A stretch of DNA of 64,000 bases from the NCBI RefSeq assembly GCF_943736985.1, contig NZ_CALSFS010000001.1, positions 806,001-870,000 on the forward strand. The letters run 5' to 3'. The position numbers and the translations under genes are program-made. The notes under the pieces are model-generated. The model had not been told where the DNA came from and did not search any database. It saw only the letters and a program-made list of their open reading frames with translations. This document shows, piece by piece, positions 1 to 64,000 of the stretch (within the stretch, counting starts at the first letter, position 1; every line of letters begins with the position of its first letter). The DNA is from Clostridium sp. Marseille-Q2269. Lineage in GTDB: Bacteria > Bacillota > Clostridia > Clostridiales > Clostridiaceae.

Positions 1-247
1 TACCTGATAAAGCCATATTTGTATCTGTATAAATCTTTGTACCCTTTTTAAGAATCTCTTTTGCCGCCTCTATGGCTCCTTCTTTTATATAAATTAAATC
101 CTTATATTGAAAATCTGCTGTAGTATGTATTACTCTTTTTACTATCTTTAATTCTTGTTCTGAAAAATTGTGTTCTCCCATTTCTTCTTCTATTATTTCA
201 AAACTTCTCTTTTCTATATCCATTGGTTTTTTTATATAATCTTTCAC
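1..247 (-). CDS. cbiC: Precorrin-8X methylmutase CbiC, 3' end cut by window
   Basis: The first 82 codons are visible; the rest lies left of the window. The translation begins MKDYIKKPMDIEKRSFEIIE and contains IHTTADFQY, the histidine-bearing motif of the CbiC/CobH family. These enzymes move a methyl group from C-11 to C-12 of the corrin ring to give hydrogenobyrinic or cobyrinic acid. The start is a GTG preceded by GGAGG seven bases upstream. It follows cbiA by 136 bp on the same strand, so more cbi genes probably continue to the left. The family call comes from recognising the motif; the truncation is only the window edge. Confidence 0.88.
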   Translation of the reverse strand, partial: MKDYIKKPMDIEKRSFEIIEEEMGEHNFSEQELKIVKRVIHTTADFQYKDLIYIKEGAIEAAKEILKKGTKIYTDTNMALSG

Positions 248-383
248 AACTCTACCTCCATAATCCTAAGGCTTAAACATATTAAATTAATATAATGTAA
301 TTTAAACGTTATTTAAATAAAAAACAATACTTTCTATTAACACTCCCATTATATCACTTCCATTTCTCGTGGAATTCATATTT

Positions 384-1706
384 TTATCTGTTAATTAAGT
401 TTTTTATAAATTCCATATTTCCGAAGAAATGTACATGGCCATAAGCCCCTAATGTATTGTTTTTTGTATATCCACATTGCCAGTTTCTCTTAGATCCATC
501 ATAAACATCTTTAGTAAGTTCATATATTTTGTCCTCTTTTAAATCCACATAGGATTTATGGAATTCATGACAATTAATTTTTAACCCTTTAGGTAGTATT
601 TTATTTTCTTTTCCTACTTCTATTTTAGCATAGCCAAAGTTTTGAAGTCTTTTAGTCATATGACATTTACCTTTAAAAAATCCTACAGTGTTTTTATAAT
701 CTCCCTCTAAATCTTCTATGCCTTCTGTTAAATACATAAGTCCTCCACATTCTGCATAACATGGTAGTCCATTATTTAATGCTTTATTTATACTACTTAG
801 CATAGATTTGTTTTCTCTTAATTCATTTATAAATATTTCTGGGTATCCTCCGCCTATATATAAAAAATCTAAATGCTCTGGCAATTTTTTATCATTCATA
901 GGACTAAAATATTTTATATTACCTATATTCTCTAATAGTTCTATGTTTTCCTTATAATAAAAACTAAAAGCTCTATCATAAGGTATGCCTATATTTAGAT
1001 TCTTGTTTTCTAAGTAAAAATCATCCTTATATTTTTCTGTTTCTTTAAAATGATTTATCAAATTTTCTACATCTACGTACTTTAATATCAGTTCACTACA
1101 CCTATCTATTTTTTCTTCTAAATCTTTTATTTCACTGCTTTGTATAAGACCTAAATGTCTACTTTTTAATTCTAGTTTTTCTTCCTTTGGTACATATCCA
1201 AAGACCTTTAATCCACAATTTTCTTGAATTAATATCTTAAGCAATTTATAATAGCTTTCACTTACTTTATTAAAAATTACTCCTACTATATTTATCTTTT
1301 CATAATTTAATATTCCCATAATTTCTGCACATAATGTAGCACTTTGGGCTTTTGGAGTTAATACTAAAATCACTGGTAGATTTAAAACCTTTGATAGATA
1401 GGCCGTAGAATATTTTGTGTCTATGCCTTTTCCATCATACAATCCCATTACCCCTTCTATTACTCCTAAATCACCTTTGCCTCTACTATAAGCTGCCTTT
1501 ACGCCATCCGCTCCCATTAAATATAAATCTAGATTTCTAGAACTATTTTCTGTAACATGAGAATGGAAAGCTGGATCTATGTAATCGGGACCAACTTTAT
1601 ACCCCTGAACTTTGTACCCCTTTTTAATTAAGGCTTTCATAAGACCTAAAGTTACTGTGGTCTTTCCGCCCCCACTACTATTAGAAGATATTATTATACT
1701 TCTCAT
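384..1706 (-). CDS. cbiA: Cobyrinate a,c-diamide synthase CbiA
   Basis: At 440 residues this is the usual length for CbiA. The enzyme uses ATP and glutamine to amidate the a and c side chains of cobyrinate in anaerobic cobalamin synthesis. The N-terminal half is a P-loop ATPase with SSGGGKTT near residues 10-17. The C-terminal half is a class I glutamine amidotransferase domain with nucleophile motif YAECGGLMYL near residue 320 and a C-terminal His in GHVHFFGN near residue 425. The ATG at 1706 follows an AGGGGTG ribosome site. It lies between hemB and cbiC in the minus-strand corrin cluster. A strong GC-stemmed hairpin lies just upstream and could tune its expression. Confidence 0.95.
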   Translation of the reverse strand: MRSIIISSNSSGGGKTTVTLGLMKALIKKGYKVQGYKVGPDYIDPAFHSHVTENSSRNLDLYLMGADGVKAAYSRGKGDLGVIEGVMGLYDGKGIDTKYSTAYLSKVLNLPVILVLTPKAQSATLCAEIMGILNYEKINIVGVIFNKVSESYYKLLKILIQENCGLKVFGYVPKEEKLELKSRHLGLIQSSEIKDLEEKIDRCSELILKYVDVENLINHFKETEKYKDDFYLENKNLNIGIPYDRAFSFYYKENIELLENIGNIKYFSPMNDKKLPEHLDFLYIGGGYPEIFINELRENKSMLSSINKALNNGLPCYAECGGLMYLTEGIEDLEGDYKNTVGFFKGKCHMTKRLQNFGYAKIEVGKENKILPKGLKINCHEFHKSYVDLKEDKIYELTKDVYDGSKRNWQCGYTKNNTLGAYGHVHFFGNMEFIKNLINR

Positions 1707-1733
1707 AAAAACACCCCTTTGATTTAAAGTACA

Positions 1734-1771
1734 GAGTGGCGTTTTTTCATAAAATAAAAAAACGCCGCTCT
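1734..1771. terminator. GC-stem hairpin upstream of cbiA
   Basis: The arms GAGTGGCGTTTTTT and AAAAAACGCCGCTC pair around a short A/T loop, with poly-T/poly-A inside the stem. It sits between hemB and cbiA. It could end transcripts arriving from hemB or act as a processing or stability element. A clean U-tract after the stem is missing on both strands, so the terminator role is uncertain. Confidence 0.55.
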
Positions 1772-1857
1772 CAACTTTAAACTAATTCATTTTATATAGA
1801 TTTAATTCAATATAATAAAGATAAAAAATATATAAAATACACATATGAATAAACTTT

Positions 1858-1988
1858 AGCAGTTCTTAATTTGGCCGAATTAAAAATTTTTTGTAAGTTC
1901 TCACAAAACGTGAGAAGTCGGCGATGAAACCAAGAATGGCACCTTTACCGGGTAAAAAATTTTTAATGTAGCCATATTTATAACTGCT
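1858..1988. repeat. 131-bp MITE-like inverted-repeat element
   Basis: The two ends match as inverted repeats over about 34 bp with roughly seven mismatches. Both begin AGCAGTT and share the inner block ATTAAAAATTTTTT. Between them is a perfect small hairpin (TTCTCAC, AAAACG, GTGAGAA) and a GC-richer core, GGCGATGAAACCAAGAATGG. TTA directly flanks the inner ends on both sides and may be a target duplication. It carries no ORF. It could be a miniature transposable element or a structured RNA in the hemB-cbiA spacer; I cannot assign it to a named family. Confidence 0.6.
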
Positions 1989-2059
1989 TAGCAAAATAAA
2001 TGGTTTATAAATATATTTTCTTATCTTTGTGTTTTTAAAATTATCTCTATTTTAAAATA

Positions 2060-3034
2060 TTATTTTCTATCTTCTTTTAACCAAGCACTTGCTTCAAATG
2101 CATAATAAGTTATTATTATATCTGCTCCTGCTCTTTTTATAGATGTTAGCATTTCTAAAGCCACTCTTCTTTCATCTATCAATCCTAATTTTGCAGCTGA
2201 TTTTACCATAGCATATTCTCCACTTACGTTATAAGCTGCCAATGGAAATTCAAATCTATCCTTTGCCATTCTTATTACATCTAAATATGGTAGAGCTGGT
2301 TTTACCATTACTATATCCGCGCCCTCATTTATATCATCTTCTATTTCAAGCATTGCTTCTCTTCCGTTAGCTGGGTCCATTTGATATGTTTTTCTGTCTC
2401 CAAATTGTGGTGCTGAATTAGCTGCTTCTCTAAAAGGACCATAAAAAGCTGAACAATATTTTGCACTATATGCCATTATACCTATATGTTTAAAATTATT
2501 TTCATCTAATATTTTTCTTATAGCATAAACTCTTCCATCCATCATATCTGAAGGAGCTATCATATCTGCACCAGCTTTTGCATAGGATAAAGATATTTTT
2601 GCTAAATATTTTAATGATTCATCATTATCTACATTATGGCCATGAATTATACCACAATGTCCATGACTTGTGTATTGGCACATACATACATCGGCAACTA
2701 TATATAATTCAGGCATTAATTCTTTTAATCTTCTTATACCCTTTTGAACTATTCCATTATCATCAAAAGCTGCTGAACCACATTCGTCTTTATGATCTGG
2801 TACTCCAAATATCATTATTCCTTTTATACCTGATTTTCTAACTTCATCTACTAACTCTTCTAATCTATCTATAGAATAATGATAATTTCCTGGTAAAGAG
2901 GATATTTCTTCTTTAATATTTTCTCCTTCTACCACAAACATTGGATATATAAAATCCTGTTCTGTAATAATTGTCTCTCTTATCATAGATCTTATTGCTT
3001 CATTTTCTCTTAGTCTTCTGTGTCTTCTAAACAT
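2060..3034 (-). CDS. hemB: Delta-aminolevulinate dehydratase (porphobilinogen synthase)
   Basis: This enzyme condenses two 5-aminolevulinate molecules into porphobilinogen. The 324-residue length is typical. The catalytic lysines are visible in YSAKYCSAFYGPFREA near residue 196 and IVMVKPALPYLD near residue 246. The cysteine motif DVCMCQYTSHGHCG marks the zinc-type enzyme. The ATG follows AGGAGA with good spacing. It belongs to the same-strand group hemC, cobA-hemD, hemB that makes uroporphyrinogen III for corrin synthesis. The spacer to the next gene on the left holds an inverted-repeat element. Confidence 0.97.
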   Translation of the reverse strand: MFRRHRRLRENEAIRSMIRETIITEQDFIYPMFVVEGENIKEEISSLPGNYHYSIDRLEELVDEVRKSGIKGIMIFGVPDHKDECGSAAFDDNGIVQKGIRRLKELMPELYIVADVCMCQYTSHGHCGIIHGHNVDNDESLKYLAKISLSYAKAGADMIAPSDMMDGRVYAIRKILDENNFKHIGIMAYSAKYCSAFYGPFREAANSAPQFGDRKTYQMDPANGREAMLEIEDDINEGADIVMVKPALPYLDVIRMAKDRFEFPLAAYNVSGEYAMVKSAAKLGLIDERRVALEMLTSIKRAGADIIITYYAFEASAWLKEDRK

Positions 3035-3150
3035 AACACTCGTCTCCTTTTAGTTTATCGTCAGCTTATGCTAGGCGAATTAAATTTATTTTATATGTAA
3101 ACTATAAAATATTTATAGTCCAATAGCTTAATTGTTACTTACCATACATT

Positions 3151-3333
3151 TTAGTCCTTAAATTTTTCTGGATTTTTAATTTTCATAGATAAGACATGAC
3201 CACATTCTGTACAAATATCTGCTATAACTTTAGAACTAAGCCAACTTCCATCATTTCGCATCATACAGCTATCAAGTTTGCCTTCACCAATCTTTTCACA
3301 TCCACAGATTGGACACTTTTTGTTATGTTCCAT
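3151..3333 (-). CDS. Small zinc-ribbon protein, 60 aa
   Basis: This short protein has two Cys pairs, CPICGC near the start and CTECGH near residue 43. Together they form a four-cysteine zinc ribbon, and there is one further Cys in between. No enzyme domain is visible. It sits between cobA-hemD and hemB on the same strand with wide spacers, so it may simply be co-transcribed. I do not know its function. The composition and the paired CxxC motifs support a real gene. Confidence 0.75.
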   Translation of the reverse strand: MEHNKKCPICGCEKIGEGKLDSCMMRNDGSWLSSKVIADICTECGHVLSMKIKNPEKFKD

Positions 3334-3488
3334 AAACTATCATCTCTTAATACAAAATTCATGATGGTATTTCTTATATAATATATTTTTTCTAAAATAT
3401 GTAGCTATCATCATATGTATTAGACACTATTTCAGCCAAATAGCCTGACTTTATATAAAACATATTTCTCACTTATATTTTGTAAGTA

Positions 3489-3538
3489 TAACTAGATATT
3501 AAAAATATATCTACTTTTATATTTTTAATATCTAGTTA
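3489..3538. terminator. Perfect 21-bp stem at the cobA-hemD stop
   Basis: TAACTAGATATTAAAAATATA and its exact reverse complement flank an 8-base loop. The right arm overlaps the TAG stop of the cobA-hemD gene. Its position suggests transcription termination or 3'-end protection, but no clear U-tract follows. Confidence 0.6.
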
Positions 3539-4992
3539 GGTTGTAAAAGTTTATCTATTATTCCATCTATAGAGTATTCATCACAAATAGTATATTTTAC
3601 ATTGTTTTTTTCTAATTCTTTAGCTGTGATTGGTCCTATGGATATAATATTTTTTTCTTTTATACTCTTTATCCCTATGATAGAAATCATATTTCTAACA
3701 GTGGATGGACTTGTGAATATTACTGTGTCTACATTTTTAAATGTTTCTGTATTCTCACATTTTCCACATAATGTTTCATATATATGTGCTTCATCCACAA
3801 TACAGCCTTCCTTTTTTAATGCATCTACTAGAAAAGGTCTTGCCTCTTTTGAACGAGGAATAAGTATTTTGTCTCCTATTTTTATATACTTTTTCATTTC
3901 TTCAAATAGGCTTTCTGCTATAAAGTGCTTTGACTTAATAATTGGCATTATTCCTCTCATCTTTATTGCTTTACTGGTAGCTGGACCTATAGCTGCAAAT
4001 TTGCCATTAATATTTCTAATATCTATATTTTCTTTAATCAAATAATCAAAAAATATTTTAACTGCATTTACACTAGTAAGTACTATATAATCATATTCTT
4101 TTAAATTATGTAAATAAGATTCTAATTCATTTTCTGTGCTTTTTATTGCTATAGAATTTATTTCTGTAACTTGGGCACCTAGATCTAAAAGTTGAACTTT
4201 CAACTCCTTAGCTTGCTCTTTTGTACGGGTTATGCATATATTTTTACCAAACAAAGGCTTTTTTTCATACCAATTTAATTTATCTGAAAAATCAACTACT
4301 TCTCCTACTACTATTATTACTGGAGATTCCAACTTAGCTTCTTTTACTTTTTCTACTATATTTTCTAAGTTACCTATAACTTTTTTTTGCTTTGAAGTAC
4401 TTCCTTTCATAACCACTGCTATTTTACTTTTCTTATCCATTCCATTTTCTATAAGACCTTTAACTATTAATTCTAATCTGCCAAGTCCCATCATAAATAC
4501 TAAGGTTCCCCCTATATTAACTACTGATTTCCAGTCTATATCTAATTTATCCTTAGTCATAGCTGTAAAAATATGAAATCCTCTTGAAATACCTCTATGG
4601 GTTATAGGAATACCTGCATAATTTAGCACAGCTACTGGAGAAGTCACTCCCGGTATGACTTCAAATTCTATATTTTCATCTATAAGGTCTAAAGCTTCTT
4701 CTCCCCCTCTTCCAAATACATATGGATCTCCACCTTTTATTCTTCCTACAATGTGGCCTTCTTTTGCCAATTTCACTAACATTTCATTTATCTCATCCTG
4801 GCTTTTATAATGACAGCCTGGTTCTTTTCCACAATAATAAACTTTGCAATTTGGTGCTAAATATTTTAACAGTTCTCCATTTGCTAATCTATCATACATA
4901 ACTGCAGTACATTTTTTTAAGGCCCTTATAGCTTTTAGAGTTATTAACTCTTCATCTCCTGGCCCTGCACCAATTAAATATACTTTGCTCAT
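3532..4992 (-). CDS. cobA-hemD: Uroporphyrinogen-III C-methyltransferase / uroporphyrinogen-III synthase fusion
   Basis: This is a fused bifunctional protein of 486 residues. Residues 1 to about 240 are the SAM-dependent methyltransferase: VYLIGAGPGDEELITLKA near the start and GRIKGGDPYVFGRGGEEAL near residue 82. It makes precorrin-2. Residues about 250 to 486 are a HemD-type synthase, which closes and flips ring D to form uroporphyrinogen III. The ATG follows TAGGAGG. The fusion is common in clostridia. It lies directly after hemC and feeds the corrin branch. Confidence 0.96.
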   Translation of the reverse strand: MSKVYLIGAGPGDEELITLKAIRALKKCTAVMYDRLANGELLKYLAPNCKVYYCGKEPGCHYKSQDEINEMLVKLAKEGHIVGRIKGGDPYVFGRGGEEALDLIDENIEFEVIPGVTSPVAVLNYAGIPITHRGISRGFHIFTAMTKDKLDIDWKSVVNIGGTLVFMMGLGRLELIVKGLIENGMDKKSKIAVVMKGSTSKQKKVIGNLENIVEKVKEAKLESPVIIVVGEVVDFSDKLNWYEKKPLFGKNICITRTKEQAKELKVQLLDLGAQVTEINSIAIKSTENELESYLHNLKEYDYIVLTSVNAVKIFFDYLIKENIDIRNINGKFAAIGPATSKAIKMRGIMPIIKSKHFIAESLFEEMKKYIKIGDKILIPRSKEARPFLVDALKKEGCIVDEAHIYETLCGKCENTETFKNVDTVIFTSPSTVRNMISIIGIKSIKEKNIISIGPITAKELEKNNVKYTICDEYSIDGIIDKLLQPN

Positions 4993-5067
4993 ATTTTCCT
5001 CCTAAATATAAGTACATTATTACCTCTTCTTCTAAAATTACTTTTCCTTTTTATAATAGTAACTTAT

Positions 5068-5940
5068 CTAACTTTTAATTATTCTATCTGCTAATTCTAT
5101 ACCTAGTTTTTCATACTGTTCTTTAATTCCTATAATTTCTTTTTTCACTATCTCATTATTAACTTCAAACATACCTATTATATGCATTTTCTCACCTTTT
5201 ATAGATGCATATGCTCCTATGGTTGAATGACAATCTCCATCTAATTCTCTCATAAATGCTCTTTCTGCTGCTACACATACTCTTGAATTATAGTGATCTA
5301 AATCTTTAAATAAATTTTTTTGTGAATGTTCACACCTAACCTCTACCCCTAAAGCACCTTGTCCAACTGCAGGTACCATTTCTTTAGCATCAAAATAATC
5401 TGTAATCAAATGCTCTAGATTTATCCTTTTAAGCCCTGCCACAGCCAATATTATTCCATCTAGATTTTCTTTTCTTATTTTATCTATTCTAGTTTGAACA
5501 TTTCCTCTTATAGGAACTACCTGTAAATCTGGTCTTAAAAGTTTTAATTGTGCAGCTCTTCTTCTGCTACTTGTACCTATTTTAGCTCCCTTTCTTAAAT
5601 CCTTAAATTTAACATTATCTAAAGATATAAATGCATCTCTTACATCTTCCCTTTTGGGAATAGCTATTATTTCAAACCCTTTTGGCATTTCATAGGGCAC
5701 ATCTTTCATACTATGCACTGCAGCATCTGCTCTTTGTTCTAACATTGCCATTTCTATATCCTTAACAAATAATCCTTTTCCCCCTATTTTATCTAAAGAT
5801 ACTTCTAATATTTTATCACCTAAAGTTTCTATTAATAATTTTTCACATTTAATATTATGCTTTTTGTTTAATAAATCTATTATTATCTCTGTTTGCACCT
5901 GTGCAAGCTTACTTCTTCTTGTTGCTATTATAAAATTCAA
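5068..5940 (-). CDS. hemC: Porphobilinogen deaminase (hydroxymethylbilane synthase)
   Basis: The protein polymerises four porphobilinogen units into hydroxymethylbilane. The 290-residue length is normal. Visible family motifs include ATRRSKLAQ at the start, [12 protein letters not shown] near residue 128, and the cofactor-binding cysteine in [11 protein letters not shown] near residue 238. The best start is TTG at 5940, placed after GGAGG. The upstream neighbour is a broken precorrin-2 dehydrogenase gene and the downstream one is cobA-hemD. Confidence 0.96.
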
Positions 5941-6041
5941 AATCTATACCTCCATATATTGAAACTTAACTCAGATTAAATTTAAAATCTATCTAAATTT
6001 TAATTGAATCACTCCAAAAACTTCACAACTCTAATTACCCT

Positions 6042-6680
6042 TTATAAAAAAGTATCACTAGAATTATTAGTCATTGGATAAAACATCGATAATATTAGAT
6101 TACCATACCCTTTTTCGAAAAAAAAGTGAAAATCATTGGTACAGACAAAATCCATTATTTCATCCTTTAATCCATGATTTTTTATGTTACTTCTTATATA
6201 AGTAACATATTCTATATAGTTATCATATACTTCTAACTGTTTTTTTATTTTTTCTCCAATAAATGAGGTAGCTTTGGGACAGCCAACCTTGTTATTTAAA
6301 GCTAAAACCATAGTTTTACTTTCCCTTTGAAAACTATTAAAGCACAAACTCTTATCTTTATCTGAACAGTCTATATATAATTTGCTCAAAGCATCACAAT
6401 CATTTCTTATTTTTCTATTTTCTTCTTCATTTTCTGTGGTTATAACAACTAAATGTTTATCTAATATGTATTCTTTACTATAATTATTTTTTATAAATTC
6501 TATAGTTTCATATGACTTTAGATTTAAAACATCCTCTGAAAACTTAGGGGATAGTATGGATAAACTACAGCCTGTTTTTGTAAAAGCCTTACTCTTTATA
6601 AAAGCTGACCTTCCCCCTCATACTATTAGTATTCTAACTTTATTAGATTTTAGTGCAATAAAATTATATTTTTCCTGCAA
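6042..6680 (-). pseudogene. Precorrin-2 dehydrogenase with in-frame TGA
   Basis: Reading from a TTG at 6680, preceded by GGAG, the frame gives a Met8/CysG-N-type protein of 213 codons. It would oxidise precorrin-2 to sirohydrochlorin (factor II). Codon 21, at 6618-6620, is TGA exactly where the Rossmann motif VGGGR should have its first Gly (GTA TGA GGG GGA AGG). A G-to-T change in GGA explains it. The rest of the frame is open and family-like, with LVVITTENEEENRKI and DKSLCFNSFQRESK. The part after the TGA lacks the start of the NAD site, so a protein from an internal start should be inactive. A sequencing error is the alternative. Confidence 0.82.
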
Positions 6681-7013
6681 GTTTATTCACTCCAAAATTT
6701 TATTTTATATATACAATATAAGTTTATTAAGAAATACCATATTAAAATCATTGCTCTTGTGTATTTTAATTATATACTGTTAAAAATATAATTAAAAATA
6801 CTATGTTTTTATATACTATATAAGGTTTTACTTATGTAATATTAATTTTGTGTATCTTAATACATTAATAACTAAAATACACATATGTTTAATACCATTA
6901 ATATATTTATTAATTAAACCAAATTCCATAAATAATAAAATATATAACATATTTATTCCAATTATAATATTAACAATTTTTATATATAGGGTTGTGTTTT
7001 TAGGCTTAAATCT
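6681..7013. other. 333-bp AT-rich spacer without a recognisable gene
   Basis: This is where a cobalt-transporter ATPase (cbiO) or hemA might be expected in such clusters. I read both strands and found only short, low-complexity frames. No P-loop or glutamyl-tRNA reductase motif is present. Confidence 0.6.
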
Positions 7014-7715
7014 TTACTTAAAATATATTACTAATAATATTATTAAAATAATGTAACATAATATACTTAAAAATCTTATATAGGAAAAATCAAAATTTCT
7101 ATCTAAATAGGGCATATACCCTACATATCCTCTACTATCTAATCCTTCTTTTATTGTTTTCCATCTAATTAGTGTATTTACAAAAAGAATCCCTGCCATT
7201 TTTCCTGTATTTCTTATTTTAAGCTTGAATTCATCAAATCCACCTCTAGATTTTATAGAACTATACAAAATTTCATACTCATCATTTATAACCACTAAAA
7301 ATCTTTCCATTCCCTTGGCAATATCACACATGTCCTTTAAATATGTTCTCTTTGACAAGCAATATAGCATATCATCTATAGGAGTAGTTAAAGAAAAAAA
7401 TGAAAGGCATAATCCTGCACTAACACTTTTAAGTATAATTGTTAGGGTATATAAAATACCATAATCAAAAACAAATGTTATAGAAGATATAGCGGCAAAA
7501 GCAGTTACTTCTAAAGTTATCTTAATAACTATCTTTTTATTATTTTTAAAGATTAAATTTATAACTAGGAAAAATAAAATATTAAAGCATATAATCATAT
7601 AATTTTGAGTAAATCCCAAAATTATAATTGGGGTTATACTCAAAACCGATTTTTCTAAGGGATGTATGTTTGAAAACTTACTGGTTTTTGACAGAAGCAT
7701 TATTATTCTTAGCAT
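7014..7715 (-). CDS. cbiQ: Cobalt ECF transporter membrane protein CbiQ
   Basis: This 233-residue membrane protein is the transmembrane (T) component of the cobalt energy-coupling-factor transporter. It has several hydrophobic segments in the N-terminal 120 residues and a last one at the C-terminus. The two family coupling motifs are visible as SSIKSRGG and KEGLDSRGY; they normally dock on the ATPase CbiO. It overlaps the end of cbiN by 38 bp. An alternative ATG at 7700 would shorten it by five residues. No cbiO follows, so the ATPase must come from elsewhere or be lost. Confidence 0.9.
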   Translation of the reverse strand: MLRIIMLLSKTSKFSNIHPLEKSVLSITPIIILGFTQNYMIICFNILFFLVINLIFKNNKKIVIKITLEVTAFAAISSITFVFDYGILYTLTIILKSVSAGLCLSFFSLTTPIDDMLYCLSKRTYLKDMCDIAKGMERFLVVINDEYEILYSSIKSRGGFDEFKLKIRNTGKMAGILFVNTLIRWKTIKEGLDSRGYVGYMPYLDRNFDFSYIRFLSILCYIILIILLVIYFK

Positions 7716-7977
7716 TTCTCTTTTTACCTATATAATATCCTATAACTCCAGCTCCTAAAGCTGCTTGTGATGCAAATAATAAACTTTCTATTTCTCCTGA
7801 TGGTGGTTCCCAAACACTATGTGCCCATGGTTTATAATCCTTATTCATTTCCTGAATAACCCCTTCTGCTTGATCATCTGCTCCTGCAAATTCTCCTCCT
7901 CTTGCTCCTCCTATAAATAAAGAAGCAAGTATAACTACTGCTGATACTATGGTTATAATAATATTTTGCTTTTTCAT
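7678..7977 (-). CDS. cbiN: Cobalt transport protein CbiN
   Basis: CbiN is the small accessory subunit with two transmembrane helices that works with CbiM in cobalt uptake. This 99-residue protein has one helix at about residues 8-25 and another at about 65-85. Between them is the extracytoplasmic GADDQAEGVIQEMNKDYKPW region characteristic of CbiN. It starts three bases after the cbiM stop with GAGGTATAGTAT before the ATG and overlaps cbiQ, so the three are translationally linked. Confidence 0.92.
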   Translation of the reverse strand: MKKQNIIITIVSAVVILASLFIGGARGGEFAGADDQAEGVIQEMNKDYKPWAHSVWEPPSGEIESLLFASQAALGAGVIGYYIGKKRNAKNNNASVKNQ

Positions 7978-7980
7978 ATA

Positions 7981-8700
7981 CTATACCTCACTTAAAGTTT
8001 TTATTTCTTCTCTTGAGTATTTCATTATAAACTCAAAAATCATAATAGTTATTAATCCCTCTACTATAGCCAATGGTATTTGAGTTATAGAAAATATAGT
8101 AGCGAATTTTGTAAAAGATGCCATTACTCCTCCTACTTTTGCTGGAAAGGATAGGGCTAATTGCATTGATGTAACAGTATATGTGGCTAAATCTCCTAGA
8201 CTTGCAGCTAAAAATATAGCTAATTTTCTGTTCTTATTTTTTAATCCTCTATATATTAGATAAGATACTATAGGACCTACTATTCCCATAGAAAAAGTAT
8301 TGGCTCCAAGAGTTGTTATTCCACCATGGGCTAATAATATAGCTTGGAATAAAAGTACTATTACGCTTACAACTGAAGCTACAAACGGTCCAAATATCAT
8401 AGCTCCAAGGCCTGTACCTGTTGGATGTGAACAACTTCCTGTAACAGATGGTATCTTCATAGCAGATAATATAAATGCATAAGCTGCTACTACTGCTAAT
8501 AGCATTTTTAAGTCTTTATTTTTTTTAGTTTTTTTTCTTACTTGTCTTACTCCTATTATTATAAATGGTGCGCTTAAAACAAAATATAATGCTGCCCACT
8601 TAGGTGGCAAGAATCCTTCTGCAATATGCATAGCGTATGCATTTTGACATAAAGATAATATAAGTGCAGCTGTTAATAAAAACAAATACTTCTTTTTCAT
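7981..8700 (-). CDS. cbiM: Cobalt ECF transporter S component CbiM
   Basis: CbiM binds cobalt and crosses the membrane in the CbiMNQO uptake system. The 239-residue protein starts with a cleavable signal peptide ending AYA. This is followed by MHIAEGFLPP, whose Met-His-Ile start is the metal-binding N-terminus of mature CbiM. Later conserved pieces are SCSHPTGTGLGA near residue 90 and LGANTFSMGIVGP near residue 130. It is the first of the cbiM-cbiN-cbiQ group and starts after AGGAGG. Cobalt supply fits the surrounding cobalamin genes. Confidence 0.95.
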   Translation of the reverse strand: MKKKYLFLLTAALILSLCQNAYAMHIAEGFLPPKWAALYFVLSAPFIIIGVRQVRKKTKKNKDLKMLLAVVAAYAFILSAMKIPSVTGSCSHPTGTGLGAMIFGPFVASVVSVIVLLFQAILLAHGGITTLGANTFSMGIVGPIVSYLIYRGLKNKNRKLAIFLAASLGDLATYTVTSMQLALSFPAKVGGVMASFTKFATIFSITQIPLAIVEGLITIMIFEFIMKYSREEIKTLSEV

Positions 8701-8845
8701 TGTTTACCTCCTATTTTTTATAATATAATTTATTAAATATATACATTAAGTTTAAAATTGATTCCTATACTTTCTACTTTTTCTATAAAAAATCTTATAT
8801 TCCCTAACTGTTAATTTTTCTTACTGACTTTGGTAATTAAATATA

Positions 8846-9934
8846 TCATTCTATAGCTTTTAAAGCATTAATTAGTAATTTATTAAACTCTCTATTTTTA
8901 ATTGCAAATCTTACATAACTATTATTTAAAGTTTTAAAATCGCTACATACTCTTAAAACAAATCCTTCGTTTAAGAGCATTTGTTTTAGCTTTTCTCCTG
9001 TAATATAATTTAACTCACATAGTATAAAATTACTGTAGGTATTATATACATTCTTGAATATGCTAATTTCCTTTAAATTTTCATACATAAAGTTTCTTTC
9101 TTTTTTTATATAATCTATTGATTTCTCTATAAAGTCTATATCTTTTAAAACATATTTAACTGCAACTTCTGCAAAACAATTTATATTCCAAGGATTTTGT
9201 TTTTCTCTTATTTTATTTAAAAAATCCTTATTAAAACTTACACCATAGCCAAATCTCATACCTGGCATAGAAAAAAACTTTGTTATTGCTCTAATTATAA
9301 ATATGCATTTATACTCTTTTAATAGATTAAAAAAACTGAAAGAGTTCTTTCCCGTAAATTCTATAAAGGCTTCATCTAAAATAACAATCTTATTATTTTT
9401 TTCACAGTACTCTAATATGTATATAAATTCTTTTTTATCTATAATTGACCCATTAGGATTATTAGGGTTTCCTAATATTATGCCTTCTGTTTTTTCTAAG
9501 GATTCTTTTATTTTTTTATAATCATATGTCATATCTTCGTTTAAATTACAATAATCAATTTTCACATTCCACTTTTTAGCACATAGTTCATATTCCACAA
9601 AGGACGGTGCTAAAATAGATATGCTCTTTAAATTGCTTATAGATAAATCTATTATTTCTACAGCACCATTTCCTAATACTAAATTTTCTTCTTCTATATT
9701 GAACTTGTGTACTTTTTCTTTATAAAAATAATCTAAAGAAAAATTTAAATAATTTATTAAATTTCTTTTTAAATTTCTATATTGAATATCAGGATAAACT
9801 TGTATTAATCTAAGTGTTTCTTCTAAATTATTTTTAAAACTATCTGGTAATCCTAGAGGGTTTATATTGGAACTAAAATCTATAAGATCTTTACCCTTTA
9901 ATATTCCATCTGTATATATGTCTCCGCCATGCAT
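8846..9934 (-). CDS. cobD: Threonine-phosphate decarboxylase-like aminotransferase (CobD type)
   Basis: This is a 362-residue fold-type I PLP enzyme of the histidinol-phosphate aminotransferase/CobD branch. It begins MHGGDIYTDGILKGKDLIDFSSNINPLG, here described by residues 1-28, which is typical of CobD. The PLP lysine is in ITKFFSMPGMRFGYG near residue 217, and NPNNPNG near residue 155 is the ring-stacking region. CobD decarboxylates L-threonine phosphate to the aminopropanol phosphate of the nucleotide loop. Its position directly after cbiB, which uses that product, supports CobD over HisC. Confidence 0.85.
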   Translation of the reverse strand: MHGGDIYTDGILKGKDLIDFSSNINPLGLPDSFKNNLEETLRLIQVYPDIQYRNLKRNLINYLNFSLDYFYKEKVHKFNIEEENLVLGNGAVEIIDLSISNLKSISILAPSFVEYELCAKKWNVKIDYCNLNEDMTYDYKKIKESLEKTEGIILGNPNNPNGSIIDKKEFIYILEYCEKNNKIVILDEAFIEFTGKNSFSFFNLLKEYKCIFIIRAITKFFSMPGMRFGYGVSFNKDFLNKIREKQNPWNINCFAEVAVKYVLKDIDFIEKSIDYIKKERNFMYENLKEISIFKNVYNTYSNFILCELNYITGEKLKQMLLNEGFVLRVCSDFKTLNNSYVRFAIKNREFNKLLINALKAIE

Positions 9935-10061
9935 AAAAGCACCCTCCTCTTATGAAAATTAATAATCTAAATTTCAACTTATAGTTTAAAATTTCTAAAA
10001 TTATAATTGTTTATTATGATACTATGGTAATTTCTAATGATAACCATACTGGTTCTGAATT

Positions 10062-11063
10062 TTAAAACATACTTACTATGTAAATAAAGAACTTATCTAC
10101 AAATAAAAGCTTAATGATGATACCAAATACTATTAGCATTAAAACTTCACTTAAGTACATAAGCTTTATACCATGTTTTATATGTATAGGTGATAATTCT
10201 TTTATTTTATCTCCTATAGTTGGTTTTTCTACTACTTCACCAAAGTATACATTATTTCCACCTAACTGTATTCTTAAAGCTGCTGCAGTGGCTCCCTCGG
10301 GATAAGCACAGTTGGGGCTCTTATGATTTTTTCTATCTCTTATCATTATTTTAAAACTTTTAAATGGATTTCCACCTACTAAAGGTGATGCTATGCACAT
10401 TAATATTCCTGTTAATCTAGCTGGAATAAAATTAAAAAAATCATCAACTTTGGCTGGAAAACGTCCTATATATCTGTATTTATCATTTAAATAGCCCAGC
10501 ATAGAATCCATGGTATTAACTCCTTTGTACATCATGGCCAAAGGTGCTCCACCAATTATGGCATAAAAAAGTGGTGCTATTATACCATCTGATGCATTTT
10601 CTGCTACAGTTTCTACATCTGCTCTTATTATTTCATTTTCAACTAAATCCTTAGTTTCTCTCCCTACTATATAAGAAAGCCTCACCCTAGCATCTTCTAC
10701 ATTTTCTTTATGTAAAGCATTGTATATTTTTATAGCCTCTTCATGTAGACATCTAGCTGCCAACGTTGTCCATATTATTAGAATATTTAGTCCATGATAA
10801 ATATAAAAATTAAAATTAAAAATTTTTAAAAGTACATATGGTATTAAAAAACTAATAATACAAACTATGATTACAATTAACTCACCGTAGCATTTTAAGC
10901 TTTCTTCTTTTTTTGCTTTCCCTCTAAACTTTTTCTCTAAAAAACTAATAAGCTTTCCTATATATATAACTGGATGTGGAAACCAATAAGGATCTCCAAT
11001 AATCCAATCTATAATTACTGCTATAATTATGTCTATAAAATTTATAACTATATTTGAATACAT
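10062..11063 (-). CDS. cbiB: Adenosylcobinamide-phosphate synthase CbiB
   Basis: CbiB is an integral membrane enzyme that joins aminopropanol (phosphate) to adenosylcobyric acid. The 333 residues include family motifs IDWIIGDPYWFPHPVIYIGK near the start, AENASDGIIAPLFY near residue 155, and the CAYPEGATAAALRIQLGG region near residue 250. It lies 79 bp after cobQ/cbiP, which makes its substrate, and before the CobD-like gene, which makes the other substrate. Confidence 0.94.
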   Translation of the reverse strand: MYSNIVINFIDIIIAVIIDWIIGDPYWFPHPVIYIGKLISFLEKKFRGKAKKEESLKCYGELIVIIVCIISFLIPYVLLKIFNFNFYIYHGLNILIIWTTLAARCLHEEAIKIYNALHKENVEDARVRLSYIVGRETKDLVENEIIRADVETVAENASDGIIAPLFYAIIGGAPLAMMYKGVNTMDSMLGYLNDKYRYIGRFPAKVDDFFNFIPARLTGILMCIASPLVGGNPFKSFKIMIRDRKNHKSPNCAYPEGATAAALRIQLGGNNVYFGEVVEKPTIGDKIKELSPIHIKHGIKLMYLSEVLMLIVFGIIIKLLFVDKFFIYIVSMF

Positions 11064-11141
11064 TTTATTTTCATCCTTACATTCATTACTTTTATCTTAT
11101 GTCTAAAAATTACTTACACAATATTTTGTCTTGTAAATAGT

Positions 11142-12623
11142 CTATTTAATATTCATAATGGAATATATTTTTTTCATATCTAAGCTTTCTCTCACTATAT
11201 CTGCAAGCTTATCTAATTCTTTTTCTCTTATATGCTCATATGTCTGTGATTTCTTTGGATTTAATCCTTTTTTTACTCTTAATTCATTTACTATTTTTTC
11301 TCTAAAACCAATCCCATCGAAAACTCCATGGATGTAAGTTCCCATTACATTGCCTTTTTCATTTATGACTCCATCAACCCAATCTGATTTTTCTCCATTT
11401 TTATCATATATTTTAAATAACGGTTCAATATTTTCTCCAGTCTTTGTTATTCCCATATGTATTTCATAGCCATAAACAGTATTGTTATTTTCTTCATTTA
11501 TCAATTTTGCATTAACTCTAGTCATGACTTTTTCTTTTTCAAAAATTGTTTCCATATCCAAAAGATTTAATCCATCTATTTCTCCTAAATCTGTTTCTAC
11601 TTTATATGGATCTTTAATTTTTCTTCCTAATACTTGATATCCTCCGCATATGCCTATTATTTTCCCCTCATTACTATATTCTTTTATCTTTTGTTCTAAA
11701 CCACATTGTCTTAAATAAAGTAAATCTTCTATAGTATTTTTACTACCAGGTATTATTAATAAATCTGGTTTTTTAAATTCTTCTTTTGAAGTTACAAATC
11801 TTATAGACACATCTTCTTCTAATTTTAAAGCATCTAAATCTGTAAAGTTTGATATATGGGGCATTCTTATTACTGCTATATCAATTGGTGCATAAACTTT
11901 TTTATTAAATTCTACTGCTCCATCCTCATCTTCTAACTGTAATCTTGTATAAGGTACTACACCTAAACAAGGAATATGTACTATATCCTCTAACATGTCC
12001 AATCCTGGTTTTAATATTTCAACGTCTCCTCTAAACTTGTTTATTATATTTCCCTTTACTCTTGCTTTTTCTTCTTCAGTTAAAAGAAGCATAGTTCCTG
12101 CTAAAGATGCAAAAACTCCACCTTTATCTATGTCTCCAACTAAAAGTACAGGAGCATCTGCAAGTTCTGCCATGCCCATATTTACAATATCATTCTCTCT
12201 TAAATTTATTTCCGCAGGACTACCTGCTCCCTCCATAACTATTATGTCAAAATTCTCTTCTAACTTGTTAAACTGTTCTTTTAACATCTCTTTAAATTTG
12301 GGCTTTAAAATATGATATTCCATAGCAGTGCTATTTCCATATACCTTACCGTTAACTATTATTTGAGATTTTTTATCTGAACTTGGTTTTAAAAGTATTG
12401 GATTCATATATGCCTCCGGTTCTAATCCCGCTGCATAAGCTTGAAGCACCTGAGCTCTTCCCATTTCTTTTCCGTCTAAAGTTATGTAAGAATTTAAAGA
12501 CATATTTTGTGATTTATAAGGACACACACTATACCCATCCTGTTTAAATATTCTACAAAGGGCAGTCACTATAAGACTTTTACCTACAGAAGAGGCTGTT
12601 CCCTGAATCATTATTTTAGCCAT
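11142..12623 (-). CDS. cobQ: Cobyric acid synthase CobQ/CbiP
   Basis: This ATP- and glutamine-dependent amidase adds four amide groups to adenosylcobyrinate diamide. The 493-residue length is typical. The N-terminal P-loop is [10 protein letters not shown] at residues 7-16, and [16 protein letters not shown] follows near residue 80. The C-terminal glutaminase domain has [12 protein letters not shown] near residue 328 and [10 protein letters not shown] near residue 430. It is the first gene after the cobalamin riboswitch, so its transcription should fall when cobalamin is plentiful. Confidence 0.96.
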
Positions 12624-12768
12624 ACTATTCTCTCCAATTTCAATTTATTTTTTATCTATATATATTTTAACTTATTTTAAAATTTATTTCTTATTTATAT
12701 ACTCTTAATTTAATATATTGTTAATTAATATGTAATAATAAATATTAAATTTAAATAATATTAAGCAT

Positions 12769-12806
12769 AAAAAATTGGCTACAAACTTTAGAGTTTATAG
12801 CCAATG
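12769..12806 (-). terminator. Intrinsic terminator of the cobalamin riboswitch
   Basis: On the minus strand ATTGGCTATAAACT pairs with AGTTTGTAGCCAAT across a 4-base loop, followed directly by a run of six T. It lies between the B12 aptamer and cobQ, with no gene in between, so it is best read as the expression platform of the riboswitch. Confidence 0.9.
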
Positions 12807-12884
12807 CATTCTAAAAATAGGCATAGTTCACCTTACCTATATTATATCAATTTTGCACAGTTATCTTTCCCTCCGAAAGTTTAC

Positions 12885-13056
12885 TTCGTAAAAATCTAGG
12901 CAGGTCTCCTGGCTTATGATTCTTCCTTATCTTTCCCCTTCCCCTTTTTAAAGAGTGGATTTTTATGAAAGACTTGTCCTCAATTACAGTAGCGGGGGCT
13001 GCTGTGGATTTTACCACATTCCCTTTTCATCTTTTTGTTAAAAAGACACCTAAATC
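12885..13056 (-). promoter_or_regulatory. Cobalamin (AdoCbl) riboswitch
   Basis: On the minus strand the conserved B12-box region reads AAGCCAGGAGACCTGCC (12899-12915). Upstream of it are GGGAATGTGGT and the core CAGCCCCCGCTACTGTAAT (12984-13002). These are the hallmark sequences of cobalamin riboswitches. The aptamer precedes the intrinsic terminator at 12769-12806 and then cobQ. Bound adenosylcobalamin is therefore expected to favour termination and shut down the cobQ-cbiB-cobD-cbiMNQ cluster. The outer boundaries are approximate. Confidence 0.95.
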
Positions 13057-13155
13057 TTTTTATTTAATTATAATACTAAGATTATAGTAAATCTTCCTTG
13101 CTGTCAATAAATAATTGTTCATGTAAAATTACACAAACTACTTTTAAATGAATAT

Positions 13156-13827
13156 TTAGTATTCTAAATATTTCTTAAGCTTTCCAAAATCTTTTATAAT
13201 AAACCTTTTATCTTTAACCTCTATTATATTTTCTAATTTAAGTTCATTTATAATCTTTGTTACAGTTATTCTTGAAGCTCCAACTAGATCTCCTAGCTCT
13301 TGATGGGTGATCTTTATATCTATAATTAAACCATTTTTAGTTTCTACACCACTCTGAACTGACAATCTATATAAGGTATTGCATATTTTTTGTTTTGAAG
13401 TTGTAAATAATATATCATGAATTTGACTTACAGATATTCTATATTTTCTAGTAAGACTATGTATAAAAAATCTATAACTATCGGGATTTTTAGATAAAAA
13501 ATCATCTAGAACATTTTTTTTAACTACTGCTACTGCTGTTTCACAACATGCCTTTATAATAACTGACATTCCTTCTCCATCAAAATACTCTCCCTCGCCA
13601 CATATTTCTCCTGGTCCTAAAAAAAATAATATCTTTTCTTCTCCTTTAGAATTATAGAGTATTTGCTTAAGCTTCCCTTCTAATACGATTCCTAAAGATT
13701 TATTATTTCTTACATTAATTATATCATTTTTTTTAAGAACTTCTTTTTTCCCAAGAGAGGCTACTTTATTTAAGAAAAAAGATTTCATCTCATCCTGCTT
13801 TTCTTTATCAAATAATTTTTCATACAT
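13156..13827 (-). CDS. Crp/Fnr-family transcriptional regulator
   Basis: The protein has a cyclic-nucleotide-binding-like beta barrel in about residues 15-130, recognisable from LFFLGPGEICGEGEYFDGEG. A C-terminal winged helix-turn-helix follows, with THQELGDLVGASRITVTKII near residue 165. No cysteine cluster of an oxygen-sensing Fnr is visible. I chose the ATG at 13827 because GGTGGG lies seven bases upstream; an in-frame TTG lies 15 bases farther out. It is read away from the riboswitch-controlled cluster's upstream end and just before it. Its target is unknown. Confidence 0.9.
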   Translation of the reverse strand: MYEKLFDKEKQDEMKSFFLNKVASLGKKEVLKKNDIINVRNNKSLGIVLEGKLKQILYNSKGEEKILFFLGPGEICGEGEYFDGEGMSVIIKACCETAVAVVKKNVLDDFLSKNPDSYRFFIHSLTRKYRISVSQIHDILFTTSKQKICNTLYRLSVQSGVETKNGLIIDIKITHQELGDLVGASRITVTKIINELKLENIIEVKDKRFIIKDFGKLKKYLEY

Positions 13828-14060
13828 ATCACTACCCACCAACTTTACATATTATATCTCCATTTTTAGTAAATCATATTAATTATACAATATAGTATAT
13901 ATACTTTACTCATAAAATAAAAGCTAAAAAAGTTAAATTTAAATTTCTTATTTGTTAATCTTAAGTATAGAGCTAATTTAATATGATTTATAAATAATAA
14001 AGTACATTGTATTAAATTTAGTTTTATCAACTTTATATCACTTTATTCTTTTCATGGTAA

Positions 14061-14110
14061 ATTAAATTAAGGTTCAAATAACTTTAAAGTTATTTGAACC
14101 TTAATTTAAT
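14061..14110. terminator. 50-bp perfect palindrome at the end of the GGCT gene
   Basis: Two 24-base arms, ATTAAATTAAGGTTCAAATA continuing to AACTT, are exact reverse complements around a central TA. The palindrome overlaps the stop codon of the gene at 14106. It most likely ends or protects the pcp-GGCT transcript. Confidence 0.7.
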
Positions 14111-14537
14111 TCATTTCAAGCATAAATTTTTTCCAATCGCCATCTGGAATATATATGCAATTTTTTTCAAAAACTTCTTCATCATTCATATTATATATAT
14201 ATACAAATGCTGAGACTTTTTCACCTTTTTGTTCACCTTCTATTATTTCTACTTCCAACAATTCTCTATTATACTCATTATCTTTATTTCCTTGTGATAT
14301 ATATCCTTCCATGTTATCCATTAATTCAATATTCTTATGCCAATTTTCTATTTCAATTATCTCTCCAATTATTTCTCTTTCTCCATGTAACGCTGCCGGA
14401 TATCCTTTATTAGGCATATGATAAAGAATGCCCTTTATTTTCCCTAATTTTCTTGATATTACTTGATCTTTTATATATTTGTCAAAATTAAAAAATCCTT
14501 CTCTTAAACTTCCGTAAACAAATAAATATTGTTTCAT
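14106..14537 (-). CDS. Gamma-glutamylcyclotransferase-like (AIG2/GGCT fold) protein
   Basis: The 143-residue protein starts with FVYGSLREGFFNFDKYI, matching the YGSLR substrate-binding loop of the GGCT-like fold. The family converts gamma-glutamyl amines or amino acids to 5-oxoproline. A later GEIIEIENW segment holds acidic residues in the place where the catalytic Glu is expected. Its ATG overlaps the TAA of pcp by one base, so the two are translationally coupled. Both can release pyroglutamate, which supports a shared job. The exact substrate is unknown. Confidence 0.8.
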   Translation of the reverse strand: MKQYLFVYGSLREGFFNFDKYIKDQVISRKLGKIKGILYHMPNKGYPAALHGEREIIGEIIEIENWHKNIELMDNMEGYISQGNKDNEYNRELLEVEIIEGEQKGEKVSAFVYIYNMNDEEVFEKNCIYIPDGDWKKFMLEMN

Positions 14538-15181
14538 TAGCAGATAGTTCCGCCTATAACATTAATATCAGAATCGTTTTCTACACATGCTTTAATGGCA
14601 CATTCTAATCCTTTAGTTATATTTTCAAGAGACATTGAGGCTGTATTTGCTTTAGTAATAACTTGATCTGGAATAAATGGTACATGTATAAAACAGCCCT
14701 TTACATTTTTAAATTTCTTATCTAACATATAGAGAAGTCCATACATTACATGATTACATACAAAAGTTCCAGCTGTATTTGAAACTGAAGCTGGTATGTT
14801 ATTTTCTTTAATTTCTTTTACCATGGCCTTTATAGGCAAAGTAGAAAAATATGCATTTTCTCCATCTTCAAATATAGGAATATCTATAGGACTATTACCT
14901 TCATTATCTGGGATTCTAGCATCATCTATATTTATAGCAACTCTTTCCACAGTTATATCAAATCTTCCACCTGCTTGACCTATACATATAACTATATCTG
15001 GATTATGTTCTTTTATAGCTTCTTCTAATTTTTCTAAAGATTTTCTAAAAACTGTTGGTATTTCTACTTTTATAACTTCAGCACCTGCAATCTCATCTTG
15101 TATCTTCTTTACCGCTTCTAAAGCAGGATTTACTTTTTCTCCTCCAAAGGGGTCAAAACCAGTTATTAAAACTTTTTTCAT
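14537..15181 (-). CDS. pcp: Pyroglutamyl-peptidase I
   Basis: Pcp removes N-terminal pyroglutamate from peptides in the cytoplasm. The 214 residues carry the signature [18 protein letters not shown] at the start. The catalytic Glu is in [17 protein letters not shown], the Cys in [18 protein letters not shown], and the His in [12 protein letters not shown]. The start has GGAGGAG upstream. In related bacteria pcp follows DUF969 and DUF979 membrane genes; here those genes lie upstream but are decayed, while pcp itself looks intact. Confidence 0.96.
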
Positions 15182-15218
15182 ATAAACTCCTCCTTTTACC
15201 TTGTTAATTTAGATGTAT

Positions 15219-15245
15219 GTAGTACCTCATATTAAGAGGTACTAC
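15219..15245. terminator. Hairpin between DUF979 remnant and pcp
   Basis: GTAGTACCTC and GAGGTACTAC form a perfect 10-bp stem with a 7-base loop. It lies in the 309-bp spacer 15182-15490. The remainder of the spacer is very AT-rich and contains loosely repeated TATATAATTGTT-type blocks but no gene. Confidence 0.55.
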
Positions 15246-15490
15246 TAATATTACATTTTATTTTTTATGTCATAACATATTAACTGCGTCCCAATATTTA
15301 ATTTTGAAAATAAAACATTCTTTGTCTAATGATTATATTATATATAAATAATTACTATTATATAATCGTTATATTAAATATTAAATAATTTTTTATATAA
15401 TTTTAATATTTAATGGTTATTTTTATATAATTGTTGTATTAAATGCAAACTAATTACTTTTATATATTTTTCATCCTATATACTTAATGA

Positions 15491-16723
15491 TTAAAATGCA
15501 AAGAAATACATAAAAGCTATATGTACTAAAAGTAAAGTTATAGCCACAGGTGCTTGAGCTTTTATAACTCCATTTTTATCCTTCATTTCTAATAGAGCTG
15601 CGGGAACTACATTAAAGTTAGCTGCCATAGGAGTTATAAGTGTTCCGCAATATCCTGCTGATAACGCAACGGCTCCAGCAATTACAGGATTAGCACCTTG
15701 AGCAAATACAAATGGGGCACCTATACCTACAGTTATAACTGCGAAAGCTGCAAAAGCATTTCCCATTATCATTGTAAATAATGCCATACCTATACAGTAA
15801 GCTGCAACTCCCAAAAATATATTTCCTTTAGATATTACAGAAGATATTCCTATAGCTACCTACCCTCCTAGTTTAGTGTATTGAGCTATAAGAAATGCCA
15901 ATACAGCTAAAGTCACTGAAGGTACAAATATTTTCCACCTATTCTTTTAGCCTGTTCTTTACTAAATGCATCAGGTACTTGAGCTAAATTACCTATATTA
16001 ACTTGCTTAGTTACAGTTAGTACACCTATTATAAGTATTAATCCTCCAACATATGTGGAAGGTATATATTTACCAAAAATAAATATTATTCCTAATATAG
16101 TCCAAAAACTTACAGTTCCTATTCTTGTTTTATGTTTAGTATCTCTTATTACAAACAGAGCTGTTAAAATCATCAATATACCAGTTAAGGCATAAAATCC
16201 TTCTAAAAGTACCCCTGGATTGGCTAAAAATATATTTTGTCGAAAGAAATTCCCGTAATTATCCATAGCCGCTGCTTGACCTTTTATCTTGTCTTCGTAT
16301 TTTTCATCTACTTTACCATATTTGCTTATAGCAGCTCCTTGAGCCATTGGGTTTATAAGCGGTCTTATAAATTGAGGATGCCCCCCTAATCTCAAGGACA
16401 TTGCAGACGTTACTTCTCTTATTAAAGCATAAATATTAAATATCTTTCCTACAGTTGCATTCTTAATCCTTGAAATTAACTCAATAGCCATCTGTGGTAG
16501 ACCGTATCTTTCACATATTCCTATTGCAGGAAGAGTTAATAAATATAGAGTCATATATCTGTTCTATGCAAATGATTTTCCTAAAATATCTACAATTTGG
16601 TTAAAACTTAAACCTGCAACAAGTCCTGTTGTTAGACCTGATATTAATTAACACTACAGCAATTACATCTAACTTTAATGAAAATCCTAAAACAACAATT
16701 AAAATACCTATTAATTTTATCAT
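15491..16723 (-). pseudogene. Decayed DUF969-DUF979 permease pair
   Basis: The stretch reads as two neighbouring membrane protein genes collapsed into one. It begins at ATG 16723 with MIKLIGILIVVLGFSLKLD (DUF969). It is frameshifted near 16648, apparently by a 4-base duplication, and meets an in-frame TAG near 16566. It then continues through RLGGHPQFIRPLINPMAQGA. At NPGVLLEGFYALTG it jumps straight into the DUF979 start, so the DUF969 C-terminus is deleted. A further frameshift near 15930 and a TAG near 15865, together with a missing middle part, precede the intact DUF979 tail ending in MYFFAF. These families are often next to pcp and are thought to be pyroglutamate-related transporters. With four or more lesions it cannot be functional. 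Confidence 0.9.
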
Positions 16724-16939
16724 TGCATTTTGCACCCTTTTTAAATGAATTTTTAGACAATTGCATATTATTCTATAAATTATACTCAATATTAATGAAA
16801 ATTTCGGTAGCCTGGACTACATTTTAAATAGTTTTCTTAATTTTTTTACTGATTTTATTTATTCATAAAAACGTATTCATTTACAACAAAATTTTACTAT
16901 AAAGGTATTTATTTTAATTATAAATTTTGAAAATTATTG

Positions 16940-16970
16940 TTGACTCTAACACTGTGTTATAGACTAATAT
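16940..16970 (+). promoter_or_regulatory. MerR-type promoter with 19-bp spacer
   Basis: TTGACT and TAATAT are separated by 19 bp instead of 17. The spacer holds the near-perfect dyad CTAACACTGTGTTATAG. Long spacers with a dyad between -35 and -10 are the hallmark of promoters twisted open by MerR-family activators. It sits 20 bases before the TipA-like gene, which implies autoregulation. Confidence 0.82.
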
Positions 16971-16989
16971 AAAATAGAGGTGATCAATA

Positions 16990-17757
16990 ATGCATTATAA
17001 AGTAAAAGAAGTTGCTGACATGGCCGGCATAAGTGTTCGCATGCTTCATCACTATGACAAAATAGGATTGCTTAAACCAGACTCTATAAATGATGCAGGT
17101 TATAGACTGTATACAGATGATAATCTTGATAGATTACAGCAAATTCTATTTTTTAAGGAGCTTAATTTTCCCCTTAAAGAAATAAAAAGCATTTTGGACA
17201 GTCCAAACTTTGATAAAAAAGAAACTTTAAAAACTCATAAGCAACTACTTTTAGAAAAAAAAACAAGACTTGAAAAAATTATACAATCTGTAAATAAAAC
17301 TATAAAAAGCTTGGAAGGAGAATTTGAAATGGATAAAAAAGAGGCGTTAAACGCATTTGATATGAGTAAAATAGAAGAACATCAAAAGAAATATGCTAAA
17401 GAAACAAGGATGAAATACGGCCATACATCTGCTTACAAAGAAAGTATGGCTAAAACATCTAAATATACAAAAGAAGATTGGGAAATTTTAAGCCAAAATT
17501 GGGATGAAATTTATAAAACTTTGGCAGATCTTACAGATAGAGATCCTCATGATGAAAAAGTTCAAGATGCTATTCATATGTATAGAAGTTATATTTCAAA
17601 AAACTTTTATAACTGTACCACTGAAATATTTAGAGGCCTTGGGGATCTTTATGTTAATGACGAAAGATTTACTGCTAATATAGATAAATATAAAGTGGGT
17701 CTTTCTAAATTTTTAAGAGAAGCTATTAATATTTATTGTGATAATATAAAGGAATAG
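16990..17757 (+). CDS. TipA-like MerR transcriptional activator with TipAS domain
   Basis: The 255-residue protein has a MerR winged helix-turn-helix at residues 1-70 (KEVADMAGISVRMLHHYDKI), then a coiled-coil dimerisation helix to about 115. A C-terminal TipAS-like domain follows (about 125-250, with DWEILSQNWDEIYKTL). TipAS domains bind thiopeptide or other hydrophobic antibiotics and trigger activation. The start has AGAGG nine bases upstream. Its own promoter has the 19-bp MerR spacer. No efflux gene is adjacent, so the regulated resistance target is not visible here. Confidence 0.93.
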   Translation: MHYKVKEVADMAGISVRMLHHYDKIGLLKPDSINDAGYRLYTDDNLDRLQQILFFKELNFPLKEIKSILDSPNFDKKETLKTHKQLLLEKKTRLEKIIQSVNKTIKSLEGEFEMDKKEALNAFDMSKIEEHQKKYAKETRMKYGHTSAYKESMAKTSKYTKEDWEILSQNWDEIYKTLADLTDRDPHDEKVQDAIHMYRSYISKNFYNCTTEIFRGLGDLYVNDERFTANIDKYKVGLSKFLREAINIYCDNIKE

Positions 17758-17926
17758 ACATAATTATTTTATGCAAAACATACAAACTTTAAAATATTTA
17801 AATATTAAAATTTTCACAAGTCTCGTAGCCTCATAGCATTAAAATAAATTTGTTTTTACACAAATCTGTCTACTTACCTACACATTAAGTAAATAAATAA
17901 AACTTTTTATTTGTTTCAAAATTACG

Positions 17927-17965
17927 GCCTTATATTTATCATAAAATTAAAGATAAATATAAGGC
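17927..17965 (+). terminator. Terminator-like hairpin after the tipA-like gene
   Basis: GCCTTATATTTATC pairs perfectly with GATAAATATAAGGC around an 11-base loop. It lies in the 337-bp spacer 17758-18094 between the convergent tipA-like gene and cobU and may serve both. Nothing else in the spacer is recognisable as a gene. Confidence 0.65.
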
Positions 17966-18094
17966 TCTAATAATGCTTTTCTATTTTAAACTTAATCTTT
18001 CTACAATATTTCTTCCATTTTATTTAGTAATTTCTCTAAAAGATTACTGTGATTTGATTTTATGTTATTATATATCTCTAAAGCAGTTTGTTCA

Positions 18095-18652
18095 TTATTT
18101 TATCTTCAAAGGAATTCCACAAGCAACCAAATAAACTTCATCACTTAAAGATGCTATAAATTTATTTATAATTCCCTGAAAATCCCTGAATATTCTACCT
18201 AACTTATAAGGCGGAACAACTCCATACCCCACTTCATTAGTCACTAATATAATATTTTTATTTTCATGTGTTGATGATATTATTAGATTATTGAATTGCT
18301 TTTTTATACCTTCTAAAATTCTATCCAATTCTTCCTCTGTAATATTTTCATAATCTATTTCTTTATGAAACATTAAATTAGTTATGGTTGTAGTTACACA
18401 ATCTAACAATATATTTTTTTCCTTATAATTTTTTATTACCTCTCCTAAATCCATATATCCTTCATAGGTTTTCCAAGAGGCACTTCTTCTTTGTTTATGT
18501 TTTTCAGCTCTATGCTCCATTTCATGGTCAGTAATTTTTGCTGTAGCTATATATAAAACACTTTCTTCATTTTCAAGCAAACTCTCTGCAAATTCACTTT
18601 TACCACTTCTTACTCCACCGGTTATTAACGTAATCTTACCTTTATTTTTCAT
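18095..18652 (-). CDS. cobU: Adenosylcobinamide kinase / adenosylcobinamide-phosphate guanylyltransferase
   Basis: CobU phosphorylates adenosylcobinamide and then attaches GMP to prepare the nucleotide loop. The 185-residue length is typical. The P-loop ITGGVRSGKSEFAE is at residues 8-21. HEMEHRAEKHKQRR carries the candidate guanylylated His near residue 46, and ILLDCVTTTITNL is the Walker-B-like strand. It stands apart from the main cobalamin cluster, and no cobS or cobC is adjacent. It lies 41 bp after the helicase-LexA gene on the same strand. Confidence 0.94.
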   Translation of the reverse strand: MKNKGKITLITGGVRSGKSEFAESLLENEESVLYIATAKITDHEMEHRAEKHKQRRSASWKTYEGYMDLGEVIKNYKEKNILLDCVTTTITNLMFHKEIDYENITEEELDRILEGIKKQFNNLIISSTHENKNIILVTNEVGYGVVPPYKLGRIFRDFQGIINKFIASLSDEVYLVACGIPLKIK

Positions 18653-18693
18653 ATTTAATTCTCCATTTCAATATGAATAACTTATAAAAATTA

Positions 18694-20325
18694 TTATTTT
18701 TCCTTTATTACACCCACTGCTACTCCTATAATACTTGCTCCTTCTTCTGTAATTTCTATAGGTTTATAGTTTTTATTTTCTGGCATAAGTACTGCACCTG
18801 ATTTTTTTATTAATAATCTTTTTAGTGTGGCACTTCCACCCATATTCACTGCTACTATATCTTTGTTTTCAGCCATCTGTTGTTGTTTTATCACCACATG
18901 GTCTCCATCATCTATATTAGCACCTATCATACTATCTCCTTTTACTTTTAGTATAAAACATTCTTTCATACCTTTTACCCAAAACTTAGGAATAGCAAAG
19001 TCCCCTTCTATACAAGGATTCATAAGTATAGGTTCTCCCGCTGCTATGTCATTAAATACTGGAATCTTCATTAGATTGTCTTCTTTATACTCTTCTTTTA
19101 CTGATCCATCTTCTACTATAATTTCTTCACTGTTAGATGAATCTTTAATAAATTCATAAGATCTTCTATGTTTCATATCAATATATTTATATTTGTCCAT
19201 AGCATACTTCACCTTGTCTTTATGTGATTTATTTTCGCTTTTATCATTGTTATTCTTATCTAAACTTTTATCTTCAAAATTAGCACATTTTATATTATAA
19301 ACATCTATATTGCCATTTAAATCTTTTCTTATAAGCTTATCTTCTTTTATATGATATGATAGATTTTCCTCAGCATTTTTATTTAGCATTTCATCACCAA
19401 AACAGATTCTTTTATTTAAGTTAAATCTTTTAAATTCAAACCCTAAGTTAAGATTACTTAATTTCCGGCCCTTAGTTATCCAGCCCTTAGAATCTGATAT
19501 TTCTTCTTTGTCTGCAACAAACAATATGCTAGAATATATATCTTTTTTGCCTAAACACTCTATAAATTTTAATTCTAATTTAGTAAAATTCTGTGCTTCA
19601 TCTACTATTATGTGATTAAATCTATTTTGTTTATGACTAATAGCTTGTTTTAAAGCTATGTTTACCACATCACTATAATCAACTAAATTATTATTCTTCA
19701 ACTTTTCATTGTATAGAAGCATAATTTTAAATATGGCTTCTCTAGTTAAAGAATTTTTTACAACCCTTTGAGGTCCTTCCCCTTTTTTTACCTTTCTACC
19801 TACCCTATCTGCATTTTTATATTCCTCAAAATCGTAATACATACAATTCTTTATCCATTGTACTTCTTCTAAAAAGAATTTATTATACTTTGTATATACA
19901 TACTTTAGATTTTTATATTTATCCTTTATATAACTTATGCATTCTTTAATTATAGCTAATCTTTGTTTCTCTGTTGCCAATTTACATTTTATATCCTTAT
20001 GTTTTATGTACTTAGAAAAGTATTGATTTATGATTTTATCTATATCTGAAAAATATAACTTGTCTTCTATATATGAAAATAGTGTAATATATTGAACTCC
20101 TTCATTTTCTGCCTCATTATATATATCTTTGATATATTTTAAATTTTTATCAGTTTTTGATAAAATTAATACTTTATCTTTTTCATACATACAATATTGA
20201 TTTTTTAAATAAATACCTCTATATATAGCTGCTATAGTTTTACCAGTACCTACTTTTCCTCTTAATAATCCATATCCTAAATGTTTGCTTTTTACTACTC
20301 TATTTTGTCCACTTTCCAAGTTCAT
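18694..20325 (-). CDS. SF1-helicase-like ATPase fused to a LexA-type S24 peptidase
   Basis: This 543-residue fusion has two parts. Residues 1 to about 330 resemble the N-terminal half of a UvrD/Rep helicase: Walker A GKVGTGKT near 24-31 and Walker B IIVDEAQNF near 240. The later helicase motifs IV-VI are not seen. A charged Asn/Lys/Asp-rich linker follows at about 335-415. The C-terminal 120 residues form a LexA/UmuD-like domain. They have a cleavage-like AAGEP site, the catalytic Ser in KGDSMIGANIDDGD and the Lys in ATLKRLL. LexA-type self-cleavage normally depends on RecA, so a DNA-damage-responsive ATPase is plausible, but no function can be stated. The ATG follows AAGGAGGTGG. Confidence 0.85.
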   Translation of the reverse strand: MNLESGQNRVVKSKHLGYGLLRGKVGTGKTIAAIYRGIYLKNQYCMYEKDKVLILSKTDKNLKYIKDIYNEAENEGVQYITLFSYIEDKLYFSDIDKIINQYFSKYIKHKDIKCKLATEKQRLAIIKECISYIKDKYKNLKYVYTKYNKFFLEEVQWIKNCMYYDFEEYKNADRVGRKVKKGEGPQRVVKNSLTREAIFKIMLLYNEKLKNNNLVDYSDVVNIALKQAISHKQNRFNHIIVDEAQNFTKLELKFIECLGKKDIYSSILFVADKEEISDSKGWITKGRKLSNLNLGFEFKRFNLNKRICFGDEMLNKNAEENLSYHIKEDKLIRKDLNGNIDVYNIKCANFEDKSLDKNNNDKSENKSHKDKVKYAMDKYKYIDMKHRRSYEFIKDSSNSEEIIVEDGSVKEEYKEDNLMKIPVFNDIAAGEPILMNPCIEGDFAIPKFWVKGMKECFILKVKGDSMIGANIDDGDHVVIKQQQMAENKDIVAVNMGGSATLKRLLIKKSGAVLMPENKNYKPIEITEEGASIIGVAVGVIKEK

Positions 20326-20419
20326 ATCTCCACCTCCTTATTCCATATATAATTGTTTATATATAGTTTTTTATACTTACACCAATTTGTCATAATCTAT
20401 AGACTCCAAGAAGAACTTA

Positions 20420-20460
20420 TTGTATATAATTAAATGTATCATTTACTTAATTATATACAA
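20420..20460. promoter_or_regulatory. Perfect 14-bp inverted repeat upstream of the helicase-LexA gene
   Basis: TTGTATATAATTAA and TTAATTATATACAA flank a 13-base spacer, about 95 bp before the start codon at 20325. It may be an operator or the end of the decayed acetyltransferase. No T-run follows, and it does not match the Gram-positive SOS box GAAC-N4-GTTC. Confidence 0.45.
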
Positions 20461-20502
20461 CTTTCCTCCTAAACCACATATAGAATTTCATATTAAATAT
20501 TA

Positions 20503-20646
20503 TTATTTAAGAAATAATGCCATTCCATATCCATCTATATAAGATCCATCTGATAGCATCTTATCATTTTTAAATTTACCTTCTATTTGAAAACCTAATT
20601 TAAGATACAAATTTATTGCTCTATAATTATTACTATCAACTTTAAG
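20503..20646 (-). pseudogene. C-terminal remnant of a GNAT acetyltransferase
   Basis: The minus strand reads LKVDSNNYRAINLYLKLGFQ and then an acetyltransferase tail ending DGYGMALFLK and a stop. NxRAINLYxKLGF is the classic acetyl-CoA-binding motif B region of GNAT enzymes. A stop lies directly upstream in frame and no N-terminal domain is present, so only about 47 codons survive. The region from 20650 to about 21000 shows no further gene. Confidence 0.75.
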
Positions 20647-21080
20647 TTATACTTATTTAAATATTCAAATACAATAATTTTCATTCTTCAAATTTAAATT
20701 TTATAATAATTTCATTGATTACTTTTATTTTTAATTTAATTTTTTTTATGAATTACTAATTTATATGAATATTTTCTCCACTGATAATAGGTTAGGTATA
20801 AATTTTAGAAATAATATATATAGGTTTGCATTCTTATGTCATTACTTATATACATTATATCAAATAAAAATTCTTTTTAAACTTAGTTATAGAATTTCAC
20901 ATAAACTTCTTTATATTTTCACCTTTAAATAATATAATCTGACTTCATTTAAAGTATCCTATATATATTTTCTATAAGCCTTCTCTTTTTGAATCTAACT
21001 TAGATTTTTAACTATACTTATGATAGAATAAGGTGGACAAATATTATAATATACTTGTTAATAATTCAAGGAGTGATTCA

Positions 21081-21839
21081 ATGGCTGATATAAGAATTAA
21101 GCGTATAAAAAAAGTATCTGTTGTTCAAAAGGTAATTGAAAATTTAAAACAATACATAAAAGAAACTGAAAATGAATTGTTGCCAACAGAAGACAAACTT
21201 TCAAAACTATTAGGAGTAAGTATATTAACTATTAGAGAAGCAGTTACTGTATTAGAGAGAGAAGGTATTGTATCCAGAATTCAAGGAAAGGGTACTATAA
21301 TTAACACTTTTGTCACTAAACTGGAGAATAGAATAGATTTTGGTTGTGACATAGAAGGTTGTTTAAGGAAAAATGGTTACAATGTAAAATTTAAAGTTAT
21401 AAATTTGGAATTTAGAAAAGCTACTGATGAGGAAAGAGAAAAGTTAGAATTAGATTCTGAAGAAGAAATATTAGTTGTAGAAAAAGTATTATATGCAAAT
21501 GAAGATGTGGCTGCATTTTATATTGATAGAATCCCTAAAAAAAGGCTAACTTCTTTAGATATAACAGAAGATCTAGTAACTCCTTGTATATTCCCTACAA
21601 TAGAAAGATTATGCGATACAAAAATAACTCATGATGTAGTTCATATTTATACTGATTGTGCCAATAAAAAACTTTCAAATATATTTAATATTAAAATTAG
21701 AAATCCCTTACTTAAATTTGAAGTCTTTGAATATGATTATGAATCAAAAATATTAATGTTTGATACTGAATATTACACAAATAGATTTATTAAATTTACA
21801 CTGTGTAGAAATACAAACTACAAATTTTATGAAGAATAA
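21081..21839 (+). CDS. GntR/HutC-family regulator with UTRA domain
   Basis: The protein has an N-terminal winged helix-turn-helix (LPTEDKLSKLLGVSILTIRE and following GKGT box) and a C-terminal UTRA ligand-binding fold from about residue 80. I chose the ATG at 21081 because AAGGAG lies eight bases upstream; the longer in-frame reading from 21033 has no ribosome site. It precedes the YczE-like and amidohydrolase genes on the same strand and ends in a strong terminator. It probably controls them through the palindrome at 21904-21930, with a purine-like ligand as one guess. Confidence 0.92.
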   Translation: MADIRIKRIKKVSVVQKVIENLKQYIKETENELLPTEDKLSKLLGVSILTIREAVTVLEREGIVSRIQGKGTIINTFVTKLENRIDFGCDIEGCLRKNGYNVKFKVINLEFRKATDEEREKLELDSEEEILVVEKVLYANEDVAAFYIDRIPKKRLTSLDITEDLVTPCIFPTIERLCDTKITHDVVHIYTDCANKKLSNIFNIKIRNPLLKFEVFEYDYESKILMFDTEYYTNRFIKFTLCRNTNYKFYEE

Positions 21840-21851
21840 ATAATTTCAATT

Positions 21852-21899
21852 CGTTAACTAGGTGCTTGAAATGGCTTAAACCCTAGTTAACGTTTTTTT
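21852..21899 (+). terminator. Intrinsic terminator after the gntR-type gene
   Basis: CGTTAACTAGG and CCTAGTTAACG form an 11-bp stem with a loop of about 19 bases, followed by seven T. This separates the regulator from the promoter of the next two genes. Confidence 0.92.
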
Positions 21900-21903
21900 A
21901 TTT

Positions 21904-21930
21904 TCACTAATTCATCTGATGAATTAGTGA
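21904..21930. promoter_or_regulatory. 27-bp palindrome, candidate GntR operator
   Basis: TCACTAATTCATC and GATGAATTAGTGA are perfect 13-base arms around a single central base. It lies ten bases upstream of the -35 of the promoter at 21939-21967. Its size and symmetry suit a dimeric GntR-type regulator such as the one encoded just upstream. Confidence 0.6.
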
Positions 21931-21938
21931 TGATATTA

Positions 21939-21967
21939 TTTACATATCATAAAAATAGTCTTATAAT
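21939..21967 (+). promoter_or_regulatory. Promoter of the yczE-like / amidohydrolase operon
   Basis: TTTACA and TATAAT are separated by 17 bp. It lies after the regulator's terminator and the candidate operator. The leader it would produce contains the short ORF at 22021-22059. Confidence 0.75.
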
Positions 21968-22020
21968 GTAAACAAAGTATAAATCATCTTCAAAAGAATT
22001 TTAAGGAGGAGGTATATCTA

Positions 22021-22059
22021 TTGATAACGTATACTAACAATCATCTAAATCTAGAATGA
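22021..22059 (+). CDS. Possible 12-aa leader peptide
   Basis: A TTG start follows an almost perfect Shine-Dalgarno (AAGGAGGAGG, 8 bases away) and opens MITYTNNHLNLE before a TGA. The next gene starts 32 bases later with its own GGGGGG site. It could be a translated leader or just the trace of an earlier gene start; length gives no functional hint. Confidence 0.4.
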   Translation: MITYTNNHLNLE

Positions 22060-22091
22060 GCTAAATAAAAATAAATAGGGGGGCGATTATA

Positions 22092-22778
22092 TTGTGTAAA
22101 AAAAGGCTTACCTTTGTTCAATGGGGATACAAAATAATTATGAATATCTTGGGACTATTCATGTGTGGGGTTGCAATAGTTTTAGCTGTTCAAAGTGGCT
22201 TAGGTGCCAGTCCTTGGGATGTATTAAGTTTAGGAATAACCAATTATATTCCTATTACTTTGGGGCAAGCATCTCAAATAGTAGCATTTATTTTGTTGAT
22301 ATTTACCTGGTCTAAAGGTGTTATTCCTGGAGTTGGCACTATATTAAATGCATATTTCATAGGTTTTTTTATTGATCTTACATTTAAATTTGGTATTAAA
22401 ACACCTGATCAATTGAGTATTAAAATATTAATGCTTTTAGGAAGTCTAATAATATTTGCATTTGGAATTGTGTTATCATTAAGGGCAAAAATAGGGGTTG
22501 GTACTAGAGATGCTTTAATGGAATATCTAATTACTAGTACAAAAAAACCTGTTAATCTTATAAGAGCCTGTTTAGAAATAGGGGCTCTAGCTATTGGAAT
22601 ACTGTTAAAGGGACCTTTTGGCATAGGAACAATTGTACTAGCTCTAACTCTTGGATATTTTATAAAATTTGCAGCTAAAATATTAAATTATGATTTTGAC
22701 GCTTTTGCTCATTACACATTAAAAGATAGCTATTTAAGCTTGAAAAATAAGAAAACAGACTGTACTATAAATAAATAA
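22092..22778 (+). CDS. YczE/YyaS/YitT-type integral membrane protein
   Basis: The 228-residue protein has about six hydrophobic segments and the family-like motif QSGLGASPWDVLSLGI near residue 37. A repeat of that pattern occurs as RAKIGVGTRDALMEYLI near residue 138. The two similar halves suggest an internal duplication. The start is TTG at 22092 behind a GGGGGG run. It is co-transcribed with the downstream purine-type deaminase, so transport of a related compound is possible but unproven; characterised relatives lack a firm function. Confidence 0.82.
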   Translation: MCKKRLTFVQWGYKIIMNILGLFMCGVAIVLAVQSGLGASPWDVLSLGITNYIPITLGQASQIVAFILLIFTWSKGVIPGVGTILNAYFIGFFIDLTFKFGIKTPDQLSIKILMLLGSLIIFAFGIVLSLRAKIGVGTRDALMEYLITSTKKPVNLIRACLEIGALAIGILLKGPFGIGTIVLALTLGYFIKFAAKILNYDFDAFAHYTLKDSYLSLKNKKTDCTINK

Positions 22779-22827
22779 AAATATATTTAGAATAGATAAA
22801 CTTAATCAAAAATAAGGAGTGATTATT

Positions 22828-24189
22828 TTGAAAAACACTTTATTTATTAAGAACATTAAATCATTAATAACTTGCGATAATGAAGACAGAGTTTTTGATA
22901 ATGTTAATATTTATATAGAAGATGGTATTATAAAATATATTGGAAATGATATATATGATGCAGATGAGGTAATAGATGCTAAGAATATGTTAGTTTATCC
23001 TGGTCTTATAAACACTCATCATCATCTTTATCAAGTATTCACACGAAATTTACCTCAAGTGCAAAAGATGGAGTTATTCCCTTGGCTTATAACATTATAT
23101 GAAATTTGGAAAGGACTAGATACAGATGTTATAAGATATAGCTCTCTTACAGGAATGGGAGAACTTATGAAAAACGGATGTACAACTTGTTTCGACCATC
23201 ACTATGTCTTTCCTAATGAAGCTGGTGACCAATTAATTGATACTCAATTTTCAGCAGCAGAAGAATTAGGAATAAGAATGCATGCATCTAGAGGAAGTAT
23301 GTCCTTAAGTAAAAAGGATGGAGGACTTCCGCCAGATTCAGTAGTTCAAACTATAGATAAAATTTTATATGATTCTGAAAGACTTATAAAAAAATACCAC
23401 CAACCTGAAAAATTTGCTATGCGTCAAGTGGCATTAGCACCTTGCTCTCCTTTCAGTGTAACAGGAGATTTAATGAAAGAATCTGCAAAACTTGCAAGAA
23501 GCTTAAACGTAAGATTACACACTCATCTAGCTGAAACTAAAGATGAAGAAAAATTCACTTTAGAAAAATTCAACATGAGACCATTAGAATACATGGAAAG
23601 CTTGGGTTGGATAGGTGAAGATGTATGGTTCGCTCATGGTATACACTTTAATGATGAAGAGCTTAAACTATTAGCTAAAACAAAAACTGGAGTGGCCCAT
23701 TGTCCAATATCCAATATGAAGCTTTCATCAGGAATCGCAAGAATACCAGAAATGTTGAAATTAGATATTCCAGTGGGATTAGCTGTAGATGGTAGCGCAA
23801 GTAATGATGGATCAAATTTACTAGAAGAGTTAAGAGTTGCCTACCTATTACACAGATTAAATTCAAGTCAAAATGCCCCTACAGGATATGATATATTAAA
23901 AGTTGCCACAAGAGGCAGTGCAAGAATCCTTGGCAGAGAGGATATTGGTGAACTTTCAGTAGGTAAAGCAGCCGATTTATTTATGATAGATTCAAATAGA
24001 TTTGAACTTGTAGGAACTCAATATGATCCAAGATCTATATTAGGTACTGTTGGAATTAAAGGTTCCGTAGATTATACAATAATTGCAGGAAAAATAGTTG
24101 TTAAAGATGGTAAGCTTACTACTATTGATGAAGAGAAAGTAACTGATAAAGCTAACAAAGTTGTTGAAAAATTAGTTAATAAGGCTTAG
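22828..24189 (+). CDS. SsnA/8-oxoguanine-deaminase-like amidohydrolase
   Basis: This metal-dependent hydrolase of the ATZ/TRZ (cytosine/guanine deaminase) group keeps all metal-site motifs. These are NTHHHLYQ, HTHLAETKDE, AHGIHFNDEE and the Asp of VDGSASNDGSN. The segment ELFPWLITLYEIWKGL matches 8-oxoguanine deaminases and hydroxydechloroatrazine hydrolase relatives. The TTG at 22828 is eight bases after AGGAG and is preferred over an upstream GTG. It closes the operon with the YczE-like gene and the GntR-type regulator. Deamination of guanine or an oxidised purine is the likely reaction; the exact substrate is inference. Confidence 0.88.
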   Translation: MKNTLFIKNIKSLITCDNEDRVFDNVNIYIEDGIIKYIGNDIYDADEVIDAKNMLVYPGLINTHHHLYQVFTRNLPQVQKMELFPWLITLYEIWKGLDTDVIRYSSLTGMGELMKNGCTTCFDHHYVFPNEAGDQLIDTQFSAAEELGIRMHASRGSMSLSKKDGGLPPDSVVQTIDKILYDSERLIKKYHQPEKFAMRQVALAPCSPFSVTGDLMKESAKLARSLNVRLHTHLAETKDEEKFTLEKFNMRPLEYMESLGWIGEDVWFAHGIHFNDEELKLLAKTKTGVAHCPISNMKLSSGIARIPEMLKLDIPVGLAVDGSASNDGSNLLEELRVAYLLHRLNSSQNAPTGYDILKVATRGSARILGREDIGELSVGKAADLFMIDSNRFELVGTQYDPRSILGTVGIKGSVDYTIIAGKIVVKDGKLTTIDEEKVTDKANKVVEKLVNKA

Positions 24190-24670
24190 TATTACATTGA
24201 TATTTATAAAAAACTATCATTTATATTACACTAATATTTATGAAAAATTATCATTTATATAAAGATTGTAAAATAATCTGTGTAAACCCCATAAAAATTA
24301 ATATAATATTCTTATAAAAATGGAGGTTGCCCAGATTATGTTTTTTCAAGAAAAAAACTTATTAAACATTTAATTAAAGGAACAAAGCTTAGTAATGCAA
24401 AAGAGAATCTCCAAAAACAGATTTAATTTTATAGTTCTTATCTTAAACTAAATCTATTTTTAAAAGATTCTCTTTTACTTTTTTACATTAGATGGTTAAT
24501 ACTAATTAATTTGTAATTGTCTATATATTGAAACATACCAATGAACTTCTAGATTTTATTGGTATTTTAATGTACTAATTTATTTGTGATCTTCTCTTAT
24601 GTAACTATAATAAATCTGTTTTTTCTATTGTAATTCACTAATAAAATTATAAATAAGATACTGAAAAATA
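24190..24670. other. Intergenic region with tandem repeat and degenerate coding traces
   Basis: It starts with two imperfect ~35-bp direct repeats (ATATTTATRAAAAAYTATCATTTATAT type, 24198-24262). A short open stretch then starts after GGAGG near 24331 but stops within a dozen codons. In another frame it gives KKLIKHLIKGTKLSNAKENL, possibly a relic I cannot name. A large hairpin follows. Confidence 0.5.
24399..24476 (+). terminator. Large hairpin terminator downstream of the amidohydrolase
   Basis: AAAAGAGAATCT pairs with AGATTCTCTTTT, and inside it AAAAACAGATTTA pairs with TAAATCTATTTTT, with a T-rich tail after the stem. It lies between the convergent amidohydrolase and opine dehydrogenase genes. 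Confidence 0.65.
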
Positions 24671-25753
24671 CTATCCTTCCATTATAAGTGACATTATTTC
24701 ATCTATGGTCATATGATCAAGGCCAAGATTTTCAAGAGAACGTCCATAGCTTGTCAAATCTCTATGAAGCATAAATTCACATAGTTTACTTATAACTTCC
24801 ATTCTTTCTACTTTTACACCTAATTTTTTTCCTAAAGATATAAAAGGTACTAATCCCATAGGAATATCCTCTGTAATATATCTAGTATCAATAGATTTCT
24901 GACCATGTACTCCTGAATATGCTTCCGTATTTCTAAAAATCTCACTTATATTTTTTCCTTCAGCATTATACTCTATTCTGTACTGATCCTTAATGGCATC
25001 CATCTTATATCCTAATTTCTCTGCTATGTTCAATCTTTCCTTATCAAGATCATCTATCAAATCCCCAACAGAAGTAGTAATACCATCCCAATAAAACAAC
25101 CATTCCTTCCCTGATTCTATCATTGAAGTATTTAGCAATGTAGCTGCTGGATGAATTATTGGATTAGTATTGTCTAAACTAGTTAACATTACATTATCCA
25201 AAGGCTCAATCTGTGGATATGCACATCTTAAAAGTTCTACAACTTCTTCTGTTTTAACAGCAGGCAATGTAGCTATTTGTAATCTATCTTTAATGCCTAA
25301 TATACGAGTTTTCCCTGGCTCTATCATTCTACAGGCATAAATCAATGTACTAGTTTCAGTAATTGACACATTTGCTTTGCAGTTTTCATCTAACAAAACC
25401 TTTCTAAATGCCAATGCTCCAAAAGTTGCTCCTGGATGTAAAACTACAACCTGACCGTCTTTTAAATAAGGTGCACAGGATTTAGCAATATCATTATGAG
25501 CTAATGCAGGAGCAATTACCATTACAATATCTGCATCATTAATTGCTTCTTCTAAATCATTAGTACCTTTTACTTTACCAAAACCTTCAACTGCTCCCTC
25601 TAGAAATATTCCACCCTGCTTATTTATTATATCTATAGTTTCTTTGAAAATATCATAAATTTTTACATTAAACCCCATTATCCCTAGGTGTCCAGCTACT
25701 GATTGACCCCCATTTCCAGCTCCGATTATTGCCCATTTCAAATTCTTATTCAT
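24671..25753 (-). CDS. Opine/octopine dehydrogenase-family protein
   Basis: The 360-residue protein has an N-terminal Rossmann domain (AIIGAGNGGQSVAGHLG at residues 9-25) and an octopine-dehydrogenase C-terminal domain with DNTNPIIHPAATLLN near residue 208. The family reductively joins or oxidatively splits an amino acid and a keto acid (opines). It is last in a four-gene minus-strand operon with a polar amino-acid ABC importer, 41 bp after the ATPase. That arrangement suggests uptake followed by metabolism of an opine-like or modified amino acid. Substrate and direction are unknown. Confidence 0.85.
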   Translation of the reverse strand: MNKNLKWAIIGAGNGGQSVAGHLGIMGFNVKIYDIFKETIDIINKQGGIFLEGAVEGFGKVKGTNDLEEAINDADIVMVIAPALAHNDIAKSCAPYLKDGQVVVLHPGATFGALAFRKVLLDENCKANVSITETSTLIYACRMIEPGKTRILGIKDRLQIATLPAVKTEEVVELLRCAYPQIEPLDNVMLTSLDNTNPIIHPAATLLNTSMIESGKEWLFYWDGITTSVGDLIDDLDKERLNIAEKLGYKMDAIKDQYRIEYNAEGKNISEIFRNTEAYSGVHGQKSIDTRYITEDIPMGLVPFISLGKKLGVKVERMEVISKLCEFMLHRDLTSYGRSLENLGLDHMTIDEIMSLIMEG

Positions 25754-25793
25754 ATTAAAAATGCCCCCTTAATAAGATTGAACTGCTTTTACA

Positions 25794-26516
25794 CTATAAT
25801 ACTTTAGATAAGAACTCTTGCGTTCTTGGATGCTGTGGATTAGAAAATAGTTTGTCTGGTGAATTTTCCTCCACTATTACTCCTCCATCCATAAATATAA
25901 CTCTATCCCCCACTTCTTTTGCAAATCCCATTTCATGTGTTACCACTACCATTGTCATACCTTCTGATGCTAACTTTTTCATAACTTCTAAAACTTCTCC
26001 TACCATTTCTGGATCAAGTGCTGATGTAGGTTCATCAAATAGCATTACACTAGGCTGCATTGCAACTGCTCTTGCTATTGCTATTCTTTGCTTTTGACCT
26101 CCTGAAAGTTGGGAAGGATAATTATTGGCTTTATCTTCAAGGCCTACTCTTTTTAAAAGGCTTAATGCTATCTTATTAGCTTCTTCCTGAGACATTCCCT
26201 TAACTTTCTTTGGAGCTGCAGTAATATTATCTATGACAGACATATTAGGAAATAAATTAAACTGTTGAAATACCATTCCCATTCTTTGTCTTACATTATT
26301 AATGTCAGTTTTTTTATCTGTTATAGACACCCCTTCAAAATCTATCTGTCCACCAGTTGGTTCTTCAAGTAAATTTAAACATCTTAAAAATGTACTTTTA
26401 CCTGAACCACTTGGTCCAATAACAACCACAACTTCTCCTTTTTTAATATCTATATTTATTCCTTTTAAAACTTCTAATTTACCAAATTTCTTGCATAAGT
26501 TATTGACTTTAATCAC
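25794..26516 (-). CDS. Polar amino-acid ABC transporter ATP-binding protein
   Basis: The 240-residue ATPase has Walker [10 protein letters not shown] at residues 34-42, the Q-loop in [10 protein letters not shown], signature LSGGQKQR and Walker [15 protein letters not shown]. It belongs to the GlnQ/ArtP branch. Its start overlaps the permease end by 8 bp, so the subunits are translationally coupled. It powers import with the permease at 26509-27159 and the binding protein at 27294-28118. Confidence 0.95.
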
Positions 26517-27159
26517 CTGTCTTCAATCTCCTTTCAAAAGAACCTACCAATTTAGATAATGAAAATGTTAGTACAAAATACATAAGTGCTGCCACTATTA
26601 ATGGTTCAAAAGGCCTAAATATATTTCCTCTTACTGTATCTGCATTATACATAAGTTCATGTATACCTATTATAGAAGCAACTGATGATTCTTTAATAAC
26701 TACGATAAATTCATTTCCTAGTGCTGGTAAAATATTTTTCATTGCTTGAGGTATAATAACCAGTCTCATTCCCATATTATTAGTCATACCTAAAGATCTT
26801 GCGGCTTCCATTTGTCCCTTATCAACGGCTTGTATACCTGCACGTACTATTTCAGCAATATACGCTGAACTATTTATTGATAAAGCTATAATACCTGCAA
26901 CAATCTCTGGAAGATTAATTCCTAAATTAGGCAATCCGTAATATATAATATATAATTGCACAAGAACAGGAGTTCCCCTTATAAATTCTACATAACTTGC
27001 TGATATAGCTCTTAAAATTTTATTATTTGATAATCTCATCATAGAAAGCAATAATCCTAGTACAAATCCAATTAGTACTGTGAAGAATGCTAAAACTATA
27101 GTAAATTTAGCACCATCGAAGAAAAACTTATAATACTCTGATAAAAAGCTAAAATCCAA
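26509..27159 (-). CDS. Polar amino-acid ABC transporter permease
   Basis: The 216-residue membrane protein has about five hydrophobic segments. It carries the His/Glu/Gln permease pattern [20 protein letters not shown] near residue 53. The EAA coupling loop [20 protein letters not shown] is near residue 119. It is coupled to the downstream ATPase gene and lies 135 bp after the binding-protein gene across an attenuating hairpin. Confidence 0.95.
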
Positions 27160-27230
27160 TGCTATTTCCTCCTTATATTTGTGTATTAACTATAAGTTAA
27201 TACTATTCATAGCTTGTTTTTATAAACAAA

Positions 27231-27268
27231 AGGGTTGTTTCAAAATACTTTTACTTTTGAAACACCCT
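27231..27268 (-). terminator. Leaky terminator between binding protein and permease genes
   Basis: On the minus strand AGGGTGTTTCAAAAGTA pairs with TATTTTGAAACAACCCT, followed by TTTGTTT. Placing such a stem after the binding-protein gene usually keeps that subunit in excess over the membrane subunits. Confidence 0.75.
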
Positions 27269-27293
27269 CTAAATATGCTATTTTTATTATGAT

Positions 27294-28118
27294 TTATTGA
27301 TCTGCTAATTTGCTTGCTTCTGTAACGTACTTGTCTACAGCTTTTTCTTTCTTTAATCTATCTAATGTTTTATTTATTTCTTTAACTAAATCTGAATTTC
27401 CCTTTTTAACTGCTACTGCTGATCCTGCTTCTTCTGCATCAACTTTTATATCAGATACAACTAAATCCTTATTAGCTTTTACATATGAAGTGGCAACTGG
27501 TAATTCTACTAAAGTTGAATCAACTCTATTAGTATTAAGTGCTAAAATCAAATCAGATACTTTACCTAAACCTACTCTTTCAGCACCAGGAACTTGTTTT
27601 TTAGCTATTCCTTCTTGAATTGAACCCTTTTGAACTCCGATTTTCTTACCATCTAAATCTTTAGCTGTCTTAAATTTATCCTTATCAGCTTTTTTTACAA
27701 TTATTGATTGGACTGATGTATAATAAAGATCTGAAAAATCTACATTTTTCTTTCTTTCGTCTGTAGGAGTCATCCCTGATAGAACCAAATCAACCTTTCC
27801 TTGGTTTAAACTCGCAAGTAGTCCATCAAATTTCATGTCTTTAACTTCAAGTTTTACCCCAAGGTCTTTTGCTATTTGTTTTGCTATTTCAATATCAAAA
27901 CCTACAATTTCGTCTTTTCCATTTACTGATTTATGAAACTCATATGGTGGAAAATCAGCACTTGTTCCTAATACAAGCTTTCCACTTTTCTTTATCTTTT
28001 CCACAGCTGCTGATTTACTATCTGAAGAACTTTTATTACTTCCACATGCTGATAATGCAAACATTGAAATAGTTACCAATGATATTGCAATAATTTTCTT
28101 TAAACTCTTTTTTATCAT
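27294..28118 (-). CDS. Amino-acid ABC transporter substrate-binding lipoprotein
   Basis: A signal peptide with lipobox LSAC near residue 24 makes this a membrane-anchored lipoprotein. The mature part is a family 3 solute-binding protein: KLVLGTSADFPPYEF, GFDIEIAKQIAKDLG and DLVLSGMTPTDERKK are all visible. I chose the ATG at 28118 because GGGGG lies nine bases upstream. It is first in the operon and presumably defines the substrate, a polar or opine-type amino acid given the opine dehydrogenase at the end of the operon. Confidence 0.94.
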   Translation of the reverse strand: MIKKSLKKIIAISLVTISMFALSACGSNKSSSDSKSAAVEKIKKSGKLVLGTSADFPPYEFHKSVNGKDEIVGFDIEIAKQIAKDLGVKLEVKDMKFDGLLASLNQGKVDLVLSGMTPTDERKKNVDFSDLYYTSVQSIIVKKADKDKFKTAKDLDGKKIGVQKGSIQEGIAKKQVPGAERVGLGKVSDLILALNTNRVDSTLVELPVATSYVKANKDLVVSDIKVDAEEAGSAVAVKKGNSDLVKEINKTLDRLKKEKAVDKYVTEASKLADQ

Positions 28119-28446
28119 TTCATTTACCCCCAAGTATTTATATTAATAATTGTTTATTTGTTTCGTATAATTATATATAAATTTATATAATTATGCAACA
28201 CTTTCTTGTATATTAATTATTCCATTTAATGTATCCATCTCCTTATATATGCTAAGCAGTCCTTTTAACATCATATAGTAGTTCTTTTCATCTCTATTCC
28301 ATTTATTATTATATTTGTATATTTATGCGACTACTTCTGTTTTTTCTTAATATTCCTTCTATTAAGAAAATTAATGCATATGTTTTTAATTCCTTGTATT
28401 TTTTACCTATTAATTAGAGTTTTTTTGTAATTGTTTACATAAAAAT

Positions 28447-28544
28447 GGGACTGTGACATTAAATAAATTAATAACAATATATCGTTTTACAAGTTTAGGG
28501 TTAACACAATATATTGTAGGATTTATTCTTAATGTGACAGCCTC
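28447..28544. repeat. 98-bp inverted-repeat element
   Basis: GGGACTGTGACATTAA at the left and the reverse complement of TTAATGTGACAGCCTC at the right form ends with 13 of 16 matches. ACAATATAT is repeated as an inner inverted block. It has no ORF. The left end resembles the TGTGACATAAAA start of the repeats near 54.6 and 61.2 kb. The 28134-28700 region otherwise shows no gene. Confidence 0.5.
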
Positions 28545-28700
28545 ATAGATATATTTTTTCAATACCACTCTTAATTAAAATAGTACATTAAGTACATGAG
28601 TAATTATTACTATTTTAGTGACAATTGTGACACTATGTATTTGTTATTAGCCATTAATAATTATACGGTGCTTTAATAAATTAAAATCCATTTTTCATTA

Positions 28701-28850
28701 GGGTGTGTCTGAAAACTCAAAACTGAGCAAATAAAATTAAGAAAAAACAAAAAAACAGCAAGAATATATACTAATTAATGGCTAATTTATACTCCAAAAT
28801 TGCATTCAGCTAGTTATTTGCATAGCATCAAATAGTTTTCAGACACGCCC
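28701..28850. mobile_element. 150-bp MITE with 17-bp terminal inverted repeats and TA duplication
   Basis: GGGTGTGTCTGAAAACT at the left and AGTTTTCAGACACGCCC at the right are inverted repeats with one mismatch. TA flanks both ends, the target-duplication type of IS630/mariner-like elements. There is no transposase inside, so movement would need help from elsewhere. The right end lies within the acyl-CoA ligase gene: its last codons and TGA stop come from the repeat. Confidence 0.8.
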
Positions 28851-30434
28851 TAACTCACTTATATCGATTTTCCCGTTAGAGTTTAATTTTATATTTGAAA
28901 CTATGTTTAATTTTTTAGGACGCTTATGACTATCTAAATGTTCTCTACAATAATCCATTATTTCTTTTCTAGTAAGTGCTCTATCTTTTGTTAAAATAAC
29001 TGCTGCCACCTCTTGTCCTTTCATATTATCTGCTATAGGAAATACCACAGATTGAACTATTTTGGGATGTTTATTTAAAATTTTTTCCACCTCATAAGGT
29101 AGTATTTTTACTCCTCCTTTATTTATAATTCCATTTTCTCTACCTAAAATATATAAATTGCCTTGTTTATCTATCTTACCTATATCCCCTACAGTAGCCT
29201 TTGGTCTAAATGCTGGTGCTATATAAGAGCTTTCAACCCATACTCTTCCTTTTTTAAGTGTCAATTTAAACTCATTATTGAGATCTTCATTTAAAATTGT
29301 GTTTTTATTATTTTCTACTTTTTTAATAGGTATTTCAATATTTTCTATCCATATTTTTACCCCTGGAAATGGTTTTCCTACACTATTATCATTAAAGTTT
29401 TCTCTAAAATTTATATAAGTTATATGCCCCAGTTCACTGGCTCCGTAGTATTCACATATACCAGCTTTAGGAAATCTATGTTTTAACTTTTTTACCGTAT
29501 CTACATCAATTTTAGCCCCCGCACTTACCAAAGATTTTATATTATTAATATTATTCTTGAGCTCTTTTAGTAATAATCTATAATGAGCTGGAACCATAAA
29601 TATACTTGTTATATTATCCTGTTCTATTTGTCTTATCCAGGTTTTAGGATAAATACTTTTAGAAAATACTATAGTTCCCCCTTCATTTAACATATGTATA
29701 GCGCTATTAAGATTAGCAGTATAACTTAAAGATCCAACCAGGAAAAGTGTGTCATGGGAATCAATATTAAATATTTCACTTTGATATTTAAAAGCACTAG
29801 TCCAGCTAATATGATCTCTATATACAACTTTTCTCTTCCCCGTGGTTCCTGAACTTAAAGCTCCAAGAAATATATCATTATAATCTTCCTTATGTTTGTA
29901 ACCTAAAGTTTTTTCCTCTTGTTCATTATCATTTAATTTTGAATCTTTATCATCCTTGCAATACAAATCACAGTCTTCTTTATAGTCATAATATAAATTA
30001 TTGTTTTTTATATTATTTTTATGGCATATATTACGTTCTTTCTGATCTTTGCAATATAAATTCCATTCTGTTATATTTTCATTAAATATTTCTTTATTTT
30101 CTTTAAGATGATAAATAAAATTATCCTCCATCATAATAGATGAATTTGTGTACTTTCTTATATTATTGCGACTTTCATGTAATATTTTATTATCCACAGG
30201 TATAGAAATTAATCCTGTGTTTGCACAGGATAATAGATTAATTATAGTATTTATAGGATGTAAATCTTTTATTATTACTTTTTCTCCTCTTTTAAATTTT
30301 TCTTTTAAAAAGGAAGACTTTTTATCTATATATTTTATCAATTCTTCATAAGTAATACTGTCATTATTAAAAACCATACATGTTTTTGTTTTATGTTGTT
30401 TTGCATTTTCATATATAGAAGAAAAAATCAACAT
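28839..30434 (-). CDS. Acyl-CoA ligase (AMP-binding family), biotin-locus type
   Basis: This ANL-superfamily enzyme of 531 residues activates a carboxylic acid as acyl-AMP and then acyl-CoA. The P-loop is GALSSGTTGKRKVVYRD, the A5 motif YYGASELGH, the A8-like region GKIDKQGNLYILGRENG, and the A10 lysine lies in LNSNGKIDI near the end. A low-complexity Asn/Asp/Lys-rich insert occupies about residues 125-190. The final three codons and the stop come from an inserted MITE, but the catalytic Lys lies just before it. It resembles B. subtilis YhfT, which groups with BioY and a thiolase. Here the PTS locus separates it from them. Confidence 0.85.
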   Translation of the reverse strand: MLIFSSIYENAKQHKTKTCMVFNNDSITYEELIKYIDKKSSFLKEKFKRGEKVIIKDLHPINTIINLLSCANTGLISIPVDNKILHESRNNIRKYTNSSIMMEDNFIYHLKENKEIFNENITEWNLYCKDQKERNICHKNNIKNNNLYYDYKEDCDLYCKDDKDSKLNDNEQEEKTLGYKHKEDYNDIFLGALSSGTTGKRKVVYRDHISWTSAFKYQSEIFNIDSHDTLFLVGSLSYTANLNSAIHMLNEGGTIVFSKSIYPKTWIRQIEQDNITSIFMVPAHYRLLLKELKNNINNIKSLVSAGAKIDVDTVKKLKHRFPKAGICEYYGASELGHITYINFRENFNDNSVGKPFPGVKIWIENIEIPIKKVENNKNTILNEDLNNEFKLTLKKGRVWVESSYIAPAFRPKATVGDIGKIDKQGNLYILGRENGIINKGGVKILPYEVEKILNKHPKIVQSVVFPIADNMKGQEVAAVILTKDRALTRKEIMDYCREHLDSHKRPKKLNIVSNIKLNSNGKIDISELGRV

Positions 30435-30587
30435 TAAAAATAACCACGCTTTCTTTTGATTTTGATGTAATACATTATTTTATCATAATAATACTATTTT
30501 ATATCACATAGTTCTCTACTATACTTAATCTATTATGCTATTACATTTACCCAACAATCACACGAAAACTTTTTTATACACATAAAA

Positions 30588-30650
30588 GTACTCTCTTTAA
30601 AGTAGATTTTAACAGATTTTTTTTAAATCTGTCTACCTTAAAAAGAGTAC
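30588..30650 (-). terminator. Terminator of the PTS operon
   Basis: GTACTCT, TTTAA, GTAGA and AACAGATTT on one side pair with AAATCTGT, CTAC, TTAAA and AGAGTAC on the other, giving a stem of nearly 30 bp with a poly-T loop. It lies between the EIIA gene and the upstream region of the ligase gene. Confidence 0.75.
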
Positions 30651-30694
30651 CTATTATTAAACTAATTTTAAATAGCTAAAACAATAAACTTACC

Positions 30695-31108
30695 TTAATC
30701 TTCCTCTTCATCATTACTCATTCTTCTATAAATTTCTTTTACATCTATTATAGCATTTCTACCAACATTCATAAGACTATCCACTTCTTCTTCTGTATTC
30801 AAAACTGCTGTAATTACCATGGATATATTCATTCCACTTATAATCTTGTATTTATCGTCATTAACCAAATGTTTTACCACTGTATTGCATGGTGAACCTC
30901 CATATAGGTCAGCAAAAATCAAAATCTCTTCATAGTCTTCTAATTTACCAATCTCAGAATTAAGCTTTTCTGTAAATTTTTCAATACCTTCACCATTTTC
31001 TAAACAAACACAATAAATATCATCAACACTACCGGTAATCATTCCTACTGAATTTTTTAATTCACTAGCTAGTTTACCATGAGATACTAACATTATTCCT
31101 CTTTTCAT
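30695..31108 (-). CDS. PTS mannose-family EIIA component
   Basis: The 137-residue cytoplasmic protein has the mannose-family fold start GIMLVSHGKLASELKNSVG, with the phosphorylated His at residue 10. It accepts phosphate from HPr and passes it to EIIB. It is the last gene of the EIIB-EIIC-EIID-EIIA operon and is followed by a strong terminator. Separate EIIA and EIIB genes rather than a fused EIIAB are normal in this family. Confidence 0.94.
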   Translation of the reverse strand: MKRGIMLVSHGKLASELKNSVGMITGSVDDIYCVCLENGEGIEKFTEKLNSEIGKLEDYEEILIFADLYGGSPCNTVVKHLVNDDKYKIISGMNISMVITAVLNTEEEVDSLMNVGRNAIIDVKEIYRRMSNDEEED

Positions 31109-31140
31109 TTGTCATATCCTCCTTAAATTTTCAGTCAATA

Positions 31141-31962
31141 TTATGGAACTATAATACCTGTAACAGATAAACCTATAGCAATTAAAATAACAAATAAGAT
31201 TAATTTAGTAGTTGTCATTCCTTTTCTTCCTATTAACCAATAAAGAAACACTGCAAGCAATGCCTGTGGTAATTTAGGCATAATCTTATCAAACAAACCA
31301 GCCTGTAAATCTAACTTAGTTGAAAATAAATGTATTGTTGCCAATTTTATGTTAACCATTGATGCTACCATTGATCCAACAACTATTAATCCCAAAACGG
31401 ATATTGACTTAGTTATTGATTTAAGTTTATCACTATATACACTGATCAAATTAGCTCCCTGTTTGTAGCCAACCTTAAATAAAAATGGTCTTACAAAGAA
31501 TAATACAAATATATACCATACTTCCCACAAAATTAGCCCTATAGGATTTCCGTCCTTTGCCATTGTAGCTGCTATACTTCCAAATACTACTGAATTCATT
31601 ACTGCAAATATTGTATCACCTATTCCTGATAACGGTCCCATCAGTGATGTTTTTAATGAGCTTACTGTATCAATAGCTGAAATACCTTCTTGTTCTTCAA
31701 TGGCTATATCCATGCCTAAAATCAAATGTGTAAAATGTGGAGTACAATTGTAATACTGAGAATGTGCAACTAAGGCCTTTTGCTTAGCTTCTTCATCATC
31801 TCCATATAACTTATCTATTACTGGAAGCATTGTTGTTACATATCCTGCCCCATGCATCTTTCCATAATTCAAGCATAGTTGTCCTATTAAAGCCCATCTC
31901 CAGCTGATTTTTTTTAATTCTTTTTCACTAAACTTTTTATTCATCATAATCATCTCCTTCAA
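31141..31962 (-). CDS. PTS mannose-family EIID component
   Basis: The 273-residue protein starts soluble and ends in several transmembrane helices, as EIID proteins do. Family patterns include LGMDIAIEEQEG near residue 85 and LMGPLSGIGDTIF near residue 107. With EIIC it forms the sugar channel. Its start overlaps the EIIC end by 26 bp, so they are coupled. The transported sugar cannot be read from sequence. Confidence 0.94.
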   Translation of the reverse strand: MKEMIMMNKKFSEKELKKISWRWALIGQLCLNYGKMHGAGYVTTMLPVIDKLYGDDEEAKQKALVAHSQYYNCTPHFTHLILGMDIAIEEQEGISAIDTVSSLKTSLMGPLSGIGDTIFAVMNSVVFGSIAATMAKDGNPIGLILWEVWYIFVLFFVRPFLFKVGYKQGANLISVYSDKLKSITKSISVLGLIVVGSMVASMVNIKLATIHLFSTKLDLQAGLFDKIMPKLPQALLAVFLYWLIGRKGMTTTKLILFVILIAIGLSVTGIIVP

Positions 31963-32740
31963 AATCAGCTAATCCTACATTTGCTGTCTGTTGATTTAGA
32001 TTATTTGAATTTTTATAAATTACCATTGCAATAATTACTCCAATAATTGCTACTCCTGTTGTATTAAGTCCTAAATAGGCTGCTAATACAAATCCCAATA
32101 ATACAAAATGGATATTTTCTTTTGTTGGTAAATATTTTAATAATACTACAAATCCTACAATTGGAAGCATACCTCCAGCAATCTTAAATCCATTAACTAA
32201 CCACATTGGTGTGTAAGTAGCTAATATAGACACAATACTAGGTCCTACAATTAATCCAACAGCTACTGGAATAGCTCTTCCTAAAAATAAAGAAACAGCT
32301 CCTAATGTATTGTATCGTTGAATTTTTTTATAGTCTTTATCTTGTATTGCTTTATCAATTCTCCCTTGAAAAATTGAATTACACATTTTTGCAACAACAT
32401 CAAGTTGAATTGTAAGAGCTGCTACTGGAATTCCGAATGTAACAATATACTGCTGTGCCACACTCATTCCACCATTTAATGAAGCCAAAGCAATTACTAA
32501 GATAGTTGCGGAACGATATTCCGGAATGGATGATCCTCCAATTGCAGCCATACCTAAAGCAAGTAATTGAAAACTTCCACCTACTACTAGTCCTAAATGA
32601 GGATCTCCAACTACCAATCCAGTGAATAAACCTACTAAGACTATGTTATGGTAAAGACCCATCATAAGGCTCATTCCATCTAGGAAACTTATGCCTGCAA
32701 ATATTACGAGAACAATAATTTGCCATGATGCTAATAACAT
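31937..32740 (-). CDS. PTS mannose-family EIIC component
   Basis: This polytopic membrane protein of 267 residues carries EIIC features: GLVVGDPHLGLVVGGSFQLL near residue 40 and IGGSSIPEYRSATILV near residue 67. It forms the translocation path with EIID. It lies 105 bp after the EIIB gene on the same strand and is preceded by a GGAGGGGG ribosome site. Confidence 0.94.
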   Translation of the reverse strand: MLLASWQIIVLVIFAGISFLDGMSLMMGLYHNIVLVGLFTGLVVGDPHLGLVVGGSFQLLALGMAAIGGSSIPEYRSATILVIALASLNGGMSVAQQYIVTFGIPVAALTIQLDVVAKMCNSIFQGRIDKAIQDKDYKKIQRYNTLGAVSLFLGRAIPVAVGLIVGPSIVSILATYTPMWLVNGFKIAGGMLPIVGFVVLLKYLPTKENIHFVLLGFVLAAYLGLNTTGVAIIGVIIAMVIYKNSNNLNQQTANVGLADFEGDDYDE

Positions 32741-32844
32741 TTTTTCCCCCTCCTATAAATTTTATTGGGTTCTGTAAAGTCATATGAATATAGAGCTAAT
32801 AAAGCCTATTTAGCTATTTTTTCATAATAACTTTACAGAATGTA

Positions 32845-33324
32845 TTATTTTATTAAATCTTTATAATTTTCTCCAGCTTCTGCTGGTGTCATTTGCAATA
32901 TAACCTTCACTCCATGGTCACATATTTTATTTAAAACTTCTATATCTTCTTCATTTACATACACAGATCTTCTAAGCATTTTAGCTTCTCTTTTTCCAGC
33001 CAAATTGCCCAATACCAATTTATCATAGGTAACATTGTTCTCTAAAAGTTGTAAGAAGTATTTAGGATCTTTACTTATAATAAAAATTCTTTCATCTTGA
33101 TACTTATTAGATAGTAAATTTAAAATAGCTTTTTCAATAGAAAGAACAGAAAGTTTACAGTTTGCTGGGCAAGCCATTTTTAGTGCCATCTTATCCATAC
33201 TGCTTTTGATTATGTTATTATCAATAACCATTATTCTTTCAGCATTTAATTTATTTGTCCATGCTGTTGCCACCTGTCCATGAATCAACCTTTCATCAAT
33301 TCTTAATCCAACAATGTTAGCCAT
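32845..33324 (-). CDS. PTS mannose/sorbose-family EIIB component
   Basis: At 159 residues this is a stand-alone EIIB of the sorbose/mannose subfamily. LRIDERLIHGQVATAW near the start contains the phosphorylated His at about residue 15. VIDNNIIKSSMDK and the C-terminal GVKVILQMTP fit the fold. Its start overlaps the stop of the 829-residue gene by one base, coupling the transporter to that protein. Confidence 0.94.
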   Translation of the reverse strand: MANIVGLRIDERLIHGQVATAWTNKLNAERIMVIDNNIIKSSMDKMALKMACPANCKLSVLSIEKAILNLLSNKYQDERIFIISKDPKYFLQLLENNVTYDKLVLGNLAGKREAKMLRRSVYVNEEDIEVLNKICDHGVKVILQMTPAEAGENYKDLIK

Positions 33325-35813
33325 TATTTTTTCCTCCTATTTTCTAAATAATCAACAGAGTCAAATTCTGTAGAATACATAATATGTCCTGTTACATTCT
33401 CTGCCTTGTATGCCTTTCCCCAATTAGTATCAACTAATTCATATTTAAAATCTTCTCCAACAATATTAGGTTTACTAGAATTAAGCAACAATTCACATTT
33501 ACCTTCTTTGCCTTCTTCTGGGAATACATATACCGTTGCATTTTTTAATCCTTCTAATAAAACTCTACGTTTCATCACTATACTTACTGGACCATACTCA
33601 GTCATTGAAATTGGACCATTCTCCCCCTGTGTTACAAAAACACGACATTCACGATTGAAAGAACGTGGAAAATTGTAAACTCCATATCCATCTTCAATAA
33701 ACACTTCATGTCCTATTAGCAATGGAACTCCTAGTGGAAACCTCATTTTCATAGATACAGTTGTGTCGGGAAAATATCCTGAAAATATAAATGCATTATT
33801 ATTTCTATGAATTGTTAGTGCTGGCATTTTTGATTTTATATCTTTCTTTAAAAACTCAATATGATAATTAAACTTTTTCATTGCATGTCTTAATTGTAGT
33901 TCACTATTGAAATATTTTTTATTATCATGAGGCACAAGCAAGTTACTACCTTCTTTTACTTCATTGGCATTACTTCCTCTAACCCATACAATCTTTCCAT
34001 CTTTTTCACCGTAGATTCCAGTAACTCTTTCATTTATACCATCAGTTACTGTGGAAAGTACTTCATAGGATATATTCTTATCCCTAATTATAGTGTCTAT
34101 TCCTCCATCTGAAATATTACTATCATGCTTTATTGTATTAGAAACATATTCCTTTTCAAATTCATTTAAAGATTTGAAATTCACAGTTAATTCTCCAGAA
34201 ATAGCATCTGTAATTTGAATGTTTAGTAAATTTAAAATTTCTTCTCCTGCATTAGTCAATGAACCATATAACAGTACATCTCCACCATTCTCAACATATT
34301 TAATCAATGATTTTTCAAATATAGAATCCTTATAAGGCACAGGACATAATAATGTGGAACCTCTGTAATATTTATTATTTTCTAATGTATGATTAGAAAA
34401 TATTTCAGTGGATACAACTGTGCTAATTGGCATTCCAGCATTTATAGAAGATGTAATGAACCAATCTTCGAAAAACGCTTTTTTAAGATTATACTTTCCA
34501 TTGTACTTTTCAACATTTTGATATTCATTAAAAGGATATACCCATACAATAGGTGCTGCTTTATCTGGTGCCATTTTAATAGCTTTTGCAACATGAGGAG
34601 TAACGGTGTTTACAGCTTCATCTGGAAGTTCCCCAAAAGAAGTATCTACAGTTAATAAATTCATGTAACTTGGATTTTCTATTTCTAAATTTGAATTTAT
34701 TCTTGATATAGCCAGTGGCATATAAATGTCATGTGGCTCTCCTTCATATCTATCAAACCAAGGACTATTTATCCACCATGGATCATGAAGATAAAAACGA
34801 TACATATATTTACTATCATGTGGTAACTCTGAAATTCTTGACATATAGCCAGAAAGTTCTAATCCAAAGTTTTTATCTAATGCTGCCCAAGGAGAATTTG
34901 GCGGTGGTACAATATTAAAATCACCATCATATATCTCTTTAGTAGCTACTCCATCTGTGGCAAAATCAATACCTACACTTAAATTTGTTCCACGGGTCTG
35001 AACTTCATAATCAGGACATTCTGCTCTAAACAATTTCCAGAAATTTAAAGTTTTATTTTTTACATCGATTACTTTACTGTTATCTTGGCTAAAGGTTTTC
35101 CCGTCGAACAAAGGACCAGTAGTTGCCCAGTTTTCTGCTCCAAATCCAAATCCATTGGAAAACCAGATATAATCAAATTCCATGTCCTTTAGAAACTCAT
35201 TACATTGCTTACCTAAAAAAGTAGCAAACGGTGTCCCTTCTTTTATTCCATTAGGATATGCCTTATATACATAATTATCTTCATGTAATGTTTCATAACT
35301 AACAACAAAACTTTTATCACCCATTGTACCAGCTGTGCATATCTCCGGATGTCTATTGTACTTGAATTCAGATACTGCAAATTCTGGACCTGGATCAAAA
35401 GTAGCTCCCACTTTTATTTGTTTTCCTGTAATTTCATTTCCAATTTTTTTGATAATTCTGATAATTGTTTTTATATCACCATACGTAAATTCCGGTGGGT
35501 TTTCACAATACAAATATCGTTTAGCATGAGGACCAATTTTTTCTGGATCTTTTTCTTTACTCCAGTCTCCATGAAACTCATTTGCTCTACCAATATATCT
35601 AGCCCATTCAATATTCTTATTGGCATCTCCAGAATATTCTAAGATTTCGCTTCCATCTCCTATCCAAAGCAATACATCAACTACTTCGGTGTTCTTTAGT
35701 AATGGTTTCCATTGTTCAAATAAAGTAATACAAACATTCTCTATATAATCGTTTTCTTTAACTTTAAATGGTTTTAAACTCATTTCTAATGTAAATTCTC
35801 TTAATTTATTCAC
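33324..35813 (-). CDS. Large unrecognised protein of the PTS operon, 829 aa
   Basis: I do not recognise this family. The protein has no signal peptide or transmembrane segment, so it acts in the cytoplasm, where PTS-imported (phosphorylated) sugars arrive. It is rich in aromatic residues and Asp/Glu. It has motifs reminiscent of a barrel-type glycosidase (LYCENPPEFTYGDIK near 110, DYIWFSNGFGFGAENW near 215, YRFYLHDPWWINSPWFDRYE near 345). A central Rossmann-like piece (ENGGDVLLYGSL near 510) and a beta-rich C-terminus follow. The GTG start lies after AGAGAGG. As first gene of a PTS operon, a role in cleaving the imported glycan is an inference only. Confidence 0.8.
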   Translation of the reverse strand: MNKLREFTLEMSLKPFKVKENDYIENVCITLFEQWKPLLKNTEVVDVLLWIGDGSEILEYSGDANKNIEWARYIGRANEFHGDWSKEKDPEKIGPHAKRYLYCENPPEFTYGDIKTIIRIIKKIGNEITGKQIKVGATFDPGPEFAVSEFKYNRHPEICTAGTMGDKSFVVSYETLHEDNYVYKAYPNGIKEGTPFATFLGKQCNEFLKDMEFDYIWFSNGFGFGAENWATTGPLFDGKTFSQDNSKVIDVKNKTLNFWKLFRAECPDYEVQTRGTNLSVGIDFATDGVATKEIYDGDFNIVPPPNSPWAALDKNFGLELSGYMSRISELPHDSKYMYRFYLHDPWWINSPWFDRYEGEPHDIYMPLAISRINSNLEIENPSYMNLLTVDTSFGELPDEAVNTVTPHVAKAIKMAPDKAAPIVWVYPFNEYQNVEKYNGKYNLKKAFFEDWFITSSINAGMPISTVVSTEIFSNHTLENNKYYRGSTLLCPVPYKDSIFEKSLIKYVENGGDVLLYGSLTNAGEEILNLLNIQITDAISGELTVNFKSLNEFEKEYVSNTIKHDSNISDGGIDTIIRDKNISYEVLSTVTDGINERVTGIYGEKDGKIVWVRGSNANEVKEGSNLLVPHDNKKYFNSELQLRHAMKKFNYHIEFLKKDIKSKMPALTIHRNNNAFIFSGYFPDTTVSMKMRFPLGVPLLIGHEVFIEDGYGVYNFPRSFNRECRVFVTQGENGPISMTEYGPVSIVMKRRVLLEGLKNATVYVFPEEGKEGKCELLLNSSKPNIVGEDFKYELVDTNWGKAYKAENVTGHIMYSTEFDSVDYLENRRKK

Positions 35814-35855
35814 AATACATACCTCTCTTTAAATATTGCACCCTAGGATGTTTTT

Positions 35856-35885
35856 ATTATACATCCATATCTAAATAAATCTCAA
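35856..35885 (-). promoter_or_regulatory. Promoter of the 829-aa gene / PTS operon
   Basis: On the minus strand TTGAGA and TATAAT are separated by 18 bp, about 40 bases before the GTG start at 35813. Confidence 0.6.
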
Positions 35886-35902
35886 TACTTGTTGCTATAC
35901 TT

Positions 35903-35959
35903 TGAACATCGTTCCTAAAATAAGCGTATTTTTATGTGATTTATCTGGAACGCGGTTCC
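35903..35959. promoter_or_regulatory. Two GAAC-N3-GTTC dyads, candidate RpiR operators
   Basis: GAACATCGTTC (35904-35914) and GGAACGCGGTTCC (35947-35959) share the same GAAC-N3-GTTC plan. Their centres are about 44 bp apart, close to four helical turns. They lie in the divergent region, just upstream of the PTS-operon promoter. A SIS-domain regulator dimer is a sensible ligand, given the rpiR-type gene on the other side. Confidence 0.6.
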
Positions 35960-36040
35960 TAATATACATCGTTTACATTTATATACAAATCATTTGTATT
36001 CTAAATTTATGAAATTTTATTTCCACATTAACATACATAC

Positions 36041-36068
36041 TTTACAATAAACATAGATAAGATATAAT
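36041..36068 (+). promoter_or_regulatory. Promoter of the rpiR-type gene
   Basis: TTTACA and TATAAT with a 16-bp spacer lie 37 bases before the chosen ATG. Confidence 0.6.
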
Positions 36069-36105
36069 TATTATTAATAATTATTTAAAAGTGAGGTTGT
36101 TATAT

Positions 36106-36957
36106 ATGGAGCTTTTAAAAATGATGGAAAACAATGAAATTTTCTCACAATCAGAACTTATTATTCGCAATTATATTTTAAATCAGAAAGAAAATATTAT
36201 GAATTTAACTGTAAAAGAAATTGCCAGTATAAATTATGTTTCAAAATCTACATTAATAAGGTTTGCTCAAAAATTAGGATTTGATGGATGGAATTCTTTT
36301 AAAGTATATTTTCTAAAAGAATTAGATATCGAAAAGAAAAATATAAGTGGAGTAGATTATAATTTTCCTTTCTCTCCAGATGACAGTCCTAGCTTTATCA
36401 CAAAAAAACTATTAGTAATGAAAAGAGACATCTTAGATGATACATTTAATTTGCTAGATATAAGTAGTTTAAACAAAGCTCTGGAATTAATGTTATCTAA
36501 AGACAGAATTCATATTTTTGCAGAAGGTTATTCTAACCTTGCCAGCAATGATTTTTGCCATAGAATGACACGTATCGGGAAGTTTGTTACTAATTCAAAT
36601 AAACTAGGTATGAGCTATATAGCTAAAACGCTATCACCTAAAGATTTAGCCATTATTGTGTCTTACAGCGGTAAAACGAAGAAAATACTTGAAGTAGCTA
36701 TGTTGCTAAAACAAAACCGTATTCCCACTATTTCTATTACCAAAAGAGAGGATAATCCAATAAGTGAAATCAGTAATGTAACGCTTTTTGTACCATCTAA
36801 AGAAAACATTTACTCTAAGATTTCTAATTATTCCACAACAGATTCTATAAGATTTATTTTAGATATACTATTTAGTATGTATTTTAATAAAAACTTTAAT
36901 ACTAACTTAAACACTCGTGTATCCTTAGCAAAAATAGTGGATAAAAAAATTGATTAG
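36106..36957 (+). CDS. RpiR-family regulator with SIS domain
   Basis: The N-terminal HTH_6 domain (VKEIASINYVSKSTLIRFAQKLGF, residues about 40-63) is followed by a SIS phosphosugar-binding domain (about 115-250) with HIFAEGYSNLASNDF and IIVSYSGKTKKILEVAMLLK. I chose the ATG at 36106 because GTGAGG lies nine bases upstream; an in-frame GTG lies 15 bases earlier. It is divergent from the PTS operon and probably controls it in response to the phosphosugar the PTS makes. The candidate operators lie between them. Confidence 0.93.
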   Translation: MELLKMMENNEIFSQSELIIRNYILNQKENIMNLTVKEIASINYVSKSTLIRFAQKLGFDGWNSFKVYFLKELDIEKKNISGVDYNFPFSPDDSPSFITKKLLVMKRDILDDTFNLLDISSLNKALELMLSKDRIHIFAEGYSNLASNDFCHRMTRIGKFVTNSNKLGMSYIAKTLSPKDLAIIVSYSGKTKKILEVAMLLKQNRIPTISITKREDNPISEISNVTLFVPSKENIYSKISNYSTTDSIRFILDILFSMYFNKNFNTNLNTRVSLAKIVDKKID

Positions 36958-37146
36958 TTTTATACCTCTACTAAATCTATAAGCATACTTACATAAGTTT
37001 TATACAAATAAAATTTAATAATGCACTAAGTAAATGTCTTAACTACATAATATAAATAAGAGGCAATATATTTAAATAAATTTAATTTTAATACCATAAA
37101 TTTAAAATCAAATCTATTTAAACATACCCTCTTATATTATACACAA

Positions 37147-38354
37147 TTAACAACTTTCTACTAGAGTAGCTACACCTAACCCTCCTGCTACTCCCATAGA
37201 CGCTATTCCTAATTTTCCACCTTCATTTTTAAGTCCTTCTAATAAATGAAGCATTATAATTGCACCAGAAGCTGCATAAGGATGACCATAAGCTAAGGCA
37301 CCACCATAAATATTTATCTTTTCTCTTGGATAATTAAAATTCTTTAAAAACAGAGCTATTTTTAAAGAAAATGCTTCATTTATTTCCACTAAATCTATAT
37401 CATCTATGTTTAGGTTATATTTATTTAATAACTTTTCTATGGATAATGTGGCTCCTAATGGAGATAAATTAGGATCTAATCCTATAGAACTTTCTCCTCT
37501 CCATATAGCTCTAGGACTTAAATTATATTGTTTTATAGCTTTTTCTGAAGCCATAAGCAAAATAGCCCCTCCATCATGAGTTAAACAAGCATTTGCTGAG
37601 GTTATGCTTCCATGTTTATTTAAAATTGGCCTAGCTCTTTTTACAAGATTTAAAGATATATTTTTTCTTATACTTTCATCATCACATATTGTTAAATATT
37701 CAATTTTATTTTTATGTAACGGAAAATCTTTCAATTTTATATTACAAATTGAAGATTTTAGTTTTCCTTCTTTTTTAGCCTTTATAGCTTTGAAATGACT
37801 TTCCACAGCTAATTTATCCATTTCTTCTCTTTTTATGTTAAAGTGTTTGACTGTGTTTTCTGCCCCTTCTATCATGTCTGGATCTCCAATAAAGTTAGGT
37901 GAAAATTGGGCTCTTTTATAAAACACATCTTTTCCTTCATATCTAGGGTCTCTTTCATTATATTGTTTATTAGAAGCTAAACTAGTACTTTCCACTCCCC
38001 CTACTATAATTAAATCTCTCTCTCCAGATTTTATCATAGAAGCTGCCATATTTATAGCTTTTAAACTAGAACCACATTGAAAATCCACTGTTGTACCAAT
38101 TACAGAAACAGGAAGACCACCCTCTAACAAACTTAATCTAGCCAAATTACCTCCAGGGCCTATGGCATTACCTAATATAACTTCCTCTACATATTCCCTT
38201 TAATATTATACTTTTTAATAATATTTTTAATCAAATATCCTACTAATTTCTCAGGCAATATATCTTTTAAATCTCCATTAGTTTTACCTATAGGTGTTCT
38301 AAGACCTCCTACTATATATACCTTATTGCCTTCAGCATTGTTATTGTATTCCAC
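37147..38354 (-). pseudogene. Acetyl-CoA acetyltransferase (thiolase), frameshifted near 38198
   Basis: From the GTG at 38354, coupled to the end of bioY and preceded by AGGAG, the frame reads VYIVGGLRTPIGKTNGDLK, a normal thiolase N-terminus. It ends at a TAG near 38186. The neighbouring frame picks up EYVEEVILGNAIGPGGNLAR without loss and then runs to the C-terminus. A single-base shift near AAAGGGAA at about 38195-38203 separates them. The catalytic Cys (VDFQCGSSLKAIN), His (NEAFSLK region) and the C-terminal Cys and Gly loop are all in the second part. It is homologous to the thiolase (YhfS type) of biotin-linked operons. One indel could also be a sequencing error. Confidence 0.8.
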
Positions 38355-38889
38355 TTTTTCTCATTCTCCTATTCAACCTACTTCCAATTAACACAGCAAC
38401 AACAGCCTTTAGTAAATCTCCAACTATAAAAGGCGCTGAACCCAATAAAAAAGCTTTTTTAATTCCCATGGCTGTAACATATCCAAGCCATGCTGAACCT
38501 AAAAGGTGTACCACCACTACTCCACCTATAAAACATCCTATTAACATATTTACAAAAGATTTATTTCTACGGATTAAAAGACTTATTACTATAGCTCCAA
38601 CTAAAAAACCAATGAGATAGCCTCCAGATTTCCCCACAATAATTCCAATTCCAGCTCTTCCTCCTGAAAACACTGGAATTCCTATAATCCCCATAAATAA
38701 AAAAGTTATCATGCTAAGTGCTGCTTGCAGGGGAGTCAAAATGCAACCTGCTAACATAACAGCTAAACTTTGGGCTGTTATTGGTATAGGGCTAAATGGG
38801 AGTGGAATAATTACATATCCTAAAATCGCTGTAATAGTTGCAAATAATGCCGAGTATATCATATCTTTTATTGTTAATTTCTTTGCCAC
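38341..38889 (-). CDS. bioY: Biotin transporter BioY
   Basis: BioY is the biotin-binding S component of an ECF transporter. The 182 residues form about six membrane helices. Family motifs are visible: PLPFSPIPITAQSLAVMLAG near residue 30, GGRAGIGIIVGKSGGYLIGF near residue 76, and HLLGSAWLGYVTAMG near residue 128. The last bases overlap the thiolase GTG start. With the MaoC-like gene upstream it should respond to the BirA-like operator at 40044-40076. Confidence 0.95.
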   Translation of the reverse strand: MAKKLTIKDMIYSALFATITAILGYVIIPLPFSPIPITAQSLAVMLAGCILTPLQAALSMITFLFMGIIGIPVFSGGRAGIGIIVGKSGGYLIGFLVGAIVISLLIRRNKSFVNMLIGCFIGGVVVVHLLGSAWLGYVTAMGIKKAFLLGSAPFIVGDLLKAVVAVLIGSRLNRRMRKSGIQ

Positions 38890-39099
38890 AATAATCTTCC
38901 TCCAAAATTTAAAATTATTTTGTTATAAAACTCTCTATAAAATAATTATCATATTATATTTACTTAATTTAATTTGCTGTGCTAGTTAAAATAACTGTAG
39001 TAATCATATTTTGCTAAGTTAAATTTTGAGTAAATCTTACTTAAAGTTACATTAGTGTTTTAAAATCTCCGTGAGCTTAAAAGTACCTTCTCCTACATC

Positions 39100-39912
39100 C
39101 TACTGACAGGAAGTCTCATTACGAATATTAGAAGATTTTAAACTTAGTTTAAAGCAAATTTTATTTTCACATATGCCTACTAAACTATTTAAATCATGAA
39201 AGCACAAAAATATTTCTTTATCTGCTAATACGGGTTCTATATATGTTATTTTAAAATCATATATATGAATTTTTCTTAATGCTAAATAATCCTCTAAAAA
39301 TAAAAGTATTAACATAGCCTGTACTATAGGATTTTTAGTTTTATGAATATAATTAGGATCTTCACTAATGCGGCTAAATCTATATACTTCTTCTTTAGTT
39401 ATAATCCTAAAAAATTCTTTTTCATCTGAATTTATAATTTTATTTTTATGATGAACCTTATTTGTTGATTTACTTTTATCTTTAAATATACCTTTATCTT
39501 GAAACTTAGTTATTAACTCCTCTTTATTTTTAACTATATTTTTCGTTTTACTTATGACTTCAATACCGCTCTCTAAGCTCCCCTTTTTTTCATATTCATA
39601 TTGGTTACTACATTCATTTATATTTTTTTTATATAAATTATTATTTTTTTTTATAAGTGTAGATCTAAATTCCATTAATCTTTTCTCATTTTTATAAGCT
39701 ATACAATTACACACAAAATAATCTACAGTAGCTGTTTTTTTACTCTTTTCTATAGCAGTATCTAATGTAATATCATTTAAATTTATGTACTGATAAATAT
39801 CACATTTATTTATATCTATGTCTTTTTTATTTATAGTTAGCTCTTGTTTTCCAATAAAGTATCCTACATCAACCTTATGTCTTAAAAGTTTCATCCCTTC
39901 TATCATTAACAT
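39100..39912 (-). CDS. MaoC-like hotdog-fold protein, start uncertain
   Basis: The C-terminal part (FFRIITKEEVYRFSRISEDP near residue 170, then NPIVQAML and a hotdog strand pattern) resembles MaoC-type hydratase/dehydratase domains. The N-terminal half looks like a second, weaker hotdog repeat, joined by a long Lys/Asn-rich linker (about 90-165). The frame stays open upstream of the ATG at 39912. A perfect AAGGTG ribosome site 7 bases from an ATA codon at 39993 suggests the ancestral start was there and mutated. The gene heads an operon with bioY and thiolase behind a BirA-like operator, so it may work in making or handling a pimeloyl-type precursor. That role is inference. Confidence 0.6.
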   Translation of the reverse strand: MLMIEGMKLLRHKVDVGYFIGKQELTINKKDIDINKCDIYQYINLNDITLDTAIEKSKKTATVDYFVCNCIAYKNEKRLMEFRSTLIKKNNNLYKKNINECSNQYEYEKKGSLESGIEVISKTKNIVKNKEELITKFQDKGIFKDKSKSTNKVHHKNKIINSDEKEFFRIITKEEVYRFSRISEDPNYIHKTKNPIVQAMLILLFLEDYLALRKIHIYDFKITYIEPVLADKEIFLCFHDLNSLVGICENKICFKLSLKSSNIRNETSCQ

Positions 39913-40022
39913 TATAGGGGTAATTTTATTGACAGAAAAATTTTTAAGTAAAAATTCTTTTTTATAATGATGTAAATCATATTTATTTTCTATTTTATAT
40001 CACCTTCTTTTTAATTTATTAT

Positions 40023-40051
40023 AGTATATGATAAAGAGAAACATTCGTCAA
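40023..40051 (-). promoter_or_regulatory. Promoter of the MaoC-bioY-thiolase operon
   Basis: On the minus strand TTGACG and TATACT are separated by exactly 17 bp. The -35 box is part of one arm of the BirA-like operator, so repressor binding would block it. The transcript would start about 20 bases before the ribosome site at 40001-40009. Confidence 0.75.
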
Positions 40052-40076
40052 CCGCTTTTAATATGATGGTTGACAA
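40044..40076. promoter_or_regulatory. BirA-like biotin operator
   Basis: GTCAACC, a 14-bp spacer and GGTTGAC form a perfect dyad, extended to GGTTGACAA on one side. This matches the Gram-positive BirA operator plan TTGTwAACC-N14-16-GGTTwACAA except for a C/G in place of the central T/A. It overlaps the -35 box of a promoter leading to bioY, which strongly supports the assignment. Confidence 0.78.
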
Positions 40077-40302
40077 TAAAGTTATAAACATATTCTATTT
40101 GTACTAAGATTAATATATAATTTTAATATATAAGATTATAGAAAGAATGAAATCACCTATGAAGAAAGGGGATAAATTGTTCATTTTATCAGAATGAAGT
40201 TAACATGTGTTAATTGAAATGTGTCTAAACTTCAATTAATACAGTTGTAATATTAGCTAGTGAAACAAATTAAGTTATTAAACACATGAGAACATTAACA
40301 AA

Positions 40303-40367
40303 AAAGATAAAAATACACCTTAAATCGTAAATAAATTTGGAATTGATTCATCAGTGTATCTTTATCT
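40303..40367. terminator. Hairpin downstream of the 535-aa membrane protein gene
   Basis: AAGATAAAAATACAC and GTGTATCTTTATCTT pair with one mismatch over 15 bp. The region 39994-40431 also holds a TTAATTGAA/TTCAATTAA inverted repeat near 40214-40241 and no gene beyond the promoter and operator already listed. Confidence 0.5.
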
Positions 40368-40431
40368 TCATATTATTAAAATCTTACCTATTTTATCTTT
40401 AAATATATTTTTATGGTCTTCTTAGTTCTAT

Positions 40432-42039
40432 CTATTTGTTCTGTTTCTGGCTAAACTGTTTATTATCAAAGTAACTTGCATTTATTATATCTTGTTTTGT
40501 ATCCACATATCTTATATTTACGCTATCTCCTTCTTTAGTTATAGGTAATTCATTAGAAATGGATATTCCAGCATTAAATATTTGATCTTTATGATTTTTA
40601 AGTACAAATGTGTATATAGTGGAATTGCCTACCACATAGGAATTTATTCTTTCTATAGTATCTGTTACATTTTCTTCTTTTCCTGTGGAACCTACATTTA
40701 TTAAATTGCCTTTACTTGCTAAATTTTTAATGTAGTTTGATTTACATTCTGTAATGTTTTCTCCTGTACCTATGATATTATAGTCAGTTACAGAAATCAT
40801 AGCAAACATTTTTGTTAAATCATTTTTATCATTTAAAGTTGTAAAATAAGTAGGTACATTATCCACATTTATTAATATGGGGAATGTTGCTTTATATCCT
40901 AAGTTCTGCACTTTTCCCTCTGCAGATTTCATAGATGCTGTTTCTGTGGCTCCTGCTATTTTAAATATTCTTGTTTGTTGAGTTCTTGTATCTATTAATG
41001 CGAATCCAATACTTGATTCATCTTTTCCTACAGAAGTTAACCCTGTGTAATAGTAACATTTTCCGTTATTATATATAACACCTGTTCCCTCTGTAGTTTT
41101 CAACTTGTCCTGTCCTGAGAAATTAAAGAATCCTTTAATATACTTACCCCATCTTTTTAAGTTACTTTCTACAAAAGATTGTGGCTGTATTCTATCTACC
41201 CATTTAGGAGTATTTTCTACAGAATATTTTTTAACCTCTCCAGTTTCTGGATTAACCACTGCTGTTCCCACAGCTTTAAGTCCTGACATACCAACTTTAT
41301 TATCATATAATGTGGCTGTAAAATATGGATTTCCCTTATCATCTAATTCAAAAGTTAAATCTGTTATACCTTTATTTAATGTTCCTTTTAAATATATGTG
41401 TCTTTTTAAATCATCATTAAAAAAAGCTTCAGGTTGATATTTTATTTTTATATCTTTTCCATTTAATTTTCTTACTAATTTTACATCCTTATCATTTGTG
41501 GCTGATACTGTTACATATCCTGGTGTACTATCATTTAAAAGCCACTTCATAAAGCCAGAATGGACTAATGGTGCTACATAATAAAGCTTACCATTAACAT
41601 TTTGTAGTGTTAAATCACCTAGTTCTACCTTACTACCTAAAGATGTTTCTTCTCCTAATTTTTTGTCTGCTAATAATTCAGCATACTTTTGATTTACAGT
41701 TGGAATTTCCTTTATATCAATTGGAGTTATATTCTTTGAAAATTCCTCATATTTAGGAGTGGGCAATAAATTTTTATAACTACTTGCTCTAAATATTGGC
41801 AAAGTAATTATAAACATACATAAAAATAAAATTATTAATATCCCCGGAATATAATAAGCTTTAGATTTAACCTTATTTTTCGCTAAGCTTCTAGTAATTC
41901 CTATAATCGCCGCTATAGGAATAAATATAATGTAAAAAGAATAAAACTTCACCGATAAAACAGGTGTTAAAAAATACATTAATGCCATAGAAATAATTAA
42001 AAATAGTACTATTAGACTCGACCTTACTTTTTTGTTCAT
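40432..42039 (-). CDS. Membrane-anchored protein of unknown function, 535 aa
   Basis: Three hydrophobic helices occupy about residues 7-28, 32-50 and 63-86. A large extracytoplasmic domain of about 440 residues follows. It has beta-rich segments such as DLTLQNVNGKLYYVAPLVHS and GTGVIYNNGKCYYYTGLTSV that look like repeated small modules, and contains no cysteine pattern or catalytic motif that I can name. It stands alone with an intact AGGAGG ribosome site. A cell-surface or envelope role fits the layout, but I do not recognise the family. Confidence 0.75.
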   Translation of the reverse strand: MNKKVRSSLIVLFLIISMALMYFLTPVLSVKFYSFYIIFIPIAAIIGITRSLAKNKVKSKAYYIPGILIILFLCMFIITLPIFRASSYKNLLPTPKYEEFSKNITPIDIKEIPTVNQKYAELLADKKLGEETSLGSKVELGDLTLQNVNGKLYYVAPLVHSGFMKWLLNDSTPGYVTVSATNDKDVKLVRKLNGKDIKIKYQPEAFFNDDLKRHIYLKGTLNKGITDLTFELDDKGNPYFTATLYDNKVGMSGLKAVGTAVVNPETGEVKKYSVENTPKWVDRIQPQSFVESNLKRWGKYIKGFFNFSGQDKLKTTEGTGVIYNNGKCYYYTGLTSVGKDESSIGFALIDTRTQQTRIFKIAGATETASMKSAEGKVQNLGYKATFPILINVDNVPTYFTTLNDKNDLTKMFAMISVTDYNIIGTGENITECKSNYIKNLASKGNLINVGSTGKEENVTDTIERINSYVVGNSTIYTFVLKNHKDQIFNAGISISNELPITKEGDSVNIRYVDTKQDIINASYFDNKQFSQKQNK

Positions 42040-42283
42040 AAAATCCTCCTAAGATTTAAAATATTTTATTGAAAATTTATTATAATTAATATTAAACTAA
42101 ATGTAGAAAAAATTAAAGTTTAAAAAGTGATTATAATTACCCTATTAAGATGTAATTTATAATATATGTCTCTCAATCTTTAAATTATGTATTCCCACGG
42201 CTCAACACTGCCTCTTCTATTATGGTGCACAATAATATATAAAATCACTAGATTTAATTTTTTAATTTGCATACATTTATATA

Positions 42284-42357
42284 TAGTAATAAAAATTTTA
42301 ATCTATAAACGTTGATATATGGCAATGAAAACTTTAATCTATAAACATTGATATATC
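42284..42357. repeat. Two-copy 37-bp tandem repeat
   Basis: Two units share TTTAATCTATAAACRTTGATATAT. The second runs 42321-42357, and a partial third unit (ATTAATATATCGTAATAAAA) follows. It lies in the 364-bp spacer downstream of oppF, where I see no gene. It may reflect replication slippage. Confidence 0.5.
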
Positions 42358-42403
42358 AAACATTAATATATCGTAATAAAAAGGTGAATTTTAACAACAT
42401 TTT

Positions 42404-43444
42404 TTACACTCTGTGACAGGCTACAAAATGTTCAGATGATACCTGTTTTAGTTCTGGTTCATGGGTTTTACAATATTCATCACAGTAAGGGCATCTTGTA
42501 TGAAATCTACACCCACTAGGCACATTAGATGCACTTGGTATGATTCCATTTAATATAATTTTTTCACGTTTTTCTAAAGGATGCCTCTTAGGAACAGAAG
42601 AAATCAAGGCCTTAGAATAAGGATGCATTGGTGTATCATATAGATCCTTTACACTTGCTTTTTCAACTATCTTACCTAAATACATAACACAAATATTATC
42701 ACAAAAATATCTTACTACTTCTAAATTATGTGATATAAAAAGATATGTTAATTTAAATTCATCCTTTAAATCCAGCATAAGATTTAATATTTGTGCTTGT
42801 ATAGACACATCTAATGCAGCTGTAGGCTCATCACATACAATAAATTGTGGGTTCACAGCCAAGGCTCTAGCAATACCTATTCTTTGTCTTTGCCCTCCAC
42901 TAAATTCGCTAGGAAATTTATTTAAATCTGATTTACTCAATCCACAAAGATTTAATATCTCCTCACATCTATCTTTAACCTCACCTTTAGGAAATACCTT
43001 ATGCTTTTTTATACCCTCAGATATTATTTTTTCAACATTCATCTTAGGATTTAAACTAGCATAGGGATCTTGAAAAATAAATTGAAGTTCTTTTCTTAAA
43101 CTTGTCAATTCCAATTTAGGCATATATATTTTATTCTCTACATCAAATAATGTTTTTCCTTTATACATTACCTTTCCAAAGCTTGGCTCAATTAATCTTA
43201 AAATAGCTTTTCCTGTAGTGGATTTACCACAACCTGACTCTCCCACTAATGCTAATATCTCTCCCTGTTTAAGATTAAAAGATATTCCATCTATAGCCTT
43301 GAATTCTTTCTTATTGTTAGAAAAAATTGCTCCTCTAACTTGAAAATACTTTTTTAAGTTTTTAACTTCTAATAAATTATGTTTACCATTTATTGAATTA
43401 TTATCATCTCTATGTATAAGTTTATAATTTTCATTTTTTCCCAT
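42404..43444 (-). CDS. oppF: Oligopeptide ABC transporter ATP-binding protein OppF
   Basis: This 346-residue ATPase has Walker A GESGCGKST near 67-75, signature FSGGQRQRIGIARA and Walker B FIVCDEPTAALD. The C-terminal oligopeptide-specific extension has CRFHTRCPYCDEYC, a cysteine cluster typical of Opp/Dpp ATPases. It is the last gene of oppABCDF, 42 bp after oppD. It pairs with OppD to drive peptide import. Confidence 0.95.
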   Translation of the reverse strand: MGKNENYKLIHRDDNNSINGKHNLLEVKNLKKYFQVRGAIFSNNKKEFKAIDGISFNLKQGEILALVGESGCGKSTTGKAILRLIEPSFGKVMYKGKTLFDVENKIYMPKLELTSLRKELQFIFQDPYASLNPKMNVEKIISEGIKKHKVFPKGEVKDRCEEILNLCGLSKSDLNKFPSEFSGGQRQRIGIARALAVNPQFIVCDEPTAALDVSIQAQILNLMLDLKDEFKLTYLFISHNLEVVRYFCDNICVMYLGKIVEKASVKDLYDTPMHPYSKALISSVPKRHPLEKREKIILNGIIPSASNVPSGCRFHTRCPYCDEYCKTHEPELKQVSSEHFVACHRV

Positions 43445-43486
43445 ACAATTATCTTCTCTCCTAGTTAATTTATAAGATTCTTCTTT

Positions 43487-44494
43487 TTAATTATCACTTC
43501 TTTGTTCAATATGGAAGCTTTTATTTTCTAAGATATTATAAAGTAAACATCTAACAATATGGTTATTTACTAAATTTATATTTTTAGGTGATTCACATGA
43601 GCATATATCCATTGCATTAACACATCTATTGCAAAATTCACATCCACTGATGTTTTCAAATATTGAAGGTACATTGCCTTTTATAGAATTAAATCTATTT
43701 TTACTATTAAAATTACTTGGCATAGAGTTTATAAGTCCTTTTGAGTAAGGATGCTTAGGGTTATCAAAAAATTCTACCGCATCACAAGTTTCTATAATCC
43801 TTCCTCTGTACATAACAGCAACCTTTGTAGCCATTTCAGCTATTACTCCTAAATCGTGAGTTATTAAAATAATTGAGCTTCCTATAGTTTTCATAATATC
43901 TTTTAATAAATCTAATATTTCTGCTTGAGTAGTAACATCTAAGGCAGTGGTAGGCTCATCTGCTATTATTATCTTAGGATTACATATTATTGCCATGGCA
44001 ATTACTACCCTTTGCCTCATGCCCCCACTTATCTCAAAGGGATATTTTTTCATAAACTCTTTAGGGTTAGGTATCTTAAGTTTTGATAAAATGTCTATGA
44101 TTCTATGCTGTATTTCTCCTTTAGAACAAATATTATGTATAATTAATACTTCACCTATTTGCTTTTCAATTGTAAAGATTGGATTTAATGCTGTCATAGG
44201 TTCCTGAAATATAATGCTTATATCCTTCCCACGAATTTTACATATTTCTTCATCACTTAATTCAGTAAGCTCTGTACCATTTAAAGTAATACTTCCACTT
44301 TCAATGATAGCACTGGATTTTGGAATCAAATTCATAATGGACAGTGCTGTAACACTTTTCCCACTTCCGGACTCTCCTATTATACCTAGTACTTCACCCT
44401 TTTCTAATTTAAAACTAATATCATTTACAGCAATAAAGCTTTCATTATCTACGGTAAATGAAGTTGTTAAATTCTTTACTTTTAAAAGACTCAT
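43487..44494 (-). CDS. oppD: Oligopeptide ABC transporter ATP-binding protein OppD
   Basis: The 335-residue ATPase has Walker A GESGSGKSV near 38-46, signature ISGGMRQRVVIAMA and Walker B IIIADEPTTALD. Its C-terminal extension carries CEFCNRCVNAMDICSC, a cysteine-rich motif of this family. It lies 11 bp after oppC. Confidence 0.95.
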   Translation of the reverse strand: MSLLKVKNLTTSFTVDNESFIAVNDISFKLEKGEVLGIIGESGSGKSVTALSIMNLIPKSSAIIESGSITLNGTELTELSDEEICKIRGKDISIIFQEPMTALNPIFTIEKQIGEVLIIHNICSKGEIQHRIIDILSKLKIPNPKEFMKKYPFEISGGMRQRVVIAMAIICNPKIIIADEPTTALDVTTQAEILDLLKDIMKTIGSSIILITHDLGVIAEMATKVAVMYRGRIIETCDAVEFFDNPKHPYSKGLINSMPSNFNSKNRFNSIKGNVPSIFENISGCEFCNRCVNAMDICSCESPKNINLVNNHIVRCLLYNILENKSFHIEQRSDN

Positions 44495-44505
44495 ACTATT
44501 ACACC

Positions 44506-45339
44506 TTACTTTCTTTTATTTCTAGAATTCATATGCTCTTTGATTCCATCTCCTAATAGATTTATGGAAATAACTATAATAATAACCATAATGCCAGCGG
44601 GAATCCACATCCACCATTGCCTTTGTAATGTAGCTAGATCCTGTGCTGAAGATAACATATTTCCCCAACTAGGCATTGGAGGACGCACTCCCATTCCTAA
44701 AAAGCTTAAAGCCGCCTCTGAAAGTATTCCTTGAGCAATAGCTAATGTTGCTGCCACTATAATAGGTGTAATAACATTGGGTAGCAAATGATGAAAAATA
44801 ATCTCCATACTATTTAATCCCATTGACCTAGCAGCCATAACATAATCATTTTCTTTTAAAGACATAATCTCAGACCTAATGATTCTTGCGATTTCTGGCC
44901 ATGATAAAACCCCTATAATTCCTATTAAGTTCCATATACTAGGCCCTACTATAGCAGCAATTGTAATGGCTATAACATAGAATGGAAAACAAAGTATAAT
45001 ATCAACTATACCCATTATTATCTTATCTACAACTCCACCCATATAACCTGAAACTGCACCTAATATTATTCCTAAAGTCAGTTGTACAATCATTGCAGAA
45101 AAACCAACCATTAATGATACCCTACCACCATAAATTAATCTGGTAAACACATCTCTACCCACTTCATCTGTACCTAAAATATGCTCTCTACTTGGCCCAG
45201 CGTATATGTTATAAAGATCGCTGGCATCTAATTTATATTTAGTTATATAAGGAGCTAGTATAGAAATAATAATTAAACTTACAATAATTATTAAAGCCAA
45301 TATAGTTAAAGTATTTTTTCTTTTATATTTCAAATTCAC
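44506..45339 (-). CDS. oppC: Oligopeptide ABC transporter permease OppC
   Basis: The 277-residue protein has an N-terminal extension with one helix, then HILGTDEVGRDVFTRLIYGG, the signature of OppC/DppC proteins. The EAA loop AARSMGLNSMEIIFHHLLPN is near residue 165. About six transmembrane helices form half of the peptide channel with OppB. Confidence 0.95.
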   Translation of the reverse strand: MNLKYKRKNTLTILALIIIVSLIIISILAPYITKYKLDASDLYNIYAGPSREHILGTDEVGRDVFTRLIYGGRVSLMVGFSAMIVQLTLGIILGAVSGYMGGVVDKIIMGIVDIILCFPFYVIAITIAAIVGPSIWNLIGIIGVLSWPEIARIIRSEIMSLKENDYVMAARSMGLNSMEIIFHHLLPNVITPIIVAATLAIAQGILSEAALSFLGMGVRPPMPSWGNMLSSAQDLATLQRQWWMWIPAGIMVIIIVISINLLGDGIKEHMNSRNKRK

Positions 45340-45350
45340 TCTTATCCCTC

Positions 45351-46319
45351 CTACTCCTTACTAAGTCTTATTCTTGGATCAATTACAGCACATAAAACAT
45401 CTGATAGAAAATTTGAAGAAATTATTAGAATAGTTGTTATTGTTACTATCCCCATAATAAGAGGATAGTCTCTTGAAAGTACTGCATCATAATTCAGTCT
45501 TCCTATTCCTGGCCAACTAAAGATTGTTTCAGTTATTAATGATTTTGAAAATAAAGCTGGCAAATCCATACAAAATATAGTTATGATCAAGGTCATAGAA
45601 TTTCTAAAGCCATGCTTCCAAATTGCTTTTCTCCTATTTAATCCTTTAGCCTGTGCAGTTATAATATATTGTTGTTCTAAAGAGTCTATCATAGAGGATC
45701 TAGTGTATCTAAATATTTTAGGTATCATTGTTAATGCTAATACAATAGTAGGCATTATCATATGTTTAAACACATCTAACACATAATAAAATCCAGTATA
45801 ATCTTTGTCTATGGTAACCATACCGGAAGTTGGTAATATATTTCTATCAAAACTAAACCATTTTATTAAAAGTAAACCAAAGAAAAATGTAGGAATAGAA
45901 AGTCCAATAAATGATAACCCCTTACTTATTCTATCAAATGATGAATTCTTGTTAGAAGCTGCTTGCACCCCTCCCAATATAGATACAAAAGCACTTATTA
46001 TAAATGAAGCTATAACTAAAATAAATGTATTACATAATCTAGATGATATAACTTCTATCACTGGAATTTTATATTTTATTGAATACCCAAAATTTCCAAC
46101 TACGGCCATCTTAATCCACTTAACATATTTAAGCCATAATGGATCATAGTATCCTATTTCACGAAGCATACTCTCTACAGTTTCTTTGCTAATATTAGGA
46201 CTTAACATAGTAGAATACGGGTCTCCTGGTTGACTTTGAATTAGTACAAATATAATAATAGACACACCAAAAATCATAGCCACTGACATTAATAATCTTT
46301 TTAAAATGTACTTTTTCAT
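45351..46319 (-). CDS. oppB: Oligopeptide ABC transporter permease OppB
   Basis: The 322-residue membrane protein carries the OppB N-terminus (LKRLLMSVAMIFGVSIIIFV, QPGDPY) and an EAA loop, TAQAKGLNRRKAIWKHGFRN, near residue 212. It lies 61 bp after oppA across a hairpin at 46339-46366 that may lower membrane-subunit expression relative to the binding protein. Confidence 0.95.
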   Translation of the reverse strand: MKKYILKRLLMSVAMIFGVSIIIFVLIQSQPGDPYSTMLSPNISKETVESMLREIGYYDPLWLKYVKWIKMAVVGNFGYSIKYKIPVIEVISSRLCNTFILVIASFIISAFVSILGGVQAASNKNSSFDRISKGLSFIGLSIPTFFFGLLLIKWFSFDRNILPTSGMVTIDKDYTGFYYVLDVFKHMIMPTIVLALTMIPKIFRYTRSSMIDSLEQQYIITAQAKGLNRRKAIWKHGFRNSMTLIITIFCMDLPALFSKSLITETIFSWPGIGRLNYDAVLSRDYPLIMGIVTITTILIISSNFLSDVLCAVIDPRIRLSKE

Positions 46320-46338
46320 ATTTTACTCCTTATAAAAT

Positions 46339-46366
46339 AAGAGAAGGAACTAATGCCCCTTCTCTA
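46339..46366 (-). terminator. Intra-operon hairpin between oppA and oppB
   Basis: AGAGAAGG and CCTTCTCT flank a 10-base loop, followed on the minus strand by TATTTTA. A weak terminator here would keep the binding protein in excess. Confidence 0.6.
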
Positions 46367-46380
46367 TTTGTAATTAAGTT

Positions 46381-48042
46381 TTATTCTTGTATTTCCCAAT
46401 TTTCAATATTTGCGAATTCAGAGAATGTTGATGGTTTGAAGTTTTCTAAATTTTTATTGTATGCTATATCATTATTTTGAACATATAAGAATACTTCAGG
46501 CACATCTTCATTTATTATCTTACCAAATTTGGCATAAGTTTCAGCTCTCTTAGTCCTATCTATAGTTGAAAGTCCTTCGTCAATAAGTTTATCTACTTCT
46601 GGATTTTTATAACCAACTATGTTATATCCTACTTCACCTTTTTTGTCTGATACTGCTTGTGAAGACCAAAAAGCTTTTGGATCAGGATCAGCAGATAAAG
46701 TATTTCCCATTAAATATAAATCAAATTCATGATTTTTAACAACTTGAGTCATTAGCGTTGGGAATTCCATTGATTCTATTTTAACATTAACACCAATCTT
46801 TTTAAGAGCTTCTTGTATAATTACAGCAGATTGTTCTCTTGGTTTTGATCCTGTTGGAACCTTTAAAGTTACATCGAATTTTTCACCTTTGTTATTTGTA
46901 AGAGAACCATTTTTTTCTGTCCATCCTGCTTCTTTCATAAGATTTTTAGCTTTATCTACACTATATTTATATTCATTTAAACCTTCTTTTGGATAAGCCC
47001 AACTGGTTGGAAGCAATGCAGTATTTATGGCTAGTCCTCTTCCTTCTATAAGCTTATCTACCATTGCAGCTCTATCAATAGCATACATAAATGCTTGTCT
47101 AACTTTTTTGTCTTGGAATTTTGCATTTCTAAGATTGAATCCCATGTATTGGAACATATAATCTGGATAAGTTGTTATTTTATATCCCTCTTTTTTAACT
47201 GCTTCTACATCAGCTTTTTTCATATCTTGAGTGTTAGCTATATCCACACTATGATTTTTTAATTCAGCTTGTAGTGTATTAGGGTTTGTAATCTTTAAAG
47301 TAAAGTTTTTAGTTTTAGCTTTTTTACCAAAGAAATCTTCTGCTGCAACAAACTTAACAAATTCTCCTTCTTTGTATTCTTTAAGTTTATAAGCATTTGA
47401 ACCAACTGGAGTTGTAAGTAATTTTTTAGATTCTACCCATTTTTCTATTGGCTGTTTTTCCCATACATGTTTTGGAATTGGCTGTATTCCTGAAATTTGA
47501 AGTAATGAAGGAGCATATACTTCTTTTAATTCAACTGTTACTGTATTTTTATCCACAGCTTTTAAACCAACTATATTTTTTGCTGTTCCTTTGTTATATT
47601 CTTCTGCACCTTTTACCTTTGAAACTATATCTTTAAGTTCTCCTGTATATTTAGGATTCGCTAGTGCTGTAAGCGTAAACACAACATCATCTGCAGTTAT
47701 TTCTTTTCCATCATGCCATTTAGCTTTAGGATTTAACTTATATGTAATGGTCTTTTGATCTTTAGAAACTTCGTATTTTTCTGCTAAAGCAGGTACTAGT
47801 CCACCTTTATCATCAAGATTTAAAAGTGGTAAATAAAGAATACTATTTACATTTATATCATATCTACTATCGCTTAATAATGGGTTAAAAACACCTGTTG
47901 GTGGTGTGTTTATGCCATATACTATGGTGTCTTTTGCCTTTTTATCAGTTCCCTTTGCTTCTTTATTGCTAGCACATCCAGAAAATATAGTAGCTGTAAG
48001 TGTAGCAGACAAAGCAATAATACATAATTTTCTTAATTTCAT
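46381..48042 (-). CDS. oppA: Oligopeptide-binding lipoprotein OppA (family 5)
   Basis: The 553-residue protein has a signal peptide with lipobox FSGC near residue 22. The mature region shows family 5 patterns: LVPALAEKYEVSKDQKTITY, WHDGKEITADDVVF and QAFMYAIDRAAMV. It captures peptides outside the membrane for OppBCDF. The start is ATG after AGAGGTG. It opens the five-gene operon. Confidence 0.96.
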   Translation of the reverse strand: MKLRKLCIIALSATLTATIFSGCASNKEAKGTDKKAKDTIVYGINTPPTGVFNPLLSDSRYDINVNSILYLPLLNLDDKGGLVPALAEKYEVSKDQKTITYKLNPKAKWHDGKEITADDVVFTLTALANPKYTGELKDIVSKVKGAEEYNKGTAKNIVGLKAVDKNTVTVELKEVYAPSLLQISGIQPIPKHVWEKQPIEKWVESKKLLTTPVGSNAYKLKEYKEGEFVKFVAAEDFFGKKAKTKNFTLKITNPNTLQAELKNHSVDIANTQDMKKADVEAVKKEGYKITTYPDYMFQYMGFNLRNAKFQDKKVRQAFMYAIDRAAMVDKLIEGRGLAINTALLPTSWAYPKEGLNEYKYSVDKAKNLMKEAGWTEKNGSLTNNKGEKFDVTLKVPTGSKPREQSAVIIQEALKKIGVNVKIESMEFPTLMTQVVKNHEFDLYLMGNTLSADPDPKAFWSSQAVSDKKGEVGYNIVGYKNPEVDKLIDEGLSTIDRTKRAETYAKFGKIINEDVPEVFLYVQNNDIAYNKNLENFKPSTFSEFANIENWEIQE

Positions 48043-48273
48043 AAAATTTCACCTCTAAAGTAATTATTTATAATAATGGATATTATACCAAAATGATTAT
48101 AATATATAATTATTACCATATTCAATCATTATAGTAAAATAAAATACATACATCTATTACTATCATTTTTTCTTATTATTTTACAAATTCCCACTAAATT
48201 GTTTTAGAAATTTTCTTGTATATTTTTTATTTTATAATCTATTATACGTTTTCATTTTATTCTATTATTTTAT

Positions 48274-49851
48274 TTAATGTTTTGAGCCATTGTCAGTATT
48301 ATAATACCCTTTTAAACACAAGTTACCTATATTTTTTAACTCTGGTATGCTAGAAGATGCTTTAACTAAGGTATTTGCATCTACTAATATCCCTGTATCC
48401 CCATCCATATTAAACATTCCTTCTTCATCATATACATAGGTCTCATTACTGTTTATCTTTGCATTTTTACTACCTGGATTAACATCCTTTTTAGTTTCAA
48501 ATACATAATCATTTTTTATATTATTAATATTCATCCAATTAAAACTATCACTATTATCCATCCATAAACCAATAGCATACTTCTGTCCTTTTTTTAAAGT
48601 TAATGGTTTATCTAAATTAATAGTACTATATCCAGCACTAGATATGCTTCCAGATGTATTTAAATATCTATTTCCTATTTCAGAAAACTCTTTACTACCA
48701 TCAAATTCTTTTGCAAAATTATTGAAATTATCTATTACATATAATTTGTACTTAGAATTATTGCCCATAGAATAAAAACCTGCTGCTTCTAATGTGCAAT
48801 CTTCCTTTGCAGTAAATACATTAAAATATGTATCATTTCCACTAGAAGAACTAAAATCATTCCCCATAAAACCAGTTAACCCTAAGGTTTCATTTTGATC
48901 TATACCATCAAATCCTTCTTCTGCTTTTACCACATCCTTAAAACAATATTGGTCTGTGGTTACACATACACTTTCATAAGAAACATAATAAAAACCATTA
49001 TCTCCAAAGGCGGTTCCTTGTTCCTCTTTACATATCCATGCACCATTATATTTAGGCTTAGTTTTAAAATTTTCTTTAGAGAAATTATCATCCCAACCCA
49101 CAATAGATATAGCATGATTAGCGGTTTTATTATATTTGCCATCATTTCCATCACAGTAATATGCAAAGGTTTTATCATTGTAATATTTATCATTTGTATA
49201 AGGGAAAGTTTTTCTTCCATCATGAGCTTGATAAATATTAGTTGATACTGCACCATAATTCATAATTGCTTTTTTAATAGGTGCAATTTTATCAAGCATT
49301 ATATTTTCACTATTAAAAGTATGTACATCCACATTTTCTATAAATTTTATTCCTTGAACAAAATAAGGTATCTTTTCATTTGTTACTTCTTTTTTTGGAG
49401 TTGACTCATATGTGCCATCATTATTAACTTTTCCAAAAGGAAAATCTTTTTCTAAATAAGGACCTTTTCTGCTATCTAAATAAGAAACTGCACATTCGTA
49501 GCGTCCTCCTTCTTTGGCATTATAATCATATCCATGATTTCTATCCATATGATCTTCTGATAAATCAATGAAATCAACGCCTTTATGCTTTTCTTCTTCA
49601 TTTTTTATAGACACTCCACCATTTTTTTTCATAATAGCAGATTCTAAAGAAGACATAGCTGCAAATGCCCAACAAGATCCTGCTATCCCTTGATTTCTTG
49701 CTGGTGTCACATAACTTTTTCCACCTACATTTCTTAAATCATAATTACTTGGTAAGTTTTCAGTATATCCTATGGCATTAACTACCATAAAGTTATTGCC
49801 TAGCATCATTATTGATACCACTAATAAAAAACCTAATACCCTTTTTTTCAT
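48274..49851 (-). CDS. Secreted C1-family (papain-like) peptidase with lectin-like domain, altered Asn motif
   Basis: A 26-residue signal peptide is followed by a papain-like domain (about 30-300). The catalytic Cys is in GIAGSCWAFAAMSSLES near residue 62 and the His is in NHAISIVGWDDNF near residue 245. A C-terminal beta-sandwich of the clostridial C1-linked lectin-like type spans about 330-500. The usual KNSWGxxWG box, which supplies the catalytic Asn, here reads KEEQGTAFGDNGF, so the Asn is replaced by Glu while the flanks are kept. Activity is therefore doubtful. It stands alone with its own AGGAGG site. It could be a surface protease or a binding protein. Confidence 0.9.
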   Translation of the reverse strand: MKKRVLGFLLVVSIMMLGNNFMVVNAIGYTENLPSNYDLRNVGGKSYVTPARNQGIAGSCWAFAAMSSLESAIMKKNGGVSIKNEEEKHKGVDFIDLSEDHMDRNHGYDYNAKEGGRYECAVSYLDSRKGPYLEKDFPFGKVNNDGTYESTPKKEVTNEKIPYFVQGIKFIENVDVHTFNSENIMLDKIAPIKKAIMNYGAVSTNIYQAHDGRKTFPYTNDKYYNDKTFAYYCDGNDGKYNKTANHAISIVGWDDNFSKENFKTKPKYNGAWICKEEQGTAFGDNGFYYVSYESVCVTTDQYCFKDVVKAEEGFDGIDQNETLGLTGFMGNDFSSSSGNDTYFNVFTAKEDCTLEAAGFYSMGNNSKYKLYVIDNFNNFAKEFDGSKEFSEIGNRYLNTSGSISSAGYSTINLDKPLTLKKGQKYAIGLWMDNSDSFNWMNINNIKNDYVFETKKDVNPGSKNAKINSNETYVYDEEGMFNMDGDTGILVDANTLVKASSSIPELKNIGNLCLKGYYNTDNGSKH

Positions 49852-50059
49852 AATACCTCCTTAAAATACAAATAAATTTTTTACAAATGCTAAAAAAATA
49901 ATGACCCTTATATTTAATATAAAAGTCATCATATATTTAACTATGAATATTTTACCAAGTAAATTATAGTATACAATTTATAAGGTATTCAATAATTATT
50001 CTAAAACAAAATATATATAAATTTTGTTATCATTTTTTATGATAAGTTAACTTCATTTT

Positions 50060-50626
50060 TTATTCTTTCATTTTTTCTATAGAATCTTCATAAATTTCTT
50101 GCTTTAGTTTTTTCATATATTCTGAGAATTTAACTTGTTCTGTTCCATATGTTAAATTAAGTTCATATTCCATAGGTAACCAAGTTGATATATCCGCTTC
50201 GTTATGTTGAATCAATGTTTCCATCTTATCTAATGCTTTATATATTTTAGATTCCAAAGTTTGCTGTTCTTCCATTTCTTTAAATAAATCAGCTAATTCT
50301 CCACTATATGATTTTGGTAAACTATTAATCAATTCATTCACTGCATCACTTTCTACAATTTCATGGGATTTATTTTTATTAAAAGCAGGTATATCACCTG
50401 TAATAGCCTCTCCTAAATCATGAAATATGCACATTAAAATAACTTTATTTATATCAGCCTGTGGAAATTCATCTTTTACTAGATATGCCATTAAAGATAC
50501 TCTCCAACTATGTTCTGCTACACTCTCATGACGTCCAGTAGAAGTCCATGAATGTCTTGTATTGGTTTTTAGATTTTCTGCAATACTCATAAATTCAATC
50601 AATTGTCTTGGATTCATTTTAAGCAC
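50060..50626 (-). CDS. HD-domain phosphohydrolase (YfbR-like)
   Basis: The 188-residue protein has the HD metal site in order: RHESVAEHSWRVSLMAYLV near residue 28, then CIFHDLGEAITGDIPAF near residue 66, and a later Asp near residue 132. This is the pattern of YfbR-type 5'-deoxynucleotidases and their relatives. It is a single gene between the C1 peptidase and the exporter genes. Deoxynucleotide dephosphorylation is the best guess; the substrate is not certain. Confidence 0.88.
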   Translation of the reverse strand: MLKMNPRQLIEFMSIAENLKTNTRHSWTSTGRHESVAEHSWRVSLMAYLVKDEFPQADINKVILMCIFHDLGEAITGDIPAFNKNKSHEIVESDAVNELINSLPKSYSGELADLFKEMEEQQTLESKIYKALDKMETLIQHNEADISTWLPMEYELNLTYGTEQVKFSEYMKKLKQEIYEDSIEKMKE

Positions 50627-51002
50627 CTCATTTAGTATAAATTTTAATTTAGTCCCAAATTAATCTTATTTTTTTAACTATTAATAATTATATTAACATA
50701 CAAACCTTATTTATAAATATATTTTTATATTAAACTATTACGTGATGTTAGGGGCAACACTTTACAAAAGAATTGTGTTAAAAATTAGGGAAAATCCTAT
50801 TTCATATTGTTTTCTTATTTAGCATCAACTATGGTAGATGAAGATTGATTTATGTATAAAAAATAAGGAAAAATGTAGAACAAATTATAGTATAAAATAA
50901 AAAATAATTATATAATTATTTATGTCTAAATTTATTTGACAATAAATATTTATTCATATTAAGAAATATATAAAAAAACAATTTTTAACGGAGAGGTTAT
51001 TT
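50627..51002. other. Intergenic spacer with ThrE promoter candidate
   Basis: I see no gene in this 376-bp AT-rich stretch. TTGACA near 50936 with AT-rich sequence downstream and GGAGAGG just before 51003 could be the promoter and ribosome site of the ThrE-type gene. Confidence 0.4.
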
Positions 51003-51775
51003 ATGATACAGGCAGAATATGATAAATTTCAAGAATATGTGTTGGAAATTGGGCGACGCATGGTAATGTGTGGCTCTGAGGTCCGTCGTGTAGAAGATAC
51101 GATTATACGTATCTGTGTATCTGTAATGCATACCACATTAAAGTCTGTGAGATATACGCCATTACAACTTTGATTGTTATGACAATGAAAGATAAAGAAA
51201 GAAGGCATTATACACAGTCAGTACGAATTAATTCTACAGCAACCGATTTAGGACAATTAGAAGCATTAAATGCTATGGCTAGGGAAATATGTAGTAAGGC
51301 TCCTTCCATTTCTGAAATAGGTTCTGCGTTAGAAAATAATAATTTACGAAAAGAAAATAATATTGTGAAATGCTTAGGCTATATGTTGTCTGCAGGTAGT
51401 TTTGCTGTATTTTTTGGTGGAGCCTTTATAGACGGTATGGCAGCTTCAATTATTGCAATTGGAATATTGGGAATGGATCATTTTTTTCAACTTCGTAAAT
51501 TAAATCGTGTTATATATACGGTGATCGCCAGTTTTTTGTCAGGATGTCTAGCACAGTTATGTGAATATATAGGATTTTGTATGAAGGTAGATAAAGTCAT
51601 TATTGGTAATATTATGCTCTTTATACTGGCATTAGTTTTAATAAATGGTGTAAAAGAAATGTTTTATCAAGATATAATGACAGGATTATACAGGCTGATT
51701 GAAGCATTTATGATTGCTGTGTCAATTGCAATAGGATTTGTAAGTTCCGTGATATTATTAGGAAGTGTCTTTTAA
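51003..51775 (+). pseudogene. ThrE-family exporter, N-terminal-type subunit (DUF1212), frameshifted
   Basis: An ATG at 51003, six bases after GGAGAGG, opens LEIGRRMVMCGSEVRRVEDT, the conserved start of DUF1212/ThrE proteins. The frame breaks near 51148: CEIYAITTLIVMTMKDKE continues one frame over and runs with about five transmembrane helices to 51775. Two-gene ThrE systems export threonine/serine-like amino acids. Arginine codons here are often CGT/CGC/CGA, unlike the AGA of the neighbours, which hints at horizontal origin. Without the N-terminus the longer open part (from 51170) may still be translated. One indel could be a sequencing error. Confidence 0.75.
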
Positions 51776-52206
51776 TGAAACAGAATGTAATCCAAGTGTT
51801 GATGGTTGGAATTGGTACACTTGGATTTACGTTGTATTTTCGGGTAAATAACAAGCATATAATAGCAGCAACCATTGGAGGCCTCCTTGCTTGGACAATT
51901 TATCTTATTACTTATACCATGACAGGAAGTATATTTATTGGGAATATGATTGCGGCAATGATAGTATGCATTTGGTCAGAATTAATGGCAAGAATACTAA
52001 AAGCACCAGCGAATATTTTTATGATACCAGGAATTATTCCACTTCTTCCAGGAGGAACCCTTTATTATACCATGAATGCAATGCTACAAAGAAATGAAAA
52101 CTTATTTATACAAAAAGGCTTAGAAACAATAATGATAACAGTAGGTATTGTTGCAGGTATTGTTGCGGTATCTGTTATTTTTATTTATTTTTTATCCCTG
52201 CTATGA
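51775..52206 (+). CDS. ThrE-family exporter, C-terminal-type subunit (DUF3815/ThrE_2)
   Basis: The 143-residue protein has four to five hydrophobic segments and the family motif IPGIIPLLPGGTLYYTMNAM near residue 83. In this family it partners the DUF1212 protein encoded immediately upstream. Its ATG overlaps the TAA of that gene by one base. It is intact while its partner is frameshifted. A hairpin of the dispersed palindromic repeat family lies 136 bp downstream. Confidence 0.85.
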   Translation: MKQNVIQVLMVGIGTLGFTLYFRVNNKHIIAATIGGLLAWTIYLITYTMTGSIFIGNMIAAMIVCIWSELMARILKAPANIFMIPGIIPLLPGGTLYYTMNAMLQRNENLFIQKGLETIMITVGIVAGIVAVSVIFIYFLSLL

Positions 52207-52341
52207 AAATACAAAAAATTCCAATTAAAAATTGATAGGTTATCTGTTATGAAAGTATGTTTAATTGCTATTTAGATTTATGTGAATTATTTTTTAACTA
52301 TTACTATTACAATTTTAGTTATTAATCATACTGAACACACT

Positions 52342-52381
52342 AAAAAACTGTAGAATTCAACTTTGAATAATACAGTTTTTT
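52342..52381. repeat. Palindromic repeat, copy A
   Basis: AAAAAACTGTAGAATTCA and TTGAATAATACAGTTTTTT pair around a short loop. It shares the TTCA-n3-TTGAATAATAC-GT core with copies B-E. It is also a good terminator for the ThrE-type genes because a T-run ends the stem. Confidence 0.7.
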
Positions 52382-52532
52382 ACTAATGTTCTAAAAAACT
52401 AATATTATATAATTTAATGATTAAGCTTACAATTACTTAAATAATAACATTTAAAGTAACATTTTATTGATATGTACATATTATAATAGTGTAACAAAAG
52501 AAAAATATAAAAAACAAAGGGAGTGCTTTTTC

Positions 52533-52784
52533 ATGTCAGATAAATGCGGAACATCTTGTCCATCAGGTTGTTGTACTGGAGATGAAATACTTTGTGTTTC
52601 TATTCCTTGCCCTATAGATTTAGTAATTTTAGGTTTGGATCTTAGAATTGAATTACCTTGTCTTAGAATAACATCTAACTCAACACTAACTGATGAACAA
52701 AAAAATAAAATCGTTCAAGCCATCAAAAATACTATTCCTAATATTGGAGATTTAGAAAAAATTAGTGCAAGTATAATAGACTAG
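52533..52784 (+). CDS. Cysteine-rich small protein, 83 aa
   Basis: I do not recognise this family. The ATG at 52533 follows GGGAGTG. The first 30 residues hold seven cysteines (KCGTSCPSGCCTG, then LCVSIPC). The hydrophobic stretch PIDLVILGLDLRIELPCLRI follows and then a polar helical tail ending ISASIID. It has its own terminator. A small coat or metal-binding protein is conceivable, but nothing nearby supports a role. Confidence 0.7.
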   Translation: MSDKCGTSCPSGCCTGDEILCVSIPCPIDLVILGLDLRIELPCLRITSNSTLTDEQKNKIVQAIKNTIPNIGDLEKISASIID

Positions 52785-52804
52785 CATTTTATTAATATTT
52801 AATT

Positions 52805-52832
52805 GGACAAGTAGTTTCAAAACTACTTGTCC
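52805..52832 (+). terminator. Intrinsic terminator of the Cys-rich gene
   Basis: GGACAAGTAGTTT and AAACTACTTGTCC form a 13-bp stem, followed by TTATATATT. Confidence 0.8.
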
Positions 52833-52921
52833 TTATATATTACTAAATTAATTTTATATATTATAATAATTAGCTTTATTTTATATTATTGAAATAATTT
52901 TATTTATTATGCTAATTAACT

Positions 52922-53347
52922 TTAATATTCTTTATCCATTTTTGTATCCTGAATTTTTATATCTTCATTCATACTAATATGAGGCACTTCCTTTTTCAAT
53001 TTTTCAGTTATATGTTTTACATCTTTATACTTATGATTACTAACTGAAACTTTTTCTAAATTTACTGGACGCTTACGTATATCAATACGTTCTTCCATTA
53101 TAGGAATTCTAATAGTCTCAGTATGACTATGTGATTTATCCTTAAATTTAGGATCAAAAACAGTTTTTTCAATAACAATCTCTTGTCGTTTTATAGGTAC
53201 AGTAATATTCTTTTCCACAGTTGAAGTTTCTTTGTGAATAGATACCTTACCAGTTTCTATTTTGCTTTTAGATATTTGCATCTGTTCTTCACGAAGTTTC
53301 ATCTTAACATTATTATCTGAATTATTAGGTATATCTTTATTTAACAT
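52922..53347 (-). CDS. DUF2382 (YsnF/AvaK-type) protein, second copy
   Basis: The 141-residue protein is highly charged with alternating beta motifs, for example VPIKRQEIVIEKTVFDP and ETIRIPIMEERIDIRKRPV. This is the repetitive pattern of the YsnF/AvaK stress-response domain. No signal or membrane segment is present. It is a diverged paralogue of the gene at 53422-53886 just upstream. A terminator between them overlaps its leader. The family is known from stress responses; the biochemical role is unknown. Confidence 0.85.
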   Translation of the reverse strand: MLNKDIPNNSDNNVKMKLREEQMQISKSKIETGKVSIHKETSTVEKNITVPIKRQEIVIEKTVFDPKFKDKSHSHTETIRIPIMEERIDIRKRPVNLEKVSVSNHKYKDVKHITEKLKKEVPHISMNEDIKIQDTKMDKEY

Positions 53348-53360
53348 ACTCTATCCTCCT

Positions 53361-53403
53361 AAAAAACACCTCCTAAATTTATATAATTTGAGAGGTGTTT
53401 TTT
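53361..53403 (-). terminator. Terminator between the two DUF2382 genes
   Basis: On the minus strand AAAAAACACCTC pairs with GAGGTGTTTTTT. It ends the upstream gene, and its right arm (GGAGGTGTTTTTT) lies just before the AGGAGGATAG ribosome site of the next gene. Confidence 0.8.
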
Positions 53404-53421
53404 ATTTATTTTATAAATTTT

Positions 53422-53886
53422 TTAATGGAATCCCTCATCTTCATTGTCATCCACTATATCTGCATCACCATTTGTATTTATACGAGCTTCTTCTCTTTTT
53501 AAATTTTCTTCTACTTGTCTTGTTTCCTCAACCTCACGTTTGTGAGCAGATACCTCTCCAGTTACCATTGTGCGTTTATCCACATTAATTTGTTCTTCAC
53601 TAACTGGAATACGTATACTTTCTTCATCACTTATAGGTGTATCACTAGCTTCGTTATCTAGTGATCTTCTTTCAATAATAACTTCTTCATGAGTAACTGG
53701 AACATCAACTGTTTTTTGTTCTTCAATAATTTCCTTACCTAATTCAACTTCACCTTTGTGAACATTAGTTTTATTTATATCAAGCTCTTCTTTATGAAGT
53801 GTAAGTTTTCCCTCATCTTTTCTTTTCTTATTATCATTTTCCATATTATTATCATCATCGCCAAAAAAATTATCAAATAAACCCAT
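53422..53886 (-). CDS. DUF2382 (YsnF/AvaK-type) protein, first copy
   Basis: It opens MGLFDNFFGDDDNNMENDNK, a start common to secreted-like or membrane-targeted clostridial small proteins, then shows the DUF2382 pattern VPVTHEEVIIERRSLD and ESIRIPVSEEQINVDKRTMV. The acidic C-terminus ends DDNEDEGFH. I chose the ATG at 53886, ten bases after AGGAGG, over an upstream alternative. It precedes the second copy and was probably its duplication source. Confidence 0.85.
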   Translation of the reverse strand: MGLFDNFFGDDDNNMENDNKKRKDEGKLTLHKEELDINKTNVHKGEVELGKEIIEEQKTVDVPVTHEEVIIERRSLDNEASDTPISDEESIRIPVSEEQINVDKRTMVTGEVSAHKREVEETRQVEENLKREEARINTNGDADIVDDNEDEGFH

Positions 53887-54057
53887 AATAAATTTTACCT
53901 CCTGCAAATATATATTTTTAAATCATTAATATTTTATCCTGAGAAAAGTAATATATACTTTGTGAAATATGGAGGTATAGTAAATAGCTTACAACAAATA
54001 AATGCTCTTTCATTTAAAAGGTTATATAATACTTGACGACCATAATTCTTTAAGTAA

Positions 54058-54366
54058 TTATTTCACATCAACTTTCATATATATTTTCTTTATTAACACC
54101 AATAAGGCATAAATAATAAAAACATTAGCAAAGAAGCCTAATATATCAATGTGGATTCCTTTATTTCCATCAAATAGATTACTAAATAGTTGACAACCAC
54201 TTTTATTCTCTTGGTATATTGACAAATAATCACAAGGAAACCCAAATTTATATTCTATTAAAATTTCATTTTGCCCTATATTTCCTGGTACAATAAAAGA
54301 AATAATTATAAGTATTAGTACGCTTAACTTAAATTCCAAGGTTTGGATTCTTCTCATTTTATTCAC
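54058..54366 (-). CDS. Small membrane protein, 102 aa
   Basis: Two hydrophobic helices (about residues 12-30 and 74-94) flank a polar loop with a Cys pair (FPCDYLS and SGCQLF) that could form a disulfide outside the membrane. I do not recognise the family. It has a moderate GGTGAAT ribosome site. No operon partner is evident. Confidence 0.6.
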   Translation of the reverse strand: MNKMRRIQTLEFKLSVLILIIISFIVPGNIGQNEILIEYKFGFPCDYLSIYQENKSGCQLFSNLFDGNKGIHIDILGFFANVFIIYALLVLIKKIYMKVDVK

Positions 54367-54440
54367 CTTTCTACAGTACTATTTCATAATAACTTTTCCC
54401 AAATCTAACTTAACTTTTATGAAAATTATATCATAATAAC

Positions 54441-54542
54441 CTAATTATTACACATAGGTATCTGTACAATATGCAACCCTATTTTTACACCAGGCAAAAT
54501 AACTGAACTACCTGCAATCCATACATTGTTACCGATTGTAAT
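54441..54542 (-). pseudogene. Remnant of a hexapeptide-repeat acetyltransferase
   Basis: The minus strand reads ITIGNNVWIAGSSVILPGVK, an unmistakable left-handed beta-helix segment of maltose O-acetyltransferase-type enzymes, before the similarity ends and a TAG follows. There is no start codon or preceding domain. The rest of the 54367-54803 gap is covered by repeat copy B and AT-rich DNA. Confidence 0.7.
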
Positions 54543-54570
54543 AAATATTGCGTATCTGATTTTATTTCTA

Positions 54571-54672
54571 TTTTATAAAATAAAAAAATATATAATTTTA
54601 CTACTTAATATCTTTGTATTGTGACATAAAAAATACCGCATATTCACTTTTGAATAATACGGTGTTTTAATA
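54571..54672. repeat. Palindromic repeat, copy B with shared left flank
   Basis: The 41 bases 54571-54611 are identical to 59784-59824 (copy D). Then ATTGTGACATAAAAAATACC leads into the hairpin ATACCGCATATTCA / TTGAATAATACGGTGTT. The common flank shows that the repeat unit is larger than the hairpin. Confidence 0.75.
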
Positions 54673-54803
54673 TATCATTTTATTTTATTTTTAAAGTTGA
54701 AATTTATCTAAGAACTCACAGTTTAAGATTGCTTATTTTTAATCTATTTAAATATTGCTTTATACTTAAGTAGAATTCACAATCTACATTTATATTGTAT
54801 AAG

Positions 54804-55298
54804 CTAAAATTTACTATTTGCTCGTACTAACTCAATTGCTTCTTTTCCTGTCATATGTTCAATATCTAGTTCAATCATGCAAAGTGCTTTGTATGTTCCT
54901 TCAATTTCTTTTAGACGACCTTCTTCATCTTCTGGAGTATACTTTGCTGCTAACTTTTCAATTGCATTTCTTTTTTCTGTTTCATTCTCAATAACTCTTA
55001 TCTTTCCAAATGCAATTGCACTTCTAAAGTAAGTTGTATATTCTTCTGATATGACATTATCTTCATCTATTACACAGAAAGATGCTTTTTTACATTTTGT
55101 TATGGCATCTATCTTATGACCAAACTTAGCTCCATGAAAATATATTTTAGAATCGCAATAAATATAACTAAGTGGAACTGCATAAGGATAATCTTCATCA
55201 CCTAATACTGCTAATACACCTGACGTACCTTTTTCGAATATCTTAGTTGTTTCGTTCTCTGTAAGTAACTGATTTTTTCTACGCATTTCTCTAAACAT
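54804..55298 (-). CDS. Pyridoxamine 5'-phosphate oxidase-family (NimA-like) flavoprotein
   Basis: The 164-residue split-barrel protein has LAVLGDEDYPYAVPLSYIY near residue 33 and KIYFHGAKFGHKIDAI near residue 57, as in the nitroimidazole-resistance-like flavin-binding branch. It probably binds FMN. ATG at 55298 follows AAGGAG. A long structured leader with a terminator-like hairpin lies just upstream (55337-55415), so its expression may be controlled by attenuation. Real substrate unknown. Confidence 0.87.
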   Translation of the reverse strand: MFREMRRKNQLLTENETTKIFEKGTSGVLAVLGDEDYPYAVPLSYIYCDSKIYFHGAKFGHKIDAITKCKKASFCVIDEDNVISEEYTTYFRSAIAFGKIRVIENETEKRNAIEKLAAKYTPEDEEGRLKEIEGTYKALCMIELDIEHMTGKEAIELVRANSKF

Positions 55299-55336
55299 AA
55301 TTTTTCTCCTTCATAAAACTTATTGATGTTGTAAAA

Positions 55337-55415
55337 AACAAGCATCCATATGTACATCTTCTATGACCTAATGATGTCCACATGAATGCTTATAGCATCC
55401 CTACCCGGTGGCAAT
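55337..55415 (-). promoter_or_regulatory. Structured leader with competing hairpins, possible attenuator
   Basis: On the minus strand AAGCATTCATGTGGACATC pairs with GATGTACATATGGATGCTT over 19 bp with three mismatches, followed by GTTTTTTAC, a terminator form. The same AAGCATT stretch can instead pair with the upstream GGATGCTATA, giving an alternative hairpin. GCCACCGGGTAGGGATGC upstream could be part of a sensor. It sits about 40 bases before the PNPOx-like gene start. I cannot match it to a known riboswitch class. Confidence 0.5.
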
Positions 55416-55596
55416 TTTTATTATTCTTTTATTTTTAATAATATCATTTCTAAATAAAAGAGTCAAATTCTCCTTTATCTATATGTTATATGTCTTATAA
55501 AAATATTTTTTTACTTAAGAATTAATTCATAACACATTTTGTAAACACCCTACTATTCAATTTTCAAAGAACATTTTAATTCGTCTTTATTTCATG

Positions 55597-55875
55597 TTAC
55601 GAACTTAATATCTTTTTAATTTTCTCTCTTACCTCTATCGGTAAATTACCCTTTAATGCTCTTTCTAATAAAAAGGGGTTCTTAATTCCATTCAATAGCA
55701 GGTAACTTTCTATTACCTTTACTTTCCCTTCTCTATTAGGGATTAATTGATAAATTACACACCAATCCTCCAATGATGTGAAAGAGATATTTACTCCGTT
55801 AATTGTTTTAAATTCTGAAATTGAATTGTAATCAAAATTATATAAAATAATATTTACTTCATCTAAATTTACCAT
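55597..55875 (-). CDS. Uncharacterised 92-aa protein
   Basis: I do not recognise this protein. It is mostly alpha/beta with the segment DWCVIYQLIPNREGKVKVIE and a helical C-terminus PFLLERALKGNLPIE. The ATG at 55875 has no good ribosome site, so it might be a shortened gene. Coding-like composition and an undisturbed frame support it as a real but perhaps degenerate gene. Confidence 0.5.
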   Translation of the reverse strand: MVNLDEVNIILYNFDYNSISEFKTINGVNISFTSLEDWCVIYQLIPNREGKVKVIESYLLLNGIKNPFLLERALKGNLPIEVREKIKKILSS

Positions 55876-56181
55876 TTTGAGTTAAGGAATGGTAATTATA
55901 TCATATTTACATGATTTTGATTTTATATTCCCTTGAAATAGAGCTATAAAGATTAGAATCCCTACATATATCTAATTTAGATTGGCAATAATCATTATAT
56001 AGAGTTACGATCCTTAGAAATTGTGAATTAAAGATTATTTAAATTAGCCTTTCTTAATAAAAAGAAAGGCTTTAATTATAAAAACAGGTTTCCTGCAAGT
56101 TAACTTTTTCTACTAATATCAACTACAAATCTATTTACAGAAAATAGAGCAACACATAAAATATTATTAGAGGTGATAAAT
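55876..56181. other. Spacer with a short repeat shared with 61 kb
   Basis: TGGTAATTATATCATATTTA at 55890-55909 continues two more bases and is found exactly at 61078-61099. GCCTTTCTTAATAAAAAGAAAGGC at 56047-56070 makes a short terminator-like hairpin. No gene is visible. Confidence 0.5.
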
Positions 56182-57327
56182 TTGAGAGGGTTAAATATAG
56201 GTAAATGTATTATTCATAATAGAAAAGAGAAGGGAATAACGCAGGAACAGTTGGCAAATTACATTGGAGTTTCTAAAGCATCTGTTTCCAAATGGGAATC
56301 TGGATCAAGTTATCCCGATATTTTGCTTCTTCCTGAGCTTGCAACTTATTTTAATATTTCAGTAGATGAATTATTAGGATATTCCCCACAACTTACAAAG
56401 GAAGATATTAAAAAAATTTATAGTAAACTCTCTCATGAATTTGCTCTAAAACCATTTGATGAAGTAATGGGACAGTGTAATAAATTAATAAAAAAATACT
56501 ATTCTTGTTTTCCTTTTTTGCTTTCTATTATTCAATTATTATTAAACTATTCGAATTTGATAAAAAATGATGAAATAAAAAAAGAAATTTTTCAACAATG
56601 TATATTGCTAAGTAGGAGAATAAAAGAGGAATCAGAGAACATTTCTTACATAAAAAATGCAAATACTATGGAAGCATTGGCAGAGATGATACTAGGAAAT
56701 AGCGAAGAAGTTATTCGCTTATTAGATAATAAATTAGATCCATATAGAGGAGATGACGTCATACTGATTAATGCGTATCAGATGCAAGGGAAAACTGCCG
56801 AAGCAAATAAAGTGAATCAAATACTACTTTACAACAATGTAATAAACACATTAACACTTTTAAACAATTATCTTTCCCTAAACATGATGGACCCAGTTTT
56901 ATTTGAAAAAATTTATTCTCAAGGCATTCAGATTATTGATTCTTTTCAGTTAAAAGAGATTTTCACAAATGATGTTTTTGCAATTCATATCGTTGCTGCA
57001 CAAGGGTATTTGATAGCGCAAAATAAAGAAAAGGCAATAGATGCATTAGAGCGATATATAAACACTGTTTGCAGTATCCAATTTCCATTGGGTTTTAAAG
57101 AAAATGAATATTTTACTCATGTAGGTAAATGGCTTGATGATAATAATTTTATTGGAGCAAACACTCCAATCGATGAGATAACAATTAAGAAAAATTTTGT
57201 TGATGCAGTTACTCGAAATCCTGCATTTGAACCCTTAAGAGAAGATGAAGGGTATAATTTCCTTATTAAAAAATTGAAAGAAAAGTTAGGTGAAAAAAGT
57301 GAATGCAATAAATATAGAGAATCTTAA
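56182..57327 (+). CDS. XRE-family regulator with helical C-terminal domain
   Basis: The first 60 residues are a Cro/C1-type helix-turn-helix (KGITQEQLANYIGVSKASVS, then SSYPDILLLPELATYFNISV). The remaining 320 residues are helical and TPR-like, with no enzyme motif. Such proteins often sense peptides or other signals. I chose TTG at 56182, eight bases after AGAGG. The 3' end overlaps the start of the ABC ATPase gene by 29 bp, so regulator and exporter are co-transcribed and translationally linked, which suggests it controls that transporter. Confidence 0.9.
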   Translation: MRGLNIGKCIIHNRKEKGITQEQLANYIGVSKASVSKWESGSSYPDILLLPELATYFNISVDELLGYSPQLTKEDIKKIYSKLSHEFALKPFDEVMGQCNKLIKKYYSCFPFLLSIIQLLLNYSNLIKNDEIKKEIFQQCILLSRRIKEESENISYIKNANTMEALAEMILGNSEEVIRLLDNKLDPYRGDDVILINAYQMQGKTAEANKVNQILLYNNVINTLTLLNNYLSLNMMDPVLFEKIYSQGIQIIDSFQLKEIFTNDVFAIHIVAAQGYLIAQNKEKAIDALERYINTVCSIQFPLGFKENEYFTHVGKWLDDNNFIGANTPIDEITIKKNFVDAVTRNPAFEPLREDEGYNFLIKKLKEKLGEKSECNKYRES

Positions 57328-58216
57328 AAAATCCTATGATGGGCAAACCAATGCGCTAAGCAATATAAGTCTAAGTATACCAAAGGGTGAGATATTTGGC
57401 TTTCTTGGCCCTAATGGTTCAGGAAAAACCACTACAGTTAGAATCCTTAATGGAATTCTTTCAGCAACATCAGGACATGCTGAAATTTTAGGAATACCTG
57501 TGGGGAAAAATAATCTTGAGATCCATAGATTATGTGGAGTTATGACCGAAAGTTCCTCCTGCTATGAAAATCTTACTGCTAGAGAAAATCTAATATTCTT
57601 TGGAAAAATGCATGGGATTGAGGAAAAATTGCTTAATGAACGTACTAACTTTTTATTCAAAAGATTAGAGTTACTAGATGTAAAGGATAAAAAGGTAAAA
57701 TCTTTTAGCACAGGAATGAGAAAGAGAATTTCTTTAGCTATAGCATTAATCCACGATCCTCAAATTTTATTTCTTGATGAACCTACTTCTGGCTTAGATC
57801 CAGAAAATGCACTTAATGTTACAAGACTTATAAAAGAACTTGCAGAGGAAAACCAGGTTACAATCTTTCTTTGTACCCATCAATTAAAATATGCTGAAGA
57901 TATTTGTACACTATATGGTTTTATAAACAACGGCAATATCCTTGGTTTAGGTACATTTGATGAACTTGCTTCAAGGAAAAATGCAGCCCTTAAATTAAAA
58001 ATTAGGGGAAAAAATATTCCTAAAGAATTTGGATTTATCCATGAAGGTAACGATATATATAACAAATCTGTTTCAGGAGACAAAGAGGTAAATACTCTAA
58101 TACAAAACATACTGACAAGTGGTGGAGAAATTTATGAGGCTGTACAGCAGAAATGGTCTTTGGAACAACTGTACTTTAAATATATAAAAGGTGCATCTGA
58201 TGATGTGAAATTATAG
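57299..58216 (+). CDS. ABC transporter ATP-binding protein (export type)
   Basis: The 305-residue ATPase has Walker A GPNGSGKTT near residue 39, the Q-loop VMTESSSCYENLTARENL, signature FSTGMRKRISLA and Walker B ILFLDEPTSGLDPEN. It belongs to the single-domain exporters that pair with ABC-2 permeases. I chose GTG at 57299, six to seven bases after TTAGGTG. A C-terminal domain of about 90 residues follows the ATPase core. It is encoded between the XRE regulator and the permease. Confidence 0.93.
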   Translation: MNAINIENLKKSYDGQTNALSNISLSIPKGEIFGFLGPNGSGKTTTVRILNGILSATSGHAEILGIPVGKNNLEIHRLCGVMTESSSCYENLTARENLIFFGKMHGIEEKLLNERTNFLFKRLELLDVKDKKVKSFSTGMRKRISLAIALIHDPQILFLDEPTSGLDPENALNVTRLIKELAEENQVTIFLCTHQLKYAEDICTLYGFINNGNILGLGTFDELASRKNAALKLKIRGKNIPKEFGFIHEGNDIYNKSVSGDKEVNTLIQNILTSGGEIYEAVQQKWSLEQLYFKYIKGASDDVKL

Positions 58217-58234
58217 TTAAGGAGTAGTTAGAAT

Positions 58235-59029
58235 ATGAATAGAAATGAAAAAGCATTGATACGTAAAGATATAAATGAAATAACAAGTTCAAAACGGGTT
58301 ATTATTCCTATGACTATTGTACCGATTGTTTTGATTGTAATCATACCCCTAGCAATATTGATAGGTGCGAACTATATTGGAAATGATTCAAGTATGTTTA
58401 CAAAGATAGCTCCTCTTATAAAAAAATTACCTTCTGAATATAAAACATATACTCCAGCCCAACTTTTAATAAAAATAACGATAGACTTTATGTTTCCATC
58501 ATACTTTCTTATAATTCCAATAATGTGTTCAGGAGTTATTGGAGCCAGTAGTTTTGTGGGAGAAAAGGAACATAAAACCCTAGAGTCTCTGCTTTACACA
58601 CCAATATCCATGGAACAACTGCTTAGAGCCAAGATTTTAGGTGTTTTTGTGCCATCTTACATCGTGACTTTGATTTCATTTATAGTATTTGGCATCATAT
58701 TTAATGTAGGTGGTTTTATCTATTTTGGAGGACTTATTTTTCCAGATGTAAAATGGCTTATAATCATACTTTGGATTTCACCTGCAATCAATTTATTATC
58801 GTTAATATTTACTGTGATGGTATCGTCCAAATCAGAAACCTTCCAAGAAGCACAGCAAGTAAGCGGCCTTCTTGTCATTCCAGTGATTCTTATATTAGTG
58901 GCTCAAATGACAGGTGTACTTTTGCTCAGCAAAGTTGTAATGTTTATAGGTGGCGGTGTTCTCTTGATACTTGATTATATATTGATAAAGAGGATTTCCT
59001 CTAAGTTTATTCCTGAGAAACTGATTTAA
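58235..59029 (+). CDS. ABC-2 type transporter permease
   Basis: The 264-residue protein has six hydrophobic segments. One lies near the start and is followed by a large outside loop. The others are at about 85-105, 135-155, 170-190, 205-225 and 230-250. FVGEKEHKTLESLLYTPISM near residue 110 is the conserved cytoplasmic element that couples to the ATPase. The gene follows the ATPase by 18 bp with an AAGGAG site. The exported compound is unknown. Confidence 0.88.
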   Translation: MNRNEKALIRKDINEITSSKRVIIPMTIVPIVLIVIIPLAILIGANYIGNDSSMFTKIAPLIKKLPSEYKTYTPAQLLIKITIDFMFPSYFLIIPIMCSGVIGASSFVGEKEHKTLESLLYTPISMEQLLRAKILGVFVPSYIVTLISFIVFGIIFNVGGFIYFGGLIFPDVKWLIIILWISPAINLLSLIFTVMVSSKSETFQEAQQVSGLLVIPVILILVAQMTGVLLLSKVVMFIGGGVLLILDYILIKRISSKFIPEKLI

Positions 59030-59142
59030 ATATATATTATTGATCTTTTAATTTTGTTTCTCACGTAATTAATTTTTATGTTTTTTGACGAAAGGGTACC
59101 AGTAAATATACTGAAAAAATATCATTTAAAAGAAATACACGA

Positions 59143-59225
59143 AAAAAACACCGCAAAATTCAGACTTGAATACTACGGTGTTTTAATAAATTATTTGTTT
59201 TTTCAGTTATTACGCTAAATAAGAA
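59143..59225. repeat. Palindromic repeat, copy C
   Basis: AAAAACACCGCAAAATTCA pairs with TTGAATACTACGGTGTTTT. The right flank AATAAATTATTTGTTTTTTC and the continuing AGTTATTACGCTAAATAAGAAT match copy D closely. It lies after the permease gene and can act as its terminator. Confidence 0.75.
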
Positions 59226-59245
59226 TAATCGTTTAGTATATCTTA

Positions 59246-59638
59246 TTACTTTACTTTATTTACATTCATATTATAATTCCCTATAAAATTATCATAATTT
59301 GCTGAAAGTCGGTAGCCTCCATCTTTGTCTATTACTAATTCTTTAGTACCGCTCTTATTTATTGGGAAGTCTTGAATCACTTCATTTTTGGAACAAATTA
59401 ATTGAATTTTTAGCTCTCCTTCTTTTACATTAGAATCATATATAAATTTTACTTTATCACCTTTTTTTAAATCAAATGTTATTACGCTATTGCTACTTGA
59501 TTTATGCTTAATATCATCTTTCATACAACCTAAAGAAGGAATCATACCTTTAGTAGACTTAAAAGAAGAACATCCTGCGGTAAAAGGTATTAATATAAAT
59601 ATTACTAATGTTATGCTCAATATTTTATAAACTTTCAT
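59246..59638 (-). CDS. Small lipoprotein of unknown function, 130 aa
   Basis: A signal peptide with lipobox TAGC near residue 23 precedes a mature domain of about 105 residues, mostly beta strand (VITFDLKKGDKVKFIYDSNV near 53). That pattern resembles small beta-sandwich domains in clostridial surface lipoproteins. I do not recognise the family. It faces away from the ABC operon and has its own weak ribosome site. Confidence 0.72.
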   Translation of the reverse strand: MKVYKILSITLVIFILIPFTAGCSSFKSTKGMIPSLGCMKDDIKHKSSSNSVITFDLKKGDKVKFIYDSNVKEGELKIQLICSKNEVIQDFPINKSGTKELVIDKDGGYRLSANYDNFIGNYNMNVNKVK

Positions 59639-59783
59639 ATATTATATCCTTTCTATTATTACTTATTTAGCATCTAATATAATTCCGATCATAACTTAAC
59701 TGCTACAGAAATTATAACATATAATTATAGTCCCTAGAATTCATTATATTTCTGATAAACTTTTCCCCATAACCCACTCATCC

Positions 59784-59926
59784 TTTTATAAAATAAAAAA
59801 ATATATAATTTTACTACTTAATATTTTTGAATTGCGACGTAAAAAACACTGTAAAATTCAAATTTGAATAATACAGTGTTTTAATAAATCGTTCGTCTTT
59901 TCAGTTGTTACGTTAAATAAGAATGG
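59784..59926. repeat. Palindromic repeat, copy D, longest version
   Basis: The left 41 bases equal those of copy B. The hairpin is AAAACACTGTAAAATTCA / TTGAATAATACAGTGTTTT. The right flank AATAAATCGTTCGTCTTTTC and the continuing AGTTGTTACGTTAAATAAGAAT match copy C. Copy D therefore defines the full unit of about 140 bp. Confidence 0.75.
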
Positions 59927-59954
59927 CGCGAATTAGTTCAACTCTATACTTCAA

Positions 59955-60368
59955 TCATTTTGTATTATTTTCTACTGCTGCTACTGCTTCAATTTCTACC
60001 AATTGATTTGTATATCCTAATACTGTAACTCCAGATAAGGTGCTTGGAACATCATGATTACCAAACTCTTTTCTTATTGTTTCCCATGCAGTTACCAAAT
60101 CTGACTGATTTTGAGATACTACAAGAACTCTGGTATATACAACGTCTTCCAAAGTGGCCCCACAATCCTTCAGTGTTTCCTTCAAATTCTCTACACAAAG
60201 TTTTGCCTGAAGCTCATAATCACTCAAATTGGGTACTTCTCCGTCTCTATTAATGGGACATGCCCCCGCTAAAAATAATAAGTCCATTCCTGAAGGTATA
60301 CGTCCAGCATAAGCATAATCTACTGGAGCTAAATTTGTAGAATGAATTAATGATATTTTTTTATTCAT
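59955..60368 (-). CDS. ridA: RidA-family enamine/imine deaminase
   Basis: The 137-residue protein of the YjgF/RidA family hydrolyses reactive enamines formed by PLP enzymes. It has DYAYAGRIPSGMDLLFLAG near residue 17, the key Arg in VVYTRVLVV near residue 93, and the C-terminal VEIEAVAAVE. The GGAGAGAG ribosome site precedes the ATG. No pathway genes are adjacent, so it may be a general housekeeping copy. Confidence 0.92.
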   Translation of the reverse strand: MNKKISLIHSTNLAPVDYAYAGRIPSGMDLLFLAGACPINRDGEVPNLSDYELQAKLCVENLKETLKDCGATLEDVVYTRVLVVSQNQSDLVTAWETIRKEFGNHDVPSTLSGVTVLGYTNQLVEIEAVAAVENNTK

Positions 60369-60508
60369 TTTGACTCTCTCCTTTTGTTCTAATATCTACG
60401 AGAAGAATTACAAATTCATTTTTAAAATAAATTTTATGTTCAATATCATTTTAAAGCTTCTATATTTTTTGAGAAAGATAATAATCATTTCTATATCATC
60501 TTTTACAC

Positions 60509-60543
60509 AAAAGCTACCACACATTACAAGAGTGGTAGCTTTA
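60509..60543 (-). terminator. Terminator of the CD3324-like gene
   Basis: AAAGCTACCAC and GTGGTAGCTTT form an 11-bp stem and a T-rich tail (TTTTGTG) follows on the minus strand. It overlaps the last bases before the stop region of the gene at 60546. Confidence 0.75.
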
Positions 60544-60545
60544 GC

Positions 60546-60815
60546 CTACTTATCCTTTTTATATACAATTTTCTTAATACTACTATCTGAAAGGAAGAAT
60601 TCTTCAGCCAGATTGCTAATTGATTGCCCACCTATATATTGGCTTAATATCTTTGCATTTCTAGCTTTTATATAATCTCGGCTTTTAGATTTTTCACCCC
60701 ATCTTTTTCTCTTTTCAGGAAGGGAAGGGACGTATATATATTCACCTTGAATATACTTTTGAATTTCTTTAACTAAATCATCTGGTAATATTCTATCAAT
60801 TCTTACATATTTCAT
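60546..60815 (-). CDS. CD3324-family helix-turn-helix protein
   Basis: The protein starts MKYVRIDRILPDDLVKEIQK and continues YIQGEYIYVPSLPEKRKRWG, the pattern of the short CD3324 family of clostridia. The C-terminal half (SISNLAEEFFLSDSSIKKIV) is a helix-turn-helix. I chose the ATG at 60815, nine bases after AAGGAAG. A DNA-binding role is likely; the targets are unknown. Confidence 0.85.
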   Translation of the reverse strand: MKYVRIDRILPDDLVKEIQKYIQGEYIYVPSLPEKRKRWGEKSKSRDYIKARNAKILSQYIGGQSISNLAEEFFLSDSSIKKIVYKKDK

Positions 60816-60876
60816 AAAGCTCACTTCCTTAAATTTATTATTTAATTAAGGAAACAAAGCCTGTATATGTATGAAT

Positions 60877-60993
60877 TTATTTATGAAAAGCGACTAAATA
60901 TCTATCTCTGTGCAAATTGTCGCCCAAACTCATACCTACAGACTTTGCACAGAGTATTTTAAGCATTTTTCTATCCATGAGATTAATATTCAT
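60877..60993 (-). CDS. Small ORF, 38 aa
   Basis: MNINLMDRKMLKILCAKSVG and the rest, ending YLVAFHK, follow a GGGAGTG ribosome site seven bases upstream. The charged, Cys-containing sequence does not resemble a toxin or a signal peptide. The good ribosome site and clean frame suggest translation. It sits upstream of the CD3324-like gene on the same strand. No family recognised. Confidence 0.45.
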   Translation of the reverse strand: MNINLMDRKMLKILCAKSVGMSLGDNLHRDRYLVAFHK

Positions 60994-61077
60994 GATATCA
61001 CACTCCCTATTTGTATTAAATCAATTATATTCTTTATTAAGATGATACGCATTTTTTTACTATTTTAACTTAACTAA

Positions 61078-61371
61078 TGGTAATTATATCATATTTACAC
61101 TGTCTTATATGGTTATTTTTGTAACAAAAGTAAAATATCTTGCCTTTTTAACACTGTATTATTCAATTTTCAAAGAGAATCGTTCGTATTTTCATTTTCA
61201 ATGGTTCTGTCGCACTTATTTCAGACTGTGACATAAAAACACTCCAAAATTCAATTCGTGAATAATGCGGCGTTTTAGAATGATTCTTTTATATTTTGTA
61301 CGCTGCTTTCAAAGAGTGTCATATTAAATATAACCCGTTACCTACCACACGTGTGTGGTATTCTTAATATA
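61078..61371. repeat. Repeat-rich spacer with palindromic repeat, copy E
   Basis: It starts with the 22-bp block shared with 55890-55911. TTATTCAATTTTCAAAGA near 61160 also occurs, nearly identical, at about 55553-55570. Copy E (61236-61276) has ACTGTGACATAAAAACAC then TTCA-n-TGAATAATGCGGCGTTTT. A loop-free 18-bp palindrome, TACCACACGTGTGTGGTA, lies at 61343-61360, 12 bp beyond the esterase stop. No gene is visible. Confidence 0.6.
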
Positions 61372-62163
61372 TTAGCATCCATAAAATTTTAGATATTTTT
61401 CAATATTTGATTGTATATATTCAGCACTGTGATTACCAGGGAATACATGATTTTGAGAATTTATTTCTTTTTCTTTCAATATTTTATATAAAATTGAACA
61501 ACCTTCATAAAATCTACCTTCATCCTTATCTCCAGCATCAAGATAGACATCAATATCAGAAGAAATATTATTGTTTCTTGCAATATATATTGGATCATAT
61601 TTTTCCCATACACCCATGTCTTTATAATATGGTTTATCTTCCTCGTCAAGTTCCAGTTCCAAAGCAGGCATATGTCCTCCTACTTTTGAAAATATATGCT
61701 GATGTCGAAATGTATTGTGAAGAGCTATATACCCCCCAGCAGATGCCCCTCCTATATATCTTCCTTTTCTATCTTTTATAGTATTAAAAGTTTTATCTGT
61801 TAAAGGTACTATTTCTTTCATAAAGTAATCTTCATACATTCCTAAATTTATGATTCTATTATTGCCTCTAAGATCAGACACCTCTTTACAGATTAAGGAT
61901 GAATTCAACCCTCGGCTGTTTTCAATTCTTGGACACGTAATTATCATAGGCTTAATTTCCCCATCTTTTATCATCCGATCAGCTATAGTGTTTATATCCA
62001 TTTGAAACATTATATTTTCACTTCCACTTCTTCCATGTAGAAAATATAATACAGGTAGAGGAGTTAAACTATTATAGCATTCAGGTAAATACACCAACAT
62101 TGACATTTCTTTACCAAGTATATTGCTATAAAAATTTACTTTTTCTACTTTTGATTTATTCAT
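61372..62163 (-). CDS. Putative esterase (esterase D / tributyrin esterase-like)
   Basis: This 263-residue alpha/beta hydrolase has LPVLYFLHGRSGSENIMFQ near residue 37 (oxyanion region). The nucleophile elbow is GGASAGGYIALHNTFRH near residue 138, a GxSxG motif. The Asp is probably in YLDAGDKDEGRFYEG and the His in VFPGNHSAEYIQ near the end. It belongs to the family of S-formylglutathione/feruloyl-type esterases. No signal peptide, so it is cytoplasmic. A decayed AraC regulator is divergent from it and may once have controlled it. Confidence 0.88.
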   Translation of the reverse strand: MNKSKVEKVNFYSNILGKEMSMLVYLPECYNSLTPLPVLYFLHGRSGSENIMFQMDINTIADRMIKDGEIKPMIITCPRIENSRGLNSSLICKEVSDLRGNNRIINLGMYEDYFMKEIVPLTDKTFNTIKDRKGRYIGGASAGGYIALHNTFRHQHIFSKVGGHMPALELELDEEDKPYYKDMGVWEKYDPIYIARNNNISSDIDVYLDAGDKDEGRFYEGCSILYKILKEKEINSQNHVFPGNHSAEYIQSNIEKYLKFYGC

Positions 62164-62410
62164 TTTTATACCACCCCAATTGAAATTTTGAACTTAAATT
62201 ATATATTTATAATATCATCATTAACCATATTTATCATGAATAATCTTGCTTACTATTAGCATGATTTTGCTATCAATATTATTTTTTGCATAAAAATAAA
62301 CACTTCTTTCTTAATTAGTAGAATAATTTTACTGTTCCCACTAGAACATACTTGTATTATAATAATTGTGTTACTAAAATTTAGCACAATTTTGATATGA
62401 GGATATAGAT

Positions 62411-62668
62411 ATGAATAATTGGCAAACTTATTATAATAAAAAAATGCCAGATCCAAATTTAGGTATAGATATATTCTCCTAGCAGAAAACTTCAAGAAAG
62501 GAATAACATTCAATACACATTGGCAGGAAAATCGGATACGAACTTGCTGTAAAATCTTTTATTTACCAATTAATTGTCCTCCTGTTAAGAAAATACATTA
62601 GTAAATTTCTAACTAGAAAAGAACTTATTTCAAAAGATAAAATGGTTAGTAAAGTTGAAGTGAACTAA
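62411..62668 (+). pseudogene. Remnant of an AraC-family regulator
   Basis: From ATG 62411 the frame gives MNNWQTYYNKKMPDPNLGID and stops at TAG 62480-62482. A shifted frame continues AENFKKGITFNTHWQE, the AraC cupin HW motif, and then another shift gives GYELAVKSFIYQLIVLLLRK with a stop at 62668, the linker just before the DNA-binding domain. Most of the cupin and the helix-turn-helix domain are gone. It is divergent from the esterase, typical of an AraC activator and its target. Confidence 0.78.
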
Positions 62669-62965
62669 CCTACCAATTTGCTTATCTAAAATTCTAACCC
62701 CAAATAAGAGGTTATAGTAATGACTTTAGTAAGTTCATATAAATTAAAACTAACTAAAATTATTGTTTTTATTATATTAAATTTGTTTGCTAACGCAAAT
62801 AGATTTGAGTGTAAATTTAATTCATATAAACATTATGAAAAATACAGTCTTTTTACATGCTACCGCATTAATTTTCTATCCAAAATTTTTTTGAAGTCCT
62901 TACTTAAAAGAATATAAATAACTAAAAATTTTTTATATACGTACAATGTATAAATATCTTAAAAA
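62669..62965. other. AT-rich spacer, no gene supported
   Basis: A 65-residue open frame at 62720-62917 lacks a ribosome site and shows only low-complexity Phe/Lys/Asn composition, so I do not call it. Confidence 0.5.
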
Positions 62966-63212
62966 GGAGTTATTCTATCTTCCCTTAGTTTAAAAAATGG
63001 GGATATGTGGTGTAAAAGGCGTTTGAACAAGATTAGAGATTCTTATTTGTTTTTGCAAAATATATGTATGTTCCAAATTATTGTCTGAGCGTTCAGCGAG
63101 TTATGATTTGGAACCATATATTTTAAGAAAAAACAAATTAGAATCTCTTATTGAAGTGAATTGCCTTTATAACCGCATATCCCTTTTTTAAACTAAGGGT
63201 AGTATAACTTCC
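62966..63212. repeat. Giant imperfect palindrome, about 247 bp
   Basis: Matching blocks lie in mirror order on both sides. These are CCCTTAGTTTAAAAAA with TTTTTTAAACTAAGGG, GGGATATGTGGT with ACCGCATATCCC, AGAGATTCTTATTTG with CAAATTAGAATCTCT, and GTTCCAAATTAT with ATGATTTGGAAC. The centre is CTGAGCGTTCAGCGAG. It lies between the AraC remnant and the DegT-type gene, immediately after that gene's stop on the minus strand. It may be a transposon end-pair, a stable RNA or an extreme terminator. Confidence 0.75.
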
Positions 63213-63230
63213 TGTTAAGTCGTAATTTCC

Positions 63231-64000
63231 TTATTTTCTATAGAAGTTCTTTATTGTTTCACAAACAAAATCTACTTCTTCTTCTTTTAATTCTGGATGT
63301 ATTGGTAATGCTAAAATTTCTTTTGATACTTTTTCTGCCACTGGGAAATCTCCTTCTTTGTGACCTAAGTAGCTAAAGCATTTTTGCATGTGTAATGGAA
63401 TTGGATAGTAGATACTGTTTCCTATTTGATTTTCTTTTAAGTGAGCTACTAATTCATCTCTTCTTTCAGCACGAATATTGAATACATAGTATACTGGTTT
63501 TTGATCTCCTTTTATTTTAGGGAATCTTATTTCAGATACATCTTTTAATCTTTCCATATACATATCAGCTATTTCTGCTCTTTTTTCAATAGCATTATTT
63601 ATATATTTTAATTTTACTGAAAGTACAGCAGCTTGAATACTATCTAATCTTGAATTATATCCTATATAATCATAGTGGTATTTTTTAGATGCTCCATGAA
63701 CTCTAAACATTTTAGTTTTTTCTGCTAATTCATCACTATTAGTAACTATCATACCACCGTCACCATATCCACCTAATGTTTTAGTTGGGAAGAATGAGAA
63801 TATACCCATATCTCCTATAGTTCCTGAATGTCTATAACTATCTCCGTTTCCCTTCCATCTCATTCCGAAGGCTTCTGCTGCATCTTCTAAAACTCTTAAA
63901 TCATGTTTATTGGCTATTTCCATTATTCTATCCATGTTATTCATTTGTGAAAATAAATGAATTGGAAGTATTCCCTTTGTTTTTGAAGTTATTTTTGATT
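63231..64000 (-). CDS. DegT/DnrJ/EryC1-type sugar aminotransferase, 5' end cut by window
   Basis: The C-terminal 256 residues of a PLP-dependent nucleotide-sugar aminotransferase are visible. The catalytic Lys is in IGDMGIFSFFPTKTLGGYGD, VLEDAAEAFG holds the Asp that binds the ring nitrogen, and VHGASKKYHYDYIGYNSRLD is the conserved substrate region. The frame stays open to the window end, with SKTKGILPIHLFSQ before the first Met. It makes amino sugars for surface glycans or flagellar glycosylation. It lies alone here, so a polysaccharide cluster probably continues to the right. Confidence 0.9.
   Translation of the reverse strand, partial: SKITSKTKGILPIHLFSQMNNMDRIMEIANKHDLRVLEDAAEAFGMRWKGNGDSYRHSGTIGDMGIFSFFPTKTLGGYGDGGMIVTNSDELAEKTKMFRVHGASKKYHYDYIGYNSRLDSIQAAVLSVKLKYINNAIEKRAEIADMYMERLKDVSEIRFPKIKGDQKPVYYVFNIRAERRDELVAHLKENQIGNSIYYPIPLHMQKCFSYLGHKEGDFPVAEKVSKEILALPIHPELKEEEVDFVCETIKNFYRK

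What the first reader, a model, noticed from the sequence alone, without database searches (positions are those of the whole stretch)
18694..20325. SF1-helicase-like ATPase fused to a LexA-type self-cleaving peptidase domain
One protein combines helicase motifs I-II (GKVGTGKT, VDEAQNF) with a complete S24 domain: AAGEP cleavage-type site, Ser in GDSM, Lys in TLKRL. The C-terminal helicase motifs are missing and a charged linker intervenes. If the S24 part cleaves itself with RecA, it could switch an ATPase or DNA-binding activity during DNA damage. It also lies next to cobU with a 14-bp palindrome upstream. The motifs are visible; the regulatory idea is inference.
Basis: partly seen in the sequence, partly recalled or inferred. 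Interest (0 to 1): 0.7.

Follow-up and report, generated by a model that had tools for sequence, protein, structure and literature searches.

The report
Self-cleaving degenerate helicase of clostridia
This gene belongs to an apparently undescribed family, common in one group of clostridia, in which a worn-down helicase domain that probably still binds ATP is joined to the self-cutting domain of the SOS repressor LexA, so that cutting itself probably gets rid of the helicase part.

Summary
Window 18694-20325 (-) encodes 543 aa: a UvrD/Rep-type 1A/1B domain with Walker A and DEAQ, a disordered linker, a short beta module, and a complete LexA-type S24 domain (Ala429-Gly430, Ser465, Lys502). It is no accident or decayed gene: at least 112 of 206 genomes of the C. 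bovifaecis family carry this short form. In 112 aligned copies (window included) IAAG, Ser and Lys are kept 112/112 and Walker A 102/112, but the motif II glutamate in only 20/112. Domain 2A (motifs IV-VI) is absent. A longer relative (about 815 aa; Clostridia, Desulfosarcina, Ilyobacter) keeps the whole helicase plus an HSDR_N_2 domain before S24, so the short form most likely arose from it by loss. So: probably a nucleotide-binding pseudo-helicase removed by self-cleavage, not a helicase switched on. The freed N-part would end in -IAA, which resembles a ClpX C-degron. Cleavage and its RecA trigger are untested; upstream SOS boxes are not enriched (3/74 vs 29/789 controls). cobU adjacency is not conserved. 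Seven literature searches listed no paper that I recognised as describing it: a new variant of the LexA/UmuD kind.

The parts
18694..20325 (-). short-form pseudo-helicase-S24 gene, 543 aa
19417..20325 (-). UvrD/Rep-type 1A/1B domain, residues 1-303
20236..20259 (-). Walker A GKVGTGKT, residues 23-30
   Evidence: [GA]xxxxGK[TS] in 102 of 112 short forms
19591..19605 (-). motif II VDEAQ, residues 241-245; intact here, degenerate in most relatives
   Evidence: Glu in 20 of 112 short forms, 8 of 8 long forms
19201..19416 (-). charged linker, residues 304-375; stands where the long form has domain 2A and HSDR_N_2
   Evidence: pLDDT under 50 over 304-374; 72 residues here, median 22 in 112 short forms, about 340 in 8 long forms
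19069..19200 (-). conserved beta module before S24, residues 376-419, shared with the long form
18697..19068 (-). LexA-type S24 autopeptidase domain, residues 420-543
19036..19041 (-). predicted scissile bond Ala429-Gly430
   Evidence: IAAG in 112 of 112 short forms
18931..18933 (-). predicted catalytic Ser465
   Evidence: 112 of 112
18820..18822 (-). predicted catalytic Lys502
   Evidence: 112 of 112
20330..20337 (-). ribosome-binding site GGAGGTGG
   Evidence: read from sequence
20420..20460 (.). 14-nt inverted repeat upstream of the gene, role unknown
   Evidence: arms absent from seven nearest relatives
18095..18652 (-). cobU, neighbour 41 bp downstream; adjacency not conserved

Best explanation
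It is a LexA/UmuD-type self-cleaving protein in which the DNA-binding domain is replaced by a degenerate SF1 (UvrD/Rep) 1A/1B domain. The full-length protein probably dimerises through its S24 domain and uses the 1A/1B domain as a nucleotide-binding, non-translocating module that grips a partner or nucleic acid. On a trigger (activated RecA filaments, or assembly through the N-domain as reported for IrvR), Ser465/Lys502 cut the Ala429-Gly430 bond. The N-terminal fragment then ends in -Asp-Ile-Ala-Ala, resembling the C-degrons exposed when LexA and IrvR cleave, and would be removed by a Clp protease. The output would thus be loss or timed removal of the N-domain, not activation of a helicase. 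Shown here: architecture, residue conservation, loss of 2A and of the catalytic Glu in most members, LexA-like predicted fold, wide occurrence. Inferred: self-cleavage itself, dimerisation, the trigger, degradation, nucleotide binding, the partner.
Against: No cleavage, nucleotide binding or degradation has been measured. The window's own copy keeps DEAQ, so it might still hydrolyse ATP. The strict Walker A pattern fails in 10 of 112 members, so nucleotide binding is not essential everywhere. clpS-clpA linkage sits in one clade, was found in 0 of 37 held-out loci and may be mere shared descent; ClpS/ClpA is not ClpX. No SOS-box enrichment weakens a damage-response role.
Confidence: 0.55

Rival explanations
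1. One reading: an active SF1 ATPase/helicase turned on or off by RecA-driven S24 cleavage.
For: The window's copy keeps Walker A and DEAQ; the fold matches UvrD/Rep/PcrA 1A/1B.
Against: No domain 2A; motif II Glu kept in 20 of 112 and Gln245 in 19 of 75 members; the motif III Gln and motif IV NYR of the long form are lost.
Confidence: 0.1
2. RecA-independent timer: the N-domain drives dimerisation and constitutive self-cleavage, as in IrvR; protein level then follows synthesis rate or nucleotide state.
For: No SOS-box enrichment; IrvR precedent; N-domain positions stay invariant although helicase residues erode (Glu154, Tyr205, His238 75 of 75).
Against: The S24 model matches RecA-bound LexA structures well, so RecA dependence is not excluded.
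Confidence: 0.3
3. Regulator of the long form: short and long proteins form mixed S24 dimers, the short one restraining the helicase-nuclease.
For: Homologous N- and S24 domains; 22 of 35 genomes with the long-form region also have a short form.
Against: Co-occurrence is not significant (Fisher p 0.35; 0.41 for long forms with frames of 810 or more) and 90 short-form genomes show no long-form region.
Confidence: 0.07
4. Decaying remnant of the long helicase-nuclease-S24 protein without function.
For: Helicase catalytic residues erode repeatedly; some copies lack one half or are in fragments (L103, L127, L128).
Against: At least 112 of 206 genomes carry a short form; IAAG, Ser, Lys 112 of 112.
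Confidence: 0.03
5. A transcription regulator that binds DNA through the 1A/1B or beta module and regulates itself, like LexA.
For: LexA-like C-terminal half; in one clade a 13-nt palindrome overlaps a -10-like element upstream of the gene (exact in 6 of 15 genomes).
Against: No helix-turn-helix domain found; the palindrome was not seen in the window's clade.
Confidence: 0.12

Closest known systems
LexA (NCBIfam TIGR00498)
   Different: no winged helix; N-domain is UvrD-like; 101.2 bits, below the lexA cut-off 110.95
UmuD (NF007621)
   Same: S24 autopeptidase without a DNA-binding domain
   Different: UmuD has a short N-arm (recalled); here about 420 residues precede the S24 domain; 72.4 bits against cut-off 110
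IrvR of Streptococcus mutans (PMC7101444)
   Same: C-terminal S24, Ala-Gly site, N-fragment with C-degron
UvrD/Rep/PcrA helicases
   Same: 1A/1B fold, Walker A, motif II in the window
   Different: no 2A, motifs IV-VI absent
GajB / NERD-UvrD (PADLOC)
   Same: the helicase part of three long relatives matches these models (best hits 1e-31 to 9e-42)
   Different: the models are described as UvrD helicase or NERD+UvrD, without S24; the window protein scores only 3e-5 against GajB
Long form found here (Ilyobacter WP_013389202.1; C. bovifaecis L005)
   Same: same start, same beta module and S24 end
   Different: keeps UvrD_C and HSDR_N_2 between them

Membership tests
LexA repressor | S24 domain with Ala-Gly site and Ser-Lys dyad | tested here: met
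   present in the window, 112 of 112 short forms; Pfam 6.3e-28
LexA repressor | N-terminal winged-helix DNA-binding domain | tested here: not met
   UvrD-like domain instead; no HTH match
LexA repressor | score above the lexA equivalog cut-off | tested here: not met
   101.2 vs 110.95 bits
LexA repressor | RecA-stimulated self-cleavage | not testable with these tools
   needs protein
LexA repressor | own gene preceded by an SOS box | tested here: not met
   window best match has 3 mismatches; family 3 of 74 with up to 1 mismatch, controls 29 of 789
UmuD | score above the UmuD subfamily cut-off | tested here: not met
   72.4 vs 110 bits
UmuD | partner UmuC polymerase beside it | tested here: inconclusive
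   none recognised on reading the window ORFs, few of which were scanned with profiles; whole genome not held
UvrD/Rep SF1 helicase | 1A/1B fold with Walker A | tested here: met
UvrD/Rep SF1 helicase | domain 2A with motifs IV-VI | tested here: not met
   no UvrD_C match, alignment
UvrD/Rep SF1 helicase | motif II DExQ | tested here: met
   DEAQ in the window; but Glu in only 20 of 112 short forms
Gabija GajB | full UvrD-like helicase next to gajA | tested here: not met
   truncated helicase; neighbours are cobU and a GntR regulator
Short-form family defined here | 1A/1B domain joined to beta module and S24, 440-560 aa, no 2A or HSDR_N_2 | tested here: met

The most novel reading that the evidence does not exclude
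Half of a bacterial family carries an undescribed nucleotide-gated proteolytic switch: a pseudo-helicase that reads ATP or single-stranded nucleic acid and thereby licenses its own LexA-type self-cleavage, independent of the classical LexA regulon. It would have evolved from a defence-like helicase-nuclease-S24 protein by discarding the effector parts and keeping sensor and switch, possibly working with a DEDDh exonuclease that is encoded beside it in 16 of 112 loci.
Probability: 0.22. Interest if true: 0.82.

Novelty: new variant of a known kind. Interest (0 to 1): 0.6.

Why it matters
Known LexA-like autopeptidases mostly control DNA-binding domains or a polymerase (PMC7101444 passages; UmuD recalled). 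Here strict conservation of the self-cleavage residues beside eroding helicase residues points to a self-destruct switch on a nucleotide-binding module, in at least 112 of 206 genomes of one family. Pfam and NCBIfam matched single domains only, no model of the whole, and the papers searched gave no name. It offers a direct test of whether S24 switches can be gated by an ATPase-derived domain instead of RecA alone, and it suggests how a defence-like helicase-nuclease could be turned into a cellular regulator.

Tried and rejected
Whole genome of the window: not held, so its own lexA, recA, clpX and any second copy could not be checked; the species was not identified. The first genome-contig scan, with the single protein, found nothing; the second, with an alignment of the N-domains of the window and the Ilyobacter protein, gave 7 loci, five of them long forms. 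Viral contigs: two scans, no confirmed relative. Phage records: 41 of 50,697 match, none over 80% of the query; the 30 listed all match in the S24 half only. Plasmids: 286 of 72,556 records match, one over 80% or more of the query, Ilyobacter.

SOS regulation: tested and not found (74 of the 75 short forms had enough upstream DNA). Prophage or mobile context: none recognised in the neighbourhoods read, which differ between clades. HelD relationship: weak sequence hits over residues 3-90 and lower structural ranks than UvrD/Rep, so not pursued. Co-occurrence of short and long: not significant. Class-wide search: 11 of 391 genomes matched at 1e-27, all with handles already seen in the family; at most 3 candidates were scored per genome, so weaker relatives outside may be missed.

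Catalytic distances in the model could not be measured, since no coordinates are laid in the box. The beta module 376-419 was searched only together with S24, so whether its fold is known is untested. The two trees disagree slightly: on the N-domain tree 5 of 75 short forms group with the long ones; on the C-part tree one long form (L138) groups with the short ones. One or two origins are possible.

Literature: searches (up to 12-20 rows listed each) showed no paper on this architecture that I recognised from titles and abstract starts. PMC3765255: 12 of 17 passages seen, 'uvrd' occurs 0 times, and the passages seen name no such fusion. PMC10584840: 12 of 45 passages seen. PMC7101444: outline with abstract, section 5, and 12 of 17 passages.

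Rows dropped before counts: L061 (cut by the contig end), L103 (no S24 match), L127 and L128 (fragments) from the first set, leaving 75; L180 from the held-out set, 37 of 38 used. Correction made on checking: one search counted 113 short-form genomes, but one of them (G113, L180) is the C-terminal piece of a long form interrupted by a stop, so the count is 112 (111 read in full and one, L061, cut by a contig end) and the co-occurrence test was redone. The list behind it was cut off by the tool, so 112 is a lower bound; 5 genomes with only shorter frames were left out.

Full report

A family, in two forms. tblastn found a similar but longer protein on an Ilyobacter megaplasmid, annotated only 'S24 family peptidase'. 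Pfam shows UvrD N, UvrD_C, HSDR_N_2 and S24 in it. Five more long forms (815-830 aa) came from Anaerobium acetethylicum, Clostridium bovifaecis, a Lachnospiraceae MAG, a Marinisporobacter MAG and Desulfosarcina alkanivorans; the C. bovifaecis one, checked with Pfam, has the same four domains. In the family of C. bovifaecis (206 genomes held, unnamed), at least 112 genomes have a short form like the window's: 111 read in full and one cut by a contig end. Thirty-five have the long-form region, 27 of them with frames of 810 or more. In a sample of 391 genomes drawn across the class, 11 matched at 1e-27, all with handles of that family; so the architecture looks confined to, and widespread in, that family as far as this search reaches.

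What selection keeps. I aligned 75 short forms (window included) and 8 long ones, then 37 further short forms gathered afterwards as a check. Over all 112: IAAG at the site 112, Ser 112, Lys 112, strict Walker A 102, motif II Glu 20. The held-out 37 alone gave 37, 37, 37, 34 and 3. In the 8 long forms motif II Glu and Gln are present 8 of 8; the Ala-Gly site is present in 7 of 8, the Ilyobacter one having VSGDVP. On the N-domain tree of 120 proteins the Glu state changes at least 11 times, so it has been lost repeatedly, while the self-cleavage residues of the short forms never vary. Within the first 75, Glu154, Tyr205 and His238 are invariant, so the N-domain is not free to drift. The window itself keeps Glu and Gln (DEAQ), which is the main reservation about calling this particular copy a pseudo-ATPase; without domain 2A, which brings the arginines of motifs IV and VI in SF1 enzymes (established knowledge), it should still not translocate.

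Origin. Short and long share start, beta module and S24 end; between them the long forms have about 340 residues, the window 72 and the median short form 22. The S24 tree separates the 75 short forms from the rest with one long form misplaced; the N-domain tree puts 5 short forms (L052, L054, L058, L063, L126) with the long ones. The simplest account is loss of 2A plus the HSDR_N_2 domain from a long ancestor, once or twice. Of the six named long-form loci, three have defence- or DNA-processing-like neighbours: C. bovifaecis (HNH gene and type IV restriction-like gene), the Marinisporobacter MAG (NERD-UvrD and RecQ-like genes) and Desulfosarcina (RecQ-like and DprA genes). The other three (Ilyobacter, Anaerobium, Lachnospiraceae MAG) lie among what reads like ordinary metabolic and transport genes.

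How it probably works. LexA-like proteins cut themselves between Ala and Gly, exposing degrons (PMC7101444). Here the N-fragment would end in -IAA in 112 of 112, whereas four canonical LexAs in hand have -TA or -PA there; the likeness of -AA ends to ClpX signals is recalled knowledge, in line with the cited papers. I therefore take removal of the N-domain as the output. The trigger is open. For RecA: the S24 model looks like RecA-bound LexA. Against a plain SOS gene: boxes with up to 1 mismatch precede 3 of 74 short-form genes and 29 of 789 control genes, while four lexA controls all have one. IrvR shows that such proteins can cut without RecA, driven by an N-terminal dimerisation region.

Neighbours. 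No neighbour is shared across the family. No cobU relative was found beside any other short form, within flanks of a few kb. In the window's nearest clade clpS-clpA follow the gene (7 of 75, gaps 10-226 bp; Pfam checked on one locus), but in none of the 37 held-out loci. A DEDDh exonuclease (Pfam RNase_T, checked on one member; the rest by similarity) lies beside or one gene away from the short form in 16 of 112 loci: 4 upstream and 12 downstream, all on the same strand, with 7 changes on the tree. That recurrence in different orders is the best hint at a partner, but it may be inherited.

Verdict. It is a new variant of the LexA/UmuD kind. I score interest 0.6: the conservation pattern is striking and directly testable, but no function is shown.

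Noticed in passing
L117:3405-4304, L062:5983-6909, and L149, L161, L168, L169, L177, L179 and others: A DEDDh 3'-5' exonuclease gene (Pfam RNase_T on L117) lies next to or one gene from the short-form gene in 16 of 112 loci, upstream in 4 and downstream in 12, always on the same strand.
   Followed up: partly
L051:6653-10828 and L056, L059, L060, L064, L069, L073: The short-form gene is followed by clpS and clpA in the clade nearest to the window.
   Followed up: partly
L005:7001-13587: The C. bovifaecis long form is followed at once by an HNH endonuclease gene and a type IV restriction-like PLD-helicase gene, a possible defence island.
   Followed up: partly
L007:7001-14174 and L008:3397-9451: Long forms of a Marinisporobacter MAG and of Desulfosarcina alkanivorans both lie near a RecQ-like helicase gene paired with a gene of the dprA cluster.
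   Followed up: no
L001:8001-10433: The Ilyobacter long form has VSGDVP instead of the Ala-Gly site although Ser and Lys remain, so it may have lost self-cleavage.
   Followed up: no
upstream of the short-form gene in L066, L075, L076, L077, L078, L081: A 13-nt palindrome ATACTA-T-TAGTAT overlaps a -10-like element, exact in 6 of 15 genomes of that clade; in a few others both halves change together. Possible operator.
   Followed up: no
window 20420-20460: A 14-nt AT-rich inverted repeat with a 13-nt loop upstream of the gene; its arms are absent from seven nearest relatives, of which L059 has a different 16-nt one.
   Followed up: partly
L103, L127, L128, L180: In four genomes the matched gene lacks one half, is in fragments, or (L180) is a long form interrupted by a stop.
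   Followed up: no
window 384-12623: On reading the ORFs, a heme/cobalamin biosynthesis cluster lies near by; cobU at 18095-18652 stands apart from it.
   Followed up: no
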